Under the pieces are notes generated by a model. That model saw only the letters and a list, made by a program, of their open reading frames with translations. It made no database searches and was not told the DNA's origin. Below, piece by piece: positions 1 to 64,000 of a DNA stretch of 64,000 nt. The position numbers and the translations under genes were made by a program. The stretch is from Plantactinospora endophytica (GTDB lineage: Bacteria > Actinomycetota > Actinomycetes > Mycobacteriales > Micromonosporaceae), in the NCBI RefSeq assembly GCF_016862915.1, contig NZ_BONW01000008.1, positions 124,001 to 188,000 of the forward strand, given 5' to 3'. How positions within the stretch are numbered: the first letter of the stretch is position 1; every line of letters begins with the position of its first letter.

Positions 1-13
1 CGAACCGGCCCAT
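1..13 (-). CDS. Mce-family protein, 5' end only (partial)
   Basis: An ATG lies at 13-11 on the minus strand and overlaps the stop codon of the preceding mce gene in an ATGA arrangement. Only the first four codons (M-G-R-F) are inside the window. By the usual yrbEA-yrbEB-mceA-F order it should be the fourth Mce subunit (MceD position). This identity is inferred from operon position alone. Confidence 0.6.
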
Positions 14-996
14 CAGCGACCTCCCGTCGGCACGTACGGCTGGAGCAGCCCGCGAAGGTAGGAGTCGAACCACCGGCCGTTGCCGAGCACGTTGGTGAAC
101 GCGTCCAGGAACGGCCCCATCGTCTGCAACGTGCGTTCCAGGTCGTCCCGGTTGCGTTGCAGGGTGGCCACCACCCCGCGCAACTGCCGCAGTGTCGGCT
201 CCAGCGTGGCGCGGTTGTCGGCGACCAGCCCGGAGAGTTGGGCGGCCAGGTCACGGGTGCCGACCAGCAACTCGTGGATGGCGTCCCGCCGTCGGTGCAC
301 CTCGTCGAGCAGCGCGGTCCCGTCGGCGACCAGGGCGCGGAACTCCTCGTCCCGGTCGGCCAGTACGTCCGTCACACCCCGCGCCCGTTCCAGGAGTTGC
401 CGCAGCTCGGCGTCCCGGCTGGCGACCGTGCGGGACAGCCGGGAGAGCCCGTCCAGCGAGGAACGCACGCTTCCCGGGGTGTCGGCGAACGTCTCCGCGA
501 GGGTGCGGAACGCGGTCGCCAACTGCGCGGTGTCGATCTCGTCGAGCGTGCCGGCGAGCCCGGTGACCGCCTGCATCACGTCGAACGGCGACGCGGTGCG
601 GTCCAGCGGGATCTCCGCGTCCTCGGCCAGCCGACCCGGCCCGGCCGGCGCCAGCGCCAGGTACTTCTGGCCGAGCACCGTCTTGATCCGGATCGTCGCA
701 CCGGTCTCCCGGCCGAGCCGCAGGTCGCCGTCGTCGATCCGGAACCGCACCCGGACGTACGGGCCGGCGTCGCCCCGGGCCAGGTCGACCTCGGTCACCT
801 CGCCGACGCGTACCCCGGCGACCCGCACCTCGTTCCCCTCGGTCAGCCCGCTGGCGTCCCGGAACGCCGCCGCGTACGCCGGGTCGCCGATCGCGGACAG
901 GTCGTCGAGCCGGAACGCCGTCAGCAGTACCCCGGTCAGCAGCACCAGCCCGACCGCGCCGACGGCGACGAGATTCCGTTCCCGGAACGGCTTCAC
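13..996 (-). CDS. Mce-family lipid transfer protein (MceC position)
   Basis: A 327-residue protein with an N-terminal membrane anchor (about residues 10-30) followed by a MlaD/MCE domain with the motif NEVRVAGVRVGEV, then a long helical C-terminal half. Mce proteins form hexameric tunnels or tubes that carry lipids or sterols across the envelope to the YrbE/Mkl ABC transporter. It starts with GTG at 996, sharing a GTGA overlap with the upstream mce gene, and ends in an ATGA overlap with the next one, so translation is coupled along the operon. Third Mce subunit by order. The substrate cannot be told from sequence. Confidence 0.9.
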   Translation of the reverse strand: MKPFRERNLVAVGAVGLVLLTGVLLTAFRLDDLSAIGDPAYAAAFRDASGLTEGNEVRVAGVRVGEVTEVDLARGDAGPYVRVRFRIDDGDLRLGRETGATIRIKTVLGQKYLALAPAGPGRLAEDAEIPLDRTASPFDVMQAVTGLAGTLDEIDTAQLATAFRTLAETFADTPGSVRSSLDGLSRLSRTVASRDAELRQLLERARGVTDVLADRDEEFRALVADGTALLDEVHRRRDAIHELLVGTRDLAAQLSGLVADNRATLEPTLRQLRGVVATLQRNRDDLERTLQTMGPFLDAFTNVLGNGRWFDSYLRGLLQPYVPTGGR

Positions 997-2027
997 CGGG
1001 CACCTCCCGATCCGGCACAGCGGGCGGCCTGGGAACTGAACGTCGCCGGATTGACGCCCTGCCCGCCCAGCGCCAGCCGGCCGTCGAAGTCGCAGACGAA
1101 GAGGTTGAGCCAGGACCCGTGCGACGCGACCCGGGTCAGCGCCTCGTACCGGTCCGGCAGCCGGCCCAGGGTGCCGTCGATGACCGCCGCGTTTCGGTTC
1201 AACGTGCCGGCGAGTTCGCCGAGTTCGGTGACGTCGGCGGCGAGCGCCGGCCGGGCGTCGGTCAGCAGCGCGGCGGTGCTGCCGGTGAGCTTGCCGAGGT
1301 TGACCAGTGCCGCCCCGATCGCCTCGCGGTCGCCGGCCAGCCCGGTGACGAACTGCTGCAACGAGCGGATCGTCTGGTCGAGTTCGGCGTCCCGGGAGTC
1401 GAGGGTGGCCAGTACCGAGTTGAGGTTGGTCACCACCCGGCCGATCACCGCGTCCCGGTCGGCCAGGGTGTTAGTCAGCGAGGCGGTGTGCGCCAGCAGG
1501 CTGGAGACCGTACCGCCCTCGCCCTGGAGCACCTGGATGATCTCGTACGCCAGCTTGTTGACGTCCTCCGGCGTCAGTGCGGTGAACAGTGGCCGGAACC
1601 CGTTGAAGAGTGTGGTCAGGTCGAGGGCCGGGGTGGTCTGGCTCAGCGGGATCAGCCCGCCGGGCCGGAGTGGCGGTCCACCGCCGGGGCCTTCGGCGAG
1701 CGCCACGTACCGCTGGCCGATCAGGTTGCGGTAGCGGATCTTCGCCCGCACCGTGCCGCTCAGCGGCACCTCCTCGGTCAGCGTCAGGGTCACCTCGGCG
1801 ACGGTGTTCTCGACCACCCGGATCTCGTCGACCTGCCCCACCCGCACTCCGGCGATCCGCACGTCGTCGCCGGGCAGCAGGCCGGTGACGTCGGTGAACC
1901 GGGCCCGGTAACTCGTGCCGCCGAACTCCAACGACCCGAGCGCCTGGCCGAGCACCCCGGTGAGCAGCACCGTCAGCACCGCGAACGCGACCAGCTTGAC
2001 CAGCGGTCCGACCGGTATCCGGCTCAT
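993..2027 (-). CDS. Mce-family lipid transfer protein (MceB position)
   Basis: A 344-residue Mce protein. The N-terminus (MSRIPVGPLVKLVAFAVL) gives a single membrane anchor, followed by an MCE domain with DDVRIAGVRVGQVDEIRV, and a helical C-terminal region with many D-x-x-L heptads typical of the Mce tube segment. A longer open frame exists upstream, but the ATG at 2027 overlaps the previous stop (ATGA) and directly precedes the anchor, so it is the chosen start. Second Mce subunit of the operon. Confidence 0.9.
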   Translation of the reverse strand: MSRIPVGPLVKLVAFAVLTVLLTGVLGQALGSLEFGGTSYRARFTDVTGLLPGDDVRIAGVRVGQVDEIRVVENTVAEVTLTLTEEVPLSGTVRAKIRYRNLIGQRYVALAEGPGGGPPLRPGGLIPLSQTTPALDLTTLFNGFRPLFTALTPEDVNKLAYEIIQVLQGEGGTVSSLLAHTASLTNTLADRDAVIGRVVTNLNSVLATLDSRDAELDQTIRSLQQFVTGLAGDREAIGAALVNLGKLTGSTAALLTDARPALAADVTELGELAGTLNRNAAVIDGTLGRLPDRYEALTRVASHGSWLNLFVCDFDGRLALGGQGVNPATFSSQAARCAGSGGAR

Positions 2028-3349
2028 CGGACGTTCACCACCGCGCCGCGCAGCAGCGGCCCCCAGAGCAGTACGGCGATGTCGGGTACCTGCACCGGGA
2101 GGGTGTCGGTGGCGGCGCCGATGATCGGCTTGAGCAGGTCCTTCTCGTCCGTCGTGCCGGCGGAGCCCATCGAAGGTGGACTGTCGGCGGCCGGCGTACC
2201 CGTGCTGGTGCCGGTCGGTGGCTTGCCGACCGGGAGCTTGACCGGGCCGGGTCGGGAGCCGCCGTGGTCGTAGCCGTCCTCGATCCGCACCTCCGGAGCC
2301 GGCGGTGTCGGGTTCGGCAACTCCCGGCACTGCGGCCCGGTCGAGGCGCCGTACACCGGGTCGTCCCGGCCGGGCTGGTACGCCCCGTTGTCCCGGGTGA
2401 TCTCCAGGGTCACGTGCATCCGGCCGTTCCGGAACACCTCCTCGGCCAGCGGCTGCGCCCCCACCAGCCCGCGCATCAGGCACGGATACTCCGGCGCGTA
2501 CGCGGCCAGCAGTTCGAGTACCGGCCGGCCCAGCTCGCCGAGCCGGATCACCTGCTCGCCGTGCCGGTCCAGGAACAGCCGCGTCACGTCGGCGGCGTCG
2601 GTCGTCTCGGCCAGGAACGCGGCGAGCTGGGTCCGCTGGTCGGCGACGGTCCGCGCGGTCGGGGTGACGTCCCGGAGGATGGCCAGCAGGTCGGGCAGGG
2701 CCGCGTCGTAGGAGTCCAGCACGGCGGCGAGCCGGCGGACGTCCTCGGTGAGCGTCGGCAGCTCGCGGTTGAGTTCGGTCAGGTAGCCGTCGAGCGTCTC
2801 CAGGGTCTGCCCGAGCTGCTCGCCGCGCCCGTCGAGCGCGGTGGCCAGCGCGGCGAGCGTGCTGGCCAGTTTGTCCGGCCGGATCCGCTGGAGCAGCGGC
2901 AGCGCCTCGTCGAGTACCCGTTCCAGCTCCACGCCGTTGCGGCTGCGGTCCTGGTCGATCGTGGCGCCGGCCCGCAGCGGCCCGGCGGTGGAGCCGGCCG
3001 GGGCGACCAGGGCCACGTACCGCTCGCCGAAGAGGGTCTTCGGCAGCAGCCGGGCGGCGACGTCGGCCGGAACGTGTCCGATCCGGTCCGGGTCGAGCGC
3101 CAGCCGCAGCCGGGCCCGCGACCCGTCGCTGCCGACCTCGCGTACCTCGCCGACCGGCACCCCGCGCAGCTTCACCTCCGCACCGGGGCTTAGCTGCATC
3201 CCGGTCTGCGCCGTGTAGAGGGTCACCCAGGCAACCGGGGTGAAAGCCTTGCGGTATTGCAGGACGGCCAGCGTCAGCGCGGCGACGAGCACCACGACGA
3301 AGACGATGCCGAGGAAACGCCGGCCCACTGCCGACCCGCGCGTGTTCAT
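2024..3349 (-). CDS. Mce-family lipid transfer protein (MceA position)
   Basis: A 441-residue protein with an N-terminal anchor (about residues 10-30, FLGIVFVVVLVAALTLAVL), an MCE domain (GAEVKLRGVPVGEVREV), a helical coil region and a Pro/Ser/Thr-rich C-terminal tail. The ATG at 3349 was chosen because a GGGGTGA ribosome-binding stretch sits just upstream and only 4 bases separate it from the permease gene. The longer in-frame extension would reach into the permease. First Mce subunit after the permeases, matching MceA in mycobacterial and streptomycete mce operons. Confidence 0.9.
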   Translation of the reverse strand: MNTRGSAVGRRFLGIVFVVVLVAALTLAVLQYRKAFTPVAWVTLYTAQTGMQLSPGAEVKLRGVPVGEVREVGSDGSRARLRLALDPDRIGHVPADVAARLLPKTLFGERYVALVAPAGSTAGPLRAGATIDQDRSRNGVELERVLDEALPLLQRIRPDKLASTLAALATALDGRGEQLGQTLETLDGYLTELNRELPTLTEDVRRLAAVLDSYDAALPDLLAILRDVTPTARTVADQRTQLAAFLAETTDAADVTRLFLDRHGEQVIRLGELGRPVLELLAAYAPEYPCLMRGLVGAQPLAEEVFRNGRMHVTLEITRDNGAYQPGRDDPVYGASTGPQCRELPNPTPPAPEVRIEDGYDHGGSRPGPVKLPVGKPPTGTSTGTPAADSPPSMGSAGTTDEKDLLKPIIGAATDTLPVQVPDIAVLLWGPLLRGAVVNVR

Positions 3350-3353
3350 GCGT

Positions 3354-4151
3354 TCACCCCGCGATCCGGACGGTCGTGGTCGCGCCCCAGATGGCCAGCG
3401 ACAGGAAGAAGTCGACAATGTTGATCGCCACGATCGCGGTACGCACCGCCCGGCCGACCGCCACTCCGACGCCGGCCGGCCCGCCGCTGGCGTGGTAGCC
3501 GTAGTGGCAGTGCACCAACACCACGATCACGCTGAACACCAGCACCTTGCCGAACGACCAGAGCACGTCCACCGGGGGCAGGAAGAGGTGGAAGTAGTAG
3601 TCGTAGGTGCCCGCCGACTGTCCGAAGTAGAAGACCGCGATGGCCCGGGTGGCGAGATAGCTGGAGAGCAGGCCGATCACGTAGAGCGGGATCACCGCCA
3701 CGAAGCCGGCGATCATCCGGGTGGTGACCAGGAACGGCAGCGACGGTACGCCCATCACCTCCAGGGCGTCGACCTCCTCGGAGATCCGCATCGCGCCGAG
3801 CTGGGCGGTGAAGCCGGAACCAACGGTCGCCGACAGCGCCAGCCCGGCGACCAGCGGGGCGATCTCGCGGGTGTTGAAGTAGGCCGAGATGAAGCCGGTG
3901 AAGGCGCTGCTGCCGAGCTGGTCGAGCGCCTGGTAGCCCTGTAGCCCGACCTCGGTGCCGGTGAAGAAGGTCAGGAAGCAGATCACCCCGACCGTACCGC
4001 CGGCCACCGCCAGCGCGCCCCGACCGAAGCTGATCTCGGCGAGCAGGCGTACCACCTCGCGGCGGTAACGGCGCAGCGCCCGTGGGGTCCAGGCGAACGC
4101 CCGCAGGTAGAAGGCGAGTTGCCCGCCGAGGTTGTCCAGGGTACGCAGCAT
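3354..4151 (-). CDS. YrbE/MlaE-family ABC transporter permease B
   Basis: A 265-residue integral membrane protein of the MlaE family. The conserved segment GSGFTAQLGAMRISEEVDALEVMG is the family's cytoplasmic coupling motif that contacts the ATPase. Several hydrophobic helices follow (FVAVIPLYVIGLLSSYLA and others). It pairs with the adjacent permease A to form the inner-membrane core of the Mce lipid transporter. It lies 7 bases after permease A and 4 bases before the first mce gene. Confidence 0.92.
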   Translation of the reverse strand: MLRTLDNLGGQLAFYLRAFAWTPRALRRYRREVVRLLAEISFGRGALAVAGGTVGVICFLTFFTGTEVGLQGYQALDQLGSSAFTGFISAYFNTREIAPLVAGLALSATVGSGFTAQLGAMRISEEVDALEVMGVPSLPFLVTTRMIAGFVAVIPLYVIGLLSSYLATRAIAVFYFGQSAGTYDYYFHLFLPPVDVLWSFGKVLVFSVIVVLVHCHYGYHASGGPAGVGVAVGRAVRTAIVAINIVDFFLSLAIWGATTTVRIAG

Positions 4152-4158
4152 CGGCAGC

Positions 4159-5052
4159 TCACATCCCCCGCTGCGGCACGAGCTGGAAGTAGACAGCGGT
4201 GATCACGAAGTTCAGGGCGAAGAGCAGCATGAAGGTGAGTACGACGCTCTGGTTGACCGCATCGCCGACCCCCTTCGGCCCGCCCTTCGCCGTCATCCCG
4301 TGGTACGACGCGACCAGCGCCGCCACCGCACCGAACAGCACCGCCTTCACCTCGCCGACGGCCAGGTCGGAGAGCTGCCCCAGCGCCTGGAAACTGGCCA
4401 GGTACGCCCCCGGCGTGCCGCCCTGCATCACCACGTTGAAGAAATAGCCGCCGGCCACCCCGACGACGCTGACCAGCCCGTTGAGCAGCGCCGCGACCAG
4501 TGCGGCGGCGACGATCCGGGGCGCCACCAGCCGGTGTACCGGGTCGATGCCGAGCACCTCCATCGCGTCCAGTTCCTCGCGGATCTTCCGGGCGCCGAGG
4601 TCGGCACAGATCGCCGAGCCACCCGCACCCGCGATGATCAGCGCGGTGACGATCGGGCTCGCCTCGCGTACCACGGCCAGCACGGAGGTGGCCCCGGTGA
4701 ACGACTGGGCGCCGAGCTGACGTACCAGGGAACCGAGCTGTAGCGCGATCACCGCGCCGAACGGGATCGCCACCAGCGCGGCCGGCAGGATCGACACCGA
4801 GCTGATGAACCATGCCTGCTGCACGAACTCCCGCACCTGGAACGGGCGCCGGACCAGGCCGCGCAGCGCGTCGAGGCAGAAGGCGAAGAAGTGGCCGAAG
4901 CCGCGCAGCCCGCTCGTCAACCGGGTCGGACCGCCCCCTCCGGTGCCGGCGGCGAGCTTGCCGGTGCCGCTGCCGGGTCCACTGCTGGTGCTGGTGCTGG
5001 TGCTGGTGCTGGTGTTGGAGGCGGATCGGCCGGTGCCGGTCGGCGGGCTCAT
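4159..5052 (-). CDS. YrbE/MlaE-family ABC transporter permease A
   Basis: A 297-residue MlaE-family permease with the coupling motif GSAICADLGARKIREELDAMEVLG and several membrane helices. The start overlaps the ATPase stop in an ATGA junction (5052-5049). The N-terminal 40 residues are unusual: a (Ser-Thr)n run encoded by about six copies of the hexamer CTGGTG on the plus strand (about 4984-5016), followed by a Gly/Ala-rich linker. Function as half of the Mce transporter core is secure from motif and context. The role of the repeat is unknown. Confidence 0.92.
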   Translation of the reverse strand: MSPPTGTGRSASNTSTSTSTSTSSGPGSGTGKLAAGTGGGGPTRLTSGLRGFGHFFAFCLDALRGLVRRPFQVREFVQQAWFISSVSILPAALVAIPFGAVIALQLGSLVRQLGAQSFTGATSVLAVVREASPIVTALIIAGAGGSAICADLGARKIREELDAMEVLGIDPVHRLVAPRIVAAALVAALLNGLVSVVGVAGGYFFNVVMQGGTPGAYLASFQALGQLSDLAVGEVKAVLFGAVAALVASYHGMTAKGGPKGVGDAVNQSVVLTFMLLFALNFVITAVYFQLVPQRGM

Positions 5053-6023
5053 CGCAGCGCCTCGGTCGGCTGCCAGACGCTACCTCGCACACCCTGGAAC
5101 GAGCCGGCCGGCGGTACGACGTCGTGCTCCTCGCACCACCGGCCCGGCGACTGCTCCGCCCGGCGCGGGCGCCCGTCCGAGGGGGCGAGCTGGAGCGGGA
5201 TCGGCGGCAGCGGCGGAAGTTCCACCCCCGCCTCGGCCTCGGCCCGCAACTCGTCGGAGTCCTTCTCCTCGGCCATCCCGATCGGGCCGATCCGCTGCGC
5301 GTTGAGGAACTGCCGGACCACCGGCTCGGTACTGGAGAGCAGCATCTCGCGCGGCCCGAACATCGCCAGGTGGCCGTGGTAGATCAGCCCGATGTTGTCC
5401 GGCACCGTACGGGCGGTGTTGATGTCGTGCGTGACGATCAGGAACGTCGCCCCGGTCTGCTGGTTGAGGTCGATGATGAGCTGGTTGAGATAGGCGGTGC
5501 GGACCGGGTCGAGCCCGGAGTCCGGCTCGTCGAAGAGGATGATCTGCGGATCCAGCACCAGCGCCCGGGCCAGCCCGGCCCGCTTGCGCATGCCACCGGA
5601 GATCTCGCCCGGCAGCTTCCGTTCCGCGCCGAGCAGCCCGACCATCTCCAGCTTCTCGTGCACCACCGCCCGGATCTCGGACTCCGACCTGCGGGTGTGC
5701 TCGCGCAGTGGAAAGGCGACGTTGTCGTAGATGGTCATCGAGCCGAACAGCGCGCCGTCCTGGAACAGCACGCCGAAGAGCTTGCGTACCTCGTAGAGGG
5801 CGCGCTCGGAGAGCCGGGCCAGGTCCCGGCCCTCGATCCAGATCGCTCCCCGGTCCGGCTTCAGCAGCCCGACCAGCGTCTTGAGGAAGACCGACTTGCC
5901 GGTGCCGGAGGGGCCGAGCAGCACCGAGATCTCGCCCGCCGGCAGGGTCAGACTGACGTCGGACCAGACCGGTTGGCCGCCGAAGGACTTGGTCAGCCCC
6001 TCGACGCGTACCTCGACGCCCAT
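5049..6023 (-). CDS. mkl: Mkl/MlaF-like ABC transporter ATP-binding protein
   Basis: A 324-residue ABC ATPase with Walker A GPSGTGKS, signature SGGMRKRAGLARAL, Walker B ILFDEPDSGLDP and an H-loop THD. These match the Mce/MlaF ATPase family that energises lipid transport through the YrbE permeases. It is first in the operon and ends in an ATGA overlap with permease A. A C-terminal extension of about 60 residues follows the ATPase fold. The ATG at 6023 (MGVEVRVEGLTKSFGG) is preferred over in-frame upstream starts because family homology begins there. Confidence 0.9.
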   Translation of the reverse strand: MGVEVRVEGLTKSFGGQPVWSDVSLTLPAGEISVLLGPSGTGKSVFLKTLVGLLKPDRGAIWIEGRDLARLSERALYEVRKLFGVLFQDGALFGSMTIYDNVAFPLREHTRRSESEIRAVVHEKLEMVGLLGAERKLPGEISGGMRKRAGLARALVLDPQIILFDEPDSGLDPVRTAYLNQLIIDLNQQTGATFLIVTHDINTARTVPDNIGLIYHGHLAMFGPREMLLSSTEPVVRQFLNAQRIGPIGMAEEKDSDELRAEAEAGVELPPLPPIPLQLAPSDGRPRRAEQSPGRWCEEHDVVPPAGSFQGVRGSVWQPTEALR

Positions 6024-6320
6024 CCGTACACCCGCCCGCCGCAGATCCCCGGTGGACCGTCCGCCCACCGCCGTCTCTGGTGGACATCGCGCGGAGCGCG
6101 CCGCGCGTAACAGCGGTCGCAGGTAATTCTTCGATCACTTTCCGTGGGTACGTCGTCGAGTTGTCGATCCGGAACGGAATTGTCGAGCCGGAACGTCGGA
6201 GAACCGCCCCCCGCCGGTGGTGCGATCAGGTGCCTCCCGATACGGTGCGGTTAACCCGCCGGTAACTCCAGGGGCGGTGCCGGACGAAGGTGTGGCCCCG
6301 ACGAAGGTGCGACCCCATAG
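6024..6320. other. Divergent intergenic region, mce operon / sigma factor
   Basis: This 297-base stretch separates the mce operon (minus) from the sigma-factor gene (plus), so promoters for both should lie here. It contains a 17-bp direct tandem duplication at 6283-6299 and 6300-6316 (gacgaaggtg core) just before the sigma-factor start. I could not assign promoter boxes with confidence and see no gene. Confidence 0.5.
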
Positions 6321-6899
6321 ATGACCGCAGCAGCCGAGACCGACCTGGTCGCCCGCGCGGTCCGACGCGACCCCGAGGCGACGGCGGCACTGCTCACCGA
6401 GGTACGCCCCGGGCTGGTCCGGTACTGTCGGGCCCGGCTCGGCCGGATCGGCGGCGCGTACGCCACCGCCGACGACGTCGCCCAGGAGGTCTGCCTGGCG
6501 GTGCTCCGGGCACTGCCCCGGTACCGGGACCAGGGCCGACCCTTCTCGGCCTTCCTCTACGGCATCGCCGCGCACAAGGTCGCCGACGCGCAGCGGGCCG
6601 CCATCCGGGACTCGGCCGTCACCACCGACGGCCCGCCGCCGGACGGGCCGGACGCCGAGCCCGGTCCCGAGCAGCGGGCCGTCGCCACCGACCTGGCCCG
6701 GCGACTCTCCGCGCTGCTGGCCCGGCTCCCCGAGGTGCATCGGGAGATCGTGCTGCTCCGGGTGGCGGTCGGCCTCACCGCCGACGAGGTCGGTGTCATC
6801 GTCGGAATGTCGGCCGCCGCCGTCCGGGTCACCCAGTCCCGGGCGCTCGCCCGGCTCCGGGTACTCGCCGGCACCGCCCTGGACGAGGTCGCCGCATGA
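6321..6899 (+). CDS. RNA polymerase sigma factor, SigD/ShbA-like ECF
   Basis: A 192-residue sigma-70-family protein. Region 2 includes DDVAQEVCLAVLRALPRY and a core-binding helix, then a short linker, and region 4 (about residues 130-185) contains LPEVHREIVLLRVAVGLTADEVG followed by a DNA-binding helix (SAAAVRVTQSRALARLR). The composition and the linked anti-sigma gene match mycobacterial SigD and streptomycete ShbA, which direct transcription of housekeeping or stationary-phase genes. The gene ends in an ATGA overlap with the anti-sigma gene, so the two are co-translated. No strong ribosome-binding site precedes the ATG. Confidence 0.88.
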   Translation: MTAAAETDLVARAVRRDPEATAALLTEVRPGLVRYCRARLGRIGGAYATADDVAQEVCLAVLRALPRYRDQGRPFSAFLYGIAAHKVADAQRAAIRDSAVTTDGPPPDGPDAEPGPEQRAVATDLARRLSALLARLPEVHREIVLLRVAVGLTADEVGVIVGMSAAAVRVTQSRALARLRVLAGTALDEVAA

Positions 6900-8125
6900 G
6901 TACGCTGCGAAGCGGAGCGAACCAGGACGACGGTACGCACGCGCACGGCGCCGCCGCGCCGGGACGGGACGGACAGGTGACCGGCCGGGACGGAATGCCG
7001 GGGTGGACCGCCGACCCCGATCCGGCTGTCGACCCCGATCCGGCAGTTGGCTCCGATCCCGTTCTCGGCTCCCAACAGGTTCTCGAACCCGGTCCGGCTG
7101 TCGACGTCGGTCCTGACGTGGTCGTCTCGGATGACCTGTTGCTCGACGCCTGGGGACGGCCGGTTCTCGACCCCGGTCCGGCTGTCGAGGTCGATCCTGA
7201 CGTGGTCGTCTCGGATGACCTGTTGCTCGACGCCTGGGGACGGGGTGAGCCGACCCCCGGGACCGATCCGTTGGCCGGGCTGTTCGGCGCCTGGCGGGCG
7301 GAACTCGACGCCGACCTGCCCGAGTTCGACACCATCCCGGCCGTCCGTTCCGGAGTGCCCGACGCCCGGCCTCGCCCCGCAGCGACCGCGAGCCGGCCGC
7401 CGTCGCCGCCCGGTGCCCGTCCGCCGGTCGCCGCACGCCGTAACCCGCCGGTTGTCCGCCGTAGCTCGGAGGCCGTCGCACGCCGTGGCCCGGCGCGACC
7501 GGGCGCGACCCGTCCTCCGGTACGGGCCGGGCGGCTGGTGCGTCGGCTGGTCCTGTCCAGCGTGGTCGGCATCGTCGTGACCGCCCTGCTCGGGCTCGGC
7601 GTCAACCACGCCGGGCCGACCAGCCCGCTGTGGCCGGTCGCGGCGGCGGTCTACCCGGACCGGTCGGCGGTCCGCGCCGTCGAGCACACCATCCTGCTGG
7701 CCCGGGAGGCGGCGGCAGCCCGCCGGTACGCCCAGGCGCGTGAGGAACTGGCCCGGGCCACCGTGCAGGTGACCGAGATCCGTGACCCGGAGATGGCCGG
7801 GCGGCTGCGTGCCGAGATCGAGCGGATCCGACTCGGGCTGCCCGACGCCGCCACCTCGCCGGAAACGCCGGCCGGTGAACCGTCCACTCCGGACGGCCCC
7901 GGACCGGCGGCGACACCCGCTCCGGCCCGTACGCCGGTTCCGGCCCGTACTCCGGCCGAAGTCCCGCCGCCGACGGTGCGGTCCGGTCCGGTGCAGCCCC
8001 CGCCGGCCAGCCCGTCCGATCGGCAGGTGCTGCCGCTGCCGGTACCCGTGTTGCCGTCGCTGTTGCCGTCCGGCCTGCCGCTGCTGCCCAGCGGTGGCTG
8101 TGTGCTGCTCTGCCCGACCGACTGA
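6896..8125 (+). CDS. RsdA-like anti-sigma factor, membrane anchored
   Basis: A 409-residue protein whose ATG overlaps the sigma-factor stop. The segment LLLDAWGRGEP...DPLAGLFGAWRAELDAD resembles the sigma-D-binding motif of RsdA. A single membrane helix follows at about residues 217-240 (LVLSSVVGIVVTALLGLGV), then an extracytoplasmic helical region and a Pro/Thr-rich tail. Oddly, the DDLLLDAWGR motif is present twice through an 84-bp tandem duplication (residues 62-89 and 90-117), and the preceding region is rich in Asp-Pro repeats. The expected role is to hold the upstream sigma factor at the membrane until proteolysis releases it. That role is inferred from the family. Confidence 0.8.
   Translation: MSTLRSGANQDDGTHAHGAAAPGRDGQVTGRDGMPGWTADPDPAVDPDPAVGSDPVLGSQQVLEPGPAVDVGPDVVVSDDLLLDAWGRPVLDPGPAVEVDPDVVVSDDLLLDAWGRGEPTPGTDPLAGLFGAWRAELDADLPEFDTIPAVRSGVPDARPRPAATASRPPSPPGARPPVAARRNPPVVRRSSEAVARRGPARPGATRPPVRAGRLVRRLVLSSVVGIVVTALLGLGVNHAGPTSPLWPVAAAVYPDRSAVRAVEHTILLAREAAAARRYAQAREELARATVQVTEIRDPEMAGRLRAEIERIRLGLPDAATSPETPAGEPSTPDGPGPAATPAPARTPVPARTPAEVPPPTVRSGPVQPPPASPSDRQVLPLPVPVLPSLLPSGLPLLPSGGCVLLCPTD
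7079..7246 (+). repeat. 84-bp in-frame tandem duplication inside the anti-sigma gene
   Basis: Units 7079-7162 and 7163-7246 differ at only three of the first 81 bases. Each encodes 28 residues ending in DVVVSDDLLLDAWGR. The duplication keeps the frame and doubles the putative sigma-binding motif. Confidence 0.95.
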
Positions 8126-8278
8126 CGCCGTCGCCCGGCACGGGACCGGCTACCCGGGACGGACGGATCGACTCCCGGCATCCACCGGCAGCGCGGTGGC
8201 CGCAGTGTTACGCGGGTAGGCTGACGTACAGCGGCGGAGTCGCCCCGCACTTCCGACGATGCCCACGGGAGGATGGCG

Positions 8279-8713
8279 ATGGACCAGGCAACCTCGGTAC
8301 GCTCACCCGCCCCGCCGGGCACCCGTTGGCTGCTCGCCGCTCTGCTGCTCACCGCGTTGGTCAGTGTTCTGCTGCTGTTCCTGCCGGTGGTGCTCGGGTC
8401 CCGGAGCAGCACCGTCGGCGACCCGGACGGCGGCGGTCAACTGACCGGTTCCGCCGAGGTGCGACAGAGCCTCCTGGAGGTCGGCGGGTGGGGTGTGGCG
8501 GTCCTGCTGCTGGTTCCGGTGCTGCTCTGCGCGGTGCCGCTGCTGGCCCCCGGGTCCGTACGGCCACCGCTGACGGTCGCCGTCACGGTGCTGCTCGGGA
8601 TGGGTGTCCTGGTGAGCCTCGCGTCGATCGGGCTCTGCTACCTGCCGAGCCTGGCGTTGCTGGTGGCCGCCGCCGTGCGGCTGTCCCGCCGGCCCACCAC
8701 GCCGACCACCTGA
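8279..8713 (+). CDS. Small multi-pass membrane protein of unknown function
   Basis: A 144-residue protein with about three to four hydrophobic helices (LLAALLLTALVSVLLLFLPVV, VAVLLLVPVLLCAVPLL, and LTVAVTVLLGMGVLVSLASI running into LALLVAAAVRL). An in-frame ATG also occurs at 8273, but the GGGAGG at 8267-8272 abuts that codon and lies 6 bases before the ATG at 8279, which decides the start. No catalytic motif is visible. It stands alone, 165 bases after the anti-sigma gene and convergent with the lectin gene. Confidence 0.75.
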   Translation: MDQATSVRSPAPPGTRWLLAALLLTALVSVLLLFLPVVLGSRSSTVGDPDGGGQLTGSAEVRQSLLEVGGWGVAVLLLVPVLLCAVPLLAPGSVRPPLTVAVTVLLGMGVLVSLASIGLCYLPSLALLVAAAVRLSRRPTTPTT

Positions 8714-8731
8714 CCGGCCCACGACGTCGAA

Positions 8732-8765
8732 CCACCCGACCGGGCCGTGTTCGGCGGGTGGGCCG
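8732..8765. terminator. Possible hairpin between convergent genes
   Basis: A 7-bp inverted repeat (CCACCCG 8732-8738, CGGGTGG 8755-8761) sits inside a wider 8-bp pair (CGGCCCAC 8715-8722, GTGGGCCG 8758-8765). It lies between two convergent stop codons. There is no T-run, as is usual in actinobacteria. Confidence 0.4.
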
Positions 8766-8777
8766 CCGCGAGGAGCG

Positions 8778-9458
8778 TCAGTTGCGCAGCGACCAGTTCT
8801 GGTTGGTCCAGCCGTTGCAGGCCCAGAGGCGGACCTTGGAGCCGTCGGCGGGGATCGTGGCCCGGTCGCCGTCGAGGCACTGCCGGCCGTAGTAGTTCCG
8901 GAACTGCGCGCCGTTCCACATCCAGATCTGGTTGGTCCAGCCGTTGCAGGCCCAGAGTTGGACCTTGGCGCCGTCGGCGGGAATGGTGTTCCGGTCCCCG
9001 CCGAGGCACTGGCCGCGATGGTAGTTCTGGATCCAGTAGTAGCCGGCCGGATAACCGTTGACCGTGGTGAGTATCCAGGCCTGGTTGGTCCAGCGGTTGC
9101 AGGCCCAGAGTTGGACCTTGGAACCGTCGGCGGGAATGGTGTGCCGGTCGCCGTCGAGGCACTGGCCGCGATAGCGGTTGCGGACGTACTGGAAGAGGTA
9201 GCTGGCCTTGGTCCCGGGGCCGGGTCGCGCCGCGTCGAGCCGGGGGAGCTGGGACAGGTCGGTCAGCCGTAGCGGCTCCTCGCCGGTCCACGCCGCCGGT
9301 CGCGCCGGCGCGGGTGACGCCGGTTCCGGGGTCGCGTGCGCCGTGGCGGTGGAGGCCGACGCGAGTCCGACCGCCAGGATCGTCGCGGCGACGGCGCGAC
9401 CGAACCGCCGGACGAGGCGTACTGGGCCGGCGTCCGGATGGGGCGATGACATTTTCAT
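8778..9458 (-). CDS. Secreted ricin-type beta-trefoil lectin-domain protein
   Basis: About 226 residues: an Arg-containing N-region and hydrophobic helix (VRRFGRAVAATILAVGLASAS) with an AxA cleavage context form a signal peptide. A beta-trefoil (CBM13/RICIN) follows with three repeats each carrying RGQCLDGD-type and KVQLWACN-WTNQ-W motifs, the QxW signature of the fold. No catalytic domain is attached, so it is likely a free carbohydrate-binding protein. The ATG at 9458 follows a GGGGAAG site. ATG 9452 is nearly as good, and longer in-frame starts lack support. Confidence 0.85.
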   Translation of the reverse strand: MKMSSPHPDAGPVRLVRRFGRAVAATILAVGLASASTATAHATPEPASPAPARPAAWTGEEPLRLTDLSQLPRLDAARPGPGTKASYLFQYVRNRYRGQCLDGDRHTIPADGSKVQLWACNRWTNQAWILTTVNGYPAGYYWIQNYHRGQCLGGDRNTIPADGAKVQLWACNGWTNQIWMWNGAQFRNYYGRQCLDGDRATIPADGSKVRLWACNGWTNQNWSLRN

Positions 9459-9681
9459 ATTCTTCCCCGATCCTTTTTCTGGTTTCCGTCGTGGATGGAC
9501 TGTTTTGTCGAATGTCGACGACGGTATCCGGATATCGGGGGACTCGGCTGTCGCCAAGAGGACTGACTACAAGGCGGCTGTTCGGCGCGTCGTTCCGAGC
9601 GACCGGTGCCGAAACAGATTCTGACGTCGCTACTTCGGCTGTTGGATGCGACGAATCGCCGGAGGTCTGCCCCGACCGGGG

Positions 9682-10398
9682 TCAGCGCGGGTTGTCGACG
9701 GAGAGGAAACCGTCGACGGCGGCGAGGAACTCGGCCGGCCGACTGGCATGCACGTTGTGGCCGGCCGGAATGGTCACCAGGACGGCTTCGGGCATCCGCT
9801 CGACCATCTCGGCGAGCAACTTCTGCGGAATGGCGCTGTCCGGGCCGCCGCCGATCACCAGGGTCGGCACGTCGACGGCCTCGGTACGCTCCCACCAGAC
9901 CGAGTCAGGGTCGTTGAGCTGGGCCCGGATGGCGTTGACGGCGGCGAAGTCGAACGGCGTGGGCTCGTCCGGCGGGGGCAGCGGCGGTCGATCGAGGTCG
10001 CCCGGCCGGGGCACGAAGACGTCCTCCACGACCAGGCGGGTCACCCGGTGCGGTGCGGTCTCGGCGAGCAGGATCGCCACCACGCCGCCCATGGAGTGGC
10101 CGACCAGGACGCACCGCCCGACGTCGAGTGCGTCGAGGAAGCCGAGGACGTCGTCGCGCATCAGCTCGAAGGAGTACCGGCCCGGCCGGGAACTGCGGCC
10201 GTGGCCTCGCAGGTCCAGCACGTACACCCGGTGCCGCGCGGCGAGGCCGGGCAGTACGCCGTGCCAGTCCCGTTCGTCGTCACCGAGGCCGTGCAGCAGC
10301 ACCATGGGCGGGTCGGCGGGGTCGCCGACGACCCGATGGGCCATGGCTACCCCGTCGACCTCGACGACATGGGTCGTCCCGATGATCGCTCCGGTCAT
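9682..10398 (-). CDS. Alpha/beta-fold hydrolase
   Basis: A 238-residue protein with the alpha/beta hydrolase fold: oxyanion motif LLHGLGDD, nucleophile elbow GHSMGG, a likely acid in GGGPDS and a catalytic His in AGHNVH. Family members hydrolyse esters, lactones or C-C bonds, and the substrate is not evident. The ATG at 10398 is favoured over an in-frame ATG at 10416, since homology begins just after it. It lies 34 bases downstream of the carboxymuconolactone-decarboxylase-like gene on the same strand and may share its ECF41-type promoter. Confidence 0.85.
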   Translation of the reverse strand: MTGAIIGTTHVVEVDGVAMAHRVVGDPADPPMVLLHGLGDDERDWHGVLPGLAARHRVYVLDLRGHGRSSRPGRYSFELMRDDVLGFLDALDVGRCVLVGHSMGGVVAILLAETAPHRVTRLVVEDVFVPRPGDLDRPPLPPPDEPTPFDFAAVNAIRAQLNDPDSVWWERTEAVDVPTLVIGGGPDSAIPQKLLAEMVERMPEAVLVTIPAGHNVHASRPAEFLAAVDGFLSVDNPR

Positions 10399-10432
10399 GC
10401 GGGACACCCTATCCACCTCAGTGCTGCCGGGT

Positions 10433-10891
10433 TCAGCCCCAGTTCTGCGGTGCGGGCTGCCGGGTGGTGACGTTGATCCGGTTGAAGAAGTTGGTGGTGG
10501 CGATCCAGAGCACCAGCGCCGCGAGCTGCTGCTCGGTGAAGTGCTCGGCCGCGTCGTTCCAGATGTCGTCCGGTACCCCGTCCGCCTTGTCGGCGAGCCG
10601 GGTGGCCGCCTCGGCGAGCGCCAGCGCGGCCCGTTCGGCGTCGGTGAAGTACGGCGTCTCCCGCCAGGCCGCCACGGCGAAGAGCCGGTCGTCGGTCTCG
10701 CCGTTCTTCTTCGCCGCCCGGGCGCCGGCGTCCACGCACACGCCGCACCCGTTGATCTGGCTGGCCCGCAGGTGTACGAGTTCCAGCGTCGATCCCGGCA
10801 GCCCGGCCGAGTGGGACGCCTTGTAGAGCGCGTTCACCGCGCTGAGTACCTCCGGCTGGACGAGGTTCGCGGCATTCAACCGTGCTTGCAT
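10433..10891 (-). CDS. Carboxymuconolactone decarboxylase/AhpD-like protein
   Basis: A 152-residue protein of the CMD/AhpD fold with CGVC at residues 49-52 and a Glu (37) in the usual helix position. AhpD-type enzymes use this CxxC for peroxide or thiol redox chemistry, but here Gly stands where AhpD has His four residues after the second Cys. The ATG at 10891 has an excellent GGAGGAG ribosome-binding site 7 bases upstream, so the longer frame to 11005 is rejected. It is divergent from an ECF41 sigma gene, the classic neighbour arrangement (COE genes), and carries a matching promoter. Confidence 0.88.
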   Translation of the reverse strand: MQARLNAANLVQPEVLSAVNALYKASHSAGLPGSTLELVHLRASQINGCGVCVDAGARAAKKNGETDDRLFAVAAWRETPYFTDAERAALALAEAATRLADKADGVPDDIWNDAAEHFTEQQLAALVLWIATTNFFNRINVTTRQPAPQNWG

Positions 10892-10933
10892 GACAATCTC
10901 CTCCACGATCTCGATGGGGACGACCGGTGCCGC

Positions 10934-10960
10934 TGTCACATCGGCACGTTCTCGTCCGTC
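10934..10960 (+). promoter_or_regulatory. ECF41-type promoter facing the sigma gene
   Basis: TGTCACA at 10934-10940, a 16-base spacer, then CGTC at 10957-10960: an exact match to the TGTCACA-N16-CGTC promoter described for ECF41 sigma factors. It points toward the ECF41 gene starting at 11048, suggesting autoregulation. Confidence 0.75.
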
Positions 10961-10968
10961 GGCTGGTT

Positions 10969-10995
10969 GACGGACCGCGACGGTGAGCTGTGACA
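10969..10995 (-). promoter_or_regulatory. ECF41-type promoter facing the CMD gene
   Basis: On the minus strand TGTCACA (10995-10989), a 16-base spacer and CGTC (10972-10969) again match the ECF41 consensus exactly. It would drive the CMD-like gene starting at 10891 with a leader of roughly 70 bases. Confidence 0.8.
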
Positions 10996-11047
10996 AAAGT
11001 GGCATGGCTCACAAACACGACAAGTAACAACGAAGCGAGGCTCAACC

Positions 11048-11920
11048 GTGAACGACAAGGACCTGCTGGCCGAAAGGTTCGAGGCGAACCGGTCACACCT
11101 GCGTGCCGTGGCCTACCGGATGCTCGGCTCGGCCGCCGAGGCGGACGACGCGGTCCAGGAGGCGTGGCTGCGGCTGAGCCGGACCGACACCTCCGAGGTC
11201 GACAACCTCGGTGCCTGGCTGACCACCGTGGTGGGCCGGATCTGCCTGGACATGCTCCGGTCCCGGGGCTCCCGCCGGGAGGAGCCGTTGGACGCCCAGC
11301 CGTTCGAGCCGGTCGCGACCTCCGGGCCGGCCGATCCGGAGCGGGAGGCGTTGCTCGCCGATTCGGTCGGCCTGGCCCTGCTGGTCGTACTGGAGACGCT
11401 CACCCCGGCCGAGCGGCTGGCCTTCGTACTGCACGACCTCTTCGCCGTCTCCTTCGACGAGATCGCCCCGATCGTCGGGCGCAGTTCCGCCGCGTCGCGG
11501 CAACTCGCCAGCCGGGCGCGGCGCCGGGTCCAGGCCGGCGCCGCGACTCCGGAGGCCGACCTGCCACGCCAGCGGGAGATCGTCGACGCCTTCCTCGCCG
11601 CGTCGCGCGGCGGCGAGTTCGGCACGCTGCTCAGGTTGCTCGACCCGGACGTGGTGGTCCGGGCCGACAGCGCCGCCGTCCGGATGGGTGGTACTCCCGA
11701 GGTGCGTGGTGCGGAACTCGTGGCCACCTTCTTCGCCGGCCAAGCCCGGACCGCGCGGGCGGCCGTGGTCGACGGGGCTCCGGGTGCGGTGGTGTCGGTG
11801 GGCGGGCAGGTCCGGATCGTCCTCAGCTTCATCGTCGGCAACGACCGGATCATCGGCATCGACGTGGTCGCCGACCCCGACCAGCTACGCGAACTCGACA
11901 TCACCCTCGCGGACGGCTGA
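11048..11920 (+). CDS. ECF41 (SigJ-like) sigma factor with fused SnoaL-like domain
   Basis: A 290-residue protein. Sigma region 2 (about 10-75: AYRMLGSAAEADDAVQEAWLRL) and region 4 (about 115-165: LTPAERLAFVLHDLFAVSFDEIA, then SAASRQLASRARRRV) are followed by a SnoaL/NTF2-like domain (about 175-285). This fusion is the hallmark of ECF41, where the C-terminal domain modulates sigma activity instead of a separate anti-sigma factor. The neighbouring CMD-like gene is the expected target, and matched promoters face both genes. The inducing signal is unknown. Confidence 0.92.
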   Translation: MNDKDLLAERFEANRSHLRAVAYRMLGSAAEADDAVQEAWLRLSRTDTSEVDNLGAWLTTVVGRICLDMLRSRGSRREEPLDAQPFEPVATSGPADPEREALLADSVGLALLVVLETLTPAERLAFVLHDLFAVSFDEIAPIVGRSSAASRQLASRARRRVQAGAATPEADLPRQREIVDAFLAASRGGEFGTLLRLLDPDVVVRADSAAVRMGGTPEVRGAELVATFFAGQARTARAAVVDGAPGAVVSVGGQVRIVLSFIVGNDRIIGIDVVADPDQLRELDITLADG

Positions 11921-11924
11921 CCCA

Positions 11925-12056
11925 GGCCGCACCCTGACTCGGGCCGCACCCTGACTCGGGCCGCAGCCTGGCCGGGCCGCAGTCTGTCCCAGGCCGCAGC
12001 CTGGCCGGGCCGCAGCCTGGCCGGGCCGCAGTCTGACCCAGGCCGCAGCCTGGCCG
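11925..12056. repeat. Tandem array of eight 16/17-bp units
   Basis: Starting 5 bases after the ECF41 stop codon there are eight head-to-tail copies beginning with GGCCGCA. Units are 17, 17, 16, 17, 16, 16, 17 and 16 bp, with variants of the second half (CCCTGACTCG, GCCTGGCCG, GTCTGACCCA). Because units are not all multiples of three, the array is not coding. It lies between convergent genes. Confidence 0.9.
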
Positions 12057-12165
12057 GGCCGCCGGATCGTCCGGCGGTTCCGGTCGACCGGGTCGGCTGC
12101 CCCGCCGGTCAGGCCCGCTCGGCAACGGCGGTTCTGCCCGGTCGAGGCGGCTTGCCCCTCCGGGG

Positions 12166-12561
12166 TCAGGCCCGCTCGGCGGCGGCGGCCTCGTCGTGGC
12201 GGCGCCGGGCGGCGCGGATGTCGTCGCGGTGGGTGCTGGCCCACTCGTCGAGCGCGACGAGGGGTACGAGCAGGGTACGGCCGAGCGCGGTCAGCTCGTA
12301 GTCGACCCGGGGCGGAACGCTGGCGTGCACCGTACGGTTGACCAGGCCGTCCCGGACCAGGGCGCGCAGGGTCAGCGTCAGCATGCGCTGGCTGATGCCC
12401 TCGACGGCCCGGTGCAGTTCGGTGAAGCGGTGGGTACCCCGACCGAGCAGCACCACGATCAGCACGCTCCACTTGTCGCCCACCCGGTCGAGCACCTCCC
12501 GGACCGGGCAGTCCCCGTCCGCGTCCGGGGTGAAGGGCACACGGGTGTGCGTAACCGCCAT
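12166..12561 (-). CDS. HxlR-family winged-helix transcriptional regulator
   Basis: A 131-residue HxlR (DUF24) protein: DCPVREVLDRVGDKWSVLIVVLL, RFTELHRAVEGISQRMLTLTLRALVRDGLV and a basic wing (VPPRVDYELTALG) are family signatures. HxlR proteins often respond to thiol or electrophile stress. The one Cys near residue 18 sits where the redox-sensing Cys occurs in several members (known for the family, inferred here). It is divergent from the Cys-tailed peptide/FrnE pair, and a palindrome in the shared spacer is its likely operator. The last bases (GCCCGCTCGGC) are repeated about 60 bp downstream. Confidence 0.9.
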   Translation of the reverse strand: MAVTHTRVPFTPDADGDCPVREVLDRVGDKWSVLIVVLLGRGTHRFTELHRAVEGISQRMLTLTLRALVRDGLVNRTVHASVPPRVDYELTALGRTLLVPLVALDEWASTHRDDIRAARRRHDEAAAAERA

Positions 12562-12601
12562 GGAAGTGCCTCCTTACCGCTGGCATGATACTGACGCAGA
12601 A

Positions 12602-12627
12602 TTAGGTTACTAACAAGGAGTAACTAA
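12602..12627. promoter_or_regulatory. Putative HxlR operator
   Basis: The imperfect inverted repeat TTAGGTTACT...AGTAACTAA has perfect 6-bp cores GTTACT (12606-12611) and AGTAAC (12619-12624) separated by 7 bases. It is AT-rich against the background, lies between the HxlR gene and the divergent peptide gene, and overlaps the region just before the latter's ribosome-binding site. Binding by this HxlR is inference. Confidence 0.6.
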
Positions 12628-12636
12628 GGAGCCGGA

Positions 12637-12834
12637 ATGAGTCTGACCAGGTCGGAGGCGGAAGCGTCGGCGGCCGGCTCGGCCGTCCGTCCGGCCACCG
12701 AACCGGACGTACCAGGTGAAGGGTGGACAGAGCCGGCGGCACCGTCGACGGCTGCCCTGCCGGCGGTGCCGGGCCTGGTGATGCTCGCCGCCGCCGAGGA
12801 CGCGTCGGTGTGCTCGGACGGAACCTGTCTGTAG
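12637..12834 (+). CDS. Small Ala/Pro-rich peptide with C-terminal CSDGTCL
   Basis: A 65-residue ORF with a strong AAGGAG site (12626-12631) 5 bases before its ATG, so translation is well supported. The first 45 residues are acidic and Ala/Pro-rich without a clear signal peptide. The end, LVMLAAAEDASVCSDGTCL, holds the only two cysteines four residues apart. It lies 16 bases before a DsbA/FrnE-like gene and is divergent from HxlR. It may be a substrate or partner of the thiol-disulfide protein, or a precursor peptide. I do not recognise a family. Confidence 0.6.
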   Translation: MSLTRSEAEASAAGSAVRPATEPDVPGEGWTEPAAPSTAALPAVPGLVMLAAAEDASVCSDGTCL

Positions 12835-12850
12835 AGCAAGGAGAAGATCA

Positions 12851-13501
12851 GTGCAACTCGAAGTGTGGTCCGACATCGTCTGCCCCTGGTGCTACCTGGG
12901 CAAGCGGCGGCTGGATACGGCACTCGGGCAGTTCGAGCACGCCGACGAGGTCGAGGTGGTCTGGCGGAGCTTCCAGCTCGACCCGTCGTACCCGAAGGGG
13001 GAGCCGCGGCCGGTGCCGGAGGCCCTGCGGGAGAAGCTCGGCGCCTCGCCGGCCCAGGTCGCCGCGATGCAGGGCCACGTGACCGCGCTCGCCGCCGAGG
13101 AGGGGTTGGACTACCACCTCGACCGGTCGATCATGGCCAACACGTTCGACGCGCACCGGCTGACCCACCTGGCCCGGGAACACGGGCTCGGCACGGAGAT
13201 GCACGAGCGGCTGATGCGGGCCAACCTGATCGAGGCCGAGAACGTCGACGACGCGCAGACCCTGGTCCGGCTCGCCACCGAGGTCGGGGTGCCGGCCGAA
13301 GCGGCCCGCCGGGTGATGACCGGTGACGAGTACGCCCAGGACGTCGAGGCCGACATCCGCCAGGCACGGGCGTTCGGTGCGAACGGCGTGCCGTTCTTCG
13401 TGCTCGACCGCAGGTACGGGATCTCGGGCGCGCAGCCGACCGAGGCGTTCCTCTCCGCCCTGCGCAGGGCCCACCAGGACTCGGCCGCCGGGGCGCGCTG
13501 A
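12851..13501 (+). CDS. FrnE-like DsbA-family oxidoreductase
   Basis: A 216-residue cytoplasmic DsbA-fold protein with active site CPWC at residues 11-14 and a conserved GVPFFVLDRRYGISGAQP segment carrying the cis-Pro loop. FrnE-type proteins catalyse thiol-disulfide exchange or isomerisation and are linked to oxidative stress tolerance. The GTG start at 12851 follows an AAGGAG site. It is apparently cotranscribed with the Cys-tailed peptide and divergent from a probable redox-type HxlR regulator. Confidence 0.9.
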   Translation: MQLEVWSDIVCPWCYLGKRRLDTALGQFEHADEVEVVWRSFQLDPSYPKGEPRPVPEALREKLGASPAQVAAMQGHVTALAAEEGLDYHLDRSIMANTFDAHRLTHLAREHGLGTEMHERLMRANLIEAENVDDAQTLVRLATEVGVPAEAARRVMTGDEYAQDVEADIRQARAFGANGVPFFVLDRRYGISGAQPTEAFLSALRRAHQDSAAGAR

Positions 13502-13519
13502 CCCGTTTCTCCCGCACGT

Positions 13520-13651
13520 GTCCCGGAGCCGGCCGACTGCTCTGCGCCCCGTTTCGCGGAGCCGGTCGACCGCTCTGGGTCGGGTGTCCCGGAGCCGGTC
13601 GACCGCTCTGGGCCGGGTGTCCCGGAGCCGGCGGACTGCTCCGCGACACGT
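13520..13651. repeat. Four tandem 33-bp repeats
   Basis: Units begin at 13520, 13553, 13586 and 13619, each around GGAGCCGGTCGACCGCTCTG. The middle two are nearly identical, and the second and third carry the perfect palindrome CGGTCGACCG. Units are 11 codons long, but no start or ribosome-binding site accompanies them. The array follows the FrnE stop by 18 bases. Confidence 0.92.
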
Positions 13652-13708
13652 GTGTCTCCGGTCCGGTCGTTCGTGGGCGGCCGGCCGGATCCGGGGAACC
13701 TCGATCGA

Positions 13709-14824
13709 CTAGGGTCGTCCGCCATGGGCGCTCTCAAGCCGTGGCATCTGCTGACCCTCGTCTGCTGCCTCGTACCGCTCGCCGTCGTGGTGGCCGGCGC
13801 GGTCTGGTACGCCATGCGACGGAAGTAGCCGCTCGCCCGGTCGACCCGCCACCTCTCGACCCTCACCGCCACGCGCGACGGCGGGGTTCCGAGATGTCGA
13901 CGCGGCGTGTACGGCGACGGCGTTGGTCAGCACGATGACGGCGATTCCGATCCACTCGTGCAGCTTGAGCAACTGGCCGAGGATCGCCGTGCCGGCCAGC
14001 GCGGCGAGTACCGGATGGACGCTCATGAACACCCCGAAGAGCCGGGCGGGTACTCGACGCAGGGCGACCAGGTCGGCGGCGTACGGCACGACCGAGCTGA
14101 GGATTCCCGCGACGACGGCGTAGAGGATCGCGGTGCCGTCCAGGTGTCCCCGGACGACCAGGGTCACCGCGACCGGCAGGTAGAGCGTCGCCGACACCAG
14201 GGTTGCCGCCGCCGGCGCCGCCAGACCCGGCAGCCGTGCCCCCGCCACCCGGTTCAGCAGGATGTACGCCGCCCAGCACGCCGCCGCGAGCAGTCCGAGC
14301 CCCACCCCGAGGTAGTCGCTGGCCGGGCCGGGCAGGACGAGGACGTACACGCCGAGGCAGGCGCCGGCCGCGCAGAGCAGGTCGAACCGGGTCCGTGAGC
14401 CGGCCAGGGCGACGGCGAGCGGCCCGAGGAACTCCAGGGTGACCGCCAGACCGAGCCCGATCCGGTCGATCGCGGTGTAGAGGCTGAGGTTCATCGTGCC
14501 GAAGACCAGCCCGAGCAGCAGCGTCGGCCACCACTGCGCCCAGGTGAACCGGCGCAGCTTCGGGCGGGCCACCGACCAGAGCACCGCCGCCGCGACGAAC
14601 TGCCGTACCGCGACGACGCCGGCCGGCCCGAGCGTGCCGAACGCGTGTGCCCCGACCGCCGCCCCGACCTGGTTGCTCGCTCCGCTGCCGAGCATCGTGG
14701 CGATCCCGCGCAGCATCGCGCCCCGCCCCTCGCTGGCCGGTGCGGGGCCGCTCGCCGCCGTCGTCGACGCGGCTGCCCGCGACCCGGAGCAGCCGACGGG
14801 TTCGGGCGCGGTCTTCGTCGTCAT
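13709..14824 (-). CDS. EamA/DMT-family exporter (RhtA-like)
   Basis: A 371-residue protein with about ten membrane helices and two EamA repeats (LRGIATMLGSGASNQVGAAV..., LGVGLGLLAAACWAAYILLNRVAGARLPG), resembling the RhtA/YdcZ-type threonine/homoserine and metabolite exporters. Core homology ends near ...VLTNAVAVHAA; the last 60 or so residues are hydrophilic and overlap a 34-codon ORF on the other strand, as if the natural stop was lost. Divergent from a LysR regulator, which probably controls it. Confidence 0.85.
   Translation of the reverse strand: MTTKTAPEPVGCSGSRAAASTTAASGPAPASEGRGAMLRGIATMLGSGASNQVGAAVGAHAFGTLGPAGVVAVRQFVAAAVLWSVARPKLRRFTWAQWWPTLLLGLVFGTMNLSLYTAIDRIGLGLAVTLEFLGPLAVALAGSRTRFDLLCAAGACLGVYVLVLPGPASDYLGVGLGLLAAACWAAYILLNRVAGARLPGLAAPAAATLVSATLYLPVAVTLVVRGHLDGTAILYAVVAGILSSVVPYAADLVALRRVPARLFGVFMSVHPVLAALAGTAILGQLLKLHEWIGIAVIVLTNAVAVHAASTSRNPAVARGGEGREVAGRPGERLLPSHGVPDRAGHHDGERYEAADEGQQMPRLESAHGGRP
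13724..13828 (+). CDS. 34-residue single-span membrane peptide
   Basis: The ORF MGALKPWHLLTLVCCLVPLA... ends in MRRK and contains one hydrophobic segment (about residues 8-29) with a positively charged C-terminus. The MGALKPWH start resembles the TatA N-terminus, but the amphipathic helix of TatA is missing. Short KPWH-type membrane peptides are common in related actinomycetes, as I recall. It lies wholly antisense to the C-terminal extension of the DMT exporter gene, so one of the two reading frames may not be used to its full length. Confidence 0.5.
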   Translation: MGALKPWHLLTLVCCLVPLAVVVAGAVWYAMRRK

Positions 14825-14879
14825 CGCCCCAGTGTCGGCGCCGTCGATCGATACGAGAAATGCACAACAGGCCGCACCT

Positions 14880-14894
14880 ATACGCTGCGCGTAT
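14880..14894. promoter_or_regulatory. LysR-type palindromic operator overlapping the lysR start
   Basis: The 15-bp perfect palindrome ATACGC-TGC-GCGTAT fits the T-N11-A LysR box (T14881, A14893). It lies in the 68-base spacer between the exporter and the regulator, and its right end includes the first two bases of the regulator's ATG at 14893. Confidence 0.65.
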
Positions 14895-15792
14895 GGATGT
14901 CCAGGTGCGTCAACTCCGCGCGTTCGTCGCGGTGGTCGACGCCGGCACCTTCACCGACGCGGCGGCCGTGCTGGGGGTCTCCCAGGCGGCCGTCTCGCGC
15001 TCGGTCACCGCGCTGGAAGCCGCGCTCGGCGCCCGCCTGCTGCAACGGACGACCCGCAGCGTCTCGCTCACCGTCACCGGCACCCGGGTCCTCGCCGCCG
15101 CGCGCCGGGTCCTCGACGAGGTCGCCCACCTGGGGCGAATCGTCGAGGAGGCCCGTACCGAACTGCGCGTCGGCTACGCCTGGGCGGCGCTCGGCAGACA
15201 CACTCGGCGGCTACAGAAGACGTGGCTGGCCGCCCATCCCGGGGTGCCGCTCGTGTTCGTGCAGTCCAACACCCCGACCGGAGGGCTCAGCGAGGGGACC
15301 GCCGATGTCGCCGTGATCCGCCGGCCACTGGCCGATCCCCGCTTCGACACCGCCCTGATCGGCGTGGAGGCCCGGTACGCCGCCGTGGCGACCGACAACC
15401 CGCTGGCGCGGCGACGGTCGGTGCGGATCGCCGACATCGCCAGGTACACCGTCGCGATCGACAGCCGTACCGGCACGACCACGCCCGAGCTGTGGCAGCC
15501 GGGTACGGCGCCGCCGATCCGTACGACGCACGGGGTCGACGAGTGGCTCACCCTGATCGCCGCCGGTCAGGCCGTCGGGGTCACCTCGGAGGCCACCGCC
15601 AACCAGAATCCCCGGCCCGGGGTCGCCTACCGGGCCGTGCGCGACGCGCAGCCGATACCGGTCTGGCTCGCCTGGTGGAAGGACGATCCGCCGGCCCAAC
15701 TCACCGAACTCGTCAACCTGACCTGCGAGGTCTACCGCGCCGGCCGACCCGGACCGGGCGACCCCACAACCGGTGACCCGGTGACCCGCTGA
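14893..15792 (+). CDS. LysR-family transcriptional regulator
   Basis: A 299-residue LysR protein: winged HTH at residues 3-62 (VRQLRAFVAVVDAGTFTDAAAVLGVSQAAVSRSVTALE...) followed by a periplasmic-binding-like effector domain. It is transcribed away from the DMT exporter, and the intergenic T-N11-A palindrome supports joint control. No Shine-Dalgarno site precedes the ATG, suggesting leaderless or weak initiation; the operator overlaps the start codon. Confidence 0.9.
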   Translation: MDVQVRQLRAFVAVVDAGTFTDAAAVLGVSQAAVSRSVTALEAALGARLLQRTTRSVSLTVTGTRVLAAARRVLDEVAHLGRIVEEARTELRVGYAWAALGRHTRRLQKTWLAAHPGVPLVFVQSNTPTGGLSEGTADVAVIRRPLADPRFDTALIGVEARYAAVATDNPLARRRSVRIADIARYTVAIDSRTGTTTPELWQPGTAPPIRTTHGVDEWLTLIAAGQAVGVTSEATANQNPRPGVAYRAVRDAQPIPVWLAWWKDDPPAQLTELVNLTCEVYRAGRPGPGDPTTGDPVTR

Positions 15793-15820
15793 TTCGTCCA
15801 TCTCGGACGGTGGTGGCGGG

Positions 15821-16168
15821 TCAGGTGGTCGGCGACTCCGGAGGATTGTCCTCCTCCCACTCCAGGTGGACCACGAGGTTCGCCTCGGCGGTCGCCTTGG
15901 TCAGTACCGCGACCAGCGGGCCGGTCTCGGCGGAGAGCTTGATGCCGAACTGGACGCCGTATCGGCGGGGCGGGTCCGGCAGGTTGTCCCGGACGGCACC
16001 GGCCACGAACCGGCTGATCCGGGAGATCTCCCCGCCGAGCTCGGTCAGCCTGCCGAAACGGTCCGCCCCCACGTCGCCGTCGGAGTTGACCACCACCTCG
16101 GCGAAGATCGGTCCTCCGTCCAGCTGGCCGATGGGTACGATCGTCACGCGATCGATGTCCTTGGGCAT
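15821..16168 (-). CDS. Trypco1-domain protein (CU044_2847 family)
   Basis: A 115-residue protein. The segment FGRLTELGGEISRISRFVAGAVRDNL then VQFGIKLSAETGPLVAVLTKATAEANLVVHLEW is the pattern I recognise for trypsin-co-occurring domain 1, a small beta-rich domain that in genome surveys accompanies trypsin-like proteases in predicted conflict systems. No catalytic residues are evident. It is divergent, with a 75-base spacer, from the giant trypsin-NACHT gene, which is exactly the reported association. It may be a sensor, a protease substrate or a regulator. Confidence 0.8.
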   Translation of the reverse strand: MPKDIDRVTIVPIGQLDGGPIFAEVVVNSDGDVGADRFGRLTELGGEISRISRFVAGAVRDNLPDPPRRYGVQFGIKLSAETGPLVAVLTKATAEANLVVHLEWEEDNPPESPTT

Positions 16169-16243
16169 GGTTCGCCTCCGGGGCCTGGCCGCCGACCATA
16201 GAGTCTCCGCACTGTCGCCAGCCAGATTGTGAGGGAGCGCGCG

Positions 16244-19200
16244 ATGGCTGCACTGGCCTCGTCACCGGCGGAGCTGGCGCGCTGGGCGGTGGTCTCGATC
16301 TGGTCGGCGGACGACTTTCTGGGCAGTGGATTCTTTCTCGAAGACCGGATCGTTGTCACCTGTGCCCACGTGGTGTCGGGGATTCAGGGAGAGCTGACCT
16401 TACGGTGGCGTGAGCATCACCTGCCGGCCGGCGTCGCGGTGCTCGACCCGCCGGAGCGGGGGAGGGGCCGGTTCTACGCACATCCGGATCTCGCCTTTCT
16501 CGTACTGCCCCGGGCTCCGGACCACCCGGTCGTCCGACTGGGCGACTCGATCTCGACGCCGAACCACCTGATGGCGTACGGCTTCAGCCGGGCGACCCCG
16601 CACGAGCAGGTCGTCGAGGACACCCTCAAACTGGAACTCGCCGGGCGGTCCGGTCAGTTCCTCCGGGTGAAGAACGACGAGATCGTCGACGGCCTCAGCG
16701 GTGCTCTGGCACTCGACGAGGTCACCGGGCAGGTCTACGGCGTGGTGAAGGCGTCCCGTGACAAGCGGGACAGCCGAGGCGGCTGGATCGTCCAGGCCAC
16801 CGATCTGGCGGTGTCCCGCCGACGGCACGCCGCACGCCTCGGCCGACCGGCCCGGCCGAGCATTCCGACCTTCCGACCCGCACCGGGGAGCGGATTGTTC
16901 GCCCTGCTCAGCGCCCAGGTGGCGGCGAGCGAGTCGCCGCCGTACCGGATCGTCACCGGACCGGTGCCCCGACTCTCCGACGTCTACGTCCGGCAGTGGA
17001 CACAGCCCCGGTCGCAGCACAGTGGATCGACCTCGGACGCCGAGTGGACCGGGCACGGCGCCGAGCGGATCGAGGACGTCGTACGCCGGCACCGGCACCT
17101 GCTCCTCGTGGGCGGTCCCGGCACGGGTAAGTCGGCGCTGCTCCAGCACCTGGTGCACCGGACGAGCGCCTGGTGGTTGGCGGACGACCGGGACGCGGAG
17201 GCGCCGTTCGGTGCCGTGTTGACGATCCGGCTGCCGGCGGCGGCGCTGGGCACCACCCGCCCCTGGCTACGCACCATCGCCGAGGCGGCACGCCAGGACC
17301 TCGGACCCTACCTCGACCGGGACCTTCCGGACGACGTGTTCGACCCGGAGTCCGTACCCGGGGTGCAGTGGCTGCTGCTCGTCGACGGTCTGGACGAGGT
17401 CGTCGACAGCGAGAAGCGGCAGCGGCTCATCGCGCTGCTGTCGCGCCGGGTCGCCGAGTACGGCGACCGTTGGCGTTTTCTGATCACGACCCGTCCACTG
17501 CTGCGCAGCGACTTCGACGGGCTGCGCCACGACGTCGACCGGATCGGGGATCGGGACCGGCTCGGCGAGTACCAACTGAAGCCGTTCGACGCGGACGACG
17601 TACGGCTGTTCGCCCAACGATGGTTCGGAATCCGTACGCCGGAGGACGCCGCCGCCAACTCCGCCGCCTTCCTCGCGGAGGTGCACCGTCGGCGGCTGCG
17701 TGGACTGGTCCGGGTGCCGCTGTTGGCGACGGTCGCGGCGGCGGTCTTCGAACGTCAGCCGGACGTGGAGCTTCCCGCCGGCCGCGCCGCGCTCTACGGA
17801 CGCTTCGTACACAATCTGGTGTTCGCCAGGGAGCGCCGCGCGACGGTGCGGGACGCCCTGCTCGACGAGGCGACCCTGATCGGCGCGTCGGCACGCGAAC
17901 CCATCGCCCGCTTCTTCGAGGAGACCGAACGCTGCCTGGAGGACGTTGCCGCCGATGTCGTCGACGGCGACCACGACGAGGTGTTGCGGTACGCGCTGGT
18001 CCGGCTGGCCGTGCGTGCGGCGGCCGACCAGCCGGCCGGGGTGACCGAGGCCGTTCGCACGGCGATGCTCAGTACGGGCCTGATCATGCCGTCCGGGACC
18101 GGACTGGCGTTCACCCATCGGGGCTTCGCCGAATACCTGGCGGCCGGCCAGATCGTCCGGCGCGGCCTGCGTCGTCGTTGGTGGCTCAGTCGGGTCGGTC
18201 GAACCGGTGCGGACAACCGCACCAGTTTCTCGCTCGCCCGCTGGGCGGAGCAGGGGCACGAGGTGTCGGAGCTGTTGACGCCACTGCTCGCGCTGCGCTG
18301 GCGGATCCATCCGATGGATCCACTCCGACCTCGGCTGGTCAGCCCGCGACTGCTCGCCTTCTGCGCGGTGCTGAACGACGGGCTGCGCCTGACGCCGGAC
18401 GGCACCAGGCGGGTGACCGAGCGGCTGCACCGAACGGTGCGCAACATGCACGTCTGGCACGAGGGCGCCGGTGCGGCGCTGCGGTACGTCCTCGCCACGC
18501 TGCTGTCCGTGTCGGGAGACCCCGGGCGGATCTCCGCGCTGGCTCGGGATCGTCGAGCCAACCCGTTGGTGCGGATCGCCGCCGCCGAGGTTCTCGCGAG
18601 CATCGGGAGTGACACCGCCACGCGGGAGGCTGTCAGCTCGCTGACCGACCTCGGCCTCGACCGGGCCACCAGCATCGAGTTCCGGCAGTGGGCCGGTTAC
18701 GCGCTGGGCAGCATCGACGACGACGCGGCGCTCCGGGCGGGGATCCGGACGCTCTCGCTGTCCATCCGCACCACCTCGATGGCGCACGAGATGTACCGGG
18801 CCGCTCATCTGCTCGACCTGCTCGCCGCCCCGGAGGAGTCCGACTTCGCGCTCCTGGAGCGGGCCCTCAGCCCGGTCGGGCCGCTGCCGGTACGTCGGGT
18901 GGCGCTCGATGTCCTGACCGAACGGACCGACGGGGGCAGCGCCGGGCTGCTACCGAGCAGTCGGAGCAGCAACTACCTCTTCGAGCCTCTGTTCGATCCG
19001 GCCTGGCCCGCTGACGAGATCGTCTGGTCGATCCTCGGTGCTCCCGGAAACCCTGTGCCTGAGCGGCTTCTCGCTGGCGCGATCATGCTGTGGTGGCGGA
19101 ACCCGGCGCGGGCCGAGGAACTGCTCGATCCCAACCTCATCGATCCCGAGGCAGGATGGGCCAGGCGGCTCTCCTACGCCCGCCTGCTGGCGCGATCCGG

Positions 19201-20752
19201 TGTCGACGCCCTGGCGGCGCACCTGCTGCGCAACCTGGCCGACGACCCGACGGTGGTTCCGGTCAACCGGGTGGCCACGCTCAACATCCTGCACCGGCAC
19301 GCCGTGCCCTGGGCCACCGAGATGGCCTGCACCTGGGCGCGGAGCGGCCCGCTCGAACTGCGACTGGCCGCGCTGGCGTTGCTGCCCAGGGTCGGCGAGG
19401 CCGATGCCGGCCTGGCGATCGCCCGAGCCTGGCTGCGCGAGGACGGGATCGAGGATTCGACCCGCATCCGGGTCGCCCGGACGTTGGCCCGCGAGTTCAA
19501 TCGCCGCCGTGAGGCCCATGCCGTACTCCGCAGGGAGGCCCGCAACCGGGACCGTACCCTCCGGCACCGGTTCCTCGCGGGCGCCAGTGCGCTCGCGCTC
19601 GACCTCGACGGCCGCAGGATCCGGATTCCGCCGTCGCCGCCGGTGCTCGACCCACCGGCGCCCCGCCCAGCGCACGATCCCACGCCTGCCGAGTCGACCG
19701 GGCAGTCGGCGCCGGTCGACGTTCAGGAGTTGGTACGGCGCTGTGCCCGACGGGTCCGGCTCTATCTTCCACCGCCGAAGAGCCGGCCTCGTGACCTCGG
19801 CTCCACGGAGTTGGCCGGGGAGTTGGCCGACCTGATCGGGGCTGACGCGGCGAGCCGCGTCCAGGCGGCACTCGCCGGCACCCCCGATCCGGACCAGGCC
19901 GTACGACGGCTGCTCCAGAAGCGCACCCCGGCTGCCTGCCACTGGTGGCGCCGGCTGGTGACCGAGGCGCAGGAGGGTACCCCGCCGGAACGTCTTGCCG
20001 CAGTCGCGCTGGCCCAGGCGCTGCTGCCCGAGGCAGTCGCACAGGGTCGCCGGATCCGGCGTAGCCTGTGGTCGCGGCGGCTGCGCCGAGCAGTGCAGCC
20101 GATCGTCCTGACCTGGGGAACCGCGCTGGACGCGGCCTCGTTGCTGATCCGCGCGTACCTCGTCGTCGCGGTCGGCTGGCTCGTCGGAGCGCGCTTCGCC
20201 GGACAGGACGCGTCGGACCAGGTGGCTCGACTGGTCGACGTGCAGACATCGCTCGCCGCGCCGGTCCTGGCCGTGGTCGCCTGGCTCGCCATCCTGCCGG
20301 TGGACCGGGGCAGAAGCCTGCTTCGGGGACGTACCCTCGGCTGGCAGGCGGGGCTGCTGACCACCGGGCTCGTCTGGGGCAAACCACACCTCGATCTTCC
20401 GCTGGCGATCGACGATCTTCCGGTACTGGTCGACGTGCCGACGTCGTTCCTGCGCGAAGGGAACCTGGCGCTCGCGGCACTCGTCGAGTTCTCGGCTCCA
20501 CCGCCGGTTCCCGCGATCGGCCTGGCCGGGCTTGTCCTCGGTGTGTGGCTGGCCCGACGCAGGCTCGGCGACAGGTGGTGGTACGCACCGGGGCGCGGGG
20601 CACGCCGGCTGCTCTTCGTCGGGAAGTTGGGACTGCTGGTCACGGCTGCGGTGTGGCTTTCCGGCGTGCCGGCGGCAACGCTCGCCGAGCGGGTACGCGA
20701 CGCGGCCGGCACCGCCGCCGAACTGCTCCAGACCTTCGCCGTACTGCTGTGA
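16244..20752 (+). CDS. Trypsin-like protease / NACHT-type STAND NTPase / membrane protein
   Basis: A 1,502-residue multidomain protein. Residues 10-190 form a trypsin-like serine protease with an intact triad: His42 in VTCAHVV, Asp82 in HPDLAFLVL, Ser152 in DGLSGAL. Residues 270-480 form a NACHT NTPase with Walker A GGPGTGKS (290-297), Walker B LLLVDGLDEV (DGLDE at 381-385) and a sensor Arg in LITTRP. About 640-1,180 is helical with HEAT-like repeats, the usual ligand-sensing part of STAND proteins. Four membrane helices lie near 1,293-1,318, 1,336-1,352, 1,405-1,433 and 1,456-1,476. The ATG at 16244 has AGGGAG upstream; an in-frame GTG at 16229 has none. Paired with the divergent Trypco1 gene. 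A defence or programmed-death role is inference from the family. Confidence 0.88.
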   Translation: MAALASSPAELARWAVVSIWSADDFLGSGFFLEDRIVVTCAHVVSGIQGELTLRWREHHLPAGVAVLDPPERGRGRFYAHPDLAFLVLPRAPDHPVVRLGDSISTPNHLMAYGFSRATPHEQVVEDTLKLELAGRSGQFLRVKNDEIVDGLSGALALDEVTGQVYGVVKASRDKRDSRGGWIVQATDLAVSRRRHAARLGRPARPSIPTFRPAPGSGLFALLSAQVAASESPPYRIVTGPVPRLSDVYVRQWTQPRSQHSGSTSDAEWTGHGAERIEDVVRRHRHLLLVGGPGTGKSALLQHLVHRTSAWWLADDRDAEAPFGAVLTIRLPAAALGTTRPWLRTIAEAARQDLGPYLDRDLPDDVFDPESVPGVQWLLLVDGLDEVVDSEKRQRLIALLSRRVAEYGDRWRFLITTRPLLRSDFDGLRHDVDRIGDRDRLGEYQLKPFDADDVRLFAQRWFGIRTPEDAAANSAAFLAEVHRRRLRGLVRVPLLATVAAAVFERQPDVELPAGRAALYGRFVHNLVFARERRATVRDALLDEATLIGASAREPIARFFEETERCLEDVAADVVDGDHDEVLRYALVRLAVRAAADQPAGVTEAVRTAMLSTGLIMPSGTGLAFTHRGFAEYLAAGQIVRRGLRRRWWLSRVGRTGADNRTSFSLARWAEQGHEVSELLTPLLALRWRIHPMDPLRPRLVSPRLLAFCAVLNDGLRLTPDGTRRVTERLHRTVRNMHVWHEGAGAALRYVLATLLSVSGDPGRISALARDRRANPLVRIAAAEVLASIGSDTATREAVSSLTDLGLDRATSIEFRQWAGYALGSIDDDAALRAGIRTLSLSIRTTSMAHEMYRAAHLLDLLAAPEESDFALLERALSPVGPLPVRRVALDVLTERTDGGSAGLLPSSRSSNYLFEPLFDPAWPADEIVWSILGAPGNPVPERLLAGAIMLWWRNPARAEELLDPNLIDPEAGWARRLSYARLLARSGVDALAAHLLRNLADDPTVVPVNRVATLNILHRHAVPWATEMACTWARSGPLELRLAALALLPRVGEADAGLAIARAWLREDGIEDSTRIRVARTLAREFNRRREAHAVLRREARNRDRTLRHRFLAGASALALDLDGRRIRIPPSPPVLDPPAPRPAHDPTPAESTGQSAPVDVQELVRRCARRVRLYLPPPKSRPRDLGSTELAGELADLIGADAASRVQAALAGTPDPDQAVRRLLQKRTPAACHWWRRLVTEAQEGTPPERLAAVALAQALLPEAVAQGRRIRRSLWSRRLRRAVQPIVLTWGTALDAASLLIRAYLVVAVGWLVGARFAGQDASDQVARLVDVQTSLAAPVLAVVAWLAILPVDRGRSLLRGRTLGWQAGLLTTGLVWGKPHLDLPLAIDDLPVLVDVPTSFLREGNLALAALVEFSAPPPVPAIGLAGLVLGVWLARRRLGDRWWYAPGRGARRLLFVGKLGLLVTAAVWLSGVPAATLAERVRDAAGTAAELLQTFAVLL

Positions 20753-20783
20753 CCGGTGACCGGTGACCGGTGACCGGTGACCG
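20750..20783. repeat. Heptanucleotide repeat TGACCGG, about five copies
   Basis: Four full TGACCGG copies and a partial fifth start at the stop codon of the trypsin-NACHT gene and end at the stop of the DUF397 gene on the other strand. It fills the entire spacer between the two convergent genes. Confidence 0.95.
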
Positions 20784-21008
20784 TCAGGCGGGCGGGGTGA
20801 AGTCGAATTCGCCGTCTTTGGCGCCGGCCAGGAAGGCGTCCCACTCCTCGCGGGTGTAGACGATTACCGCTGCGTCCGGGGCCTTGCTGTGCCGTACGGC
20901 GATCCGGCCGGAGCCGTCCAGTACCGGACCGGCCTCGACGCAGCTTCCGCCGTTGCTGTTGCTTCTCGTGCTGATGTGCCAGGCAACCGCTGGCAGGGAA
21001 TCGCTCAT
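20784..21008 (-). CDS. DUF397-domain protein (copy A)
   Basis: A 74-residue DUF397 protein: W-H-I-S-T...GGSCVEAG, then IAVRHSKAP and the C-terminal FTREEWDAF-like YTREEWDAFLAGAKDGEF. These small proteins are encoded beside XRE/DUF5753 regulators in actinomycetes (the Scr1/BldB-like pairing) and act with them in developmental or stress regulation. It differs from copy B at two residues (R/K and N/A), showing recent tandem duplication. The ATG at 21008 has GAGCTG-type spacing only; the duplicated end of the regulator gene lies just upstream. Confidence 0.88.
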   Translation of the reverse strand: MSDSLPAVAWHISTRSNSNGGSCVEAGPVLDGSGRIAVRHSKAPDAAVIVYTREEWDAFLAGAKDGEFDFTPPA

Positions 21009-21037
21009 CACAGCTCCTCCGCGATCGTCGCGAACCG

Positions 21038-21262
21038 TCAGGCGGGCGGGGTGAAGTCGAATTCGCCGTCTTTGGCGCCGGCCAGGAAGGCGTCCCACTC
21101 CTCGCGGGTGTAGACGATTACCGCTGCGTCCGGGGCCTTGCTGTGCCGTACGGCGATCCGGCCGGAGCCGTCCAGTACCGGCCCAGCCTCGACACAGCTC
21201 CCGCCGTTGCTCGCGCTCTTCGTGCTGATGTGCCAGGCAACTGCCGGCAGGGAATCGCTCAT
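21038..21262 (-). CDS. DUF397-domain protein (copy B)
   Basis: A 74-residue DUF397 protein nearly identical to the copy 254 bp away. Its ATG (21262-21260) overlaps the stop of the XRE/DUF5753 reading frame in an ATGA junction, the usual coupled arrangement of these partners. This is presumably the original copy, because it retains the coupling. With the partner regulator disrupted, its activity may be unopposed or lost. Confidence 0.88.
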   Translation of the reverse strand: MSDSLPAVAWHISTKSASNGGSCVEAGPVLDGSGRIAVRHSKAPDAAVIVYTREEWDAFLAGAKDGEFDFTPPA

Positions 21263-21760
21263 CACAGCTCCTCCGCGATCGTCGCGATCAGCTTCGCCGA
21301 CCCGGACGGGTCCAGCGCGATGTGCTGCAATCGAGCGTACGCCTCCGCGTAGCGCTTGGACTCCGGGTGCAGGCCGACGGTGGCGGGCAGCACCCGGACG
21401 TCCACATTGGGTCGACGTAGTAGTTCGCCGAGGTGTTTGAGTTGGCCGCGCATCAGCGCCGGGCCGCCGACCGGGCGACGGAGCACGCTCTCGTCGAGTA
21501 CCGCCGAGACGGTCACCCCGAACGCGGGTTCCAGCACCGCTGGCGGTCCAGCCGCAACTGCATCCACTTGCCGACCGAGAACGCGGTGGCCCGAGCACCC
21601 TCGGCGTTGCGGATCACCGCCTCGGCGTACTCCGGGGTCTGCATCAGTCCCGGCATCAGCATCGCGTCGAACGAGCAGATCTGCTCGGCCCGGGTCTCCA
21701 GCCAGGGGCCGAGCCGCCGTACGGCACCGAACCGGATCGTGGAACGGATCTGTGACGTAC
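21262..21760 (-). pseudogene. XRE/DUF5753 regulator remnant, frameshifted and without HTH
   Basis: Two adjacent frames together make a DUF5753 domain. The upstream part reads RLGPWLETRAEQICSFDAML.PGLMQTPEYAEAVI...MQLRLDRQ. The downstream part reads AVLEPAFGV...LDESVLRRPVGGPALM...LQHIALDPSGSAKLIATIAEEL. The frame breaks near 21540, where CAGCGGTG appears in place of an expected CAGGCGGTG, consistent with loss of one G. The N-terminal helix-turn-helix that should precede is absent; the sequence upstream does not resemble it. The gene is therefore decayed, while its DUF397 partner has been duplicated. Confidence 0.8.
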
Positions 21761-21804
21761 CGCTCCGGAGCGCCGGGCCGGCGTCACCGGGGCGGGAGGG
21801 CGCG

Positions 21805-22053
21805 GTTCCCCGGTACGTCATCCAGCTTCCGGCGACCAGCGCGGACCTCGCCGGGGCGGTGGACCTGGCGTACGCGCTGGCCCGGTCGGTCGGTTTCCTG
21901 CCGCAGATCGACGCGGGGCAGACCACGGTCTGCGCGGAGGACGCGCCGCACGTACGCCATCGGGTCTGTTGTGACCGGCTGCTGTCCGAGGCCCGGCGCT
22001 GCGGCCTGCGGACCGAGCACGACGGACCCTGCGCCGCCGAGCCACCGGGCTGA
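21805..22053 (+). pseudogene. Small conserved protein with apparently lost start codon
   Basis: An 82-residue frame beginning V-P-R-Y-V-I-Q-L-P with GQTTVCAEDAPHVRHRVCCDRLL and ending HDGPCAAEPPG resembles small Cys-containing proteins that I recall from Micromonosporaceae beside XRE/DUF397 genes. A GGGAGG site precedes the frame, but the codon in the start position (21805) is GTT, not GTG, and no other nearby ATG or GTG is in frame. A GTG to GTT change would explain this. It could still initiate from a distant codon. It is divergent from the XRE remnant. Confidence 0.5.
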
Positions 22054-22070
22054 CGGCCGCTCCTGACCGA

Positions 22071-22733
22071 TCAGCGAGACCCGGCGGACGGGAGTGGCGG
22101 CAGCGGGCCGACGATCCGTTCGTAGGTCTGGGCCAGGCCGTCGACCAGGGCGTCCAGGCCGAGCGCGAAGGCGCCCTCGTCGACGCTCTGCTGGTGCTCG
22201 GCGAGCCGGTGCGCCTGGCTGAGGTGTGGGTAGTGCGCGGCGTAGAGCTGCGGGTCCTCGACGAAGCCCCGGGCGAACGAGCCGAGCGCCGAGCCGGCGA
22301 CGAAGTAGCGCATCAGCGCCCCGATGTGGGTGGCCCGTGCGGGTGGCCAGCCGGCCTTGACCAGCCCGCCGTAGACGGCGTCCGCCATGGCCAGTGCGGC
22401 CGGCCGGCGTCCCGGCCCCTGGGCCAGGTACGGGACGATGTTGGCGTGTGCGGCCAGGGCCCGCCGGTAGGAGTGTCCCCACAGTCGCAGCGCGGCCCGC
22501 CAGTCGTGGGTGGCGAAGAACGAGACGTCGACCTCTGCCGTGATGGCGTCGGCCACCGCGTCGAGGATCTCGTCCTTGGTGGCGAAGTGGTTGTAGAGCG
22601 ACGGGCCACGTACCCCGAGCGCGGTCGCCAGTCGGCGGGTGGAGAGCGCCTCCAGGCCCTCGGCGTCGACGAGCGCGGCGGCGGCGTCGACGATCCGCTG
22701 CCGGCTCAACAGGGCCTGGCGGGGTCGGGGCAT
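22071..22733 (-). CDS. TetR-family transcriptional regulator
   Basis: A 220-residue TetR protein with HTH RQRIVDAAAALVDAEGLEALSTRRLATALGVRGPSLYNHFATKDEILDAV (about residues 11-60) and a TetR-class C-terminal domain. A much longer open frame runs upstream, but the ATG at 22733 opens just before the HTH and has an AAGGGCG site. It is divergent from the SDR/acyl-CoA dehydrogenase/MaoC operon and probably represses it, likely responding to an acyl-CoA (inference). Confidence 0.9.
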   Translation of the reverse strand: MPRPRQALLSRQRIVDAAAALVDAEGLEALSTRRLATALGVRGPSLYNHFATKDEILDAVADAITAEVDVSFFATHDWRAALRLWGHSYRRALAAHANIVPYLAQGPGRRPAALAMADAVYGGLVKAGWPPARATHIGALMRYFVAGSALGSFARGFVEDPQLYAAHYPHLSQAHRLAEHQQSVDEGAFALGLDALVDGLAQTYERIVGPLPPLPSAGSR

Positions 22734-22978
22734 GCGCGTTCGCCCTTCTTCTCGGTGACCGGAATCCGTTGCCGGACCGGCCCGCTGGCTGCCTGGTCCG
22801 CAGACGCCGGGCCGCCGTCGGTGGCGTCCACGGCGCCCGGGGGACTGGCGCGGGAAAACTTCCAGCGCTAGTTTAGCGGGCAACGGCCGGGACACCGCCG
22901 GCCCGGGGTAGCGGACAGGAAGCCCTTCGCCCGAAGGAGTCCTGCCGGGTTCCCGCACGCAGAGCGAGGAGTGCAACA

Positions 22979-23737
22979 GTGGGCAGATTCGCCGACCGGG
23001 TCGCCGTCGTCACCGGGGCGGCCCAGGGGATCGGTGCGGCCACCGCGCGGCGGCTGGCCGCCGAGGGAGCCACCGTGGCCGTCGTCGACCTGGCCGCCGA
23101 GCGGGCGCGGCAGACCGCCGACGAGATCGTCGAGGCCGGCGGAAAAGCCATCGGGTACGGCTGCGACGTCACCGACGGCGCGGCGGTCTCGGCCACCTTC
23201 GACGAGATCGTGGCGGCACACGGCCGACTGGACGTACTCGTGAACAACGCCGGGATCACCCGGGACAACCTGCTGTTCAAGATGCCGGCCGACGAGTGGG
23301 ACTCCGTCATCACCACCAACCTGACCAGCATGTTCCACTGCTGCCAGGCCGCGCAGCGGCACATGGTGCCAGCAAAGTACGGCCGGATCGTCAACCTCAG
23401 CAGCCGCTCCGCGCTCGGCAACCGGGGCCAGGTCAACTACGCGGCGGCCAAGGCCGGGGTGCAGGGGCTCACCGCCACCCTCGCGATCGAACTCGGCCCG
23501 TTCAACATCAGCGTCAACGCGGTCGCGCCCGGCTACATCGCCACCGCGATGACCGCGGCCACCGCCGAGCGGGTCGGCGCCACCCCGGCCGAGCACCAGA
23601 AGTTCGCCGCCGAGCAGACCCCGCTGCGCCGGGTCGGCCAGCCCGAGGAGGTCGCGGCGGTGATCGCCTTCCTGGCCAGCGACGACGCGTCGTACGTCAG
23701 CGGCCAGACCCTCTACGTCAACGGTGGTGCGCGCTAG
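22979..23737 (+). CDS. SDR-family 3-oxoacyl-ACP/3-hydroxyacyl-CoA reductase
   Basis: A 252-residue short-chain dehydrogenase with cofactor motif TGAAQGIG (12-19), NNAG (89-92), and catalytic Ser141/142, Tyr154 and Lys158 (YAAAK). Overall similarity is to FabG. In an operon with an acyl-CoA dehydrogenase and a MaoC hydratase it most likely oxidises or reduces a 3-hydroxyacyl-CoA intermediate in fatty-acid-like or side-chain degradation. GTG start at 22979 with GAGGAG upstream. Confidence 0.9.
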   Translation: MGRFADRVAVVTGAAQGIGAATARRLAAEGATVAVVDLAAERARQTADEIVEAGGKAIGYGCDVTDGAAVSATFDEIVAAHGRLDVLVNNAGITRDNLLFKMPADEWDSVITTNLTSMFHCCQAAQRHMVPAKYGRIVNLSSRSALGNRGQVNYAAAKAGVQGLTATLAIELGPFNISVNAVAPGYIATAMTAATAERVGATPAEHQKFAAEQTPLRRVGQPEEVAAVIAFLASDDASYVSGQTLYVNGGAR

Positions 23738-23767
23738 CGGCCAGCCCGAGGGGAGGACGACGACACC

Positions 23768-24940
23768 ATGGACTTCTCACTCAGCGAGGAGGAGCGGGCG
23801 ATCCGGGACACCGCCCGCGCCTTCGTCCGCAACGAGGTGATGCCGCTGGAGCCGGAGGTGCTGCGCCGGGAACGGGCCCACCAGCCCGGACTGCGCCGCG
23901 ACGAACTCCGGGAACTGCAACTCAAGGCGAAGGCGTTCGGCTTCTGGGGCCTGGACACCCCGGAGGAGTACGGCGGGATGGCGCTGCCCGCCGTCACCCA
24001 GTCGCTGCTCTGGACCGAGACCGGCCGCAGCTTCGTGCCGTTCCGGTTCGGTGGCGAGGCGGACAACATCCTCTTCGAGGCGGACGCCGCGCAGCGCGCC
24101 GAGTTCCTGGTCCCGACCATCGAGGGCGAGCGGATCTCCTGCTTCGCCATCACCGAACCGGGCGCCGGGTCGGACGTCGCCAACATCCGGCTGCGGGCCC
24201 GGCGGGACGGCGACGACTGGGTGCTCAACGGCGAGAAGACGTTCATCACCAACGGCAACGACGCGGACTTCGCCATCGTCGTCGCGGTCACCGATCCGGA
24301 CCGGAAGGTGCACGACGGCGGCGCGACCGCGTTCCTGGTGGACCGGGCGATGGGCTGGAAGTCCGAACCGATCCAGACCATGGGGGAGGGCGGGCCGGCG
24401 TCGCTGGTCTTCGACGACGTACGCGTGCCGCACCGCAACATCCTCGGCGAGCTGGGCCAGGGCTTCACCCTCGGCATGCGCTGGATCGGCAAGGGGCGTT
24501 ACCTGATCCCGTCGCACGCCCTCGGCATCGCCGAACGGGCGCTCGGAATGGCGATCGACTACGCCAACACCCGGGAGACGTTCGGCCGGCCGATCGGGGC
24601 GAACCAGGCCATCCAGTGGATGATCGCCGACTCGGAGACCGAGTTGGAGGCGGCCCGCTGGCTGGTTCTCCGGGCCGCCTGGACGGTCGACACCGGGCGC
24701 GACCCCCGGCACGCCAGCTCGATGGCGAAGCTCTACGGCGCAGGCATGATCAACCGGGTGGTCGACCGGGTGTTGCAGATCCACGGCGGCATGGGCTACA
24801 CCCGTGAACTGCCGATCGAACGCTGGTACCGGCAGGTCCGGCTGCTGCGCATCTTCGAGGGCACGGACGAGATGCAACGACTGATCATCTCGCGGGACCT
24901 GCTCCGCGGGTACACCAAGCTCGGAGGGCACCTGGAATGA
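23768..24940 (+). CDS. Acyl-CoA dehydrogenase
   Basis: A 390-residue FAD enzyme with CFAITEPGAGSDVANI (FAD/substrate binding), the substrate-loop region, YANTRETFGRPIGANQAIQWM, GGMGYTRELPIERWYRQVR and the catalytic-base segment RIFEGTDEMQ, where the Glu of EGT is the usual base. It introduces an alpha-beta double bond in an acyl-CoA. It lies 30 bases after the SDR gene and ends in an ATGA overlap with the MaoC gene, so the operon is tightly coupled. Confidence 0.93.
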   Translation: MDFSLSEEERAIRDTARAFVRNEVMPLEPEVLRRERAHQPGLRRDELRELQLKAKAFGFWGLDTPEEYGGMALPAVTQSLLWTETGRSFVPFRFGGEADNILFEADAAQRAEFLVPTIEGERISCFAITEPGAGSDVANIRLRARRDGDDWVLNGEKTFITNGNDADFAIVVAVTDPDRKVHDGGATAFLVDRAMGWKSEPIQTMGEGGPASLVFDDVRVPHRNILGELGQGFTLGMRWIGKGRYLIPSHALGIAERALGMAIDYANTRETFGRPIGANQAIQWMIADSETELEAARWLVLRAAWTVDTGRDPRHASSMAKLYGAGMINRVVDRVLQIHGGMGYTRELPIERWYRQVRLLRIFEGTDEMQRLIISRDLLRGYTKLGGHLE

Positions 24941-25404
24941 GGACGTTCGGCTCGCTGAAGGAACTCGCCGGGGCGGTCGGCGAGCAACTCGGACCCGGCC
25001 CGTGGCACCGGATCGAGCAGGACCGGGTGAACGCGTTCGCCGAGGCGACCGGTGACCACCAGTGGATCCACGTCGACCCGGAGCGCGCCGCCACCGGCCC
25101 GTACGGGACGACGGTGGCGCACGGGTTCCTCACCCTCTCCCTGCTGCCGGTGCTGCTCGGCGACCTCTACCGGGTCGAGGGGATCCGGATGGGGATCAAC
25201 TACGGGCTGAACCGGGTGCGGTTCCCCGCGCCACTGCGCACCGGTGACGCGGTGCGGTGTACCGCCGAACTGCTCCAGGTCGAACCGGCGCCGGGCGGGG
25301 TGCAGGTGGTCGTCCGGGCCACCGTCGAACCGGATCGGGGCGGCAAGCCGTGCTGCGTGGCCGAGTACGTGACCAGGCTCTACCCGCAGGAGGCGCCGGA
25401 CTGA
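24937..25404 (+). CDS. MaoC-like enoyl-CoA hydratase
   Basis: A 155-residue hot-dog-fold protein with the hydratase motif GDHQWIHVDPERAATGPYGTTVAHGF, containing the catalytic Asp and His of R-specific (MaoC) hydratases. It would hydrate the enoyl-CoA produced by the upstream dehydrogenase, with the SDR acting on the hydroxyl product. ATGA overlap with the upstream gene and CTGA overlap with the following frame. Confidence 0.92.
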   Translation: MRTFGSLKELAGAVGEQLGPGPWHRIEQDRVNAFAEATGDHQWIHVDPERAATGPYGTTVAHGFLTLSLLPVLLGDLYRVEGIRMGINYGLNRVRFPAPLRTGDAVRCTAELLQVEPAPGGVQVVVRATVEPDRGGKPCCVAEYVTRLYPQEAPD

Positions 25405-25676
25405 CCGGGCTGGTCGAGGAGTACCTGACCGACCGGCGGCGGGTCCGGCTGGAGTACGACCTCTATCTCGCGGCGGCCCGCGATCCCGCGCTGCGCCCGC
25501 TCGCCGAGGCGTGGCTGCACGGTTTCCGCGACCTGCTGGAGCCGAGGCTCGGCCTGGAGGCGGCCCGCGCCGTCGTCGCGCTGCTGGACGGGGCGATGCT
25601 CCAGGCCCTGGTCACCGACGCCGACCTCGACGGCCCGGCTCTGACGGCCGCGATCCGCCACCTGCACACCCGCTGA
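25401..25676 (+). CDS. TetR C-terminal-domain-like protein without HTH
   Basis: A 91-codon frame reading LTGLVEEYLTDRRRVRLEYDLYLAAARDP...LEAARAVVALLDGAMLQALVTDADLD, which looks like the ligand-binding and dimerisation C-terminal domain of a TetR regulator. No DNA-binding domain precedes it. An AGGAGG site (25389-25394) is 6 bases before an in-frame CTG at 25401, and that CTG overlaps the MaoC stop. It may be a CTG-initiated small protein that heterodimerises with a TetR protein, or a fragment left by deletion of the HTH. Confidence 0.5.
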   Translation: MTGLVEEYLTDRRRVRLEYDLYLAAARDPALRPLAEAWLHGFRDLLEPRLGLEAARAVVALLDGAMLQALVTDADLDGPALTAAIRHLHTR

Positions 25677-25693
25677 CCCGGGGGCGGGGGCGG

Positions 25694-26287
25694 CTATCGG
25701 GTCGGGGCGGTGGTGGAGCCGGGGGCGCGCAGGCCGTCCAACGCGACGCCGAGCACCCGTTCGAGCTGCCCCGGATCGGTGTACTGGACCTTGGTGATCC
25801 CGCTGAGCAGCCGTACCGTGTCGTCGAAGGTCACGTCCGACCGGACCACCCCGGCCGCCTGGGCCCGGGCCAGCAGCGGTTCGCCCGCCGTGTAGATCTC
25901 GGTCCGGCAGGTCCGGAAGAAGTCCGAGTCGTGCGTCAGTTCCTCGGCGAGGGCCCGCTTGGTCACGGTGTAGCCGACGAAGCGGCGCAGCCAGCCGGCG
26001 AGCGCCTCCCAGGGCGGCAGGTCGGCCAGCTCGGCGGCGGTCCGGCAGAGCGCCTCGACCTCGTCGACGTAGAGGCTCTCGAACAGGTCGCGGCGGGTGG
26101 GGAAGTGCCGGTAGAGGGTGCCGATCCCGACTCCCGCCCGACGGGCCACCTCCTCCAGCGACCCGGCCGCGCCGTGCTCCGCGAACACCTCCTGGGCGGC
26201 CGAGACCAGTGCCTGGTAGTTCCGCCGCGCGTCGGCCCGTTTGGGCCGGCGGGCGAGGTTCGCGGAGACCGGACCGGAGCTGGTCAT
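25694..26287 (-). CDS. TetR-family transcriptional regulator
   Basis: A 197-residue TetR repressor with HTH at about residues 28-70 (ALVSAAQEVFAEHGAAGSLEEVARRAGVGIGTLYRHFPTRRDLFESL). The ATG at 26287 has GAGG spacing, and an in-frame ATG at 26299 is weaker. It is divergent from an MFS efflux gene with three similar palindromes in between, so autorepression and control of the pump are very likely. Confidence 0.9.
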   Translation of the reverse strand: MTSSGPVSANLARRPKRADARRNYQALVSAAQEVFAEHGAAGSLEEVARRAGVGIGTLYRHFPTRRDLFESLYVDEVEALCRTAAELADLPPWEALAGWLRRFVGYTVTKRALAEELTHDSDFFRTCRTEIYTAGEPLLARAQAAGVVRSDVTFDDTVRLLSGITKVQYTDPGQLERVLGVALDGLRAPGSTTAPTR

Positions 26288-26315
26288 GACACACCTCACC
26301 CCGTCTCGGTTGCAG

Positions 26316-26333
26316 GCGGAGGCATCCCTCCGC
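26316..26333. promoter_or_regulatory. TetR operator site 1
   Basis: GCGGAGG-CATC-CCTCCGC is a perfect 7-bp inverted repeat with a 4-base centre, located 29 bases upstream of the TetR start codon. Confidence 0.75.
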
Positions 26334-26342
26334 TACGTTAAT

Positions 26343-26360
26343 CCGGAGGCACCCCTCCGG
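26343..26360. promoter_or_regulatory. TetR operator site 2
   Basis: CCGGAGG-CACC-CCTCCGG is a perfect 7-bp inverted repeat matching site 1, with centres 27 bp apart. Confidence 0.75.
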
Positions 26361-26366
26361 TAACTT

Positions 26367-26384
26367 CCGGAGCCGTGCCTCCGC
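26367..26384. promoter_or_regulatory. TetR operator site 3 (degenerate)
   Basis: CCGGAGC-CGTG-CCTCCGC keeps the CGGAG/CTCCG core of the other two sites but mismatches at both arm ends. Its centre is 24 bp from site 2. Confidence 0.6.
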
Positions 26385-26531
26385 ATACCGTACCTCGGAC
26401 CGGCCGACGCGCGCGATCCAACCGGACGATCGCGATCCCACCGGACGGAACGTCGCCGACCGACTCGACAGTCGCCGACGCGCATCCGACCCGACCGGTT
26501 CCCGGAGCAACGAACACTGGGGGATCCATCC

Positions 26532-28019
26532 GTGACCCGCTTCACCCGTCCCGCCTCCCGGCGGCTGACCTTCGCCGTGCTCGCCGCCGGCGCCGGGTTC
26601 TTCGCGATGTTGCAGTCGCTGATCAGCCCGGTGCTGCCGACGATCCAGCACGACCTGCACACCTCGCAGAACACCGTCACCTGGGTGCTGACCGCGTACC
26701 TGCTGTCGGCGTCGATCTTCACGCCGATCTTCGGCCGGATCGGCGACCTGGTCGGCAAGGAACGCATGCTGGTGGTCTCACTGCTGGCCATCGCCGCCGG
26801 CTCGCTGCTGGCCGCGCTCGCCCCGAACATCGGCGTACTGCTGCTGGCCCGGGTCGTGCAGGGTGTCGGCGGTGCCGTCTTCCCACTCTCGTTCGGGATC
26901 ATCCGCGACGAGTTCCCGGCCGACCGGATGCCCTCGGCCGTCGGCGCGATGTCGGCGATCATCGCCGTCGGCGGCGGCCTCGGCGTGGTGACCGCCGGGC
27001 CGATCGTGGCCGCCCTCGACTACCGCTGGCTGTTCTGGATCCCGTTGGTCGTCGTGGCGGCGACGGCGGTGGCCGCGTACCTCCTCGTGCCCGAGTCGCC
27101 GGTCCGGTCCACCGGACGGATCAGTTGGCCGGGCACCGTACTCCTGTCGGGCTGGCTGGTCGCGCTGCTGCTCGGCGTCAGCAAGGCCCCGGTGTGGGGC
27201 TGGGAATCGGGCAGGGTGCTCGGACTGCTGGCCCTGGGCCTCGCCGGCCTGGTCGCCTGGGTACTGGTGGAGAGCCGCTCGGCCAATCCGCTGATCGACA
27301 TGCGGATGATGCGCCACCCCGGGGTGTGGACCACCAACCTGGTGGCGCTGCTCTACGGCGCGGCGATGTTCGCCATCTACGCCTTCCTGCCGCAGTTCGT
27401 GCAGACCCCGACCAGTGCCGGCTACGGCTTCGGCGCCAGCATCACCTCCGCCGGACTGCTGATGCTGCCGATGCTGGTCACCATGTTCGTGGCCGGGCTG
27501 GTCAGCGGGCGGCTGGAGCCGAGGTTCAGCGCCCGCGCCCAGCTTGCCACCGGTACCGCGCTCAGCACGCTTTCCGGCGCCTCGCTGGTCTTCGCCCACG
27601 ACGCCCGTTGGCAGATCGCGGCCGCCGCCGGGCTCTTCGGCCTCGGCATCGGGCTGGCCTTTTCGTCGATGACCAACCTCGTGGTCCGGAGCGTCCCGAG
27701 CAGCCAGACCGGGGCCGCGACCGGGATGAACGCCAACATCCGCACCATCGGCGGCGCGATCGGCGCGGCCGTGATGAGCAGCATCGTCACCGCACATCCG
27801 CAGCCGAACGGCCTGCCCCGGGAGGCCGCCTTCACCGCCGGTTTCGCGATGCTGACCGTGCTGTCCCTGGCCGCGATGGCGGCGGCGCTGCTGGTGCCCT
27901 CCGGCCGCCGGACCGTCCGCGACCTCCGTCGGGCCGGCACCGAACAGCCGGCCCAGACCGACGAGCCGGTACCCGCCGCAGTGGTCGGGCCGGCCCTGCC
28001 AGCACCCGCGAACGGCTGA
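26532..28019 (+). CDS. DHA2-type MFS multidrug efflux transporter (EmrB/QacA-like)
   Basis: A 495-residue protein with about 14 membrane helices. Motif A is visible as GRIGDLVGKERM, and the early helices (FFAMLQSLISPVLPTIQHDL, WVLTAYLLSASIFTPIFG) match DHA2 drug:H+ antiporters. The GTG at 26532 is the only good start before the first helix. Divergent from the TetR regulator, which together with the triple operator forms a typical inducible efflux pair. Confidence 0.92.
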   Translation: MTRFTRPASRRLTFAVLAAGAGFFAMLQSLISPVLPTIQHDLHTSQNTVTWVLTAYLLSASIFTPIFGRIGDLVGKERMLVVSLLAIAAGSLLAALAPNIGVLLLARVVQGVGGAVFPLSFGIIRDEFPADRMPSAVGAMSAIIAVGGGLGVVTAGPIVAALDYRWLFWIPLVVVAATAVAAYLLVPESPVRSTGRISWPGTVLLSGWLVALLLGVSKAPVWGWESGRVLGLLALGLAGLVAWVLVESRSANPLIDMRMMRHPGVWTTNLVALLYGAAMFAIYAFLPQFVQTPTSAGYGFGASITSAGLLMLPMLVTMFVAGLVSGRLEPRFSARAQLATGTALSTLSGASLVFAHDARWQIAAAAGLFGLGIGLAFSSMTNLVVRSVPSSQTGAATGMNANIRTIGGAIGAAVMSSIVTAHPQPNGLPREAAFTAGFAMLTVLSLAAMAAALLVPSGRRTVRDLRRAGTEQPAQTDEPVPAAVVGPALPAPANG

Positions 28020-28167
28020 CGGCCGGCGAACGGCTGACGCTCGACCGGCGAGCGAGCGACCGCCGATCGGCTGACGCTCGGCCGGCGGGCAATCGGCGAT
28101 CGGCTCGTCCCCGGTGAACGGCTGACTGAGCACGCTCGGCCCCGCCCGACGGCCCCCGCTGTGGCGG

Positions 28168-28518
28168 TCAGGTCGTCGGGCGGTCGCGTTTCGGCAGCTT
28201 GGCCACCACGGCGGCGTAGGAGGCGTCGACCGCCTCCCACAGTTCGTCGTCGGGGATGCCGGCGCCGATCCGCAGGGTGTTCCAGCCGGACCGGCCGATG
28301 TAGGCCATCACCGACGCGTCGTCGGGGAACCGGAGCAGCCACTCGTCGGCCACCTCCCGGTTCGGGCCGCACTTGACGCCGACGGCCGACCGCGACTCCT
28401 GGCCCAGGAAGGCGAAGATCTTCGGTCCGACCTTGACCACCACGTCGCCGTCCCACGGCTCGTCCGGCCAGGCGCCCGGCTTCGCCAGGCAGTAGTCGCG
28501 GATATCCGCCCAGGTCAC
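28168..28518 (-). CDS. MmcQ/YjbR-family protein
   Basis: A 116-residue protein: WADIRDYCLAKPGAWPDEPWDGDVVVKVGPKIFAFLG, then GVKCGPNREVADEWLLRFPD and GWNTLRIGAGIPDDELWEAVDASY, the CyaY-like YjbR/MmcQ fold described as DNA-binding-like with no firm biochemical role. A GAGGAGG site directly abuts an ATG at 28524 and lies 6 bases before the in-frame GTG at 28518, so the GTG is preferred. Confidence 0.85.
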   Translation of the reverse strand: MTWADIRDYCLAKPGAWPDEPWDGDVVVKVGPKIFAFLGQESRSAVGVKCGPNREVADEWLLRFPDDASVMAYIGRSGWNTLRIGAGIPDDELWEAVDASYAAVVAKLPKRDRPTT

Positions 28519-28587
28519 CGGCATCCTCCTCGCGGATCGGCAAACGCTCGACCGGCCCATCTTGACAGACGACCTAGCCTCGGCGGG

Positions 28588-30051
28588 GTGTCCGGAAGAT
28601 CCGTCGCGCGCCGGGTGCTGCGCTGGTCGTACCTGTTCCTCGCCGTCGTGGTCACGGCCGGCGCGGCGATCGGGGTGGTCCGGCTGGTCGCGCCCGCCAC
28701 GGCCGGTCCCACCGCCGACCCGCCCGGGGTACGCCGCCAGCTCTCCTTCCTCCGCGCCGAACTGGACAGCGGCGCCGGTACGGCCGCACAGCAGCTCTTT
28801 CCCGAGGGCTACTTCTTCCTGCACACCCTCTACGGGCTGAGCTGGGTCGAGCTGGGTCAGCGGGCGGCCGAGGACGACCGGGAAACCGCGCTGCGGGAGG
28901 CGCGCTGGGCGCTGGACCGGCTGGATTCACCGGCCGGCCGTGAACCGTTCAGCCCCGACCTCACCCCGTCGTACGGGGTCTTCTACCGGGGCTGGGCCAA
29001 CTGGCTGCGCGGCGGGGTACTGAGCCTGCAACCCGATCGGTCCCGCGATCCGGCCGAACTGGCCCGGTTCACCGACGACTCGGTCGCGCTCGGGGCGGCC
29101 TTCGACGCGTCGGCGTCGCCGTACCTGCCGGCGTACCCGGGACAGGCGTGGCCGGTCGACTCCACCGTGGCGGTCGCCTCGCTGCGGCTGCACGACGCAC
29201 TGCTGCCGGCCCGGTTCGGCGGTACCGTCGACCGCTGGCTGGCCGGGGTGCGCCAGCGGCTCGATCCGGGGACCGGGCTGCTGCCGCACCGGGTCGACGC
29301 GGAGACCGGGGAGCCGGTGGAGGTGGCCCGGGCCACGTCGCAGAGCATGCTCCTGCGCTTCCTGGTCGACGTCGACCCGGCCTTCGCCCGCGAGCAGTAT
29401 CTCGGCTTCCGGGACCGGTTCGTGCCCACCCCGCTCGGGCTCGGCCCGGCCGTCCGGGAGTACCCGACGGGGATGTCCGGCCCGGGTGACGTCGACTCCG
29501 GCCCGCTGCTGCTCGGGGTCAGCCTCTCCGCGACCGTGGTGACCCTGGGCACCGCCCAGGTGCACGGCGACGCCGCCCTCGCCGGCGCACTGGCGAACTA
29601 CGGCGAGCTGGCCGGCGTACCCGTGGACACTCCGTGGTCCAAGCGGTACGCCTTCGGTGCGATGCCGATCGGCGACGCCTTCCTGGCCTGGTCGAAGACG
29701 GCCAGGCCATGGGTGTCGGCGCCCGCCGCCGCTCCGCCGGAATCGATCTCCGGCTGGTGGCGACTGCCGCTGCTCACCCTGCTGGTGCTGGTCGGCGCGG
29801 CCCCCTGGCTGCCGGCGCTCCTCGCCCGGCGCCGCCGCCGGCCCGCGCCGTCCCGGGGTGGCCCGCCACCCTCTGCCGAGGCGCCGCTTCCCGCAAAGCT
29901 GCTGCGTTCTGCCGGGGTGCTGCCTTCTGCCGAGGCCCCGCCTCCTGCTGAAGTGCGACCTTCTGCCGAGGTGCTGCCTCCCGGTGGCGGGGCGCGGCCG
30001 TCGGGCGGGCCGCCGGGGTCAGGCGAGCAGCTTGTCCAGGGTGATCGGTAG
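28588..30051 (+). CDS. Membrane-anchored protein with a large helical extracytoplasmic domain, unrecognised
   Basis: A 487-residue protein. A helix at about 12-37 anchors it, followed by an extracytoplasmic domain (about 45-380) rich in paired helices (FPEGYFFLHTLYGLSWVELGQRA, FYRGWANWLRGGVL, SQSMLLRFLVDVDPAFAREQYLGF) that suggests an alpha/alpha-toroid fold. A second helix (about 395-415) and a low-complexity tail of PSAEA-PPPAE repeats follow. No catalytic motif is certain. GTG start at 28588. The tail overlaps the 3' end of the convergent oxidoreductase gene by 33 bases. The nearest idea is a linalool dehydratase-like fold, but I cannot support it. Confidence 0.7.
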   Translation: MSGRSVARRVLRWSYLFLAVVVTAGAAIGVVRLVAPATAGPTADPPGVRRQLSFLRAELDSGAGTAAQQLFPEGYFFLHTLYGLSWVELGQRAAEDDRETALREARWALDRLDSPAGREPFSPDLTPSYGVFYRGWANWLRGGVLSLQPDRSRDPAELARFTDDSVALGAAFDASASPYLPAYPGQAWPVDSTVAVASLRLHDALLPARFGGTVDRWLAGVRQRLDPGTGLLPHRVDAETGEPVEVARATSQSMLLRFLVDVDPAFAREQYLGFRDRFVPTPLGLGPAVREYPTGMSGPGDVDSGPLLLGVSLSATVVTLGTAQVHGDAALAGALANYGELAGVPVDTPWSKRYAFGAMPIGDAFLAWSKTARPWVSAPAAAPPESISGWWRLPLLTLLVLVGAAPWLPALLARRRRRPAPSRGGPPPSAEAPLPAKLLRSAGVLPSAEAPPPAEVRPSAEVLPPGGGARPSGGPPGSGEQLVQGDR

Positions 30052-32235
30052 CTCGCGGATCCGCCGGCCGGTGGCGTTGTGCACGGCGTTGCCGATCGCG
30101 GCGGCGACGCCGACCGTGCCCAGTTCGCCGATGCCCCGGGCACCCAACGGGTTGAACAGCAGGTCCGGGTGGTTCAGGAAGTGCACGTCGATCGCGGGGA
30201 CGTCGGCGTTCACCGGCAGCAGGTAGTCGGCGAAGTTGCCGTTGGCGATCCGGCCGGTCTCCGGCTCGACGACGGCACCCTCCAGCAGCGCCTGGCCGAT
30301 GCCGAAGATGACGGCGCCGACGATCTGGCTGCGGGCGGTCTTGGCGTTGATGATCGCGCCGCCGTCGATCACGGTGGTGATCCGGCTCAGCCGAGGTTCG
30401 CCGGTGAACCGGTTGACCCGGACCTCGCAGAAGTGCGCGCCGAACGAGGTGAACGCGTGCTGCCCGTGCTCCGGGCCGGGGGCGGCGGTGCCGGTCGCCC
30501 CGACACCGGGCGAGTCGACCGCGCGCAACAGGTCCGGGAAGGCGATCCGCTGGTCGGGGGCGACGAGTTGCCCTTGGTCGTACCGGACGTCGGCGGCGGG
30601 TACGCCGTGCAGCGGCGAGCGTTCGTCGGTGACGGCGAGGGTGATCAGCGCGGTGATCGCGGCCTGCGCGGCGGCGGCCACCGCCGGTCCGGTACTCGCG
30701 GTGGCCCCCGAGCCGAACGCTCCGATGTTGGCGGCCAGGGTGGAGTCGCCGAGGTCGCTGCGGACCCGGGAGATCGGCAGGCCGAGCGCCTGCGCGCCGA
30801 GTACGGCCAGCACGGTCCACATCCCGGTGCCGAGGTCGGCGGTGGCGCTGGAGACCGACACGTCCCCGTCCGGCTGGAACCGTACCTGCACCGAGGCCGG
30901 GAACCGCTCGCCCGGATAGTTGGCGGTCGCCGTCCCCATCCCGACCAGCCACTCGCCGCGTACGACGGCGCCCGGCACCGGGTTGCGGCGGTCCCAGCCG
31001 AACCGCTGTGCCCCGACCCGGTAGCACTCGGCCAGGTGCTTGCTCGACCACGGCACGTTCCGGCCGGGATAGACGGTGGCATTGTTGCGCAGCCGCAGCT
31101 CGACCGGGTCCAGCCGCAGTTCGGTGGCGAGTTCGTCGAGCGCCGTCTCCAGGGCGAACGAGCCGGACTCCTGGCCGGGCGCCCGCATCCAGGTCGGCGG
31201 CGGTACGTCCAGCGTCACGATCTTCTGGTCCAGGTGCAGGTTCTCCGTCTTGTAGAGGTAGCGCGAGGTGGTGTGCGCCGAACTCTCGAAGATGCCGCCC
31301 GAGGCGGACTGGCTGGACCACACCTGGTGCTTGACCGCGACCAGGGTGCCGTCGCGGCGGGCGCCGAGGCTGACCGTCTGGCGTACGGCGGAACGGTTGC
31401 CGCTGACCGTGAAGGTCTGCTCCCGGGTCAGCACCACCTTCACCGGCCGGCCCAGGGTACGCGCGGCAGCCGCCGCGAGCAGCGGATGTGCCCAGGTGGC
31501 GATCTTGTTGCCGAAGCCGCCGCCGACGTGTGGACTGACCACCCGCACCTGGGCCGCCTCGATGCCCAGTGCCGCTGCCATCGTGCCGACCGTCAGCGAG
31601 GTGCTCTGGGTGCCGCTGTAGAGCACGAGTTGCCCGCCCTGCCAGTCGGCCACGCAGGCGTGCGGCTCCATCGCGCTGTGGTGCTTGCCCGGCTGCTGGT
31701 AGGTGCCGGTGACGGTCACCTCGCTGGCCGCCAGCGCCTCGTCGATCGAGTCGACCCCGTCGGCCAGGAACTCCAGCCGGGCCGGCTCGCCCATGAACGG
31801 GCCCGGGTCGGTGGCCCCCGGAATGCCGTCTGTGAAGGAGACCGCCGCCGGGCGTACCTCGTAGTCGGCCCGGACCAGCGCGGCGGCGTCCCGGGCCTGC
31901 TCGAACGTCTCCGCCACGACCAGCCCGATCGCCTGGCCGTGGTAGCGCACCTCGGCGTCCTGCAACGGCAGCCAACTGTGCCCGACGCTGAACGGGTTGC
32001 CCCCGCCGCGCAGGGCCAGTGACTGGAAGGGGGTGTAGACCGCCAGCACCCCGGGGGAGCGTTCGGCGGCGGCGACGTCCATCGCCCGGATGGTGCCCCG
32101 GGCGACGGTGCTGAGCACCAGGTAGCCGTAGCCGAGCCGCTCGACGGGCTGGTCGGCGGCGTACCGGGCGGCGCCGGTGACCTTGAGTCGGCCGTCGACC
32201 CGGTTGACCGAGACCGTCCGTGCGGTGCCGCTCAC
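30019..32235 (-). CDS. Molybdopterin-binding subunit of a PaoC-like aldehyde oxidoreductase
   Basis: A 738-residue xanthine dehydrogenase-family large subunit. Starts VNRVDGRLKVTGAARYAADQPV, contains VGGGFGNKIATWAHPLLAAAAAR, RAPGQESGSFALETALDELA and the C-terminal GIGELGTVGVAAAIGNAVHNATGRRIRELP, where GIGE supplies the active-site Glu that activates the Mo-bound hydroxyl. The GTG start at 32235 overlaps the FAD subunit stop (GTGA) with GGGAGG upstream. It forms a three-subunit enzyme with the next two genes, probably oxidising aldehydes or small heterocycles. Confidence 0.92.
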   Translation of the reverse strand: MSGTARTVSVNRVDGRLKVTGAARYAADQPVERLGYGYLVLSTVARGTIRAMDVAAAERSPGVLAVYTPFQSLALRGGGNPFSVGHSWLPLQDAEVRYHGQAIGLVVAETFEQARDAAALVRADYEVRPAAVSFTDGIPGATDPGPFMGEPARLEFLADGVDSIDEALAASEVTVTGTYQQPGKHHSAMEPHACVADWQGGQLVLYSGTQSTSLTVGTMAAALGIEAAQVRVVSPHVGGGFGNKIATWAHPLLAAAAARTLGRPVKVVLTREQTFTVSGNRSAVRQTVSLGARRDGTLVAVKHQVWSSQSASGGIFESSAHTTSRYLYKTENLHLDQKIVTLDVPPPTWMRAPGQESGSFALETALDELATELRLDPVELRLRNNATVYPGRNVPWSSKHLAECYRVGAQRFGWDRRNPVPGAVVRGEWLVGMGTATANYPGERFPASVQVRFQPDGDVSVSSATADLGTGMWTVLAVLGAQALGLPISRVRSDLGDSTLAANIGAFGSGATASTGPAVAAAAQAAITALITLAVTDERSPLHGVPAADVRYDQGQLVAPDQRIAFPDLLRAVDSPGVGATGTAAPGPEHGQHAFTSFGAHFCEVRVNRFTGEPRLSRITTVIDGGAIINAKTARSQIVGAVIFGIGQALLEGAVVEPETGRIANGNFADYLLPVNADVPAIDVHFLNHPDLLFNPLGARGIGELGTVGVAAAIGNAVHNATGRRIRELPITLDKLLA

Positions 32236-33209
32236 CTCGATCCTCCCAGGTTCGTCAGGGCGCGCACGATGGTGCGCCGGACCAGCGTCGTCTTGAACCC
32301 GTTGTGCGCCAGCGGGCGGGCCGCCTCGACGGCGAGTGCGGCTGCCGCCTCGTACACCTCCGGCCGGGCCGCCTTGCCGCGTAGCGCGTCCTCCACCGTC
32401 GGCAGCCGCCACGGCCGGGTGCCGACCCCGCCGACCGCCACCCGTACGTCCCGGATCACGCCACCGCGCAGGTCCAGCGCCACCGCCGCCGAGGCGAGCG
32501 CGAACTCGTAGGACTGCCGGTCCCGGATCTTCAGGTACGCCGACCGCGTCGCCCAGGGCAGCGCCGGCACCGTGATCCGGGTGACCAGTTCGCCAGGGCG
32601 CAGGTCGTGTTCCCGCTCCGGGGTGTCCCCGGGCAGCAGGTAGAAGTCGGCGAGCCGGACGTCCCGGGTTCCGGTGCGGCCGGTCAGCCGGACCCGGGCG
32701 TCCAGCGCGACCAGGGCCACCGCCAGATCGCTGGGGTGGGTGGCGACGCAGGAGTCACTGGTGCCGAGGATGGCGTGCCCCCGGTTCTCGCCGTCGACGG
32801 CCGGGCAGCCGGAACCGGGCTGCCGCTTGTTGCACGGGGTACTGGTGTCCCGGAAGTATCCGCAGCGGACCCGTTGCAGCAGGTTGCCGCCGATGCTCGC
32901 CATGTTGCGCAACTGCGGCGACGCGCTGCGCAGCAGAGCCTGGGCGATCACCGGATAGCCCGTGCCGACCAGTGGGTGTCCGGCGACGTCGGTCATCCGT
33001 TCCAGTGCGCCGATGTGCAGCCCGTCCCGGTCGGCCGAGACGCCGCGCAGTGGCAGCCGGTTGATGTCGACCACCCGCTGCGGGGTCATCACCTCCAGCT
33101 TCATCAGGTCCACCAGGGTCGTCCCGCCGGCCAGGTACGCCGTGCCGGTACCGCCGCCGGCCAGCGCCTGCGGCACGCTCTGCGCGCTCGCGTACTCGAA
33201 GGGCCTCAC
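32232..33209 (-). CDS. FAD-binding subunit of a PaoB-like aldehyde oxidoreductase
   Basis: A 325-residue subunit with AGGTTLVDLMKLEVMTP (FAD pyrophosphate loop) and LRNMASIGGNLLQRVRC. The cysteine-containing insertion RCGYFRDTSTPCNKRQPGSGC is typical of PaoB/YagS-type subunits that bind an extra [4Fe-4S] cluster and is absent from most CoxM homologues. Its GTG start overlaps the 2Fe-2S subunit stop, so expression is coupled. Confidence 0.9.
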   Translation of the reverse strand: MRPFEYASAQSVPQALAGGGTGTAYLAGGTTLVDLMKLEVMTPQRVVDINRLPLRGVSADRDGLHIGALERMTDVAGHPLVGTGYPVIAQALLRSASPQLRNMASIGGNLLQRVRCGYFRDTSTPCNKRQPGSGCPAVDGENRGHAILGTSDSCVATHPSDLAVALVALDARVRLTGRTGTRDVRLADFYLLPGDTPEREHDLRPGELVTRITVPALPWATRSAYLKIRDRQSYEFALASAAVALDLRGGVIRDVRVAVGGVGTRPWRLPTVEDALRGKAARPEVYEAAAALAVEAARPLAHNGFKTTLVRRTIVRALTNLGGSR

Positions 33210-33862
33210 CGGTCCGCTCCCGCCTGCCGGACCGCCGCCACGATGTTCTCGTACGCCCCGCAGCGGCAGATGTTGCCGGACATGTGTTCGCGGATCTCGT
33301 CGTCCGAGCCGGTGTGCCCCTCGTCGAGCAGCGCCACCGCCGACATGATCTGCCCGGAGGTGCAGAACCCGCACTGGAAGGCGTCGCAGTCGATGAACGC
33401 CTGCTGTACCGGGTGCAGTTGGTCGCCGTCGGCCAGGCCCTCGACGGTGGTGACCCGGCGGCCGGCGGTGGCCGCCACCAGGGTCAGGCAGGCGAGCACC
33501 CGGCGACCGTCGACGTGCACCGTGCAGGCGCCGCACTGGCCCCGGTCGCAGCCCTTCTTCGAGCCGGTCAGGCCGAGCCGTTCGCGCAGCGCGTCCAGCA
33601 GGGTCACCCGGGCGTCGACCCGCAGCCGCTCGGTACGGCCGTTGACCACCAGTGCGATCTCGACGGTCGCCGTGCCGGCCGGCTCGGGTGCCGGTGCCGC
33701 CACGGCCGGCGCCGCGAGTCCGGTGTCGATCGCCGTCCCGGCGGTGCTGCCGACGGCCAGTCCGGCCGACGCGACGGCGGTACCGCGCAGCACCCCGCGC
33801 CGGGACACTGTGGACGGTGGGAAGTCGACAGGGGGCGAGCCCGATCCGGACCCACTACTCAT
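33206..33862 (-). CDS. 2Fe-2S subunit of a PaoA-like aldehyde oxidoreductase, Tat-exported
   Basis: A 218-residue protein. A twin-arginine signal (SRRGVLRGTAVASAGLAVG, about residues 20-38) precedes a plant-type ferredoxin domain with Cys105, Cys110, Cys113 and Cys125 and a C-terminal helical domain with CGFC and CRC for the second cluster. The export signal implies that the whole complex is moved outside the membrane, as known for PaoABC. The ATG at 33862 has GGAGGTG upstream; a longer frame exists but has no support. Confidence 0.92.
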   Translation of the reverse strand: MSSGSGSGSPPVDFPPSTVSRRGVLRGTAVASAGLAVGSTAGTAIDTGLAAPAVAAPAPEPAGTATVEIALVVNGRTERLRVDARVTLLDALRERLGLTGSKKGCDRGQCGACTVHVDGRRVLACLTLVAATAGRRVTTVEGLADGDQLHPVQQAFIDCDAFQCGFCTSGQIMSAVALLDEGHTGSDDEIREHMSGNICRCGAYENIVAAVRQAGADR

Positions 33863-34032
33863 GACACACCTCCGGACGTGCCGCCGGCCGGTGCGGGGCG
33901 CGTACGGGTACGCGCGGTGCGGTGGGGCACCGGAACACGGCCGGGGCCTCCCAGTTAACCAAAGAAGATCGTCGATGTCGACGCTCTGTCGGCCCGCATT
34001 CGTACCGATCGTGCTCGAATGATCGCGATCGG

Positions 34033-34482
34033 TCAATCCGGTCCGGCTTCCGATCCGTACACGTCGCGTCCGTCCGACCCCAGGCCGGTGATCCGGCGGA
34101 GGTCGGCCACCGACGGGGTTGGCCCCCGCAACGCCCGCTCGATGCGCGGGTTCGGTATCGGTGGCATCCACGAGTCGTGCACCGTGTTCAACCAGGTCAA
34201 GGCGATTCCGCCGGGCTCGCAGTCCGGCAGCAGACATGGGGAGCAGAGCCCGTCGTCGCCGGGCCAGTGCACTTCGGCCACCCGGCGGGCCGCCAACCTG
34301 ACCGGCCACTCCAGGTCGTCCGGGACCTTGCCGGCTTCCAGGATCGTCACCTTCAACGCCCACTCCAGCATCCAGCAGCGCCGGTCGCGGCAGTGCCGGC
34401 AGTCGCCCTCGGCGTGCTCGCGGACAATGCGGTGGGCGGCGGTGCTCGGGGATCCCTCCGGTTCCTCCGGCACCATGCTCAC
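34033..34482 (-). CDS. Small protein with two CxxC-type motifs, unknown
   Basis: A 149-residue protein with CRHCRDRRC near the N-terminus and CSPCLLPDC in the middle, suggesting two metal- or thiol-binding knuckles. Conserved-looking core: EWPVRLAARRVAEVHWPGDDGLCSPC and PPIPNPRIERAL. The GTG at 34482 overlaps the upstream small gene's stop (GTGA), so both are one translational unit. I do not recognise the family. Position downstream of an XRE/TPR regulator suggests a regulated partner. Confidence 0.65.
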   Translation of the reverse strand: MSMVPEEPEGSPSTAAHRIVREHAEGDCRHCRDRRCWMLEWALKVTILEAGKVPDDLEWPVRLAARRVAEVHWPGDDGLCSPCLLPDCEPGGIALTWLNTVHDSWMPPIPNPRIERALRGPTPSVADLRRITGLGSDGRDVYGSEAGPD

Positions 34483-34688
34483 GGCGTCCCGTCCGGGCTC
34501 GGCCAGGTTGCGTTCATCAGGATCGCCGCCGCGTGGCTCCGCAACCACTCCTGGTCGGTCCGTCGGCGTACCGCGCCGAGCAGTGCCATGCACCCACCTC
34601 GAGGAGCGCACTCGTCGCACCGGCCGCCGTTGGTGTGCGCCTCGAATATCCGCTGGTCTGTGGCCAGCAGCTCCGGAATAGTCACCAT
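34479..34688 (-). CDS. 69-residue protein with a CxxC motif, unknown
   Basis: MVTIPELLATDQRIFEAHTNG is followed by GRCDECAPRGGCMALL, a C-x2-C-x5-C pattern like that in the coupled downstream protein. Translation is supported by an AAGGAG site just upstream and by GTGA coupling at its end. A zinc-knuckle or redox role is possible. No family recognised. Confidence 0.65.
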   Translation of the reverse strand: MVTIPELLATDQRIFEAHTNGGRCDECAPRGGCMALLGAVRRRTDQEWLRSHAAAILMNATWPSPDGTP

Positions 34689-34756
34689 CACGCTCCTTCC
34701 GGTCGTGGCGCCCCGGATCTCAGATCACGGAGCGCCACTCTCCACCTGATTCGGCG

Positions 34757-34794
34757 CCGGTCCGGGCCTGAACGGGGGACCAAGCCCGGACCGG
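34757..34794 (-). terminator. Rho-independent-type hairpin downstream of the XRE gene
   Basis: CCGGTCCGGGC (34757-34767) and GCCCGGACCGG (34784-34794) form a perfect 11-bp stem with a 16-base loop in the 245-base gap after the XRE/TPR gene. No T-run follows. If active, the small Cys-protein pair needs its own promoter or readthrough. Confidence 0.6.
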
Positions 34795-34933
34795 CCGGAA
34801 GGCGTGTGCGGTGGGCTCCGCTGGGAGCCCGATCACGCTTTCCTGTCGGTAGTCTCAGAGCAACGCAGGGTGCCAGGCCAGGGTAAGGCCGTCCGCTGGC
34901 GTAGGCCGCCGTCCGCTGGCGGCGTGGGAGACG

Positions 34934-36106
34934 TCAGCGATACGGCCGGTACGTCTCGTAGGCATCTCGAAGATCTCGTGCCTCGCTGATGCCGGTGCCC
35001 TCGACCCGGGTGACGACCTCCGTCGCGCGCCACCAGTTCGACGCCACCACCCTGCCGGACGTGATCGCGGCTTCGGCTACGGCTGAAGCTTCGTCGGGCT
35101 TGCCTGCGGCCAGTAACGCCAAGCCGAGGTCGAGCCGTGCCGACGCCGTACGTCTCGGCCGGCCGGCGCCGTCGAGATCCGCGACCACCTCGCGGGCGTA
35201 CCTCTCGGCGGCAGGGTCGCCGACCCAGGCCAGCGTCGTCGCGGTGTACGACAGTGCCTTGCCCGGGTCGTACCGGTAGTGGTGTTCGGGGCGGTCAGGG
35301 GGCGGCAGCGGGGAAGCCAGTCGGGCGACCCGGTCCAGCGCCGAACGGGTCTCGCGTCGGTGTCCCATCCGTGCCCAGGCGCGCCCCTCCTGGGCGGTCG
35401 CCTGGATGTACGCCGAACTGCCCCGTGGTGCCACAGCCTGCGCCTGCCGGGACAGGTCGAGCGCCCGGCGGTAGTCGCCGCCGGTCAACACCTCCCATGC
35501 GCGGGTCTCCAGGCACCACGCCTGGATCTCCCGGTGCTCGGCGTGACCGGCAAGTTGCGCGGCTGCGGCCAGGTGTCGATCCGCCGCCGCCCGCTGCCGC
35601 AGGTCGATGTGCACGGTGGCCCGGAGCAGTGCCAACCATCCGCCGGCCACGAGCAGCCGACGGTGCTGTTCGAGCGTGCACCGGCTGCCCAACAGCCTGC
35701 CGATCTGGGCCAGAGCCTGCCGGACCTGAGGAAGCAGATCCGTAGGACGGGTCGTCGCGTACCCGCTCGCCAGATCGTCGACCGCGCGCTCGATGTGGTC
35801 GAGCACATCCGCGCCTACGCCACTTGCGTCGGCCAGGCGGAGCAGTTCCAGCGCCTCGGCCTCGTCCCGGTCCGATGTCGATGCCGCGACAAGCGAGGCA
35901 AGGCGGCCGTTCGCGTCCAGAACCTGGTCAAGGTGGTGGGCGACTTCCGTGCTGGGCTGCTTCCGACCGGTCTCCAACTCGTGCAGGTGGCTCTTGGCGC
36001 GATGAGCCAGCCGACCGAGGTCGCGCAGCGACAGGCCACGGTCGAGTCGGAGTCGACGGAGGGTCTGGGCGAAGTACGGGTCGACGTCGGGCACGGTGGA
36101 TCCCAT
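34934..36106 (-). CDS. XRE-family regulator with TPR-like sensor domain
   Basis: A 390-residue protein: XRE HTH at about residues 10-65 (FAQTLRRLRLDRGLSLRDLGRLAHRAKSHLHELETGRKQPS) and a long helical region with TPR-like repeats (DRHLAAAAQLAGHAEHREIQAWCLETRAWEVLTGGDYRRALDLSRQAQAVA). Such proteins sense peptides or small signals in actinobacteria. The ATG at 36106 opens just before the HTH; the longer frame upstream is not supported. Divergent from the Cip1-like gene. Confidence 0.85.
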   Translation of the reverse strand: MGSTVPDVDPYFAQTLRRLRLDRGLSLRDLGRLAHRAKSHLHELETGRKQPSTEVAHHLDQVLDANGRLASLVAASTSDRDEAEALELLRLADASGVGADVLDHIERAVDDLASGYATTRPTDLLPQVRQALAQIGRLLGSRCTLEQHRRLLVAGGWLALLRATVHIDLRQRAAADRHLAAAAQLAGHAEHREIQAWCLETRAWEVLTGGDYRRALDLSRQAQAVAPRGSSAYIQATAQEGRAWARMGHRRETRSALDRVARLASPLPPPDRPEHHYRYDPGKALSYTATTLAWVGDPAAERYAREVVADLDGAGRPRRTASARLDLGLALLAAGKPDEASAVAEAAITSGRVVASNWWRATEVVTRVEGTGISEARDLRDAYETYRPYR

Positions 36107-36293
36107 CCCAGGTAGCGGACTGGGTGACGCCCCGCCGGCCGCTACTGTGGCGGGCCGTTGGTTCGGACGGTACAAGAGCGGCGACGTCACCGTACCGGTT
36201 CTGCCGGTTGTGGGATGCGTGCCGCCGCCCCTCGCCGCCCACCAGTTGAGGCGGGGTAGCGACCTCCATCGATATCTGTCATGCTTCTGCGCC

Positions 36294-37100
36294 ATGGCCG
36301 GGTTGACGAAGCGGGTTCCCCTGATCCTCCTCACCGCCGTCGCGGTGCTCGCCAGCGGCGGCGCCGCGCAGGCCGGCGACGGCCCGTCCGGGCACGGCGG
36401 TGGCGGTCCAGGCGCCTGCGGTCCGCGTACGTTGCTGTTCTGCGAGGACTTCGAACGGCTGCCGACCGGCGGCGCCGCGTCGCTGGCCTGGGGGATCGAC
36501 ACCAAGGACGGGACGCTGACCGTCGAGCGGCAGCGGCGTGACAAGGTGCTGCGGGTGCACACCGAGGGGAACGGCCGGGCCTTTCTCAAGGTGGACGACT
36601 TCGCCGCACCCGGCAACAGCTTCTACGGCCGGATCCGGTTGAAGGTGGACGCCTTCCCGACCGCACCCGACTGGGCGCACTTCACCCTCGTGGAGGCGAC
36701 CGGTCCGGGCAGCGCCGAGGTGGTCCGGCCGATCGGCGGCCAGTGGGCCCCACCGCTCGGCGCGTCGTACTGGGGGATCGGCGCCGACGGCGGCCCGACC
36801 GGCGACTGGACCAACTGGCGGGAGTCCGCGCCGACCGTCGAGGACCGGTGGCAGTGCTTCGAGTGGCAGTGGGACGCCGCCGACAACCGGGTCGCGGTCT
36901 GGATCGACGGCGTCGCCCAGCCGGAGATGACGGTGAACACCACCGAACACGGCGGCAACCCGGTCGACTTCGTGCTGCCCCGGGCCGACACGGTGAAGAT
37001 CGGCTGGCAGCTCTACCAGGGTGGCCCCACGCCGGACCACTTCGACCTGTGGCTGGACGACATCGCCCTCGCCCCGCACCGGGTCGGCTGCGGTCGCTGA
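36294..37100 (+). CDS. Secreted Cip1-like carbohydrate-active protein
   Basis: A 268-residue protein with a signal peptide (KRVPLILLTAVAVLASGGAAQA) and a beta-jellyroll domain containing LLFCEDFERLPTG, PGNSFYGRIRLKVDAFPTAPDWAHFTLVEATG, SYWGIGADGGPTGDWTNW and FDLWLDDIALAPHRVGC. I recall this layout from Cip1, the cellulose-induced protein of Trichoderma and its actinomycete homologues, related in fold to PL20-type lyases. Enzymatic activity is not established for the family. ATG 36294 is followed directly by the signal peptide. Confidence 0.75.
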   Translation: MAGLTKRVPLILLTAVAVLASGGAAQAGDGPSGHGGGGPGACGPRTLLFCEDFERLPTGGAASLAWGIDTKDGTLTVERQRRDKVLRVHTEGNGRAFLKVDDFAAPGNSFYGRIRLKVDAFPTAPDWAHFTLVEATGPGSAEVVRPIGGQWAPPLGASYWGIGADGGPTGDWTNWRESAPTVEDRWQCFEWQWDAADNRVAVWIDGVAQPEMTVNTTEHGGNPVDFVLPRADTVKIGWQLYQGGPTPDHFDLWLDDIALAPHRVGCGR

Positions 37101-37228
37101 GTCCGCCAGGGGCGGCGCCTTCCGGCACGGAGCGTGACACGCGATCCGATCAACGCTCGCAAAGCGAGGGTCGACGGAGGGGATACCCTGGTGTTCCGTC
37201 CCCCTGATCCGTACGGAGAGTTGATCTC

Positions 37229-37268
37229 GTGACCGCCCCCGACCTCTCGTGACCGCCCCCAACGACGG
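37229..37268 (+). repeat. 20-bp tandem duplication of a translation start
   Basis: The start region GTGACCGCCCCC occurs at 37229 and again at 37249. The first GTG lies 8 bases after a GGAGAG site (37215-37220) and reads V-T-A-P-D-L-S then TGA, the stop overlapping the second GTG as GTGA. Confidence 0.9.
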
Positions 37269-38100
37269 AGGCTACCCCGCCTTCCCGATCGACGTCCCGA
37301 CCTCCGCCCGGATGTACGACTATTCCCTCGGCGGCAAGGACAACTTCCCGGTGGACCGGGCGGCGGTGCAGTTCGTCAACTCGCAGTATCCGGCCAGTCT
37401 GGACGTGACCCGGGAGAACCGGCTCTTCCTCTACCGGGCGGTCCGGTTCCTCGCCCGTGACCTGGGCATCCAGCAGTTCCTCGACCTGGGCAGCGGGCTG
37501 CCGACCCAGGCGAACGTGCACCAGGTGGCGCAGCGGTTCCAGCCCGGCGCCCGGGTGGTCTACGTCGACTCCGACCCGATCGTGCTGGCGCACGGGCGTG
37601 CCCTGCTGGCCGACGACGAGACGACCCGGGTGATCGCCGCCGACGTCACCGAGCCGGAGCGGATCCTGGCCGACGAGGACGTCCGCAAGATGATCGACTT
37701 CTCTCGGCCGGTCGGAGTGCTGTTGCTCTCCGTGACCCATTCCATCGTCGACGACGACAAGATCCGGCACCTACTCGCAGTGATCCGCGAGGCGATGAGT
37801 TCGGACAGCTACCTGTGCTACTCGCAGTTGGCCGGTACGGACCAGGCGGGGGTGGACGCCGGCAACGCGATGGTGGCGAAGATGGGCATCACCTGGAAGA
37901 ACCGGATGGTCGACGAGGTGGCCGAGTTCGTCCGCGACTTCGAGCCGGTCGAGCCGGGGCTGGTCGACGTCAAGACGTGGCGCCCGGATCCCGACCAGCC
38001 GCCGCTGGCGCCGGTCGACGAGGCGCTCCGCCCCTACCTGGGCAAGGGTGCCGAGGAGACCCGGTTCTACGAGTACGGTGGCGTGCTGCGCCGGCCCTGA
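37249..38100 (+). CDS. DUF574/PF04672-type S-adenosyl-methionine methyltransferase
   Basis: A 283-residue protein with PTSARMYDYSLGGKDNFPVDR, the SAM-binding FLDLGSGLPTQANVHQVAQ and VVYVDSDPIVLAHGRALL, characteristic of the SAM-dependent methyltransferase family abundant in Streptomyces and Micromonosporaceae. The physiological substrate is unknown for the family. The GTG at 37249 is chosen because the upstream duplicated GTG (37229) runs into a stop after seven codons and couples into this start. Confidence 0.9.
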   Translation: MTAPNDGGYPAFPIDVPTSARMYDYSLGGKDNFPVDRAAVQFVNSQYPASLDVTRENRLFLYRAVRFLARDLGIQQFLDLGSGLPTQANVHQVAQRFQPGARVVYVDSDPIVLAHGRALLADDETTRVIAADVTEPERILADEDVRKMIDFSRPVGVLLLSVTHSIVDDDKIRHLLAVIREAMSSDSYLCYSQLAGTDQAGVDAGNAMVAKMGITWKNRMVDEVAEFVRDFEPVEPGLVDVKTWRPDPDQPPLAPVDEALRPYLGKGAEETRFYEYGGVLRRP

Positions 38101-38112
38101 CGGCTCGGGCCG

Positions 38113-38152
38113 CCTGTGGTGGGACGATGCCGGGGCACCGCCCCACCACAGG
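38113..38152. terminator. Bidirectional terminator hairpin
   Basis: CCTGTGGTGGG (38113-38123) and CCCACCACAGG (38142-38152) form a perfect 11-bp stem with an 18-base loop between two convergent genes. Confidence 0.75.
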
Positions 38153-38167
38153 TGTCACCGCGTCAGG

Positions 38168-40564
38168 TCAGAGCCGGGCGCAGTCGCCGGAGCGCAGCCC
38201 CCGGACCTCGTTGCGGGCGCCGAAGTCGGCGACCGTGCCGTTGCCGGTGCAGGAGAGCGCGCCGGTGATCCGGTTGCCGGCCAGCGTCAGCCCGTGTGCA
38301 CCGGCCGCGTTGCCGGTCAACCGGACCGCGCCGCTGAACGTGCTGCCGGCGCTCGTGACCGAGCCCGTCGTCCCGCTGACCTGGACCGATCCGCTGACCG
38401 TGGTGCCGAGAAACTGCACCACGGCGGCCCGGTCGGTGCTGATCCCGCCGGCCACCGTGCCGCCCGAGACGACCAGCGAGGCCCCCGGACGTACGCTGAT
38501 CCGGCCGGCCACCCGCGCGTCCCGCAGGCAGGTCACCCCGCTGTCGACGGTCAGGTTGCCGGCCTGGGCCCCGGAGATCGTCCTGGTGCAGGCCGGTGAC
38601 GAACCGGGCAGTACGGTGGCCTTGAACTCGTCCGCCGAGCCGATGTTGCCGGCCGCGTCGATCGCCCGGTGCTCGACGGTGTGCGTGCCGTAGCCCGGCT
38701 CGGTCTCCTCGAAGACCGCCTTGGACAGCCCGCCCGAGCCGAGGTTGCCGTAGACCAGCGACTTGACGACCGTACCGGTCGGGGTGAACAGGAACGGCGT
38801 ACCGGCCGGGGCGTCGGGCCAGCCGAAGTAGTTGAACCAGCCGTCCCGGTCCAGCCGGAACTCGCCGACGGTGAACCCGGGCCGGTCGTCGGTCGGGTCG
38901 AGCCCCATCGTGAACCGCTCGAAGTAGACCGGGTGCGGGGTGGCGCCCGGCAGCGTCGTGACCGGGGTCGACAGCGTCGCCGTGGTGCCCGCCTCGATGT
39001 TGTCGACGGTCCAGGTCCGGGTGTCCGAGTCGCCGCCCGGCGCGGCCGGATCGGTCACCGTGGCGGTGAGCTGGTAGCTGCCCGGCACCAGCCGCAGCGC
39101 CCCGAGGTCGAGGTTACGGCTGTTGTGCGGGTTGGCCAGTACCTTGCCGTCCAGCCGCCAGGTCACGTCCAGCACCCGGTCGACCGGGTGCGTGGTCTCG
39201 ACGTACACCACGTCCTGGCCGCCGACCGAGCGCTCGTCGGTCTGGGTGGAGGCGGTGAACGCCACGTCCACCGGCGACGGTGCGGTCGGCTCGGCGCCGA
39301 CCGTCCACTGCCGGCTCTGGGTGAACGCCGGCCCGTTGCGGATCGCCGGGTCCCGGACGAACTCGGTCGGGTCCGAGACCGTCACCCGTACGACGTCGCC
39401 GGGCTGGACGTCCAGGTCGGCGAGGTCGAGGTTCCGGCTGTTGTTCGTGTCCGGCACCGCCACACCGTCGACCGCCCAGCGCACGTCCAGTTCGTGGTAG
39501 GCCGGATGCGGAGTCTCCACCCAGAGCACGTCGTCGCGCCCGACCGCCCGGTCCGTCGGGGTCGAGGAGAGCGCCAGCGCGTTGGTGCCCCGCCGACCGG
39601 AGATCCGCTGCGTCATGATCTCCCGGCTGACCTGGTCGTAGTGGAAGCCGATCCAACGCATGATGGAGTGCTCGCTGGGCCGCCAGACGCCGGAGGTGGA
39701 GTACATGCCGCTCTCGTAGCGGCCGATCTTCCCGCCGGACTCGCTCTCCTCGCCGAGCCAGCGCCACCACTTCGCCTGCTGGTCGATCATCTGCTGTTCC
39801 GTGAGCCGGGTGTGGTGCCGGGAGTCCGGCTCCGCGCAGTTGGTGGTGCAGTACGGTCCGCCGGGGTCGGGCCGGTTCGAGTACGGGTACTCGTCCTGCA
39901 ACTGTCCGAGGGAGTGGCCCAGCTCGTGCGGGCTGATCAGCGGTCCCTGCGGTGCGCCGCCCGAGGTGGTGGCGTTGGTGCCGCCGATCCCGCCGTACGT
40001 GTCGGTGTTGGCGATCGCCAGGATCTGCCGGTTGTTGGCGGTCACCCCGAGCGGGGCGACGAGCTGCTGGAGATAGCGGTTCAGCGCCTGGGTGCCGTAC
40101 TGCTGGAAGGTGATGCCCCGGGCCAACGGGTTGGTGCAGCCGTCCGAGTAGTGCAGCCCGAGCGGGGTGATCCGGTTCGGGTCCGGCGGGTCGTCGTCCG
40201 GGTCGCAGCGGATGCCGGAGGCACCGGAGACGATCTCGATCACGTAGACGTTGAAGTAGTTCCGGTAGCTGCGGTACGGCTCGATGCTCCACTGCACGTT
40301 CATGTGCCGGTCCACGTCGGCGTGGAACTTCGGCAGCTCGGCGGCGGTGTAGCCGTCACCGAGCAGGATCAGGTTGAGCCGCTCGCTGGCCGGGCCGGTG
40401 ACCTGGAGCGGAACGAGGCGGGCACTGCCGACCTCGGGCTCGGCGGCGGCCCGGCCGGGCTGGGCCAGGGTCAGCATCCCGGCTACCAGGGCGAGCGTGG
40501 CCAGCCCGGCGATCCTCAACCGGCCCGACATCGTCGGTCTGCGCGAAAGGAACTGTGGTCTCAT
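38168..40564 (-). CDS. Secreted M64-family metallopeptidase
   Basis: A 798-residue protein. A signal peptide (about 15-40, LATLALVAGMLTLAQPGRAAA) precedes an M64 (IgA peptidase) domain with the zinc motif HELGHSLGQLQDEY, His213, Glu214 and His217. Two immunoglobulin-like repeats follow (each with ...VETPHP...LDVRW..DG and NSRNLDL), then a beta-rich region and a C-terminal Ser/Thr/Gly-rich repeat domain ending LRSGDCARL. Probably degrades extracellular or host proteins. ATG 40564 has AGGTGA spacing. Convergent with the methyltransferase. Confidence 0.88.
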   Translation of the reverse strand: MRPQFLSRRPTMSGRLRIAGLATLALVAGMLTLAQPGRAAAEPEVGSARLVPLQVTGPASERLNLILLGDGYTAAELPKFHADVDRHMNVQWSIEPYRSYRNYFNVYVIEIVSGASGIRCDPDDDPPDPNRITPLGLHYSDGCTNPLARGITFQQYGTQALNRYLQQLVAPLGVTANNRQILAIANTDTYGGIGGTNATTSGGAPQGPLISPHELGHSLGQLQDEYPYSNRPDPGGPYCTTNCAEPDSRHHTRLTEQQMIDQQAKWWRWLGEESESGGKIGRYESGMYSTSGVWRPSEHSIMRWIGFHYDQVSREIMTQRISGRRGTNALALSSTPTDRAVGRDDVLWVETPHPAYHELDVRWAVDGVAVPDTNNSRNLDLADLDVQPGDVVRVTVSDPTEFVRDPAIRNGPAFTQSRQWTVGAEPTAPSPVDVAFTASTQTDERSVGGQDVVYVETTHPVDRVLDVTWRLDGKVLANPHNSRNLDLGALRLVPGSYQLTATVTDPAAPGGDSDTRTWTVDNIEAGTTATLSTPVTTLPGATPHPVYFERFTMGLDPTDDRPGFTVGEFRLDRDGWFNYFGWPDAPAGTPFLFTPTGTVVKSLVYGNLGSGGLSKAVFEETEPGYGTHTVEHRAIDAAGNIGSADEFKATVLPGSSPACTRTISGAQAGNLTVDSGVTCLRDARVAGRISVRPGASLVVSGGTVAGGISTDRAAVVQFLGTTVSGSVQVSGTTGSVTSAGSTFSGAVRLTGNAAGAHGLTLAGNRITGALSCTGNGTVADFGARNEVRGLRSGDCARL

Positions 40565-40794
40565 CGACGTCACCTGCCGGACTCGGGGGTGGTCGGCTCC
40601 GGGATCATGCCCGGAACGGAACAGTCGGCATAGATCATCGGGGAAGGCTAACCCGGTGCGGCACGGCCGGTCATCCATCAATTGCCGCAAGTATCCGCCG
40701 CCGTCCCGACACCACTGCTGACCTCGCCCGGAGCGGTTCCGGGCGGCCGTCTACCATCTACCGGTCGCAGCCACGCGAATTGCCGGAAGGGCAG

Positions 40795-41829
40795 ATGAGC
40801 CAGTACGCGTTGTTGATTTCCCCGTCGTCGAACCGCGTCTACGCGGACGCCTCGGTCGCGCTGACCCGGGCCGAGTTGGCGGTCTTCGACCGGGCCGTGC
40901 TCGGCGGCCGGCTCTCCGACATCACGGAGACGGTGCTCGGCGGCGTCCGCTACGTCACCTTCGCCGCCGACCGGCTCGACGAACGGGACGTCGCGTACCT
41001 GGCGAACCTGTCGTCGATCTACGTGTTGTTCGAGGTCACCGGTGGGCTGCTCCGGCCGGTCGAGCTGCGCCCGCTGGACCGCTTCGACGACGACCTGCTG
41101 ACCATCCCGAAGTACCCGGGCAAGACCAACGAGCAGTTCACGAAACTGCTGCTCAACGTGACGCTGCTCGGCTCGGCGTTCGCCCCCGAGATGCTGGACC
41201 GGAAGATCCGGGTGCTCGACCCGCTCTGCGGCCGGGGCACCACGCTCAACCAGGCGCTGATGTACGGGTACGACGCCGCCGGGGTGGACCACGACCGGAC
41301 CGACTTCGAGGCGTACTCGACGTACATCCAGACGTGGCTGAAGCGTAAGCGGGTGAAGCACCGGGCCGAGTCCGGGCCGGTACGCCGAAACCGGCAGGTG
41401 GTGGCCCGCCGGTTGCAGGTCAGCCTGGCCGCCGACAAGGAGTCCTACCGGGCGGGGCAGACCCAACTGCTGGACGTGGTGCAGGCGGACACGGTGCGCA
41501 GTGGCGAGTTCTTCCGGCCCGGCACCCAGGACGTCCTGGTGGCGGACGCCCCGTACGGCGTACAGCACGGCAGCCGGAGCGCCGGGCGGGGGCTGGCGCG
41601 CAGCCCGCTCGACCTGCTCGCCGAGGCGGTGCCGGTCTGGGCGGACCTGCTCCGGCCCGGTGGCGCGCTCGGCATCTCCTGGAACACCAACGTGGCCCGT
41701 CGGTCCGAGGCGGCCCGGATCCTCGCCGACGCCGGGCTGGAGGTGCTGGACGACGGCCCGTACCTGGAGTTCGGCCACCGCGTCGACCAGGCGATCGTCC
41801 GGGACGTGCTGGTCGCCCGCAGGAACTGA
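40795..41829 (+). CDS. TRM11-like SAM-dependent methyltransferase
   Basis: A 344-residue protein with an N-terminal region of about 110 residues and a Rossmann methyltransferase domain: VLDPLCGRGTTLNQALMYGYDAAGVDHD (SAM binding) and VADAPYGVQHG (catalytic motif IV, DAPY in place of DPPY). This is the TRM11/UPF0020 class that methylates guanine in RNA, or possibly DNA. The ATG at 40795 has a GGAAGGG site. No restriction partner is nearby, so tRNA or rRNA modification is more likely than restriction-modification (inference). Confidence 0.83.
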   Translation: MSQYALLISPSSNRVYADASVALTRAELAVFDRAVLGGRLSDITETVLGGVRYVTFAADRLDERDVAYLANLSSIYVLFEVTGGLLRPVELRPLDRFDDDLLTIPKYPGKTNEQFTKLLLNVTLLGSAFAPEMLDRKIRVLDPLCGRGTTLNQALMYGYDAAGVDHDRTDFEAYSTYIQTWLKRKRVKHRAESGPVRRNRQVVARRLQVSLAADKESYRAGQTQLLDVVQADTVRSGEFFRPGTQDVLVADAPYGVQHGSRSAGRGLARSPLDLLAEAVPVWADLLRPGGALGISWNTNVARRSEAARILADAGLEVLDDGPYLEFGHRVDQAIVRDVLVARRN

Positions 41830-41901
41830 CCGCGCTTGCGGTGCCCGACCCGGAGGTGAGGTAGGGCACCGTCCGGCGGTGTGCGCGGCTCGGACATCGG
41901 G

Positions 41902-41945
41902 CCGGGCACCGTCCGGCCGGGGCGGGGTGGCCGGACGGTGCCCGG
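41902..41945. terminator. Strong bidirectional terminator hairpin
   Basis: CCGGGCACCGTCCGGCC (41902-41918) and its perfect complement (41929-41945) form a 17-bp stem with a 10-base loop GGGGCGGGGT between convergent genes. A partial extra copy of the arm (GGGCACCGTCCGGC) lies at 41863-41876. Confidence 0.85.
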
Positions 41946-41953
41946 TTACCGGG

Positions 41954-42892
41954 TCAGTAGCTGCAACCGCTGGTGGGCAGGCTGGTCGCGGCCGGCGGGG
42001 TGACGCCGTCGTAGAGAGCCAGCAGGAAGTTCTGCGGGCAGCGGAGGGTACCGCTGGTGCGGATGCCGAAGTGCAGGTGTGGGCCGGTCGAGTTGCCGGT
42101 GTTGCCGGTCGAGCCGATCCGCTGTCCGGCCGTGACGGTGGCACCGGACGCCACCGACCAGGCGGAGAAGTGGCAGTACGTGTAGACCGCCCCGTCGGTG
42201 CCGGTCAGGTTGATGCCCTGGCCGCAACTGCTGTCGTTGATCCGGACCACGGTGCCGGCCCGGACGGCGTACGCGGCGGTGCCGGTCGGCACCGGCAGGT
42301 CGATCGCCGGGTAGTCGTGGTGCGGGTCGTCGTACTCGCTGCGCGGCAGCGCGGACTTGGGGAGCGGCATCGAGAAGCTGGTGCCGCCACCGGTGGCGGT
42401 GGTGATCCGGACCGCGTCGGCGACGACGTACCCGGTGCCGTTGGTCCACCGGCTGACGCCGACCGCGTTGTAGTCCCCGGCGGCGAGCGGGAAGGTGCCC
42501 AGGGCGACCCACCGGCCGCCGTTGGTCCGCTGGTTGACCGCGATGCTCTGGTTGCCGTTCGTGGCGGCGACGATGAACGGGGTGGCGTTGTTGTAACCGG
42601 GGTCGGCGGGGTAGAAGACCTCCACCAGGTAACTGCCGGCGCTCGGGACGTTGACCTTGAACCAGGCGGCGTCGCTGGCGGTGGTGTCGGGGGTGGCGAA
42701 GCGGTAGTCGGGGCCCTGCCGGTCGGTGGACCAGGTGGACGTACCCCAGTTGGCGCTGGCGGTGAAGCGGCCGGCGGTGGCGTTGTCCACGGTCACCGTC
42801 GCGGCGCTGGCGGGAGTCGCCGTGAGCAGGATCGGGGCGGCCAGTGCCGCCGCGGTCAGGATGGCCAGGCTACGTGCGTATCCGGTCTTCAT
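41954..42892 (-). CDS. Secreted M23 (LytM) peptidase with N-terminal golvesin-like domain
   Basis: A 312-residue protein. Signal peptide with ASA30 cleavage site; residues about 32-165 resemble the golvesin/Xly-type beta-sandwich (VTVDNATAGRFTASANWGTST, WFKVNVPSAGSYLVEVFYPA). Residues about 185-290 form an M23 zinc peptidase with HDYPAIDLPVPTGT, TYCHFSAW and the STGPHLHFGI motif. It would cut peptidoglycan peptide bridges, acting on the own wall during growth or on competitors. ATG 42892 has GAAGGG upstream. Confidence 0.87.
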   Translation of the reverse strand: MKTGYARSLAILTAAALAAPILLTATPASAATVTVDNATAGRFTASANWGTSTWSTDRQGPDYRFATPDTTASDAAWFKVNVPSAGSYLVEVFYPADPGYNNATPFIVAATNGNQSIAVNQRTNGGRWVALGTFPLAAGDYNAVGVSRWTNGTGYVVADAVRITTATGGGTSFSMPLPKSALPRSEYDDPHHDYPAIDLPVPTGTAAYAVRAGTVVRINDSSCGQGINLTGTDGAVYTYCHFSAWSVASGATVTAGQRIGSTGNTGNSTGPHLHFGIRTSGTLRCPQNFLLALYDGVTPPAATSLPTSGCSY

Positions 42893-43141
42893 CGATGAGC
42901 CCTTCGGGCGCAGGCGAGGCGAAAAGTTGAAGGTATTTAACCAATCGCAAGCGTGCTTGGAAAGACTTCTACATCGATACACGGCTGTGTAGGTCGGCGC
43001 CGAGGTCAACGCGGTAAGCGGAGTATCCGGGTAAATGTGGCCATTGCGATATTCGGGGGAGTTGTTCGGTTTAGAGTGACGGGGTGGCGGAGCCGGCCGC
43101 CGGACCGGCGGCTCGGTACGGGGTGCGCCACGGGGGGCCGG

Positions 43142-44248
43142 ATGAGCGACCAACTGACCACTGACGAGCCGTACGGCCGGCTGGAGACGGTGCACATCTT
43201 CCCCGACGCGATGCCGACCGGGGTCAGCGTCTCCCGGCAGGGGCGGATCTTCGTCAACTTCCCGCACTGGGGCGACCAGGTCGAGGCCACCGTCGCCGAG
43301 GTACGGGACGGGACCTGCCGGCCCTATCCGGACCAGGACTGGAACAACCCGGCCGGCGACGACGACGCCGGCTCGTTCGTCTCGGTGCAGAGCGTGGTCG
43401 TCGACCCGACCGACCGGCTCTGGGTGCTCGACACCGGCCGACCGATGTTCCGACCGGCCCGCCCCGGCGGCCCCAAGCTGGTCTGCGTCGACCTCGACAC
43501 CGACCTGGTCACCCAGACCATCCTGTTTCCCGAGGACGTGGCCCTGCCGACGTCGTACCTCAACGACGTCCGGTTCGACCTGCGCCGCCGATCGGCCGGG
43601 GTCGCCTTCCTCACCGACTCGTCCAACTCCGGTCCGAACGGGATCGTCGTGGTGGACCTGGCCAGCGGAAGCGCCTGGCGTCGGCTGCACGACCATCCGT
43701 CCACCAAGGCCGAACCGCCGGCCACGTTCCGGCCGCTGGTCGAGGGGCGGCCGTTCGTGGTCTGCCCGCCCGACGGCCCGCCCAGCCCGGTCGCGATCGG
43801 CTCCGACGGGATCGCGCTCTCGGCCGACGGCAGCCGCCTCTACTACTGCCCGCTCGCCTCCCGCCGGTTCTACAGCGTCTCGGTGGACGCCCTGGTCGAC
43901 CGGTCGCTGGACGACGCCGAGGTGGCCGGGACGATCCGCGACGAGGGCGACAAGGGGTCCGGCTCCGACGGCCTGGAGGCCGACGACGCGGGCCGGCTCT
44001 ACCTCGGCGCGTACGAGCAGAACGCCATCCTGCGCCGGCACCCCGACGGCCGGTTCGACACCCTGGTACGCGACCCGCGACTGCTCTGGCCGGACACCAT
44101 GTCGATCAGTGTGGACGGTTACCTCTACGTCACCGCCAACCAGTACCACCGGCAGCCCGACTACTCCGGCGGGGTGGACCGGCGCCGCCGGCCGTACGCC
44201 CTGTTCCGGGTCGGCATAGACGCCGGCCCGGTGACACTGGTGCCCTGA
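43142..44248 (+). CDS. Major royal jelly/Yellow-like beta-propeller protein
   Basis: A 368-residue protein without an obvious signal peptide. Repeated blade-like segments (MPTGVSVSRQGRIFVNFPHWGDQ, PTDRLWVLDTG, SYLNDVRFDLRR, GSDGLEADDAGRLYLGAYEQNAI, WPDTMSISVDGYLYVTANQYHRQP) match the MRJP/Yellow family beta-propeller, found in bacteria with unclear function, possibly lactonase-like. ATG 43142 is chosen because homology begins shortly after it. Confidence 0.85.
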   Translation: MSDQLTTDEPYGRLETVHIFPDAMPTGVSVSRQGRIFVNFPHWGDQVEATVAEVRDGTCRPYPDQDWNNPAGDDDAGSFVSVQSVVVDPTDRLWVLDTGRPMFRPARPGGPKLVCVDLDTDLVTQTILFPEDVALPTSYLNDVRFDLRRRSAGVAFLTDSSNSGPNGIVVVDLASGSAWRRLHDHPSTKAEPPATFRPLVEGRPFVVCPPDGPPSPVAIGSDGIALSADGSRLYYCPLASRRFYSVSVDALVDRSLDDAEVAGTIRDEGDKGSGSDGLEADDAGRLYLGAYEQNAILRRHPDGRFDTLVRDPRLLWPDTMSISVDGYLYVTANQYHRQPDYSGGVDRRRRPYALFRVGIDAGPVTLVP

Positions 44249-44290
44249 CGTCGGCGCGATTGCCCTGACGTCGGCACGGTTGCCCTGATC
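44241..44290. repeat. 20-bp direct repeat, 2.5 copies, at the end of the MRJP gene
   Basis: Units 44241-44260 and 44261-44280 (TGCCCTGACGTCGGC core) plus TGCCCTGATC start within the last codons of the gene and run downstream of its stop at 44248. Confidence 0.9.
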
Positions 44291-44566
44291 AGAGTTCACT
44301 TGATCACGCGGTAGTGATCAACGACAATGTCGAGGGTGGAACCGACCATCCTCCGACATCGAGGATCCGCCGGTGGCGGTACGAAGTTTTCCGTTCCGGG
44401 CCGACCCGATCGGGTTGCGGTAACGAGCTATTCGGGCGGCGCGAACAAGCTCTTCGGTCGCATCCGCAACGATTCCCGCGTCGTTTCCTTCCTGGAAAAC
44501 TTCACTGTGAGCCCACCCGCAAGTTCCACGTAATGTGGCGAGCGGTGATCGGGAAGGGAGCCGGAC
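44249..44566. other. 318-base intergenic region before the ketosynthase cluster
   Basis: Holds the end of the 20-bp repeat, a perfect palindrome at 44300-44321 and a stretch of lower GC (about 44325-44540) likely to contain the cluster promoter. A 68-codon ORF (44327-44533) has no ribosome-binding site or recognisable content and is not called. Confidence 0.55.
44300..44321. promoter_or_regulatory. Perfect palindrome, probable operator of the ketosynthase cluster
   Basis: TTGATCAC (44300-44307) and GTGATCAA (44314-44321) are exact inverted repeats around GCGGTA. The site is AT-rich against a GC-rich background and about 245 bases upstream of the acyl carrier protein start. The GntR/FadR-like or TetR-like look is a guess, and no cognate regulator is adjacent. 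Confidence 0.55.
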
Positions 44567-44827
44567 TTGGCACAGCGAGGCGTGGTGTCGGCCGCGGTCC
44601 TACGGGACCTGGCGGCGGAGATCTTCGAGGTCAATCCGGACGAGATAACCGAGGGTGCGGCCTTCTACGAGGACCTCGGGATCGACTCCGTGCAGAAGGT
44701 CGAGTTCGTCGTACGCATCGAGCGGCAGCTCGGCGTACGGCTGACCGACGAGGAGGCGGCCGGGCTACAGGACTTCGGCGACACGCTCGCCGTACTCCGG
44801 GATCGGGGCATCTCCGTTGGACCGTGA
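44567..44827 (+). CDS. Acyl carrier protein
   Basis: An 86-residue carrier protein with phosphopantetheine site DLGIDSVQKVEF (Ser41). Start is TTG at 44567, 6 bases after a GGGAAGGGAG site; an internal GTG is less well placed. First gene of a four-gene cluster. The next ketosynthase begins 11 bases before its stop, so the two are translationally coupled. It should carry the acyl chain elongated by the ketosynthases. Confidence 0.9.
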   Translation: MAQRGVVSAAVLRDLAAEIFEVNPDEITEGAAFYEDLGIDSVQKVEFVVRIERQLGVRLTDEEAAGLQDFGDTLAVLRDRGISVGP

Positions 44828-46040
44828 CCGTACCGGCCGCCCGGCCGTGGCGGTCTCCGGCGTCGGCGCGGTCTCCGCCGCCGGCCTCGGCGCGGACGCG
44901 CTCTGGACGGCGGTGACCGAACGGCGGGTGCTGACCGGCCCGGTCACCCGCTTCGACATGTCCCGCTACCCGGCCCGGTGCGGCGCCGAGGTACCGGCCG
45001 GCGCCGTGGCCGACCTCGACGCGATGGTCCCCGGCCACGAGTCGCTGGCCGCCCGGTTCCTCGCCGCGGGCGCTCTGGAGGCGCTCCGGCACGCCGGGAT
45101 TCCGGAGCAGGGGCGCGGGCGCCTACTCGGCGTCTTCGTCGGCACCGTGATGGCCACCCGACCGGTGCTGGACCGGGGCATCGGGTCCGGCCGGCTCGAC
45201 GTGCCCGGACGGACCTGGGCCGACCCGGACGCGCTGCTGGCGACACTCCGCGAGGTGGTCACGGTCACCGGGCCGACGGTGCTGTTCGCACCCGGCTGCG
45301 CGGCCGGGAACAGTGCGGTCGCGGCCGGCGCCCGCGCGGTCGCGGCCGGCGAGGTCGACGTCGCGGTCTGCGGCGGCGTCTCCGAACTCTCGCTGGAGAT
45401 CCTCGCCATGTTCACCTCGCTGCGCGCCCTCGCGGTGGACACCGTCCGGCCGTTCGACGTCAACCGGCGCGGCACCATCCCCGGGGAGGGCGCCGGAGTG
45501 CTGGTCCTGGAACGGGTCGACCGGCTCGTGGCCCGGGGCGGCCGGCCGCTGGCCCGGATCCTCGCCTGCGCCGCCGCGGCCGACGCGCACAATCCCACCC
45601 AGCCGCACCCGGACGGCAACGGACTGGTCTCGACAATCCACGGCTGTCTCGACCGCGCCCGGCTGACCAGCGACGACGTGGACTGGGTCTGTGCACACGG
45701 CACCGGCACCCAGGCCAGCGACGGGATCGAGGCCCGGGCGGTGGCCAAGGCACTGGCCGGCCGACGTCGGCCGGTGGTCAGCTCGATCAAGGGCCAGTTC
45801 GGGCACGCCGAGGGAGCCGCCGCCGCACTGGAGGCGATCGTCGCGGTGCGGGCCCTGGCCGACGGACTGGTGCCGGGCAACGTCACCCTGGTCGAGCCCG
45901 ACCCGGCCTGCGGCGGCATCGACCTGGTCGAGCCGGCCGGCCGGCGCGCCCCGCTCGGGGTGGTGCTGAGCCAGGCGTTCGGCTTCGGCGGCGGCGTCTC
46001 GACCGTACTGCTCGGAAGGGGCGACCGTGCCACCGGTTGA
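44817..46040 (+). CDS. Beta-ketoacyl synthase (KS-alpha, complete catalytic site)
   Basis: A 407-residue thiolase-fold condensing enzyme with all catalytic residues: Cys161 in FAPGCAAGN, His294 in CAHGTGTQASD, Lys325 and His330 in SSIKGQFGHAEG. It resembles KAS II/type II polyketide KS-alpha. TTG start overlapping the ACP end. It performs Claisen condensation on ACP-bound chains, presumably as a heterodimer with the next gene's product. Confidence 0.9.
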   Translation: MDRDRTGRPAVAVSGVGAVSAAGLGADALWTAVTERRVLTGPVTRFDMSRYPARCGAEVPAGAVADLDAMVPGHESLAARFLAAGALEALRHAGIPEQGRGRLLGVFVGTVMATRPVLDRGIGSGRLDVPGRTWADPDALLATLREVVTVTGPTVLFAPGCAAGNSAVAAGARAVAAGEVDVAVCGGVSELSLEILAMFTSLRALAVDTVRPFDVNRRGTIPGEGAGVLVLERVDRLVARGGRPLARILACAAAADAHNPTQPHPDGNGLVSTIHGCLDRARLTSDDVDWVCAHGTGTQASDGIEARAVAKALAGRRRPVVSSIKGQFGHAEGAAAALEAIVAVRALADGLVPGNVTLVEPDPACGGIDLVEPAGRRAPLGVVLSQAFGFGGGVSTVLLGRGDRATG

Positions 46041-46106
46041 CGACTGTCCGGCCGCCGTACTGCTCGGAAGGGGCGACCGTGCCACCCGTTGACGACTGTC
46101 TGGCCG
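46003..46106 (+). repeat. 52-bp tandem duplication across the KS-alpha/KS-beta junction
   Basis: Units 46003-46054 and 46055-46106 differ at very few bases and each contains GGAAGGGG followed by GACCGTG. The period of 52 is not a multiple of three, so the first GTG (46027) leads to a 21-codon frame ending at a stop, while the second GTG (46079) opens KS-beta. Confidence 0.92.
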
Positions 46107-47215
46107 TACGCGGCCTGGGACTGCGGCTGCCCGGCGTGGCCGACGCGGCGGACCTGGCCCGGCTGGTCGCCGGAGGGCCGCTGCCGCCGGTGCCGCTGCG
46201 CCGCTTCGAGGCCCCGGACACCGACCTCGGGCCGGTCGACCGCCGGACGCAGGCCCCGGTCGAGCCCCGGATCCCGGCCGCCGTCGCCGGGCGGGGACTG
46301 CGGGCCCTGCCGCCCGAGTCGCTGCTCGCGCTGGCGGCTGCGGCCGACGCCGGTACGGCTGCGGCCGGCGGCCCGCCCGACCGGTGGCTCGCGCCGTCGG
46401 TGCTCGACCCGGCGGACGCCGGCCCGGCGGCGGTACTCTGGGCCAGTTCGAGCGCGGGGCTGACCGAGTACGCCACCATCTGCGTGGAAGCCTCCACTCT
46501 CGACCCCGGCCTGAGCAGCCCGATCATCGGCCCCGCCTCGGCGTTCAACGGGCCGGCGGCGACCGTCTCCATCCGACTCGGCATCGACGGCCCGAACGAG
46601 ACACTCACCGGCGGTACGACCGCCGGGCTGGCCGCGCTGGTCGAGGCGGCCCGGCTGGTGTCGTACGGCGACGCGGCGCGGGCCCTGGTCGGCGGCTCGG
46701 CGACGGTCAGCCGGTGGAGCGTGGCCGGACTCGCCGACGGGTTCGTCGCAGGCGAGGGCGCCGGCTGTCTGGCGGTGTCACCGGGCCGGGACGGCGAACC
46801 GGGTATCCGGCTCGGACGGTTCCACCGGACCACCCTCGACCGCTCCGACCTGGCGGCCGGGTGCCGTGACCTGCTCCGCACGGTCTGTGGGCCGGCCGGC
46901 GGTCCGGTCGCGGCGGTCGTCTCCACCCTCGACACCGAACTGGTCAGGACACTCGCCGACGACCGGGTCCGGCCGGTCTGGCACCTGGAACGGGCGCTCG
47001 GCGACTTCGGCGCGGCCGGTGGCCTGCTGGCGGCGGCCTGCGCCGTCGCGTACTGCGCCAGCGCTCCGGCGCCGACGAGCGTTCTCGCGCTGGCGATCGA
47101 ACCGTCCGGCAACGCAGCCATCCTGGAGGTCTCATCATGGGGAGCACCAACCTCGTCGAGCGGCTGGTGGGGCGACAACTCGCGTTCGGTCGGGGTGAGC
47201 GGGTCGCCTACCTGA
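46079..47215 (+). CDS. Ketosynthase-like protein lacking the active-site Cys (KS-beta/CLF-like)
   Basis: A 378-residue KS-fold protein. The nucleophile region reads ETLTGGTTAGLAALVEAARLV, with no Cys, and the two catalytic His motifs are replaced, while structural features such as GEGAGCLAV remain. This matches chain-length-factor logic in type II polyketide systems. GTG start with GGAAGGGG upstream. Its last 26 codons overlap the ligase start by 79 bases, a large overlap suggesting that an earlier stop was lost. Confidence 0.82.
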   Translation: MPPVDDCLAVRGLGLRLPGVADAADLARLVAGGPLPPVPLRRFEAPDTDLGPVDRRTQAPVEPRIPAAVAGRGLRALPPESLLALAAAADAGTAAAGGPPDRWLAPSVLDPADAGPAAVLWASSSAGLTEYATICVEASTLDPGLSSPIIGPASAFNGPAATVSIRLGIDGPNETLTGGTTAGLAALVEAARLVSYGDAARALVGGSATVSRWSVAGLADGFVAGEGAGCLAVSPGRDGEPGIRLGRFHRTTLDRSDLAAGCRDLLRTVCGPAGGPVAAVVSTLDTELVRTLADDRVRPVWHLERALGDFGAAGGLLAAACAVAYCASAPAPTSVLALAIEPSGNAAILEVSSWGAPTSSSGWWGDNSRSVGVSGSPT

Positions 47216-49335
47216 CCGGCGCGGGCGGGCGGCTCGGCTACGCGGAGCTGTACCGCGCGGTGCGGGGTTACGCCGCCCGGCTGACCGAGGCCGGGATCGG
47301 TCCCGGCACCCGGGGACTGGTGGTGGCCGACGACGACCTGCCGACCGCGGTGGCGATCCTGGGACTGTGGTGGTGCGGCGCCGTCGCCGTACCGGTGAGT
47401 CCGATGCTGACCGAGGCGGAACTCGCGTTCATCGCCGAGGACTGCCGCGCCGGCTTCCTGCACGCCGACGAACGGGGTGCCGCGCGGGCCGACCAGGCCG
47501 GGCTGGCCGGGCTGCCCCGGGGCGGCGCGGACTGGCTGGACCTCGGTGCGCCGCCGGCACCGCCGCCGGTCAGCCAGCCGCCTTCCCGGGTACTGCTGAT
47601 CCAGTACACCTCGGGCAGCACCGGCAAGCCGAAGGGGGTGCTGCACAGCGCGGCCGGCGTGGCGGGCGTACTCGACGGGTTCGGTCGGATTCTCGACCTC
47701 CGCCCCGACGACCTGGTGCTCTCCACCGCGAAGCTCTCCTTCGGGTACGGCTTCGGCAACTCGCTGCTCTTCCCGCTCGCCGCCGGTGCCGGGGTACTGC
47801 TCAACCAGGGTCCACCCGACGTGTACCGGCTGGCCACGACGATCGCCCGGCACCGCCCGACCGTGCTCTGCTCGGTGCCCCGGGTCTACGCCGCCCTGCT
47901 CGACCGGGCCGGGCAGGGCGACCCGACCGACCAGACCGGCGTTCCCGACCTCGGCTCGGTACGCCTCGCCGTCTCGGCCGGGGAGCACCTGCCGGCGGCC
48001 CTCTGCGCCGACTTCACCGCCACCTTCGGGGTACCGCTGGTCAACGGGCTCGGCGCGACCGAGGTGCTGCACATCGTGCTGGCCACCCGGGGCAGCCAGC
48101 CCGGCTCGACCGGAACACCGGTACCCGGGACGACGGTGAGTGTCCGGGACGACGGCGGCCGGGTCGTGCCGGACGGCACCGAGGGCCGGCTGCACGTGTC
48201 GGGTCCGTCGGTGGCGGTCGGCTACCTGGACCGTCCCGACTCGGCGGCGCGGACCTTCGCCGACGGCGGGGCCTACACCGGCGACATCGTCCGGCAGGAT
48301 CCGGACGGGGACCTGCGCTACCTGTGCCGGCACGACGACCTGATCAACATCGGCGGCTACAAGGTCTCGCCGCTCGACGTCGAGGCGGCGGTCCGGGATC
48401 TCGACGGGCTCGCCCAGTGCGCGGTGGTCGGCGCCCGGGACCAGGCCGGGTTGGAGCAGGCGGTCGCCTACCTGGTACCGGCCGCCGGAGTCGACCCGGG
48501 CACGCTGCGCCGGGCGGCCCGGGCGGCGTTCCGGGCCGGGCTGCCGGCGCACAAGCGTCCCGCCGTCGTCGAGGTGGTCGACGCGTTGCCGACCACCTCG
48601 ACCGGCAAGCTCGCCCGGTTCCAGTTGCGCAACCGGGCCGACGGGCCCGCGACGGTCCGGATGCGGGTACTGCGCGACGGTCCCGGGCGCACGCTGCTCT
48701 GCATCCCGTACGCGGGCGGCTCCTCCGGCGCGTTCACCCGGCTGGCCCGGCACCTGCCCGGCTCCTGGCGGGTGGTGGCCGGCGAGGCCACCTACCGGGA
48801 CGGCGCCACCATCGCCGACGCGGCCCGGGCCTGGTGGCAGGCGGGCACGCCCTACCTCTCGGACGGTGCGGTGCTGTTCGGGCACAGCCTCGGTGCGGTG
48901 CTCGCCGCCGCGATGGCCGACGCCGCCGGAGACGGACTCGGCGGTACCCAGGTGGTCCTCTCCGCCCCGCCGATGCTGCCCGGCACGCAGCGACCGGCGC
49001 TGGTCTCCGAGGACGACGAGACGCTGCTCGCCGGGCTGCGCGACACCGGGCTGCTGCCGACCAGTCAACTCACCTCCGAGGAGATCATCCGACTGCTGCT
49101 GCCCCGGTTCCGCCGGGACATCGCGCTCGCCCCGGACGGCTTCCAGGGCGTACGGTCCCGGGCGGTGCACGTGCTGCTCGGCACCGACGACGGGCTCTGC
49201 ACCCGGGACGCGGTCACCGCCCGGATTCCCGTCGACCGGATCGCCAGCCTGCACATGGTGCCCGGCGACCACTACTTCGTCGCCACCAACCCGGCCCGGA
49301 CCGCCGAGGTGCTCGCCGGGATGTTCCAGGACTGA
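47137..49335 (+). CDS. AMP-dependent acyl/aryl-CoA ligase fused to a thioesterase
   Basis: A 732-residue fusion. Residues about 1-505 form an adenylating ligase with YTSGSTGKPKG (P-loop), VNGLGATE, YTGDIVRQDPDG, INIGGYKVSPLDVE and the C-terminal TSTGKLARFQLR catalytic Lys, closest in style to benzoate-CoA ligases. Residues about 515-732 form a type II thioesterase-like alpha/beta hydrolase with GHSLGA and GDHYF. No carrier domain lies between them. The ligase could load a starter acid and the thioesterase release the product from the neighbouring ACP. ATG 47137 follows GGAGG. Confidence 0.87.
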   Translation: MGSTNLVERLVGRQLAFGRGERVAYLTGAGGRLGYAELYRAVRGYAARLTEAGIGPGTRGLVVADDDLPTAVAILGLWWCGAVAVPVSPMLTEAELAFIAEDCRAGFLHADERGAARADQAGLAGLPRGGADWLDLGAPPAPPPVSQPPSRVLLIQYTSGSTGKPKGVLHSAAGVAGVLDGFGRILDLRPDDLVLSTAKLSFGYGFGNSLLFPLAAGAGVLLNQGPPDVYRLATTIARHRPTVLCSVPRVYAALLDRAGQGDPTDQTGVPDLGSVRLAVSAGEHLPAALCADFTATFGVPLVNGLGATEVLHIVLATRGSQPGSTGTPVPGTTVSVRDDGGRVVPDGTEGRLHVSGPSVAVGYLDRPDSAARTFADGGAYTGDIVRQDPDGDLRYLCRHDDLINIGGYKVSPLDVEAAVRDLDGLAQCAVVGARDQAGLEQAVAYLVPAAGVDPGTLRRAARAAFRAGLPAHKRPAVVEVVDALPTTSTGKLARFQLRNRADGPATVRMRVLRDGPGRTLLCIPYAGGSSGAFTRLARHLPGSWRVVAGEATYRDGATIADAARAWWQAGTPYLSDGAVLFGHSLGAVLAAAMADAAGDGLGGTQVVLSAPPMLPGTQRPALVSEDDETLLAGLRDTGLLPTSQLTSEEIIRLLLPRFRRDIALAPDGFQGVRSRAVHVLLGTDDGLCTRDAVTARIPVDRIASLHMVPGDHYFVATNPARTAEVLAGMFQD

Positions 49336-49398
49336 GCGCGGCCGACGTCGAGGAGTCGTCCGACGAGGCTGTCGTGGACGGCGACGGTCCGGAACGGT

Positions 49399-49429
49399 GC
49401 CGGCCGGGCGTGATACTGCCCCGGCCGGC
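49399..49429. terminator. Terminator hairpin between convergent genes
   Basis: GCCGGCCGGG (49399-49408) and CCCGGCCGGC (49420-49429) form a perfect 10-bp stem with an 11-base loop, ending transcription of the ketosynthase cluster and of the DUF4331 gene. Confidence 0.75.
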
Positions 49430-49430
49430 G

Positions 49431-50465
49431 TCAGCGAGCCGCGACGACGTACGGGAAACGGTCGCTGCGGGCGCTGGCGTTCTGCTGGGCGGTCAGCCCG
49501 GCGGTGGTGGCCCGGTTCAGGATCAGCGAGAACATCGTCTCCGGCGCGTTGCAGGCCAGGGTACGGCCGTTGAAGCCGTTGAAGCCGTAGTTCGCCGGGG
49601 TGCCGGTCCGGTACGGCAGCAGGTCCGGCAACAGCCGCTCGGCGACCTGCCGGCCGTACCCGGGCGGGTCGAGCGAGGTGCCGTTCGCGGCCACCACTCC
49701 GGCGACGAGGCGGGCGATCCGGTCGCCGTCGGCGCTGGCGTCGGTCTCTGGGTGCCCGAGGTTGGCGCTGCCGGACCAGTCGGTGTCGACGGGCTGGCGC
49801 AGGATCGGCCAGACCATCGGGTGGCCGAAGCGGTTGACCTGGCGCCAGCCGCCCGCGTCGGTGGCCAGCTTGCTGGTGATCCAGGTGCAGATGTCGCGGT
49901 TGGCGCCGATCCCCGGGTCGTCGTCGCCGATCTCCAGCACGATGGACTGGATGGTGGTGTCGGCGAAGCTGTTCTTGGCGGCGTCCGACCGCCAGCCGGT
50001 CAGGTCCAGCCGGGCGCCGTCCTTCACCGCCGAGCCGATCGCGGCGAGCAGCGTCAGGTCGATGTAGAACGGGTCGACCGCCCGGCCGGCCCACAGCCGC
50101 AGCCCGTTCGGCCCCGAGATCACGTTCCCGGTACGCCCCTGCGCGATCAACTCGCCGGTCGCCGTGTCGTCGGGCGCCTCCGCCCCGGTCAGCAGGTGCA
50201 GCCGGACGTCCTGCTCGCCACCGGCCCGGTCGGGCTCGTCGAAGCTGACCCGGTAGGTGAGGTTCTCCACCGTCGCGCCGTCGAGATGCACCTTGAACTC
50301 GTACCGGGCCTCGGGATGGAAGCCCGGCTTGGCGTCCTTGCCGGCGGCCGAGCTGTTCAGGTTCATGACCAGGACGGTCCCGTTCTCGCCCGGGAAGACG
50401 TACTGGTCGGTCAGGTCGAGCCGGGTGTCCTGGAGGGCGAGCGGCGAGTCGAGGTGGTGCGACAC
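49431..50465 (-). CDS. DUF4331-family protein
   Basis: A 344-residue protein beginning SHHLDSPLALQDTRLDLTDQYVFPGENGTVLVMNLN, the signature of DUF4331, with DPFYIDLTLL and NSFADTTIQSIVLEI further on. Function is unknown; members occur as cytoplasmic or exported beta-rich proteins. GTG start at 50465 with AGGAGT upstream. Stand-alone gene, convergent with the ketosynthase cluster. Confidence 0.88.
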   Translation of the reverse strand: MSHHLDSPLALQDTRLDLTDQYVFPGENGTVLVMNLNSSAAGKDAKPGFHPEARYEFKVHLDGATVENLTYRVSFDEPDRAGGEQDVRLHLLTGAEAPDDTATGELIAQGRTGNVISGPNGLRLWAGRAVDPFYIDLTLLAAIGSAVKDGARLDLTGWRSDAAKNSFADTTIQSIVLEIGDDDPGIGANRDICTWITSKLATDAGGWRQVNRFGHPMVWPILRQPVDTDWSGSANLGHPETDASADGDRIARLVAGVVAANGTSLDPPGYGRQVAERLLPDLLPYRTGTPANYGFNGFNGRTLACNAPETMFSLILNRATTAGLTAQQNASARSDRFPYVVAAR

Positions 50466-50587
50466 GGGTACTCCTGGCCTGGGCGACGGTAGGACTCCTG
50501 TCTACAAGGTGACCTGCCCAGTTCGTGGAGTTATGGGCGAACCAGGCGCTGCGACACCGGCCGCCGCGCCGTTCACCGGCTCGGCCC

Positions 50588-51808
50588 CTAGTCGCTGACC
50601 ACCGGGCCGGTGTCCCACTCGTCGCCCTCGCCGCGCCGGTCGGCCTCGCCGAGCCGGCCACCTCCGGTCTCGAGCTGTTCGTCCGGGCCGACCCCGGAGA
50701 ACTCACCCCTGCCCTGCCGGCGCAGGATGAGCTGTTCGACCAGGCTGACCGCGATGATCACCAGGGTCAGGACGATCAGCGCGGCCAGGCCCGGCGTCAG
50801 CATGGCGAGCGGAAGCATCAGCAGGCAGAGCAGCCCCGCGCCGAGCCGGCGCCAGGCCACCTGCCGGTGGATCCGCCAGTGCGTGTAGGCGAACGTGATG
50901 AGGAAGAGCGCGGCACCGCCGCAGAGCAGGGCGGCGTCGCTGGGCAGCAACGGTTGGTCCGGGGCCGACACCACCTCGGCCAGCCCGACCGCCGCGGCGA
51001 TCACGCCGGAGCTGAACAGCAGGTGGCCGTAGAGCAGGATGGACCGGCGTACGTCGCCCTGGTTCTCGGCGCGGGCGATCGCCCGGCGGAACGCCCACAT
51101 CCCGTAGACGAAGTACGCCCACCAGAGCGCGCAGGCGAACGCGTACGACGCGCCGATCGCGAAGAGTCGGGCGGCGGTCAGTCGCTCGGTCGACGCCACC
51201 GCGCCCACCTCGAGGACGGACTCGCCGAGCACCAGGATCAGCAGCAGCCCGTACCGGTGGGTGTAGTGCAGTGGCAGCAGGCGTACCCGGCCCAGGTGCC
51301 GGCGCAGAATCCACGGGCTGGAGACGTCGAGCAGCGAGGCGATCGCCCAGAGGACGGTCCGGGTGGTTCCGGAGGTCAGCCCGCCGGCCAGCAGCAGCGG
51401 CCCGGCCACGATCGAGCCCACCCCGAACGGGCCGAGGAAGAAGGCCCGCCACTGGTGCAGGTTCTGTAGCGCCAGCCCGGCCAGCAGAAACCGGATCGTG
51501 AGGTACGCGCAACCGAAGAGCAGCCCACGGTCGCCGTACGCGCCGGGGATGGCCAGCGCCAGGACCAGGTTGCCGAGCCCGAGCGCGAAGATCCCCACCC
51601 GGTCCCGGGCGTTGCCGATGTCGCGCTGGTTGGCGTAGACGGTGGTGCCGACCCAGGTCCAGTAGATCGAGACGAACAGGATGAGTACCTGCGTGGTGCC
51701 CAGCCAGTCGTGGTTGCGGCGCAGCAGCGCGGAGAGCTGGATCACCGCGAAGACGAAGGCAAGATCGAAGAAGAGTTCCTCCCAGGTCACCCCCTTGTCC
51801 CGTCGCAC
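50588..51808 (-). CDS. ltrA: Low-temperature-requirement protein A (LtrA) family membrane protein
   Basis: A 406-residue protein with about ten to twelve membrane helices and the family opening VTWEELFFDLAFVFAVIQLSALLRRN, plus YTHRYGLLLILVLGESVLEVGA. LtrA was named in Listeria for growth at low temperature; its molecular role is unknown. Start at 51808 (MRRDKGVTWEELFFD). Confidence 0.9.
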   Translation of the reverse strand: MRRDKGVTWEELFFDLAFVFAVIQLSALLRRNHDWLGTTQVLILFVSIYWTWVGTTVYANQRDIGNARDRVGIFALGLGNLVLALAIPGAYGDRGLLFGCAYLTIRFLLAGLALQNLHQWRAFFLGPFGVGSIVAGPLLLAGGLTSGTTRTVLWAIASLLDVSSPWILRRHLGRVRLLPLHYTHRYGLLLILVLGESVLEVGAVASTERLTAARLFAIGASYAFACALWWAYFVYGMWAFRRAIARAENQGDVRRSILLYGHLLFSSGVIAAAVGLAEVVSAPDQPLLPSDAALLCGGAALFLITFAYTHWRIHRQVAWRRLGAGLLCLLMLPLAMLTPGLAALIVLTLVIIAVSLVEQLILRRQGRGEFSGVGPDEQLETGGGRLGEADRRGEGDEWDTGPVVSD

Positions 51809-51894
51809 GGCCCCAACATACGATCACAATTGGCCGCTCTGCCGGACTTGTTCCGATCCTGGCCGTACCGCCGACGACCAGTCGACGTCCCCGC

Positions 51895-53310
51895 TCAGCC
51901 GGCCAGCCCCGACATCCAGCTCTCGACGTCGTCAGCCGTACGCGGCAGCGCCGCCGACAGGTTCTGGCTGCCCTCCTCGGTGACCAGCAGATCCTCCTCG
52001 ATCCGCATCCCCAGCCCACGCAGCTCGGCCGGCACCAGCTCGTCGTTGGGCTGGAAATAGAGCCCCGGCTCGACGGTCAACACCATGCCGGCCTGCAACT
52101 CGCCCTCGACGTAGCGGGCCGTGGTGGCCCGCCCGCAGTCGTGCACGTCCAGCCCCAGCATGTGCCCGGAGCCGCAGAGCGTCCAGCGGCGGTAGAGCTG
52201 ACGCTCCGGATCCAGCGCCTCCTCCACCGAACAGCGCAGCAGACCGAGGTCGACCAGACCGGCGGCGAAGACCGCCATCGCCGCCCAGTGGTAGTCCCGG
52301 AACATCGCCCCGGGCCGGAGCTGCCCGATCGCCGCGTCGTTGGCCCGGCGGACCAGCTCGTAGACGTCCCGCTGGAGCGGACTGAACCGGCCGTCGACCG
52401 GCAGTACCCGGGTGATGTCCGCGGTGTAGCGGCTGCCCACCTCGACCCCGGCGTCCAGCAGCAGCAACTGGCCGGGGCGTACCGGACCGGTGTTGCGGTT
52501 CCAGTGCAGCACCGCCGCGTGCCCGCCGGCCGCGACGATCGGCTGGTAGCCGACCTCCTCGCCGTCGGTGCGGGCCCGCCGGGCGAAGGTGCCCTCCAAC
52601 CACCGCTCGCCACCGCCGGCCAGCGCCGCCGGCAGCGCCCGGACCACGTCCTCGAAGCCGCGTACGGTGACGTCGACGGCGTGCTGGAGCTGCCCGACCT
52701 CCCACTCGTCCTTGATCAGCCGCAGGTCGGCGAGCGCCACCACCAGGTCGCCGTCGGCGACCGGATCGGTCACCGGCACCAGGGCGTCCACCACCGGATC
52801 GACCGTACGCAGCAGCCGGGTCCGGCCGGCGGCGCCGAGCGTCGTGGCCAGCTCGCCCATCGGCCGGCACCGGATCTCCAGCGCCTCGCCCAGGGTGGCC
52901 AGGTCGGCCCGGGGCCCGTTCCAGACGATGCCGGCGTTGCGGTCGGTCCAGTAGGCGGCGGTACCGGGCCGGGGCGGCTCGTCGGTGTAGAGCGTCGCCT
53001 CGCCCGCCGGGTTCAGCACCAGCACCCCGCCCCGGTCCCCGTCACCGGTCAACCAGGTGTAGTCGGAGCCCGGCCGGAACCGGAAGAACTGGTCGTTGCT
53101 GCGTACCGGCGGTCCGCCGGCCGGGATCACCAGGTGCTCGCCGGGGAACATCCCGGACAGCCGGGCCCGGCGTTTCGCCGCCCAGCCGGCCACCCCGGGA
53201 TCCGTCCGGACCGGCGCCTCCGTGGGCCCCCAGCCGCCGAGCATGAACTCCGCGAGTGCCGGGGGCACCGGCAGGTCGTGACTACTGGTGGCGGGGACAC
53301 GCTCGGACAT
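51895..53310 (-). CDS. Aminopeptidase P-family metallopeptidase (M24B)
   Basis: A 471-residue protein: N-terminal creatinase-like domain and C-terminal pita-bread fold with metal-ligand motifs LLDAGVEVGSRYTADITR (two Asp), GSGHMLGLDVHD (His), LTVEPGLYF (Glu) and RIEEDLLVTEEG (Glu). Cleaves N-terminal residues before proline. ATG 53310. Monocistronic, upstream of the response regulator gene on the same strand with a 236-base gap that contains no evident gene. Confidence 0.92.
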   Translation of the reverse strand: MSERVPATSSHDLPVPPALAEFMLGGWGPTEAPVRTDPGVAGWAAKRRARLSGMFPGEHLVIPAGGPPVRSNDQFFRFRPGSDYTWLTGDGDRGGVLVLNPAGEATLYTDEPPRPGTAAYWTDRNAGIVWNGPRADLATLGEALEIRCRPMGELATTLGAAGRTRLLRTVDPVVDALVPVTDPVADGDLVVALADLRLIKDEWEVGQLQHAVDVTVRGFEDVVRALPAALAGGGERWLEGTFARRARTDGEEVGYQPIVAAGGHAAVLHWNRNTGPVRPGQLLLLDAGVEVGSRYTADITRVLPVDGRFSPLQRDVYELVRRANDAAIGQLRPGAMFRDYHWAAMAVFAAGLVDLGLLRCSVEEALDPERQLYRRWTLCGSGHMLGLDVHDCGRATTARYVEGELQAGMVLTVEPGLYFQPNDELVPAELRGLGMRIEEDLLVTEEGSQNLSAALPRTADDVESWMSGLAG

Positions 53311-53546
53311 CCGTGGCCTTTCACCGAGAGGGCCGGCAGTTCGGTACCGATCTCACTTTTCACCGCCGCTCGGCCCGCCCGCAAGGCCGCGCGGCAAAGT
53401 CCTACGGACGTACCGCCGGGGTCGCGCGGGGTTCCGGCAGATGTCCGATGACAGCGTCACGGCGAGGTCGCCACGGGCCGCGCGGTCACGCGTGGAATCG
53501 ACGCGGCCGACCGGACCTCCGTAGCTCGTTCATCGGGCTGACCGGC

Positions 53547-54296
53547 TCACCGGGTGCCGCGCGGCACCACCAGCCCCGACTCGTACGCGGTGACCACCGC
53601 CTGGGTGCGGTCCCGCAGCCGGAGCTTGCCGAGCACCCGACTGACGTGCGTCTTCACCGTCTCCTCGCTGATCACCAGCCGATCGGCGATCTCCGTGTTG
53701 GAGAGCCCCTCGGCGACCAACCGGAGCACGGCGGTCTCCCGTGGGGTCAGCGCGTCGAGCAGGGTGGCCCGCTGCGGCGGCCGGGGGCGCAGCCGGGCGA
53801 ACTCGCCGATGAGTCGCCGGGTCACGGCCGGCGCGAGTAGCGCGTCCCCGGCCGCCACCACCCGGACCGCGTCGAAGAGCCGCTCGGCGGTCACCTCCTT
53901 CAGCAGGAAGCCGCTGGCGCCGGCACAGAGCGCGTCGTAGACGTACTCGTCGAGGTCGAAGGTGGTGAGCATGATGATCCGGGGCGGCCCGCCGGCCGAC
54001 GTCGTACCGCCGCCGGTCGGGTGCGACCCGGCGGCCGGGGGAGTGGCGTCGGTGATCAGCCGGGTCGCCTCGATGCCGTCCATCACCGGCATCCGGACGT
54101 CCATCAGCACCACGTCGGGTCGGGCCTGCCGGCAGAGCCGGACCGCCTCGGCACCGTCCGCCGCGCTGCCCACCACGGTGAAGTCCGGCTGCGTACCGAG
54201 CAGTGCGCCGAAGCCGGCCCGGACCACCTCCTGGTCGTCCACCACCAGTACCCGGATCGTGCCGGCCACCGCCGGTCCGCCACCCGGGCCGGTCAC
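53547..54296 (-). CDS. NarL/LuxR-family response regulator
   Basis: A 249-residue regulator with receiver domain (phosphoacceptor Asp66 in VLMDVRMP, conserved DD at 20-21, TTFD) and a C-terminal LuxR HTH (LTPRETAVLRLVAEGLSNTEIADRLVISEETVKTHVSRVLGKL). An extra loop (TPPAAGSHPTGGGTTSAGGPP) is inserted before the receiver's TT motif. The GTG at 54296 overlaps the kinase stop (GTGA). It probably controls the divergent ABC exporter operon. Confidence 0.92.
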   Translation of the reverse strand: MTGPGGGPAVAGTIRVLVVDDQEVVRAGFGALLGTQPDFTVVGSAADGAEAVRLCRQARPDVVLMDVRMPVMDGIEATRLITDATPPAAGSHPTGGGTTSAGGPPRIIMLTTFDLDEYVYDALCAGASGFLLKEVTAERLFDAVRVVAAGDALLAPAVTRRLIGEFARLRPRPPQRATLLDALTPRETAVLRLVAEGLSNTEIADRLVISEETVKTHVSRVLGKLRLRDRTQAVVTAYESGLVVPRGTR

Positions 54297-55549
54297 GCCG
54301 GATCCCGTGGTGCCGGCGCGAGCGCGTCCGACCGGGAGGTGGCCGGAAGTTCCGTCGGCGGATCCGGGAACGGGAGGGTGGCGCGTACCAGAAATCCGCT
54401 GACCGGTGCCGGGCCGACGGTCAGGGTGCCACCGACCATCGCCGCCCGCTCCCGCATCCCGACCAGGCCGTGCCCGCTCGGCGCGCGGTCGGCCGGCCCC
54501 GGACCGTTGTCCCGGACACTGAGCCGCAGCGCGTCGTCGGCGTAGTGCAGGACGACGTCGACGGCGGCACCCGGGGCATGCCGGCGGGCGTTGGTCAGCG
54601 CCTCCTGCGTGATCCGGTACGCGGTCAGTTCGATTCCCGGGTCCAGCGGGACCACCCGGCCGTGCACGACCAGCCGGGCGGCGGCACCGGTCGACGCCCG
54701 GGCCTCGTCCAACAGGTCGTTGAGCTGGTGCAGCCCGGGCTGGGGACGGCGGGTGGGCGCCCCCTCGGCGTCCGACCGGAGCACGCCGAGCAGCCGGCGC
54801 ATTTCGGTCAGCGCCGCCCGGGCCGTCTCCGCGATTCCGACCAGCCGCCTCGCCCCCTCGGGCGGCAGGCCGGGCGTGGTCAGCCGGGCGGTCTCCGCCT
54901 GCACCGCGATCATCGAGATGTGGTGCGCCACCACGTCGTGCAGTTCCCTGGCGATCCGGGCCCGCTCGCCCCGGGCCACGTGCTCCAGCAAAGTGTCCTC
55001 GATGACCCGCCGCGAGACGGCCCGCTCGGCCGCCTCCCGGCGCAACCGGCGGGCGATGCCGGCGGCGACCGCCACCGTGGCGGCGGCGGCCAGCAGCACG
55101 TCGGCGAGCCGGCCGGCCCCGGCCCCGCCACCGATCGACCACAGTGGACCGATCAGCGGGTGGCCGACGAAGGGCAGCGCCATCGGTACGGCGATCCACC
55201 GGGACCGGCGCCGACCGACCAGGTACAGGATCGCGAGCTGGACGACCAGGTTGGCGCCGGTCGGCCGTCCGATGCCGGCCAGGATCAGCGAGGTGGCCGC
55301 GGTCGTGGTCACGGCCGCGACCACGAGCTGGGTACGCACCAGCGCCAGCGGCACCGTGCCGCAGAGCCCGAGCAGCAGCGCCACCGAGACGGTCGGCCCG
55401 GAGGTGGCCGGGCGCAGCGCCACCTCGACCATCGCCAGCAGCCCGAGCAGCAGGCCGGCGGCGGTCGGCCACTCCGGTGCCCCGGTCACCCGCCGGCCGG
55501 CGGCGACCGCCCGTTCGATCACCACTTTCGGCTGGTCCACAGAGGTCAT
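54293..55549 (-). CDS. Sensor histidine kinase (HisKA_3/HPK7)
   Basis: A 418-residue kinase with about six membrane helices in the first 165 residues, a HisKA_3 domain with phosphoacceptor His204 in RELHDVVAHH, and a HATPase with DNGPGP and GHGLVGMRERA. The lack of a large extracellular loop suggests intramembrane sensing, as in LiaS/BceS-type stress systems. ATG 55549. Coupled to the response regulator and divergent from an ABC exporter 159 bases away. Confidence 0.92.
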   Translation of the reverse strand: MTSVDQPKVVIERAVAAGRRVTGAPEWPTAAGLLLGLLAMVEVALRPATSGPTVSVALLLGLCGTVPLALVRTQLVVAAVTTTAATSLILAGIGRPTGANLVVQLAILYLVGRRRSRWIAVPMALPFVGHPLIGPLWSIGGGAGAGRLADVLLAAAATVAVAAGIARRLRREAAERAVSRRVIEDTLLEHVARGERARIARELHDVVAHHISMIAVQAETARLTTPGLPPEGARRLVGIAETARAALTEMRRLLGVLRSDAEGAPTRRPQPGLHQLNDLLDEARASTGAAARLVVHGRVVPLDPGIELTAYRITQEALTNARRHAPGAAVDVVLHYADDALRLSVRDNGPGPADRAPSGHGLVGMRERAAMVGGTLTVGPAPVSGFLVRATLPFPDPPTELPATSRSDALAPAPRDPA

Positions 55550-55708
55550 TGTGGCCCGGGCCGGCCCAGGCCCGCGTCAGCCCGTCCGGCGGTCGCCGCG
55601 TCCCCCGCAGGAGGGACCCGGAGCCGGCCGGTCACCCGCACCGGGAGCGGCGAAGACTGCTCCGCCGCGTGACGACCGGGAGCGGTTCGGCTCCGTAGCC
55701 TCGCCGGC

Positions 55709-56689
55709 ATGGAAGCAACCATCGAGGCCCGGGGCCTGCGCAAGCGGTACGGCGGCACGGTCGCCGTACACGACCTGTCGTTCACCGTCCCCGCCGGCCG
55801 GGTCACCGGCTTCGTCGGGCCCAACGGCGCCGGCAAGTCCACCACGATGCGGATGATCCTCGGGCTGGACGCGCCCGACGGCGGTACCGCGCTCGTCGGC
55901 GGGCGGCCCTACCGGTCGCTGCGTACGCCGCTGCGCGCGGTGGGCGCGCTGCTGGACGCGGGCGCGGTGCACCCCGGGCGCCGGGCCCGGGACCATCTGC
56001 TCTGGATGGCGCACTCCAACGGCCTGCCCACCCGCCGGGTCGACGAGGTCGTCGAGCAGGTCGGCCTGGGTGCCGCCGCCCGGCGCCGGACCGGCGGCTT
56101 CTCGCTCGGCATGCGACAGCGGCTGGGTATCGCGGCGGCGTTGCTCGGCGATCCGCCGGTGCTGCTCCTCGACGAGCCGGTGAACGGGCTCGACCCGGAG
56201 GGCATCCGGTGGATCCGTGGCCTGCTGAGGTCGCTGGCCGCGCAGGGGCGGGCCGTACTCGTCTCCAGTCACCTGATGAGCGAACTGGAGGGCAGCGCCG
56301 ACCATCTGTTGGTGATCGGCCGTGGGCGCCTGATCGCCGACACCAGCGTGGCGGCGCTGCTGGCCACCGCGTCCGGCGACCGGGTGGCGCTGCGTACGAC
56401 CCGGCGGGCGGAGGCGATGGAGTTGCTCGCCAACGCCGGAGCCACCGTCGCGGCGATCGACGCCGAGACGCTCACCGTCTCCGGGCTGACCGCCGAGTCG
56501 GTCGTCACCCTGCTCACCGCGCGGGCGCTGCCCTTCTCCGAGGTCGTCGCGCACCGCGCCTCGCTGGAGGAGGCGTACCTCGAACTCACCGGCAACGCCG
56601 CCGAGTTCACCGCCGTGACCGGCCCGGCCGAGTTCGGCGCCGCCGCCGACCCGGCGGAAGTCGACGCCACGGCCGGCCGGGAGGCGTGA
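55709..56689 (+). CDS. ABC exporter ATP-binding protein
   Basis: A 326-residue ATPase of the DrrA/bacitracin-exporter type: Walker A GPNGAGKST, signature SLGMRQRLGIAAALL, Walker B VLLLDEPVNGLDP, H-loop SSHLMSE. It is first of three genes with two permeases, 1 base before the next. Such exporters move antibiotics, lipids or peptides. Its expression is probably driven by the divergent two-component system. Confidence 0.93.
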   Translation: MEATIEARGLRKRYGGTVAVHDLSFTVPAGRVTGFVGPNGAGKSTTMRMILGLDAPDGGTALVGGRPYRSLRTPLRAVGALLDAGAVHPGRRARDHLLWMAHSNGLPTRRVDEVVEQVGLGAAARRRTGGFSLGMRQRLGIAAALLGDPPVLLLDEPVNGLDPEGIRWIRGLLRSLAAQGRAVLVSSHLMSELEGSADHLLVIGRGRLIADTSVAALLATASGDRVALRTTRRAEAMELLANAGATVAAIDAETLTVSGLTAESVVTLLTARALPFSEVVAHRASLEEAYLELTGNAAEFTAVTGPAEFGAAADPAEVDATAGREA

Positions 56690-56690
56690 G

Positions 56691-58307
56691 ATGACCACCA
56701 CGACGACACCGCACGGAACCGACCTCGGCCCGGCCGGCAGCGGCCTCGGCACCTCCCGCGTCGGCTTCGGCCGGCTGGTCCGGGCCGAATGGACCAAGCT
56801 GCGCTCGGTACCCCGCTGGGGGCTGATCATGCTGGCCGCGGTCGGCCTGACGATCCTGGTCTCGTTGCTGAGCGCGGCGGGCAGCTCGTTCCAGCGGGAC
56901 TCGGTCGCGCCTCCGCCGGTCGGCCCGCACGGCGGGCAGGTGGAGGACGCCTTCCGGTTCGTGCACCAGCCGCTGACCGGCGACGGCACCATCACCGCCC
57001 GGGTACGCGAACTGGTCGCCGTCGAGGGCCCGGACCAGCCGTGGGCCAAGGCCGGCCTCATGGTCAAGGACGGCACCGCCCCCGGCGCCCGGTACGCGGC
57101 GATGCTCTACACCCCCGGTCACGGAGTCCGCTGGCAGACCAACTTCGTCGTCGACCGGGCCGGCACCATCGCCAGGGGCGAACCCTGGCTCCGGCTGACC
57201 CGTGCGGGCGCCACCGTCACCGGGTACGAGTCGACCGACGGCACCACCTGGCGCAGGGTCGGCAGCGTCGAGCTGGCCGGACTGCCGGCAACCGCCGAGG
57301 TGGGGCTCTTCGTCGCCTCGCCGCGCGCGGACCGGGTGGAGCGGCAGTTCAACGCTACGTCGGTGACGTCCTCCTCGACCTGGAGCACGGCCCGGTTCGA
57401 CGACGTCGCCGTCCGACCCGCGACGGGACAGCCGGCGGCGAACTGGACCGACGAGGCGATCGGGATGACCGGCCTGGCCAAGCCGACCGCACCCGGTGCC
57501 GGTCCGGCCGCCCCGGCCGCCCCCGGCGCGCCGGACGGGCTCGACGGCCCGGACGTTCCGCCGGTCGCCCTGGTCAGCGGCGCTCCGGACGCCACCGGTG
57601 CCAGTACGGTGACCGGCAGCGGTGACGTCGCGCCGCGCGCGGTCGACGAGGACCTGACCCGGATGAGCCTGAGTGGGGCACTGATCGGACTGCTGCCGAT
57701 CGTCGCGCTCGGGGCCCTGTTCATCACCGCCGAGTACCGCCGGGGCATGATCCGGACCACGTTCGCGGCGAGCCCCCGGCGCGGCCGGGTGGTGCTGGCC
57801 AAGGCGGTGGTGCTGGCCGGCGTGACCTTCGTCGTCGGCCTCGTCACCTGCGCCACCGCATTCCTGGTCAGCCAGCCCGGCCAGCGGGAGAGCGGGTTCG
57901 TCGCGCCGCTCTTCCCCGACCGGTCGCTGACCGACTGGCCGGTGCTCCGGGCGGTGGTCGGCACCGCGCTGGTACTGGCCCTGGTCGCGGTCCTCAGCCT
58001 GGCGCTCGGCACGGTACTGCGGCGCAGCGCCGGGGCGATCACCGTGGTCGTCCTGCTGATGGTGCTGCCGCAGATGGTCGCCGGTGCGCTGCCGCTGACC
58101 GCCGCGCGCTGGATGATGCGACTACTGCCGTCCGCCGGCTTCTCGATCCAGCAGACGAATCCCCGGTACGAGCACGTGGCCTCGGTGTGCCTGCCGGAGG
58201 CGGGCTGCGTGCCGGACAGCCCATGGCTGGGCCTGGCCGTGCTGACCGGGTACGTCGCCGTGGCGGTGGCCGCCGCCTGTTGGCTGGTCCGGCGGCGGGA
58301 CGCGTGA
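56691..58307 (+). CDS. ABC exporter permease with inserted extracellular beta-sandwich
   Basis: A 538-residue permease. The first helix (about 42-62) is followed by a soluble insert of about 145 residues (FRFVHQPLTGDGTITARVREL, WAKAGLMVKDGT, RYAAMLYTPGHGVRWQTN, WLRLTRAGATVTGYESTDGTTWRRVG) resembling a DUF1349/concanavalin-like domain. A Pro/Ala-rich linker and then five helices with the ABC-2 pattern EYRRGMIRTTFAASPRRGRVVLAKA complete it. The insert may bind a sugar or cell-wall ligand. Stop overlaps a possible GTG start of the next gene. Confidence 0.88.
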   Translation: MTTTTTPHGTDLGPAGSGLGTSRVGFGRLVRAEWTKLRSVPRWGLIMLAAVGLTILVSLLSAAGSSFQRDSVAPPPVGPHGGQVEDAFRFVHQPLTGDGTITARVRELVAVEGPDQPWAKAGLMVKDGTAPGARYAAMLYTPGHGVRWQTNFVVDRAGTIARGEPWLRLTRAGATVTGYESTDGTTWRRVGSVELAGLPATAEVGLFVASPRADRVERQFNATSVTSSSTWSTARFDDVAVRPATGQPAANWTDEAIGMTGLAKPTAPGAGPAAPAAPGAPDGLDGPDVPPVALVSGAPDATGASTVTGSGDVAPRAVDEDLTRMSLSGALIGLLPIVALGALFITAEYRRGMIRTTFAASPRRGRVVLAKAVVLAGVTFVVGLVTCATAFLVSQPGQRESGFVAPLFPDRSLTDWPVLRAVVGTALVLALVAVLSLALGTVLRRSAGAITVVVLLMVLPQMVAGALPLTAARWMMRLLPSAGFSIQQTNPRYEHVASVCLPEAGCVPDSPWLGLAVLTGYVAVAVAAACWLVRRRDA

Positions 58308-58330
58308 CCGGGCGGGGCGGTGGAGGGGGC

Positions 58331-59113
58331 ATGGCGGTCCGGGCGGAGTGGACGAAGCTGCGTAGCCTGCCGGGCAACGGTTGGTTGCTGCTGGCGCTCG
58401 TGGTCGCCACGGTGGTGTTCAGCGCGCTGTCCGTGTCGGCGGTCGACATCGCCCGGTGCCCGGCGCCGACCGAGTGTTTCGAGGACACCACCAGGGTCAG
58501 CCTGTGGGGGGTCCGGGTGGCCCAGCTCGCGGTGGTGGTGCTCGCCGTACTCGCGGTGACGAACGAGTACGCCAACGGCCTGATCGCCACGACGCTGGCC
58601 GCGAACCCGCGTCGGGGTACGGTGCTGGCGGCCAAGGCGGGCGTGGTCACCGCGGCGGTGCTGGTCGCCGCCGTGCCGGGGGTGCTCGGCTCGCTGCTCG
58701 TCAGTCGGATCATCCTGCCGGGCAACGGCTTCAGTGCGGCCAACGGCTATCCGCCGCCCTCACTGCTCGACGAGCCGACGTTGCGTGCCGTGACCGGCAC
58801 CGTGCTCTACCTCGGCCTGGTCGCCCTGCTCGCGATCGGCGTCGGTACCGCCCTGCGGGACACCGCCGGGGCGATGGTCGCCGTGCTCGTCCTGCTGTAC
58901 AGCGCTCCGGTGCTGGTGCAACTCGTCGGCGACCCGAAGTGGCAGCACCGGCTGGAGAAGGCGGCGCCGATGACGTCCGGGCTGGCCGTACAGGCCACCA
59001 CCGCGCTGGAGCGGCAGCCGATCGGTCCGTGGGCCGGGCTCGGCGTGCTGGCGATCTGGGCCGGCGCCGCGCTGCTCGCCGGTGCGCTGCTGTTCCGGTA
59101 CCGGGACGCCTGA
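58331..59113 (+). CDS. ABC exporter permease, second subunit
   Basis: A 260-residue ABC-2-type permease with about six helices and the pattern NEYANGLIATTLAANPRRGTVLAAKA, parallel to the first permease but lacking its insert. A GTG at 58304 overlaps the upstream stop, but ATG 58331 has GGAGG just before it, and the intervening codons are only a Gly run made by that site. It probably pairs with the first permease as a heterodimer. Confidence 0.87.
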   Translation: MAVRAEWTKLRSLPGNGWLLLALVVATVVFSALSVSAVDIARCPAPTECFEDTTRVSLWGVRVAQLAVVVLAVLAVTNEYANGLIATTLAANPRRGTVLAAKAGVVTAAVLVAAVPGVLGSLLVSRIILPGNGFSAANGYPPPSLLDEPTLRAVTGTVLYLGLVALLAIGVGTALRDTAGAMVAVLVLLYSAPVLVQLVGDPKWQHRLEKAAPMTSGLAVQATTALERQPIGPWAGLGVLAIWAGAALLAGALLFRYRDA

Positions 59114-59140
59114 GACCGGGCCTGTCCCGACGGGGCGGCG

Positions 59141-59174
59141 GGGTCCGGACACCACACGGGGGGTGTCCGGACCC
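59141..59174. terminator. Terminator hairpin after the ABC exporter operon
   Basis: GGGTCCGGACACC (59141-59153) and GGTGTCCGGACCC (59162-59174) form a perfect 13-bp stem with an 8-base loop in the convergent spacer. Confidence 0.8.
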
Positions 59175-59209
59175 TCGGTCCACCCGGCACCGCTGGCCGG
59201 TCCCGGGCA

Positions 59210-59255
59210 GATCCGGTGGGTGCCGGCGGGCGGATCCAGTGGGTGCCGGCGGTCC
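59210..59255. repeat. 23-bp direct repeat, two copies
   Basis: Units 59210-59232 and 59233-59255 share GATCC-GTGGGTGCCGGCGG, in the spacer between the ABC operon and the ArsR gene. Confidence 0.85.
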
Positions 59256-59325
59256 CGGACACGGTGGCGGTCGAGTGTGCCGCGATGCCCCGTGTGGGGC
59301 CGCCGCCGCGCACCGATCGGTGTCG

Positions 59326-60138
59326 TTACCGCTCTGCGGCGGTGGTGGTGGTCGGATCCGGGGCCGGGTCGGCGGGTGGGGCGGGGAAGTCCGGCAGCAG
59401 GACGGGAAGGTTCCGGGCGCCGCTGTCGGTGAGGGTCAGGGCGCGTTCGCCGTCCGCGCGGCGTACCAGCCCGTCGGCGAGGAGCGCATCGAGCACGGCG
59501 GCGCCGAGCACCCCGCCGAGGTGCGGCAGCCGGTGGTTGCGATCGAGGCACGCGGTGGCGAGTTTACGGCGTCCGGGTCGTACGGCGTCGAGGTCGACAC
59601 CGAGGTCGGCGAGGGCGCTCGGGTCCGGGCCGAGTCGCAACTCGTCGTGCTGCCCGTCCGGTGCCAGCAGGGCGCCCCGCTCGACCAGGGTGGCGAAGAC
59701 CGCGACGCCCAGCCGGCCGGCGCAGTGGTCGTAGCAGGTGCGGGCGACCTCGGCCGGCGACGGCGGCCGGGCGGATCGCGGGCCCGGGGCGGCCGGGCGG
59801 CCGTGCCGGGCCAGCGCGGTGAGCACGTCGACGGTGTCCGGGCTGGCCAGCCGGTAGACCACGTGCCGTCCACGCTGCTCGACGGTGACCAGTTCCCGGG
59901 CACGCAGCCGGGCCAGGTGGTTGCCCAGCCGTGGCGCGCTGACCCGTAGCGCGTCGGCGAGCTGGGTCATGGTGTGCGGACCTTCGACGGCCAGCAGTTG
60001 CAGGGCGGTCAGCCGGATCGGGTCGGCGAGTTCGCGGGCCAGCGAGGTGGCGGCGGCCAGCGCAGGGTCGTCGGGATCCACCCAGCCGGTCACGCCGTCT
60101 CCCTCCTCCGGTACGAACCGCAGCCTAGCATCATTCAC
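59326..60138 (-). CDS. ArsR-family transcriptional regulator
   Basis: A 270-residue protein. The N-terminal ArsR winged HTH (about 28-100: LARELADPIRLTALQLLAVEGPHTMTQLADALRVSAPRLGNHLARLRARELVTVEQRGRHVVYRL) is followed by a C-terminal region with ARTCYDHCAGRLGVAVFATL. The two Cys in the last may sense a ligand or metal. GTG start at 60138, and operator site 1 covers that start. Divergent from the MFS gene, which it should repress. Confidence 0.9.
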   Translation of the reverse strand: MNDARLRFVPEEGDGVTGWVDPDDPALAAATSLARELADPIRLTALQLLAVEGPHTMTQLADALRVSAPRLGNHLARLRARELVTVEQRGRHVVYRLASPDTVDVLTALARHGRPAAPGPRSARPPSPAEVARTCYDHCAGRLGVAVFATLVERGALLAPDGQHDELRLGPDPSALADLGVDLDAVRPGRRKLATACLDRNHRLPHLGGVLGAAVLDALLADGLVRRADGERALTLTDSGARNLPVLLPDFPAPPADPAPDPTTTTAAER

Positions 60139-60149
60139 GATTTCCTGAA
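60134..60149. promoter_or_regulatory. ArsR operator site 1
   Basis: TTCACGATTTCCTGAA, an imperfect TTCA...TGAA inverted repeat matching site 2 at 14 of 16 positions, overlapping the arsR start. Confidence 0.65.
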
Positions 60150-60189
60150 CTCCGGTTGCGGCCCGACGGGCTCCTCGCTACCTTCACCT

Positions 60190-60205
60190 TTCAGGATTTG
60201 CTGAA
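60190..60205. promoter_or_regulatory. ArsR operator site 2
   Basis: TTCAGGATTTGCTGAA with TTCAG/CTGAA arms, 56 bp from site 1 and just upstream of the MFS start. Confidence 0.65.
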
Positions 60206-60217
60206 GGGTGGTGGACG

Positions 60218-61474
60218 TTGTCGGCGTCGGTGGACGTATCCGCAGCGGTGGTCGGGACCGGCCCGGCAACGGGGACGACGGCCGGCGCACTGCGCCGGCT
60301 GCTCTGGGGCCGGGGCGTCTCGGCGCTCGGCGACGGCATGTGGTTCACCATCTGGGCGCTCTACCTCACCGGGATCGTCGGCATCTCCGCCGGTACCGTC
60401 GGGATCGGCATGGCGGTCGCCGCCGCCTTCGGGCTCGCGGCGGCCGTGCCGCTCGGCGCCCTCGCCGACCGGCACGACCCGCGCCGGGTGCTGGTCGTGA
60501 TCGCCGTGGTCCGGACCGCCGCCATGGCCGGCTACCTGCTGGTGGACGGCGTCTGGAGCTTCCTGGTCGTCACCGTCGCCTTCGTCGCCCTGGCCAACGG
60601 CGGCAGCGCGGTCCGCACCGCCCTGGTGGCGGCACTGGTCCGCGACAACCGGGCACGCGTCCGCGAACTGGCCCGGCAGCGGGTCGCCCAGCACGTCGGC
60701 TACGCCGCCGGTGCGGGCCTCGGCGCCGCCGTACTCGCCGTGGACCGGCCCGTCGGCTACACGGTCGCCATCGCCGCCAACGCGGTCACCTTCGCGGTCT
60801 TCGCGGTCGTCACCGCCACCGTTCCCGGCCGCCGGGTCCACGGCCCGACCAGGCCGGTCCGGGCGAACGTCCGGGCCGCCGTCGGCGACCTGCCGTACGT
60901 CGGCGTCACCGCCGCCGTCGCGCTCCTCTCGCTCTGCTGGGCGATGCTCTCCACCGGCCTGCCACTGTGGATCTCACAGTCGACCCGGCTACCGCTCGTG
61001 CTCAGCGGCATCGTGGTCGTGATCAGTTCCGTCGGCATCGCCGCCGGACAGGTGCCGGCGACCCGGCTCGCCCGCACCCCGGCGGCGGCCACCCGGACGG
61101 CCGTCTGCTCGGGCGTCGCACTGGCGGTGAGCTGCCTGCTGCTGGCCAGCACGAGCGGCGGGGCCGGCCCGGTCGCGGTCACCGTCGTGGTGGTCGCGGC
61201 GCTGGCGCACCTCGCCGGCGAACTCGGGTACGTCGCGTCGAGCTGGGCACTGTCGCTCGGCCTGGCCCGGGAGCAGGCACTCGGCGCGTACCAGGGCTTG
61301 GCCGAGGCGGCCACCGCGACGGTGCAGATCTTCGGACCCGCCCTGTTCACCCTCGCCGTCGGCGGCCACGGCACCGTCGGCTGGCTGGTCGTCGCCGCGA
61401 TCTTCCTGCTCGCCGCGTCGCTGCTGCCGACCCTGGTCCGGCGGGCCCTGCGCAACCGCCCGGCCGACGTCTGA
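60218..61474 (+). CDS. MFS transporter
   Basis: A 418-residue protein with about 12 helices; motif A-like GALADRHDPRRVL after the second helix, and the opening LLWGRGVSALGDGMWFTIWALYL typical of the macrolide/drug-efflux-like MFS group paired with ArsR regulators. Start TTG at 60218 follows GGTGG; an internal start is possible. Divergent from arsR and overlapped upstream by the shared operators. Confidence 0.88.
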   Translation: MSASVDVSAAVVGTGPATGTTAGALRRLLWGRGVSALGDGMWFTIWALYLTGIVGISAGTVGIGMAVAAAFGLAAAVPLGALADRHDPRRVLVVIAVVRTAAMAGYLLVDGVWSFLVVTVAFVALANGGSAVRTALVAALVRDNRARVRELARQRVAQHVGYAAGAGLGAAVLAVDRPVGYTVAIAANAVTFAVFAVVTATVPGRRVHGPTRPVRANVRAAVGDLPYVGVTAAVALLSLCWAMLSTGLPLWISQSTRLPLVLSGIVVVISSVGIAAGQVPATRLARTPAAATRTAVCSGVALAVSCLLLASTSGGAGPVAVTVVVVAALAHLAGELGYVASSWALSLGLAREQALGAYQGLAEAATATVQIFGPALFTLAVGGHGTVGWLVVAAIFLLAASLLPTLVRRALRNRPADV

Positions 61475-61504
61475 GCACACCGCCCGGCCAGCGCCCCGCG
61501 ACCG

Positions 61505-63166
61505 CTAGTCGCTGCTGTTCGCGATGGCCTCCTCGAACTCGGTACGGACCTTGTCGCCGCCGGTGCTGCGCCACTGCTTGAGGACCTCGTCCCAGGCCGA
61601 GACCGGCTTGCGACCGCTGAGGACGTCCATCTGGGCGTCGTTGACGATCGTGCCGAGCTGGCCGGACCGGCGGGACCAGGTGTCGGAGAAGAGTCCGAGG
61701 GTCGGGTCCTTGACCGCCGTCGGGATGATCGACGCCTGGTACTCGTACGACTTCCGGGTCGCCTCGGCCTCGCCGGGTACGAAGATGACGTCGGGGGCGT
61801 CCACGATGTAGCGGATCCCGAGTACCGTCTGGCTGACCCCGGCCTGGGTCAACTCCGGCCCGCCGTCGGACATCCGGTAGTGCACTCCGGCGAGGCCGTA
61901 CCGGCGGAGCAGCCACTCCTCGGTGCCGAACGGTGCCGCCAGCCAGTTGCAGACCTTCAGCAGCGCCCGGACCCGGCCCTCGTCGGCCTTCTTGAACGCG
62001 GTGAAGTTGTTTGTCGCCTGGGCCTGCCAGGTGGCCGCGAACCCGCCGCCCTCGTGCCTCGGCGGGCGCATGCCACCGATGTCGAAGTCGGGGCCGGCGA
62101 TGTTCTCGGCGTAGAACTGCGGCCAGGCGGTGTACCGGTCGGTGATCATCGTCGCGCTGCCCGCGTTGAACCACTTCTTCGTCGGCGCGTTGTTGCTGAA
62201 ACTGTCCGGATGCACCACGCCGTCCTTGACCAGCCGGGCGGTGTCCGAGAGCGCCTGCCGGAACTCCTCGCTCTCGTACGCGCTGACCAGCCGGCCGCCC
62301 TCCATCTTCCACCGCCACGGGTTGCCGAGCATCTGGCGGACGAAGTCGAGCGGAGCCTGGGCCAGCGCCCAGCGGTTGGCCCGGGCGTCGGTGAGTTTCC
62401 GGCAGACCGCCCGGAACTCGGCGAAGCTCTCCGGCTGGGGGTCGGCGCCGAGAGACTTGAACAGGTCGTCCCGGCGCATCATCAGGGTGCCGCCGATGCC
62501 CCGGGGCACCGGCAGGCCGTAGATGCCGCCGTTGTAGCGGCAGTCCCGCCACGCGTCGGTGGGCAGGTTGGCCAGGAACGGGTACTCGTGCACCGCGTCG
62601 CCGGACAGGTACGGGGAGAGGTCCTGGCACTTTGCGGCGAGCCAGGCCGGCAGGTTCGCCGTACCGGCGGGCAGGCCGTTGGGGGTGAACAGCGCCGGCA
62701 CGATCACGTCCGGCAGGTCGTCCCCGGCGACCAGGGTGGCGAACTTGGCCGGCATGTCGGGATTGGGCACGATGGTCAGCCGCAGGTCGACGCCGAGCCG
62801 CCGGTTCATCTCCTGCCAGAACGGGTTCTGCCCGACGGCGGGCGGCACCGGCGAGTTGGTGAGGACGAAGGCGGAGAGTTCGCCGCCGTCGCCGGGCGGG
62901 CCATCGGTGGCCCGTACCGGCGGCTCCGGATATTTCAGGAACGCGTCCAGCAGCCCCTGCCGGTTGCCCCGCAGGTCCGGCCGGACCCCGGTGTACGGCA
63001 GGTAGTTCGGCAGCCTGGCCGAACCGCTGGCCCGGTTCTGGTCGCTGTTGCCGGTGGAGCCGCCGTCGCCGCAGCCGGCGAGCAGGCCCGGGGTGGCGAG
63101 AGCGGCGGCGGTGCCGAGCGCACCGGTAAGGAGTTGCCGCCGACCGATCGACGGAGAACTGGTCAT
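61505..63166 (-). CDS. Sugar ABC transporter substrate-binding lipoprotein
   Basis: A 553-residue extracellular solute-binding protein. The N-terminus RRQLLTGALGTAAAL...LLAGC has a twin-Arg and a lipobox with Cys32, so it is a (probably Tat-exported) lipoprotein. The length and features such as FVLTNSPVPPAVGQNPFWQEMNRRLGVDLRLTIVPNPD match the LipO/oligosaccharide-binding group. Downstream of the permease gene in the same operon, it captures the substrate for import. The substrate is unknown. Confidence 0.9.
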   Translation of the reverse strand: MTSSPSIGRRQLLTGALGTAAALATPGLLAGCGDGGSTGNSDQNRASGSARLPNYLPYTGVRPDLRGNRQGLLDAFLKYPEPPVRATDGPPGDGGELSAFVLTNSPVPPAVGQNPFWQEMNRRLGVDLRLTIVPNPDMPAKFATLVAGDDLPDVIVPALFTPNGLPAGTANLPAWLAAKCQDLSPYLSGDAVHEYPFLANLPTDAWRDCRYNGGIYGLPVPRGIGGTLMMRRDDLFKSLGADPQPESFAEFRAVCRKLTDARANRWALAQAPLDFVRQMLGNPWRWKMEGGRLVSAYESEEFRQALSDTARLVKDGVVHPDSFSNNAPTKKWFNAGSATMITDRYTAWPQFYAENIAGPDFDIGGMRPPRHEGGGFAATWQAQATNNFTAFKKADEGRVRALLKVCNWLAAPFGTEEWLLRRYGLAGVHYRMSDGGPELTQAGVSQTVLGIRYIVDAPDVIFVPGEAEATRKSYEYQASIIPTAVKDPTLGLFSDTWSRRSGQLGTIVNDAQMDVLSGRKPVSAWDEVLKQWRSTGGDKVRTEFEEAIANSSD

Positions 63167-63217
63167 CTCTGCTCCTTGGCGTGACGCCTGCGGGGGATCG
63201 GGGGAGGAGGAGCGGGT

Positions 63218-64000
63218 TCAGCCCTTGACCGCGCCGAGCAGTACGCCCTTCGTGAAGTGCCGTTGCACGAAGGGGTAGACGACGAGGACGGGGACGATGG
63301 AGAGCACCAGGATGGCCATCTGGATCGCCTCCTGGGGCGGCAGCGCCGTGCCGGCCGCACCGAGTTGGTCGACGCCGAGCTGCGTCTGGTTGACCACGTA
63401 CGTCCGCAGCACGAGCTGCAACGGCCACTTCGCGGTGTCGTTCAGGTAGAGCAGTGCGCTGAAGAACGCGTTCCAGTACGCCACCGCGTAGAACAGGCCG
63501 ATGACCGCGAGTACGGCCCGGCTCAGCGGCAGCACGATCCGGAACAGGATGGCGAGGTCACCGGCGCCGTCGATCCGGGCGCCGTCGATCACCTCCCGGG
63601 GCAGGTCCAGGAAGAACGCCCGCAGGACGATCACGTTGAACGCGTTGACCGCGACCGGCAGGATCAACGCCCAGTAGGAGTCGAGCAGCCCGAGACTCTT
63701 CACCACCAGGTAACTCGGAATGATCCCGGGGGTGAAGAGCAGGGCGAACAGCACCACCATCAGCAGCGGCCGGTGCGCCACCGAGCGGGGGCGGCTCAGC
63801 CCGTACGCCAGCAGGATGGTGGCGGCCATGCTCAACGCCGTACCGGCGGCGGTGACGAAGAGGCTGACCAGGGTCGCCCGGGTCACCACGCCACCGGAGA
63901 GGATCGCGGCGTACGCGGCGAAGCTGACCTGGTCGGGCCAGAGCACGAAGCCGCCGTCCCGGGTGAGCTGCTCCCGGGTGGCGAGGCTGGTGGAGACGAT
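63218..64000 (-). CDS. Carbohydrate ABC transporter permease (LplC/MalG-like), 5' end outside window
   Basis: At least 260 residues: helices include TLVSLFVTAAGTALSMAATILLAYGLS and LLMVVLFALLFTPGIIPSYLVVKSLGLL, and the EAA motif appears as EVIDGARIDGAGDLAILFRIVLPLSRA. The frame stays open through the last base of the window, with IVSTSLATREQLTRDGGF upstream of an internal GTG at 63946, so the true start is beyond 64000. Pairs with the lipoprotein 51 bases downstream. A second permease is expected further upstream. Confidence 0.92.
   Translation of the reverse strand: MVSTSLATREQLTRDGGFVLWPDQVSFAAYAAILSGGVVTRATLVSLFVTAAGTALSMAATILLAYGLSRPRSVAHRPLLMVVLFALLFTPGIIPSYLVVKSLGLLDSYWALILPVAVNAFNVIVLRAFFLDLPREVIDGARIDGAGDLAILFRIVLPLSRAVLAVIGLFYAVAYWNAFFSALLYLNDTAKWPLQLVLRTYVVNQTQLGVDQLGAAGTALPPQEAIQMAILVLSIVPVLVVYPFVQRHFTKGVLLGAVKG

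What the first reader, a model, noticed from the sequence alone, without database searches (positions are those of the whole stretch)
15821..20752. Trypco1 protein plus trypsin-NACHT-membrane giant protein: a predicted conflict system
Seen: intact His-Asp-Ser triad, intact Walker A/B NACHT core, helical repeats and four C-terminal membrane helices in one 1,502-residue chain, with a small Trypco1-type protein divergently encoded 75 bp away. Known: trypsin plus NACHT/STAND with trypsin-co-occurring domains are predicted NTP-dependent conflict systems, and bacterial NACHT proteins include anti-phage effectors. Inference: ligand binding by the helical region drives oligomerisation, activates the protease, and acts at the membrane, perhaps cutting the Trypco1 protein. 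The membrane-anchored version looks little studied.
Basis: partly seen in the sequence, partly recalled or inferred. Interest (0 to 1): 0.82.

Follow-up and report, generated by a model that had tools for sequence, protein, structure and literature searches.

The report
Membrane-anchored trypsin-NACHT protein with Trypco1 partner
A soil actinomycete carries a variable two-gene cassette that encodes a small partner protein and a giant membrane-anchored protease controlled by an immune-type NTPase, probably a self-defence device; relatives carry its membrane part as separate genes, which suggests it works at the cell membrane.

Summary
The window holds a Trypco1 protein (15821-16168, -) and, divergent 75 bp away, a 1,502-aa trypsin-NACHT-helical-membrane protein (16244-20752, +); Pfam confirms all three domains over cut-off. 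The membrane part reads better as five helices than four.

Related loci take it further. In 354 family genomes I found 23 loci of this trypsin-NACHT clade. Catalytic Asp, Ser and Walker Lys are invariant in 23, His present in 22. All 23 have a membrane component: fused to the NACHT protein in 6 (one clade, all with Trypco1), a gene beside Trypco1 in 2, or a gene near a newly recognised SPFH (stomatin-like) gene in 15. Trypco1 is in 13. Close SPFH relatives were found only at those 15 loci. A more distant SPFH + membrane pair follows TIR genes in three other loci. Three same-genus relatives lack the two genes at this site.

Best reading: an accessory, membrane-tethered, NTP-gated protease of the STAND conflict/defence class, with Trypco1 as partner. 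Trypco1 as the substrate is unsupported; 10 of 23 loci lack it. Defence itself is untested.

The parts
15821..16168 (-). Trypco1 protein, 115 aa; predicted beta-beta-alpha-beta-beta
   Evidence: PF19493 E 1.2e-13; NF041216; AF2 model, mean pLDDT 70.8
16169..16243 (.). 75-bp divergent intergenic region between the two start codons
   Evidence: the consensus scan found no sigma-70-like site inside it
16244..20752 (+). 1,502-aa trypsin-NACHT-helical-membrane protein
16322..16744 (+). trypsin-like protease domain (residues 27-167; H42, D82, S152)
   Evidence: Pfam Trypsin_2; residues conserved in 22-23 of 23; coordinates
17096..17626 (+). NACHT NTPase domain (residues 285-461; K296, D381, D384, E385)
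   Evidence: Pfam NACHT; residues invariant in 23 of 23
18161..19627 (+). helical region, perhaps HEAT-like (residues about 640-1128)
   Evidence: HEAT_2 below cut-off; aligned in homologues as far as residue 1016
19628..19723 (+). proline-rich linker (residues 1129-1160) between helical and membrane parts
   Evidence: sequence; conservation not tested
19724..20140 (+). segment before the membrane helices, homologous in the fused clade
20141..20674 (+). membrane module, five predicted helices (residues 1300-1477)
   Evidence: hydropathy of a six-member alignment and charge alternation
15759..20775 (.). variable cassette holding only the two genes
   Evidence: Homology to same-genus genome G003 stops at 15758; homology to G004 starts at 20776 and to G001 at 20784

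Best explanation
The two genes are an accessory conflict (most likely anti-phage) cassette built around a membrane-tethered, NTP-gated serine protease. The trypsin, NACHT and helical parts lie in the cytoplasm; the C-terminal helices hold the protein at the membrane, where the trigger is probably met. On activation the NACHT domains would oligomerise, as in other STAND proteins, and bring the trypsin domains together or unlock them, so that they cut a target and stop growth or kill the cell. Trypco1 is a co-inherited partner that I think regulates the protease (holding it off, or presenting or docking a target) and is not the sole substrate. Shown here: domains, conserved catalytic residues, pairing, a variable slot, a constant membrane component in the clade. 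Inferred: topology, oligomerisation, trigger, target, role of Trypco1, and defence as the purpose.
For: Domains over Pfam cut-offs. Protease and Walker residues kept in 22-23 of 23 loci. Sparse distribution: 23 loci in 22 of 354 family genomes and 1 of 7 genomes of the genus (only 6 candidates per genome were scored). G003 lacks the two genes between the same neighbours; G001 and G004 have other genes in the slot. A Trypco1 stretch in 23 of 28 loci found without Trypco1. Membrane component in 23 of 23 loci; the fused form is one clade (1 change on the tree, support 92/92, 94% of 200 bootstrap trees). Distances of the NACHT protein follow those of Trypco1 (r 0.81, 10 loci), SPFH (r 0.93, 13 loci) and the separate membrane protein (r 0.91, 13 loci), none of 5,000 permutations as high; near-duplicate loci L121, L125 and L126 were left out of the three tests, and L048 of the last. 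The SPFH + 3-helix gene pair, in a more distant form, also follows TIR genes in L157, L158 and L159, an effector type used in bacterial immunity (recalled). Precedent: N-terminal trypsin domains fused to defence enzymes of Hachiman and AVAST activate a neighbour-encoded nuclease by cleavage (PMC12799240, abstract and passages).
Against: No experiment shows defence for this clade. The cassette is not in a recognisable defence island: the ten flanking genes scanned are ordinary, regulatory or DUF397/DUF5753 genes. PADLOC matches only the protease domain (RT-Protease_XI) and a Walker region (mad8). No match to Trypco1 in 50,697 phage records; in 72,556 plasmid records the large protein has three partial matches and none over 80%, and Trypco1 has one match. 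The distance correlations may reflect vertical descent alone. The fused clade's branch misses the tree tool's 95/80 mark, and window and L139 are long branches whose place it calls unsure. G003 also lost most of the neighbouring DUF397 region, so gain in the window and loss in G003 cannot be told apart from that genome. SPFH proteins also partner housekeeping membrane proteases, so a quality-control role is not excluded.
Confidence: 0.55

Rival explanations
1. Gasdermin-like release: the protease cuts its own proline-rich linker (1129-1160), or the separate membrane protein in relatives, and the freed membrane segment damages the membrane as the effector.
For: A proline-rich linker sits between helical and membrane parts. 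Membrane proteins without detectable similarity to each other fill the role in different sub-clades (hhalign), as an effector slot might.
Against: No known membrane-active family: Pfam finds nothing over cut-off in the six membrane parts scanned. The linker is not shown to be conserved or cut.
Confidence: 0.15
2. Membrane-protein quality control: an accessory analogue of FtsH-HflK/C or of a stomatin-protease pair, in which the SPFH ring and membrane helices hold an NTP-driven protease near its membrane substrates.
For: SPFH genes in 15 of 23 loci, fold supported by a profile match and by Foldseek. The protease domain also resembles the membrane-associated protease MarP (PDB 3k6z E 3.5e-4; NCBIfam E 2.6e-4, under cut-off).
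Against: Sparse distribution and variable slot, STAND-type rather than unfoldase-type NTPase, and no SPFH gene at the six fused-type loci or in the own genome at E 1e-5 (G360 has one distant match elsewhere, E 3.2e-15).
Confidence: 0.15
3. Trypco1 is the substrate: a proform that the activated protease cuts and that then acts as the effector.
For: Constant neighbour in the fused clade (6 of 6). Cleavage of a neighbour-encoded partner is known for other trypsin-fused defence enzymes (PMC12799240).
Against: 10 of 23 loci have no Trypco1 near an intact protease. No enzyme-like invariant residues: of 22 aligned Trypco1 only G75 is invariant and G18, F74, V100 and W104 nearly so.
Confidence: 0.12

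Closest known systems
Trypco1-trypsin pairs of VMAP-vWA-MoxR ternary conflict systems (Kaur et al. 2020, PMC7159879; passages read)
   Same: Trypsin-like peptidase with a neighbouring Trypco1 gene, coupled to NTP-dependent machinery
   Different: Here the protease is fused to a NACHT domain and a membrane module; no VMAP-C, vWA or MoxR is found in the protein or the ten flanking genes scanned. A true VMAP case is in L055 (VMAP-C)
STAND NTPase with an N-terminal trypsin domain in the NucA-trypsin system (same paper, passage)
   Same: Trypsin and STAND NTPase in one chain in a predicted conflict system
   Different: That protein also carries a Death-like domain and sits with NucA-type nuclease operons; neither is seen here
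Trypsin-nSTAND1 proteins with Trypco1 (L058 and the Streptomyces locus L081)
   Same: Trypsin-like region and STAND-type NTPase with Trypco1 next door; both carry a hydrophobic segment after the NTPase
   Different: nSTAND1 (and WD40 repeats in L081) in place of NACHT and helical repeats; no five-helix C-terminal module
Bacterial NACHT (bNACHT) anti-phage proteins, EruA included
   Same: Central NACHT, effector at the N-terminus, putative sensor at the C-terminus (tripartite plan as in PMC12169576, passages)
   Different: EruA model scores 23.7 against a cut-off of 1000; the effector here is a protease and the C-terminus is in the membrane
Trypsin-nuclease modules of Hachiman, AVAST, Lamassu and DRT (PMC12799240; abstract and passages)
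   Different: The partner there is an MBL-fold nuclease encoded upstream; the cassette here has two genes and Trypco1 shows no such domain
SPFH-protease partnerships (FtsH-HflK/C; archaeal stomatin PH1511 with protease PH1510, the pairing recalled)
   Same: Relatives of the window protein have an NTPase-linked protease with an SPFH protein and membrane helices
   Different: Trypsin-type protease, STAND NTPase, and no SPFH gene at the fused-type loci

Membership tests
Trypco1 (PF19493) | match over the curated cut-off | tested here: met
   51.9 bits against 24.6
Trypco1 (PF19493) | encoded next to a trypsin-like peptidase | tested here: met
   75 bp, divergent; same locus in 23 of 28
Trypsin-like peptidase (Trypsin_2) | domain over cut-off and intact His-Asp-Ser | tested here: met
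   32.8 against 27.6; triad in 22 of 23, Asp and Ser in 23
STAND NTPase, NACHT clade | NACHT domain over cut-off with Walker A and B | tested here: met
   31.4 against 26.7; K296, D381, D384, E385 invariant in 23 of 23
STAND NTPase, NACHT clade | NTP-dependent oligomerisation | not testable with these tools
   needs biochemistry
VMAP-vWA-MoxR ternary system | VMAP-C domain with vWA and MoxR genes | tested here: not met
   no VMAP-C in the protein, none of the three in ten flanking genes; cassette holds two genes
bNACHT anti-phage protein | phage protection dependent on the NTPase and the effector | not testable with these tools
   needs an experiment
EruA (NF058535) | score over the curated cut-off | tested here: not met
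   23.7 against 1000
Trypsin-nuclease (MBL) module | MBL-fold nuclease gene immediately upstream | tested here: not met
   the divergent neighbour is Trypco1 and the next gene is LysR-type
SPFH superfamily (gene in relatives, not in the window) | SPFH fold and sequence similarity | tested here: met
   Profile of 15 against PDB: stomatin PH1511 first, E 0.0063. Foldseek of an AF2 model (pLDDT 72, six sequences): 377 matches at E up to 10, 30 at 0.001 or better; the 50 shown are SPFH proteins or major vault protein, best E 5.2e-6; TM-score 0.63 by target for the stomatin domain 4fvg, 0.3-0.4 by query. Against: Pfam has no convincing match in 15 members (best E 0.13), and NCBIfam's best is an unrelated family in one member (E 0.0023)

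The most novel reading that the evidence does not exclude
An interchangeable membrane-sensing platform exists in these actinomycetes. An SPFH-like ring protein plus a small three-helix membrane protein with two conserved cysteines senses damage or entry at the membrane and is plugged into different immune executioners: a trypsin-NACHT protease in one system, a TIR enzyme in another. In the window's clade the platform has been replaced by membrane helices fused to the NACHT protease, making a one-chain membrane inflammasome-like protease with Trypco1 as its regulator.
Probability: 0.25. Interest if true: 0.85.

Novelty: new variant of a known kind. Interest (0 to 1): 0.62.

Why it matters
Trypco1 was named in 2020 (PMC7159879), and I found no tested function (two held papers use the name; the 2024 one calls it an adapter). 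A self-contained two-gene cassette with intact protease and NTPase, and natural relatives that lack Trypco1 or have a different membrane component, gives a direct way to test what Trypco1 does and whether a STAND protease can be triggered at the membrane. The SPFH link would tie membrane-organising ring proteins, mostly studied in housekeeping, to bacterial immunity. For that link my searches were: SPFH with conflict system and STAND (1 paper, Kaur et al.), SPFH with phage and TIR domain (the same paper), SPFH with antiphage (1 paper on oak-disease phages, seen as a listing), and a looser search of 481 papers of which 15 listings were seen. Kaur et al. mention Band-seven domains in vWA components, not this arrangement.

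Tried and rejected
Peptide-pattern search with the single window protein found no relatives; a three-sequence alignment was needed. My first Trypco1 profile was contaminated with wrong-frame translations (it called an antisense ORF in L073); it was discarded and rebuilt from four aligned sequences, then iterated twice on the fetched loci. The first membrane-gene alignment mixed families, and its matches to L048 and L049 are training artefacts; with those two removed, hhalign shows no similarity between the fused module, the three-helix family, and the L048, L130 or L049 membrane proteins (few sequences, so low power). So the claim that the fused module descends from the separate gene is not made. 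L048 and L130 membrane proteins resemble each other only weakly (E 0.007).

Trypco1 fold: Foldseek best E 0.8, second-look aligner best Z 4.7 at 5.5 A over 96 residues; no fold assigned, and the model is modest (pLDDT 70.8). A search with the window's membrane segment alone found nothing outside the own locus in 10 genomes, not even in the fused relatives, so the segment evolves too fast for that test and a stand-alone relative is not excluded; the wider search with an alignment failed. Considered and rejected: VMAP ternary system, MBL-nuclease module, EruA (see membership test). Border repeats as a transposition mark: GGTGACC units stand at both cassette ends but the heptamer occurs 28 times on that strand of the window; left open. 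Of the 61 listed matches the 38 weaker ones (mostly confined to the trypsin region) were not examined, apart from two (L047, L050). Of six loci fetched for distant SPFH matches, L161 and L162 showed neither the three-helix gene nor a TIR gene.
Full report
What is there. At 15821-16168 (-) lies a 115-aa protein and at 16244-20752 (+) a 1,502-aa protein, 75 bp apart and divergent. Pfam assigns Trypco1 to the small one and Trypsin_2 and NACHT to the large one, all over their cut-offs; NCBIfam calls the small one CU044_2847 family. The helical middle is weakly HEAT-like. The C-terminus has five predicted helices with charge alternation that puts the protease and NTPase in the cytoplasm.

A variable cassette. 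In the same-genus genome G003 the flanking DNA is homologous (85-87% identity next to the site) up to window position 15758 and again from 21799, with 73 bp between. By eye those 73 bp hold the 3' end of the DUF397 gene, so in G003 the LysR-type gene is followed directly by a DUF397 remnant: Trypco1 and the large gene are absent, and most of the DUF397 / DUF5753 region has been lost as well. In G004 and G001 homology resumes at 20776 and 20784, at the DUF397 gene, with other genes on its far side in place of the two genes (neighbours named). The segment 15759-20775 that has no counterpart at this site in the three relatives therefore holds exactly the two genes. Gain and loss cannot be told apart from these data alone. 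The trypsin-NACHT clade is in 1 of 7 genomes of the genus.

The clade. A profile of the trypsin-to-NACHT region searched over 354 family genomes gave 55 genomes with a match at E up to 1e-20 and 61 listed matches. The best 23, in 22 genomes, reach E 6.3e-65 or better and run into NACHT; the next match is at 1.6e-39 (6 candidates per genome were scored, so some may be missed). I examined all 23 (window, L048, L049, L120-L139). The catalytic Asp and Ser and the Walker residues are invariant in 23 of 23, and the His is present in 22; in L139 the frame is split near there.

A constant membrane component. In 6 loci (window, L120-L123, L139) hydrophobic helices are fused behind the helical region. 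A profile of the window and L121 C-termini finds L120, L122 and L123 (E 3.6e-130, 3.5e-119, 2e-25); L139 was not hit and is counted by architecture and by its place in the tree. In 2 loci (L048, L130) a 233- or 243-aa membrane protein gene lies beside Trypco1, divergent from the protease gene. In 15 loci a small membrane protein gene lies in the same neighbourhood as an SPFH-like gene; 14 of these encode one family with three predicted helices and, by eye in all 14, two cysteines behind the last one (10 of the 14 were found by a profile not trained on them), while L049 has a different protein. Thus 23 of 23. The fused form is one clade on the tree (1 change, support 92/92, 94% of 200 bootstrap trees, shuffled mean 5.6; the tool does not star this branch and flags window and L139 as long). 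I found no sequence similarity between the fused module and the separate proteins, so this is the same place and presumably role, not shown to be the same gene.

The SPFH gene. Fifteen members align (nine of them were found by a profile of the other six). Pfam and NCBIfam give no useful match. A profile against PDB sequences puts stomatin PH1511 first at E 0.0063, and Foldseek of a predicted model (pLDDT 72, pTM 0.56) returns SPFH structures and major vault protein in all 50 rows shown, from E 5.2e-6. Over 354 genomes the 15 best matches (E 8.6e-52 or better) are exactly these 15 loci; the next is at 4.3e-36, and 47 genomes have some match at E up to 1e-5 (7 candidates per genome scored). The own genome has none. 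I fetched six of the more distant matches. In four (L157, L158, L159, L160) the SPFH gene and the three-helix gene (E 4e-23 to 1e-30) stand behind a 696-794-aa protein that shows no similarity to the trypsin-NACHT profile (tested for two of the four). Three of these four loci begin with a TIR gene (Pfam TIR_2 for L157 and L158, homology for L159); the other two of the six (L161, L162) have neither. No Trypco1 or trypsin-NACHT gene was found in the six.

Trypco1. A Trypco1 stretch is in 23 of 28 loci fetched by a protease query (two of the 23 partial), and in 13 of the 23 loci of the clade: 6 fused, 2 beside the membrane gene, 5 with SPFH; the 10 others have SPFH without Trypco1. For scale, 222 of 354 family genomes have any Trypco1, one to six per genome of about 4-14 Mb in the listed ones, so a chance neighbour within 20 kb would be rare. 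Because all three main branches of the tree contain a locus with protease, Trypco1, SPFH and membrane gene (L132; L049; L124-L126), the simplest history is an ancestor with all four, followed by loss of Trypco1 in some lines and loss of SPFH in the window's line (inference; several deep branches are weakly supported). Its predicted fold (beta-beta-alpha-beta-beta) has no convincing PDB match.

How it most likely works. The anatomy is that of a STAND switch (effector, NTPase, repeat region) with the sensor end in the membrane. The constant membrane component, in whichever gene, suggests that location at the membrane is essential. The intact triad, in contrast to the trypsins at the vWA effector position, of which nearly all are reported inactive (Kaur et al. 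2020, passage), suggests that proteolysis matters. Trypco1 is absent from 10 loci while the protease stays intact, so it is unlikely to be the only substrate; a regulator or adaptor fits better. Precedent for N-terminal trypsin domains of defence enzymes that cut a cognate protein comes from Hachiman and AVAST (PMC12799240). Every step after activation is inference.

Comparison with what is known. Trypco1-trypsin pairs are known from VMAP ternary systems; a STAND NTPase with an N-terminal trypsin domain is mentioned in the NucA-trypsin system; trypsin and NACHT domains appear among the parts of further predicted conflict systems (PMC8195603, passages). The searches turned up no description, in the listings and passages I saw, of Trypco1 with a membrane-fused trypsin-NACHT protein, nor of an SPFH plus small membrane protein module with trypsin-NACHT or TIR; the library misses most subscription papers. 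I therefore rate it a new variant of a known kind.

Noticed in passing
L157:2723-7158, L158, L159, L160 (other genomes of the family; L157 is the same genus as the window): SPFH-like plus three-helix membrane genes behind a 696-794-aa protein without Pfam match and a TIR gene (L157-L159) or, in L160, a 292-aa protein without Pfam match that looks cyclase-like by eye. By eye, the C-terminus of the first protein and the N-terminus of the large one share a motif of the form ITGDGHTFSGP..GGDS, reminiscent of amyloid signalling motifs (recalled).
   Followed up: partly
window:15772-15786 and 20755-20782: GGTGACC units stand at both cassette borders (two on the left, four in tandem on the right); the heptamer occurs 28 times on this strand of the window.
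   Followed up: partly
L057:6586-10005 (own genome, contig C33): A second, diverged trypsin-NACHT protein (959-codon frame; NACHT score under cut-off) with Trypco1 directly upstream, without the membrane module.
   Followed up: partly
L059:9309-9734 (own genome, 20 kb beyond the window): A third Trypco1 gene with no trypsin-like gene detected nearby by similarity to the window protein; possibly an orphan.
   Followed up: no
window:20784-21598: Two near-identical tandem DUF397 genes followed by a DUF5753 reading frame, bordering the cassette; matching DNA is also in G001 and G004.
   Followed up: partly
L139:7539-12259: A fused-type trypsin-NACHT gene whose reading frame is split inside the protease domain, next to an intact Trypco1; decay or sequencing error.
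   Followed up: no
L148 (plasmid of Allocoleopsis franciscana): Trypco1 (CU044_2847) gene directly before a serine protease gene on a conjugative cyanobacterial plasmid.
   Followed up: no
window:44582-49335: A small acyl-carrier-like protein (81 aa) and a 732-aa adenylation-like protein, perhaps a small biosynthetic cluster (judged by eye).
   Followed up: no
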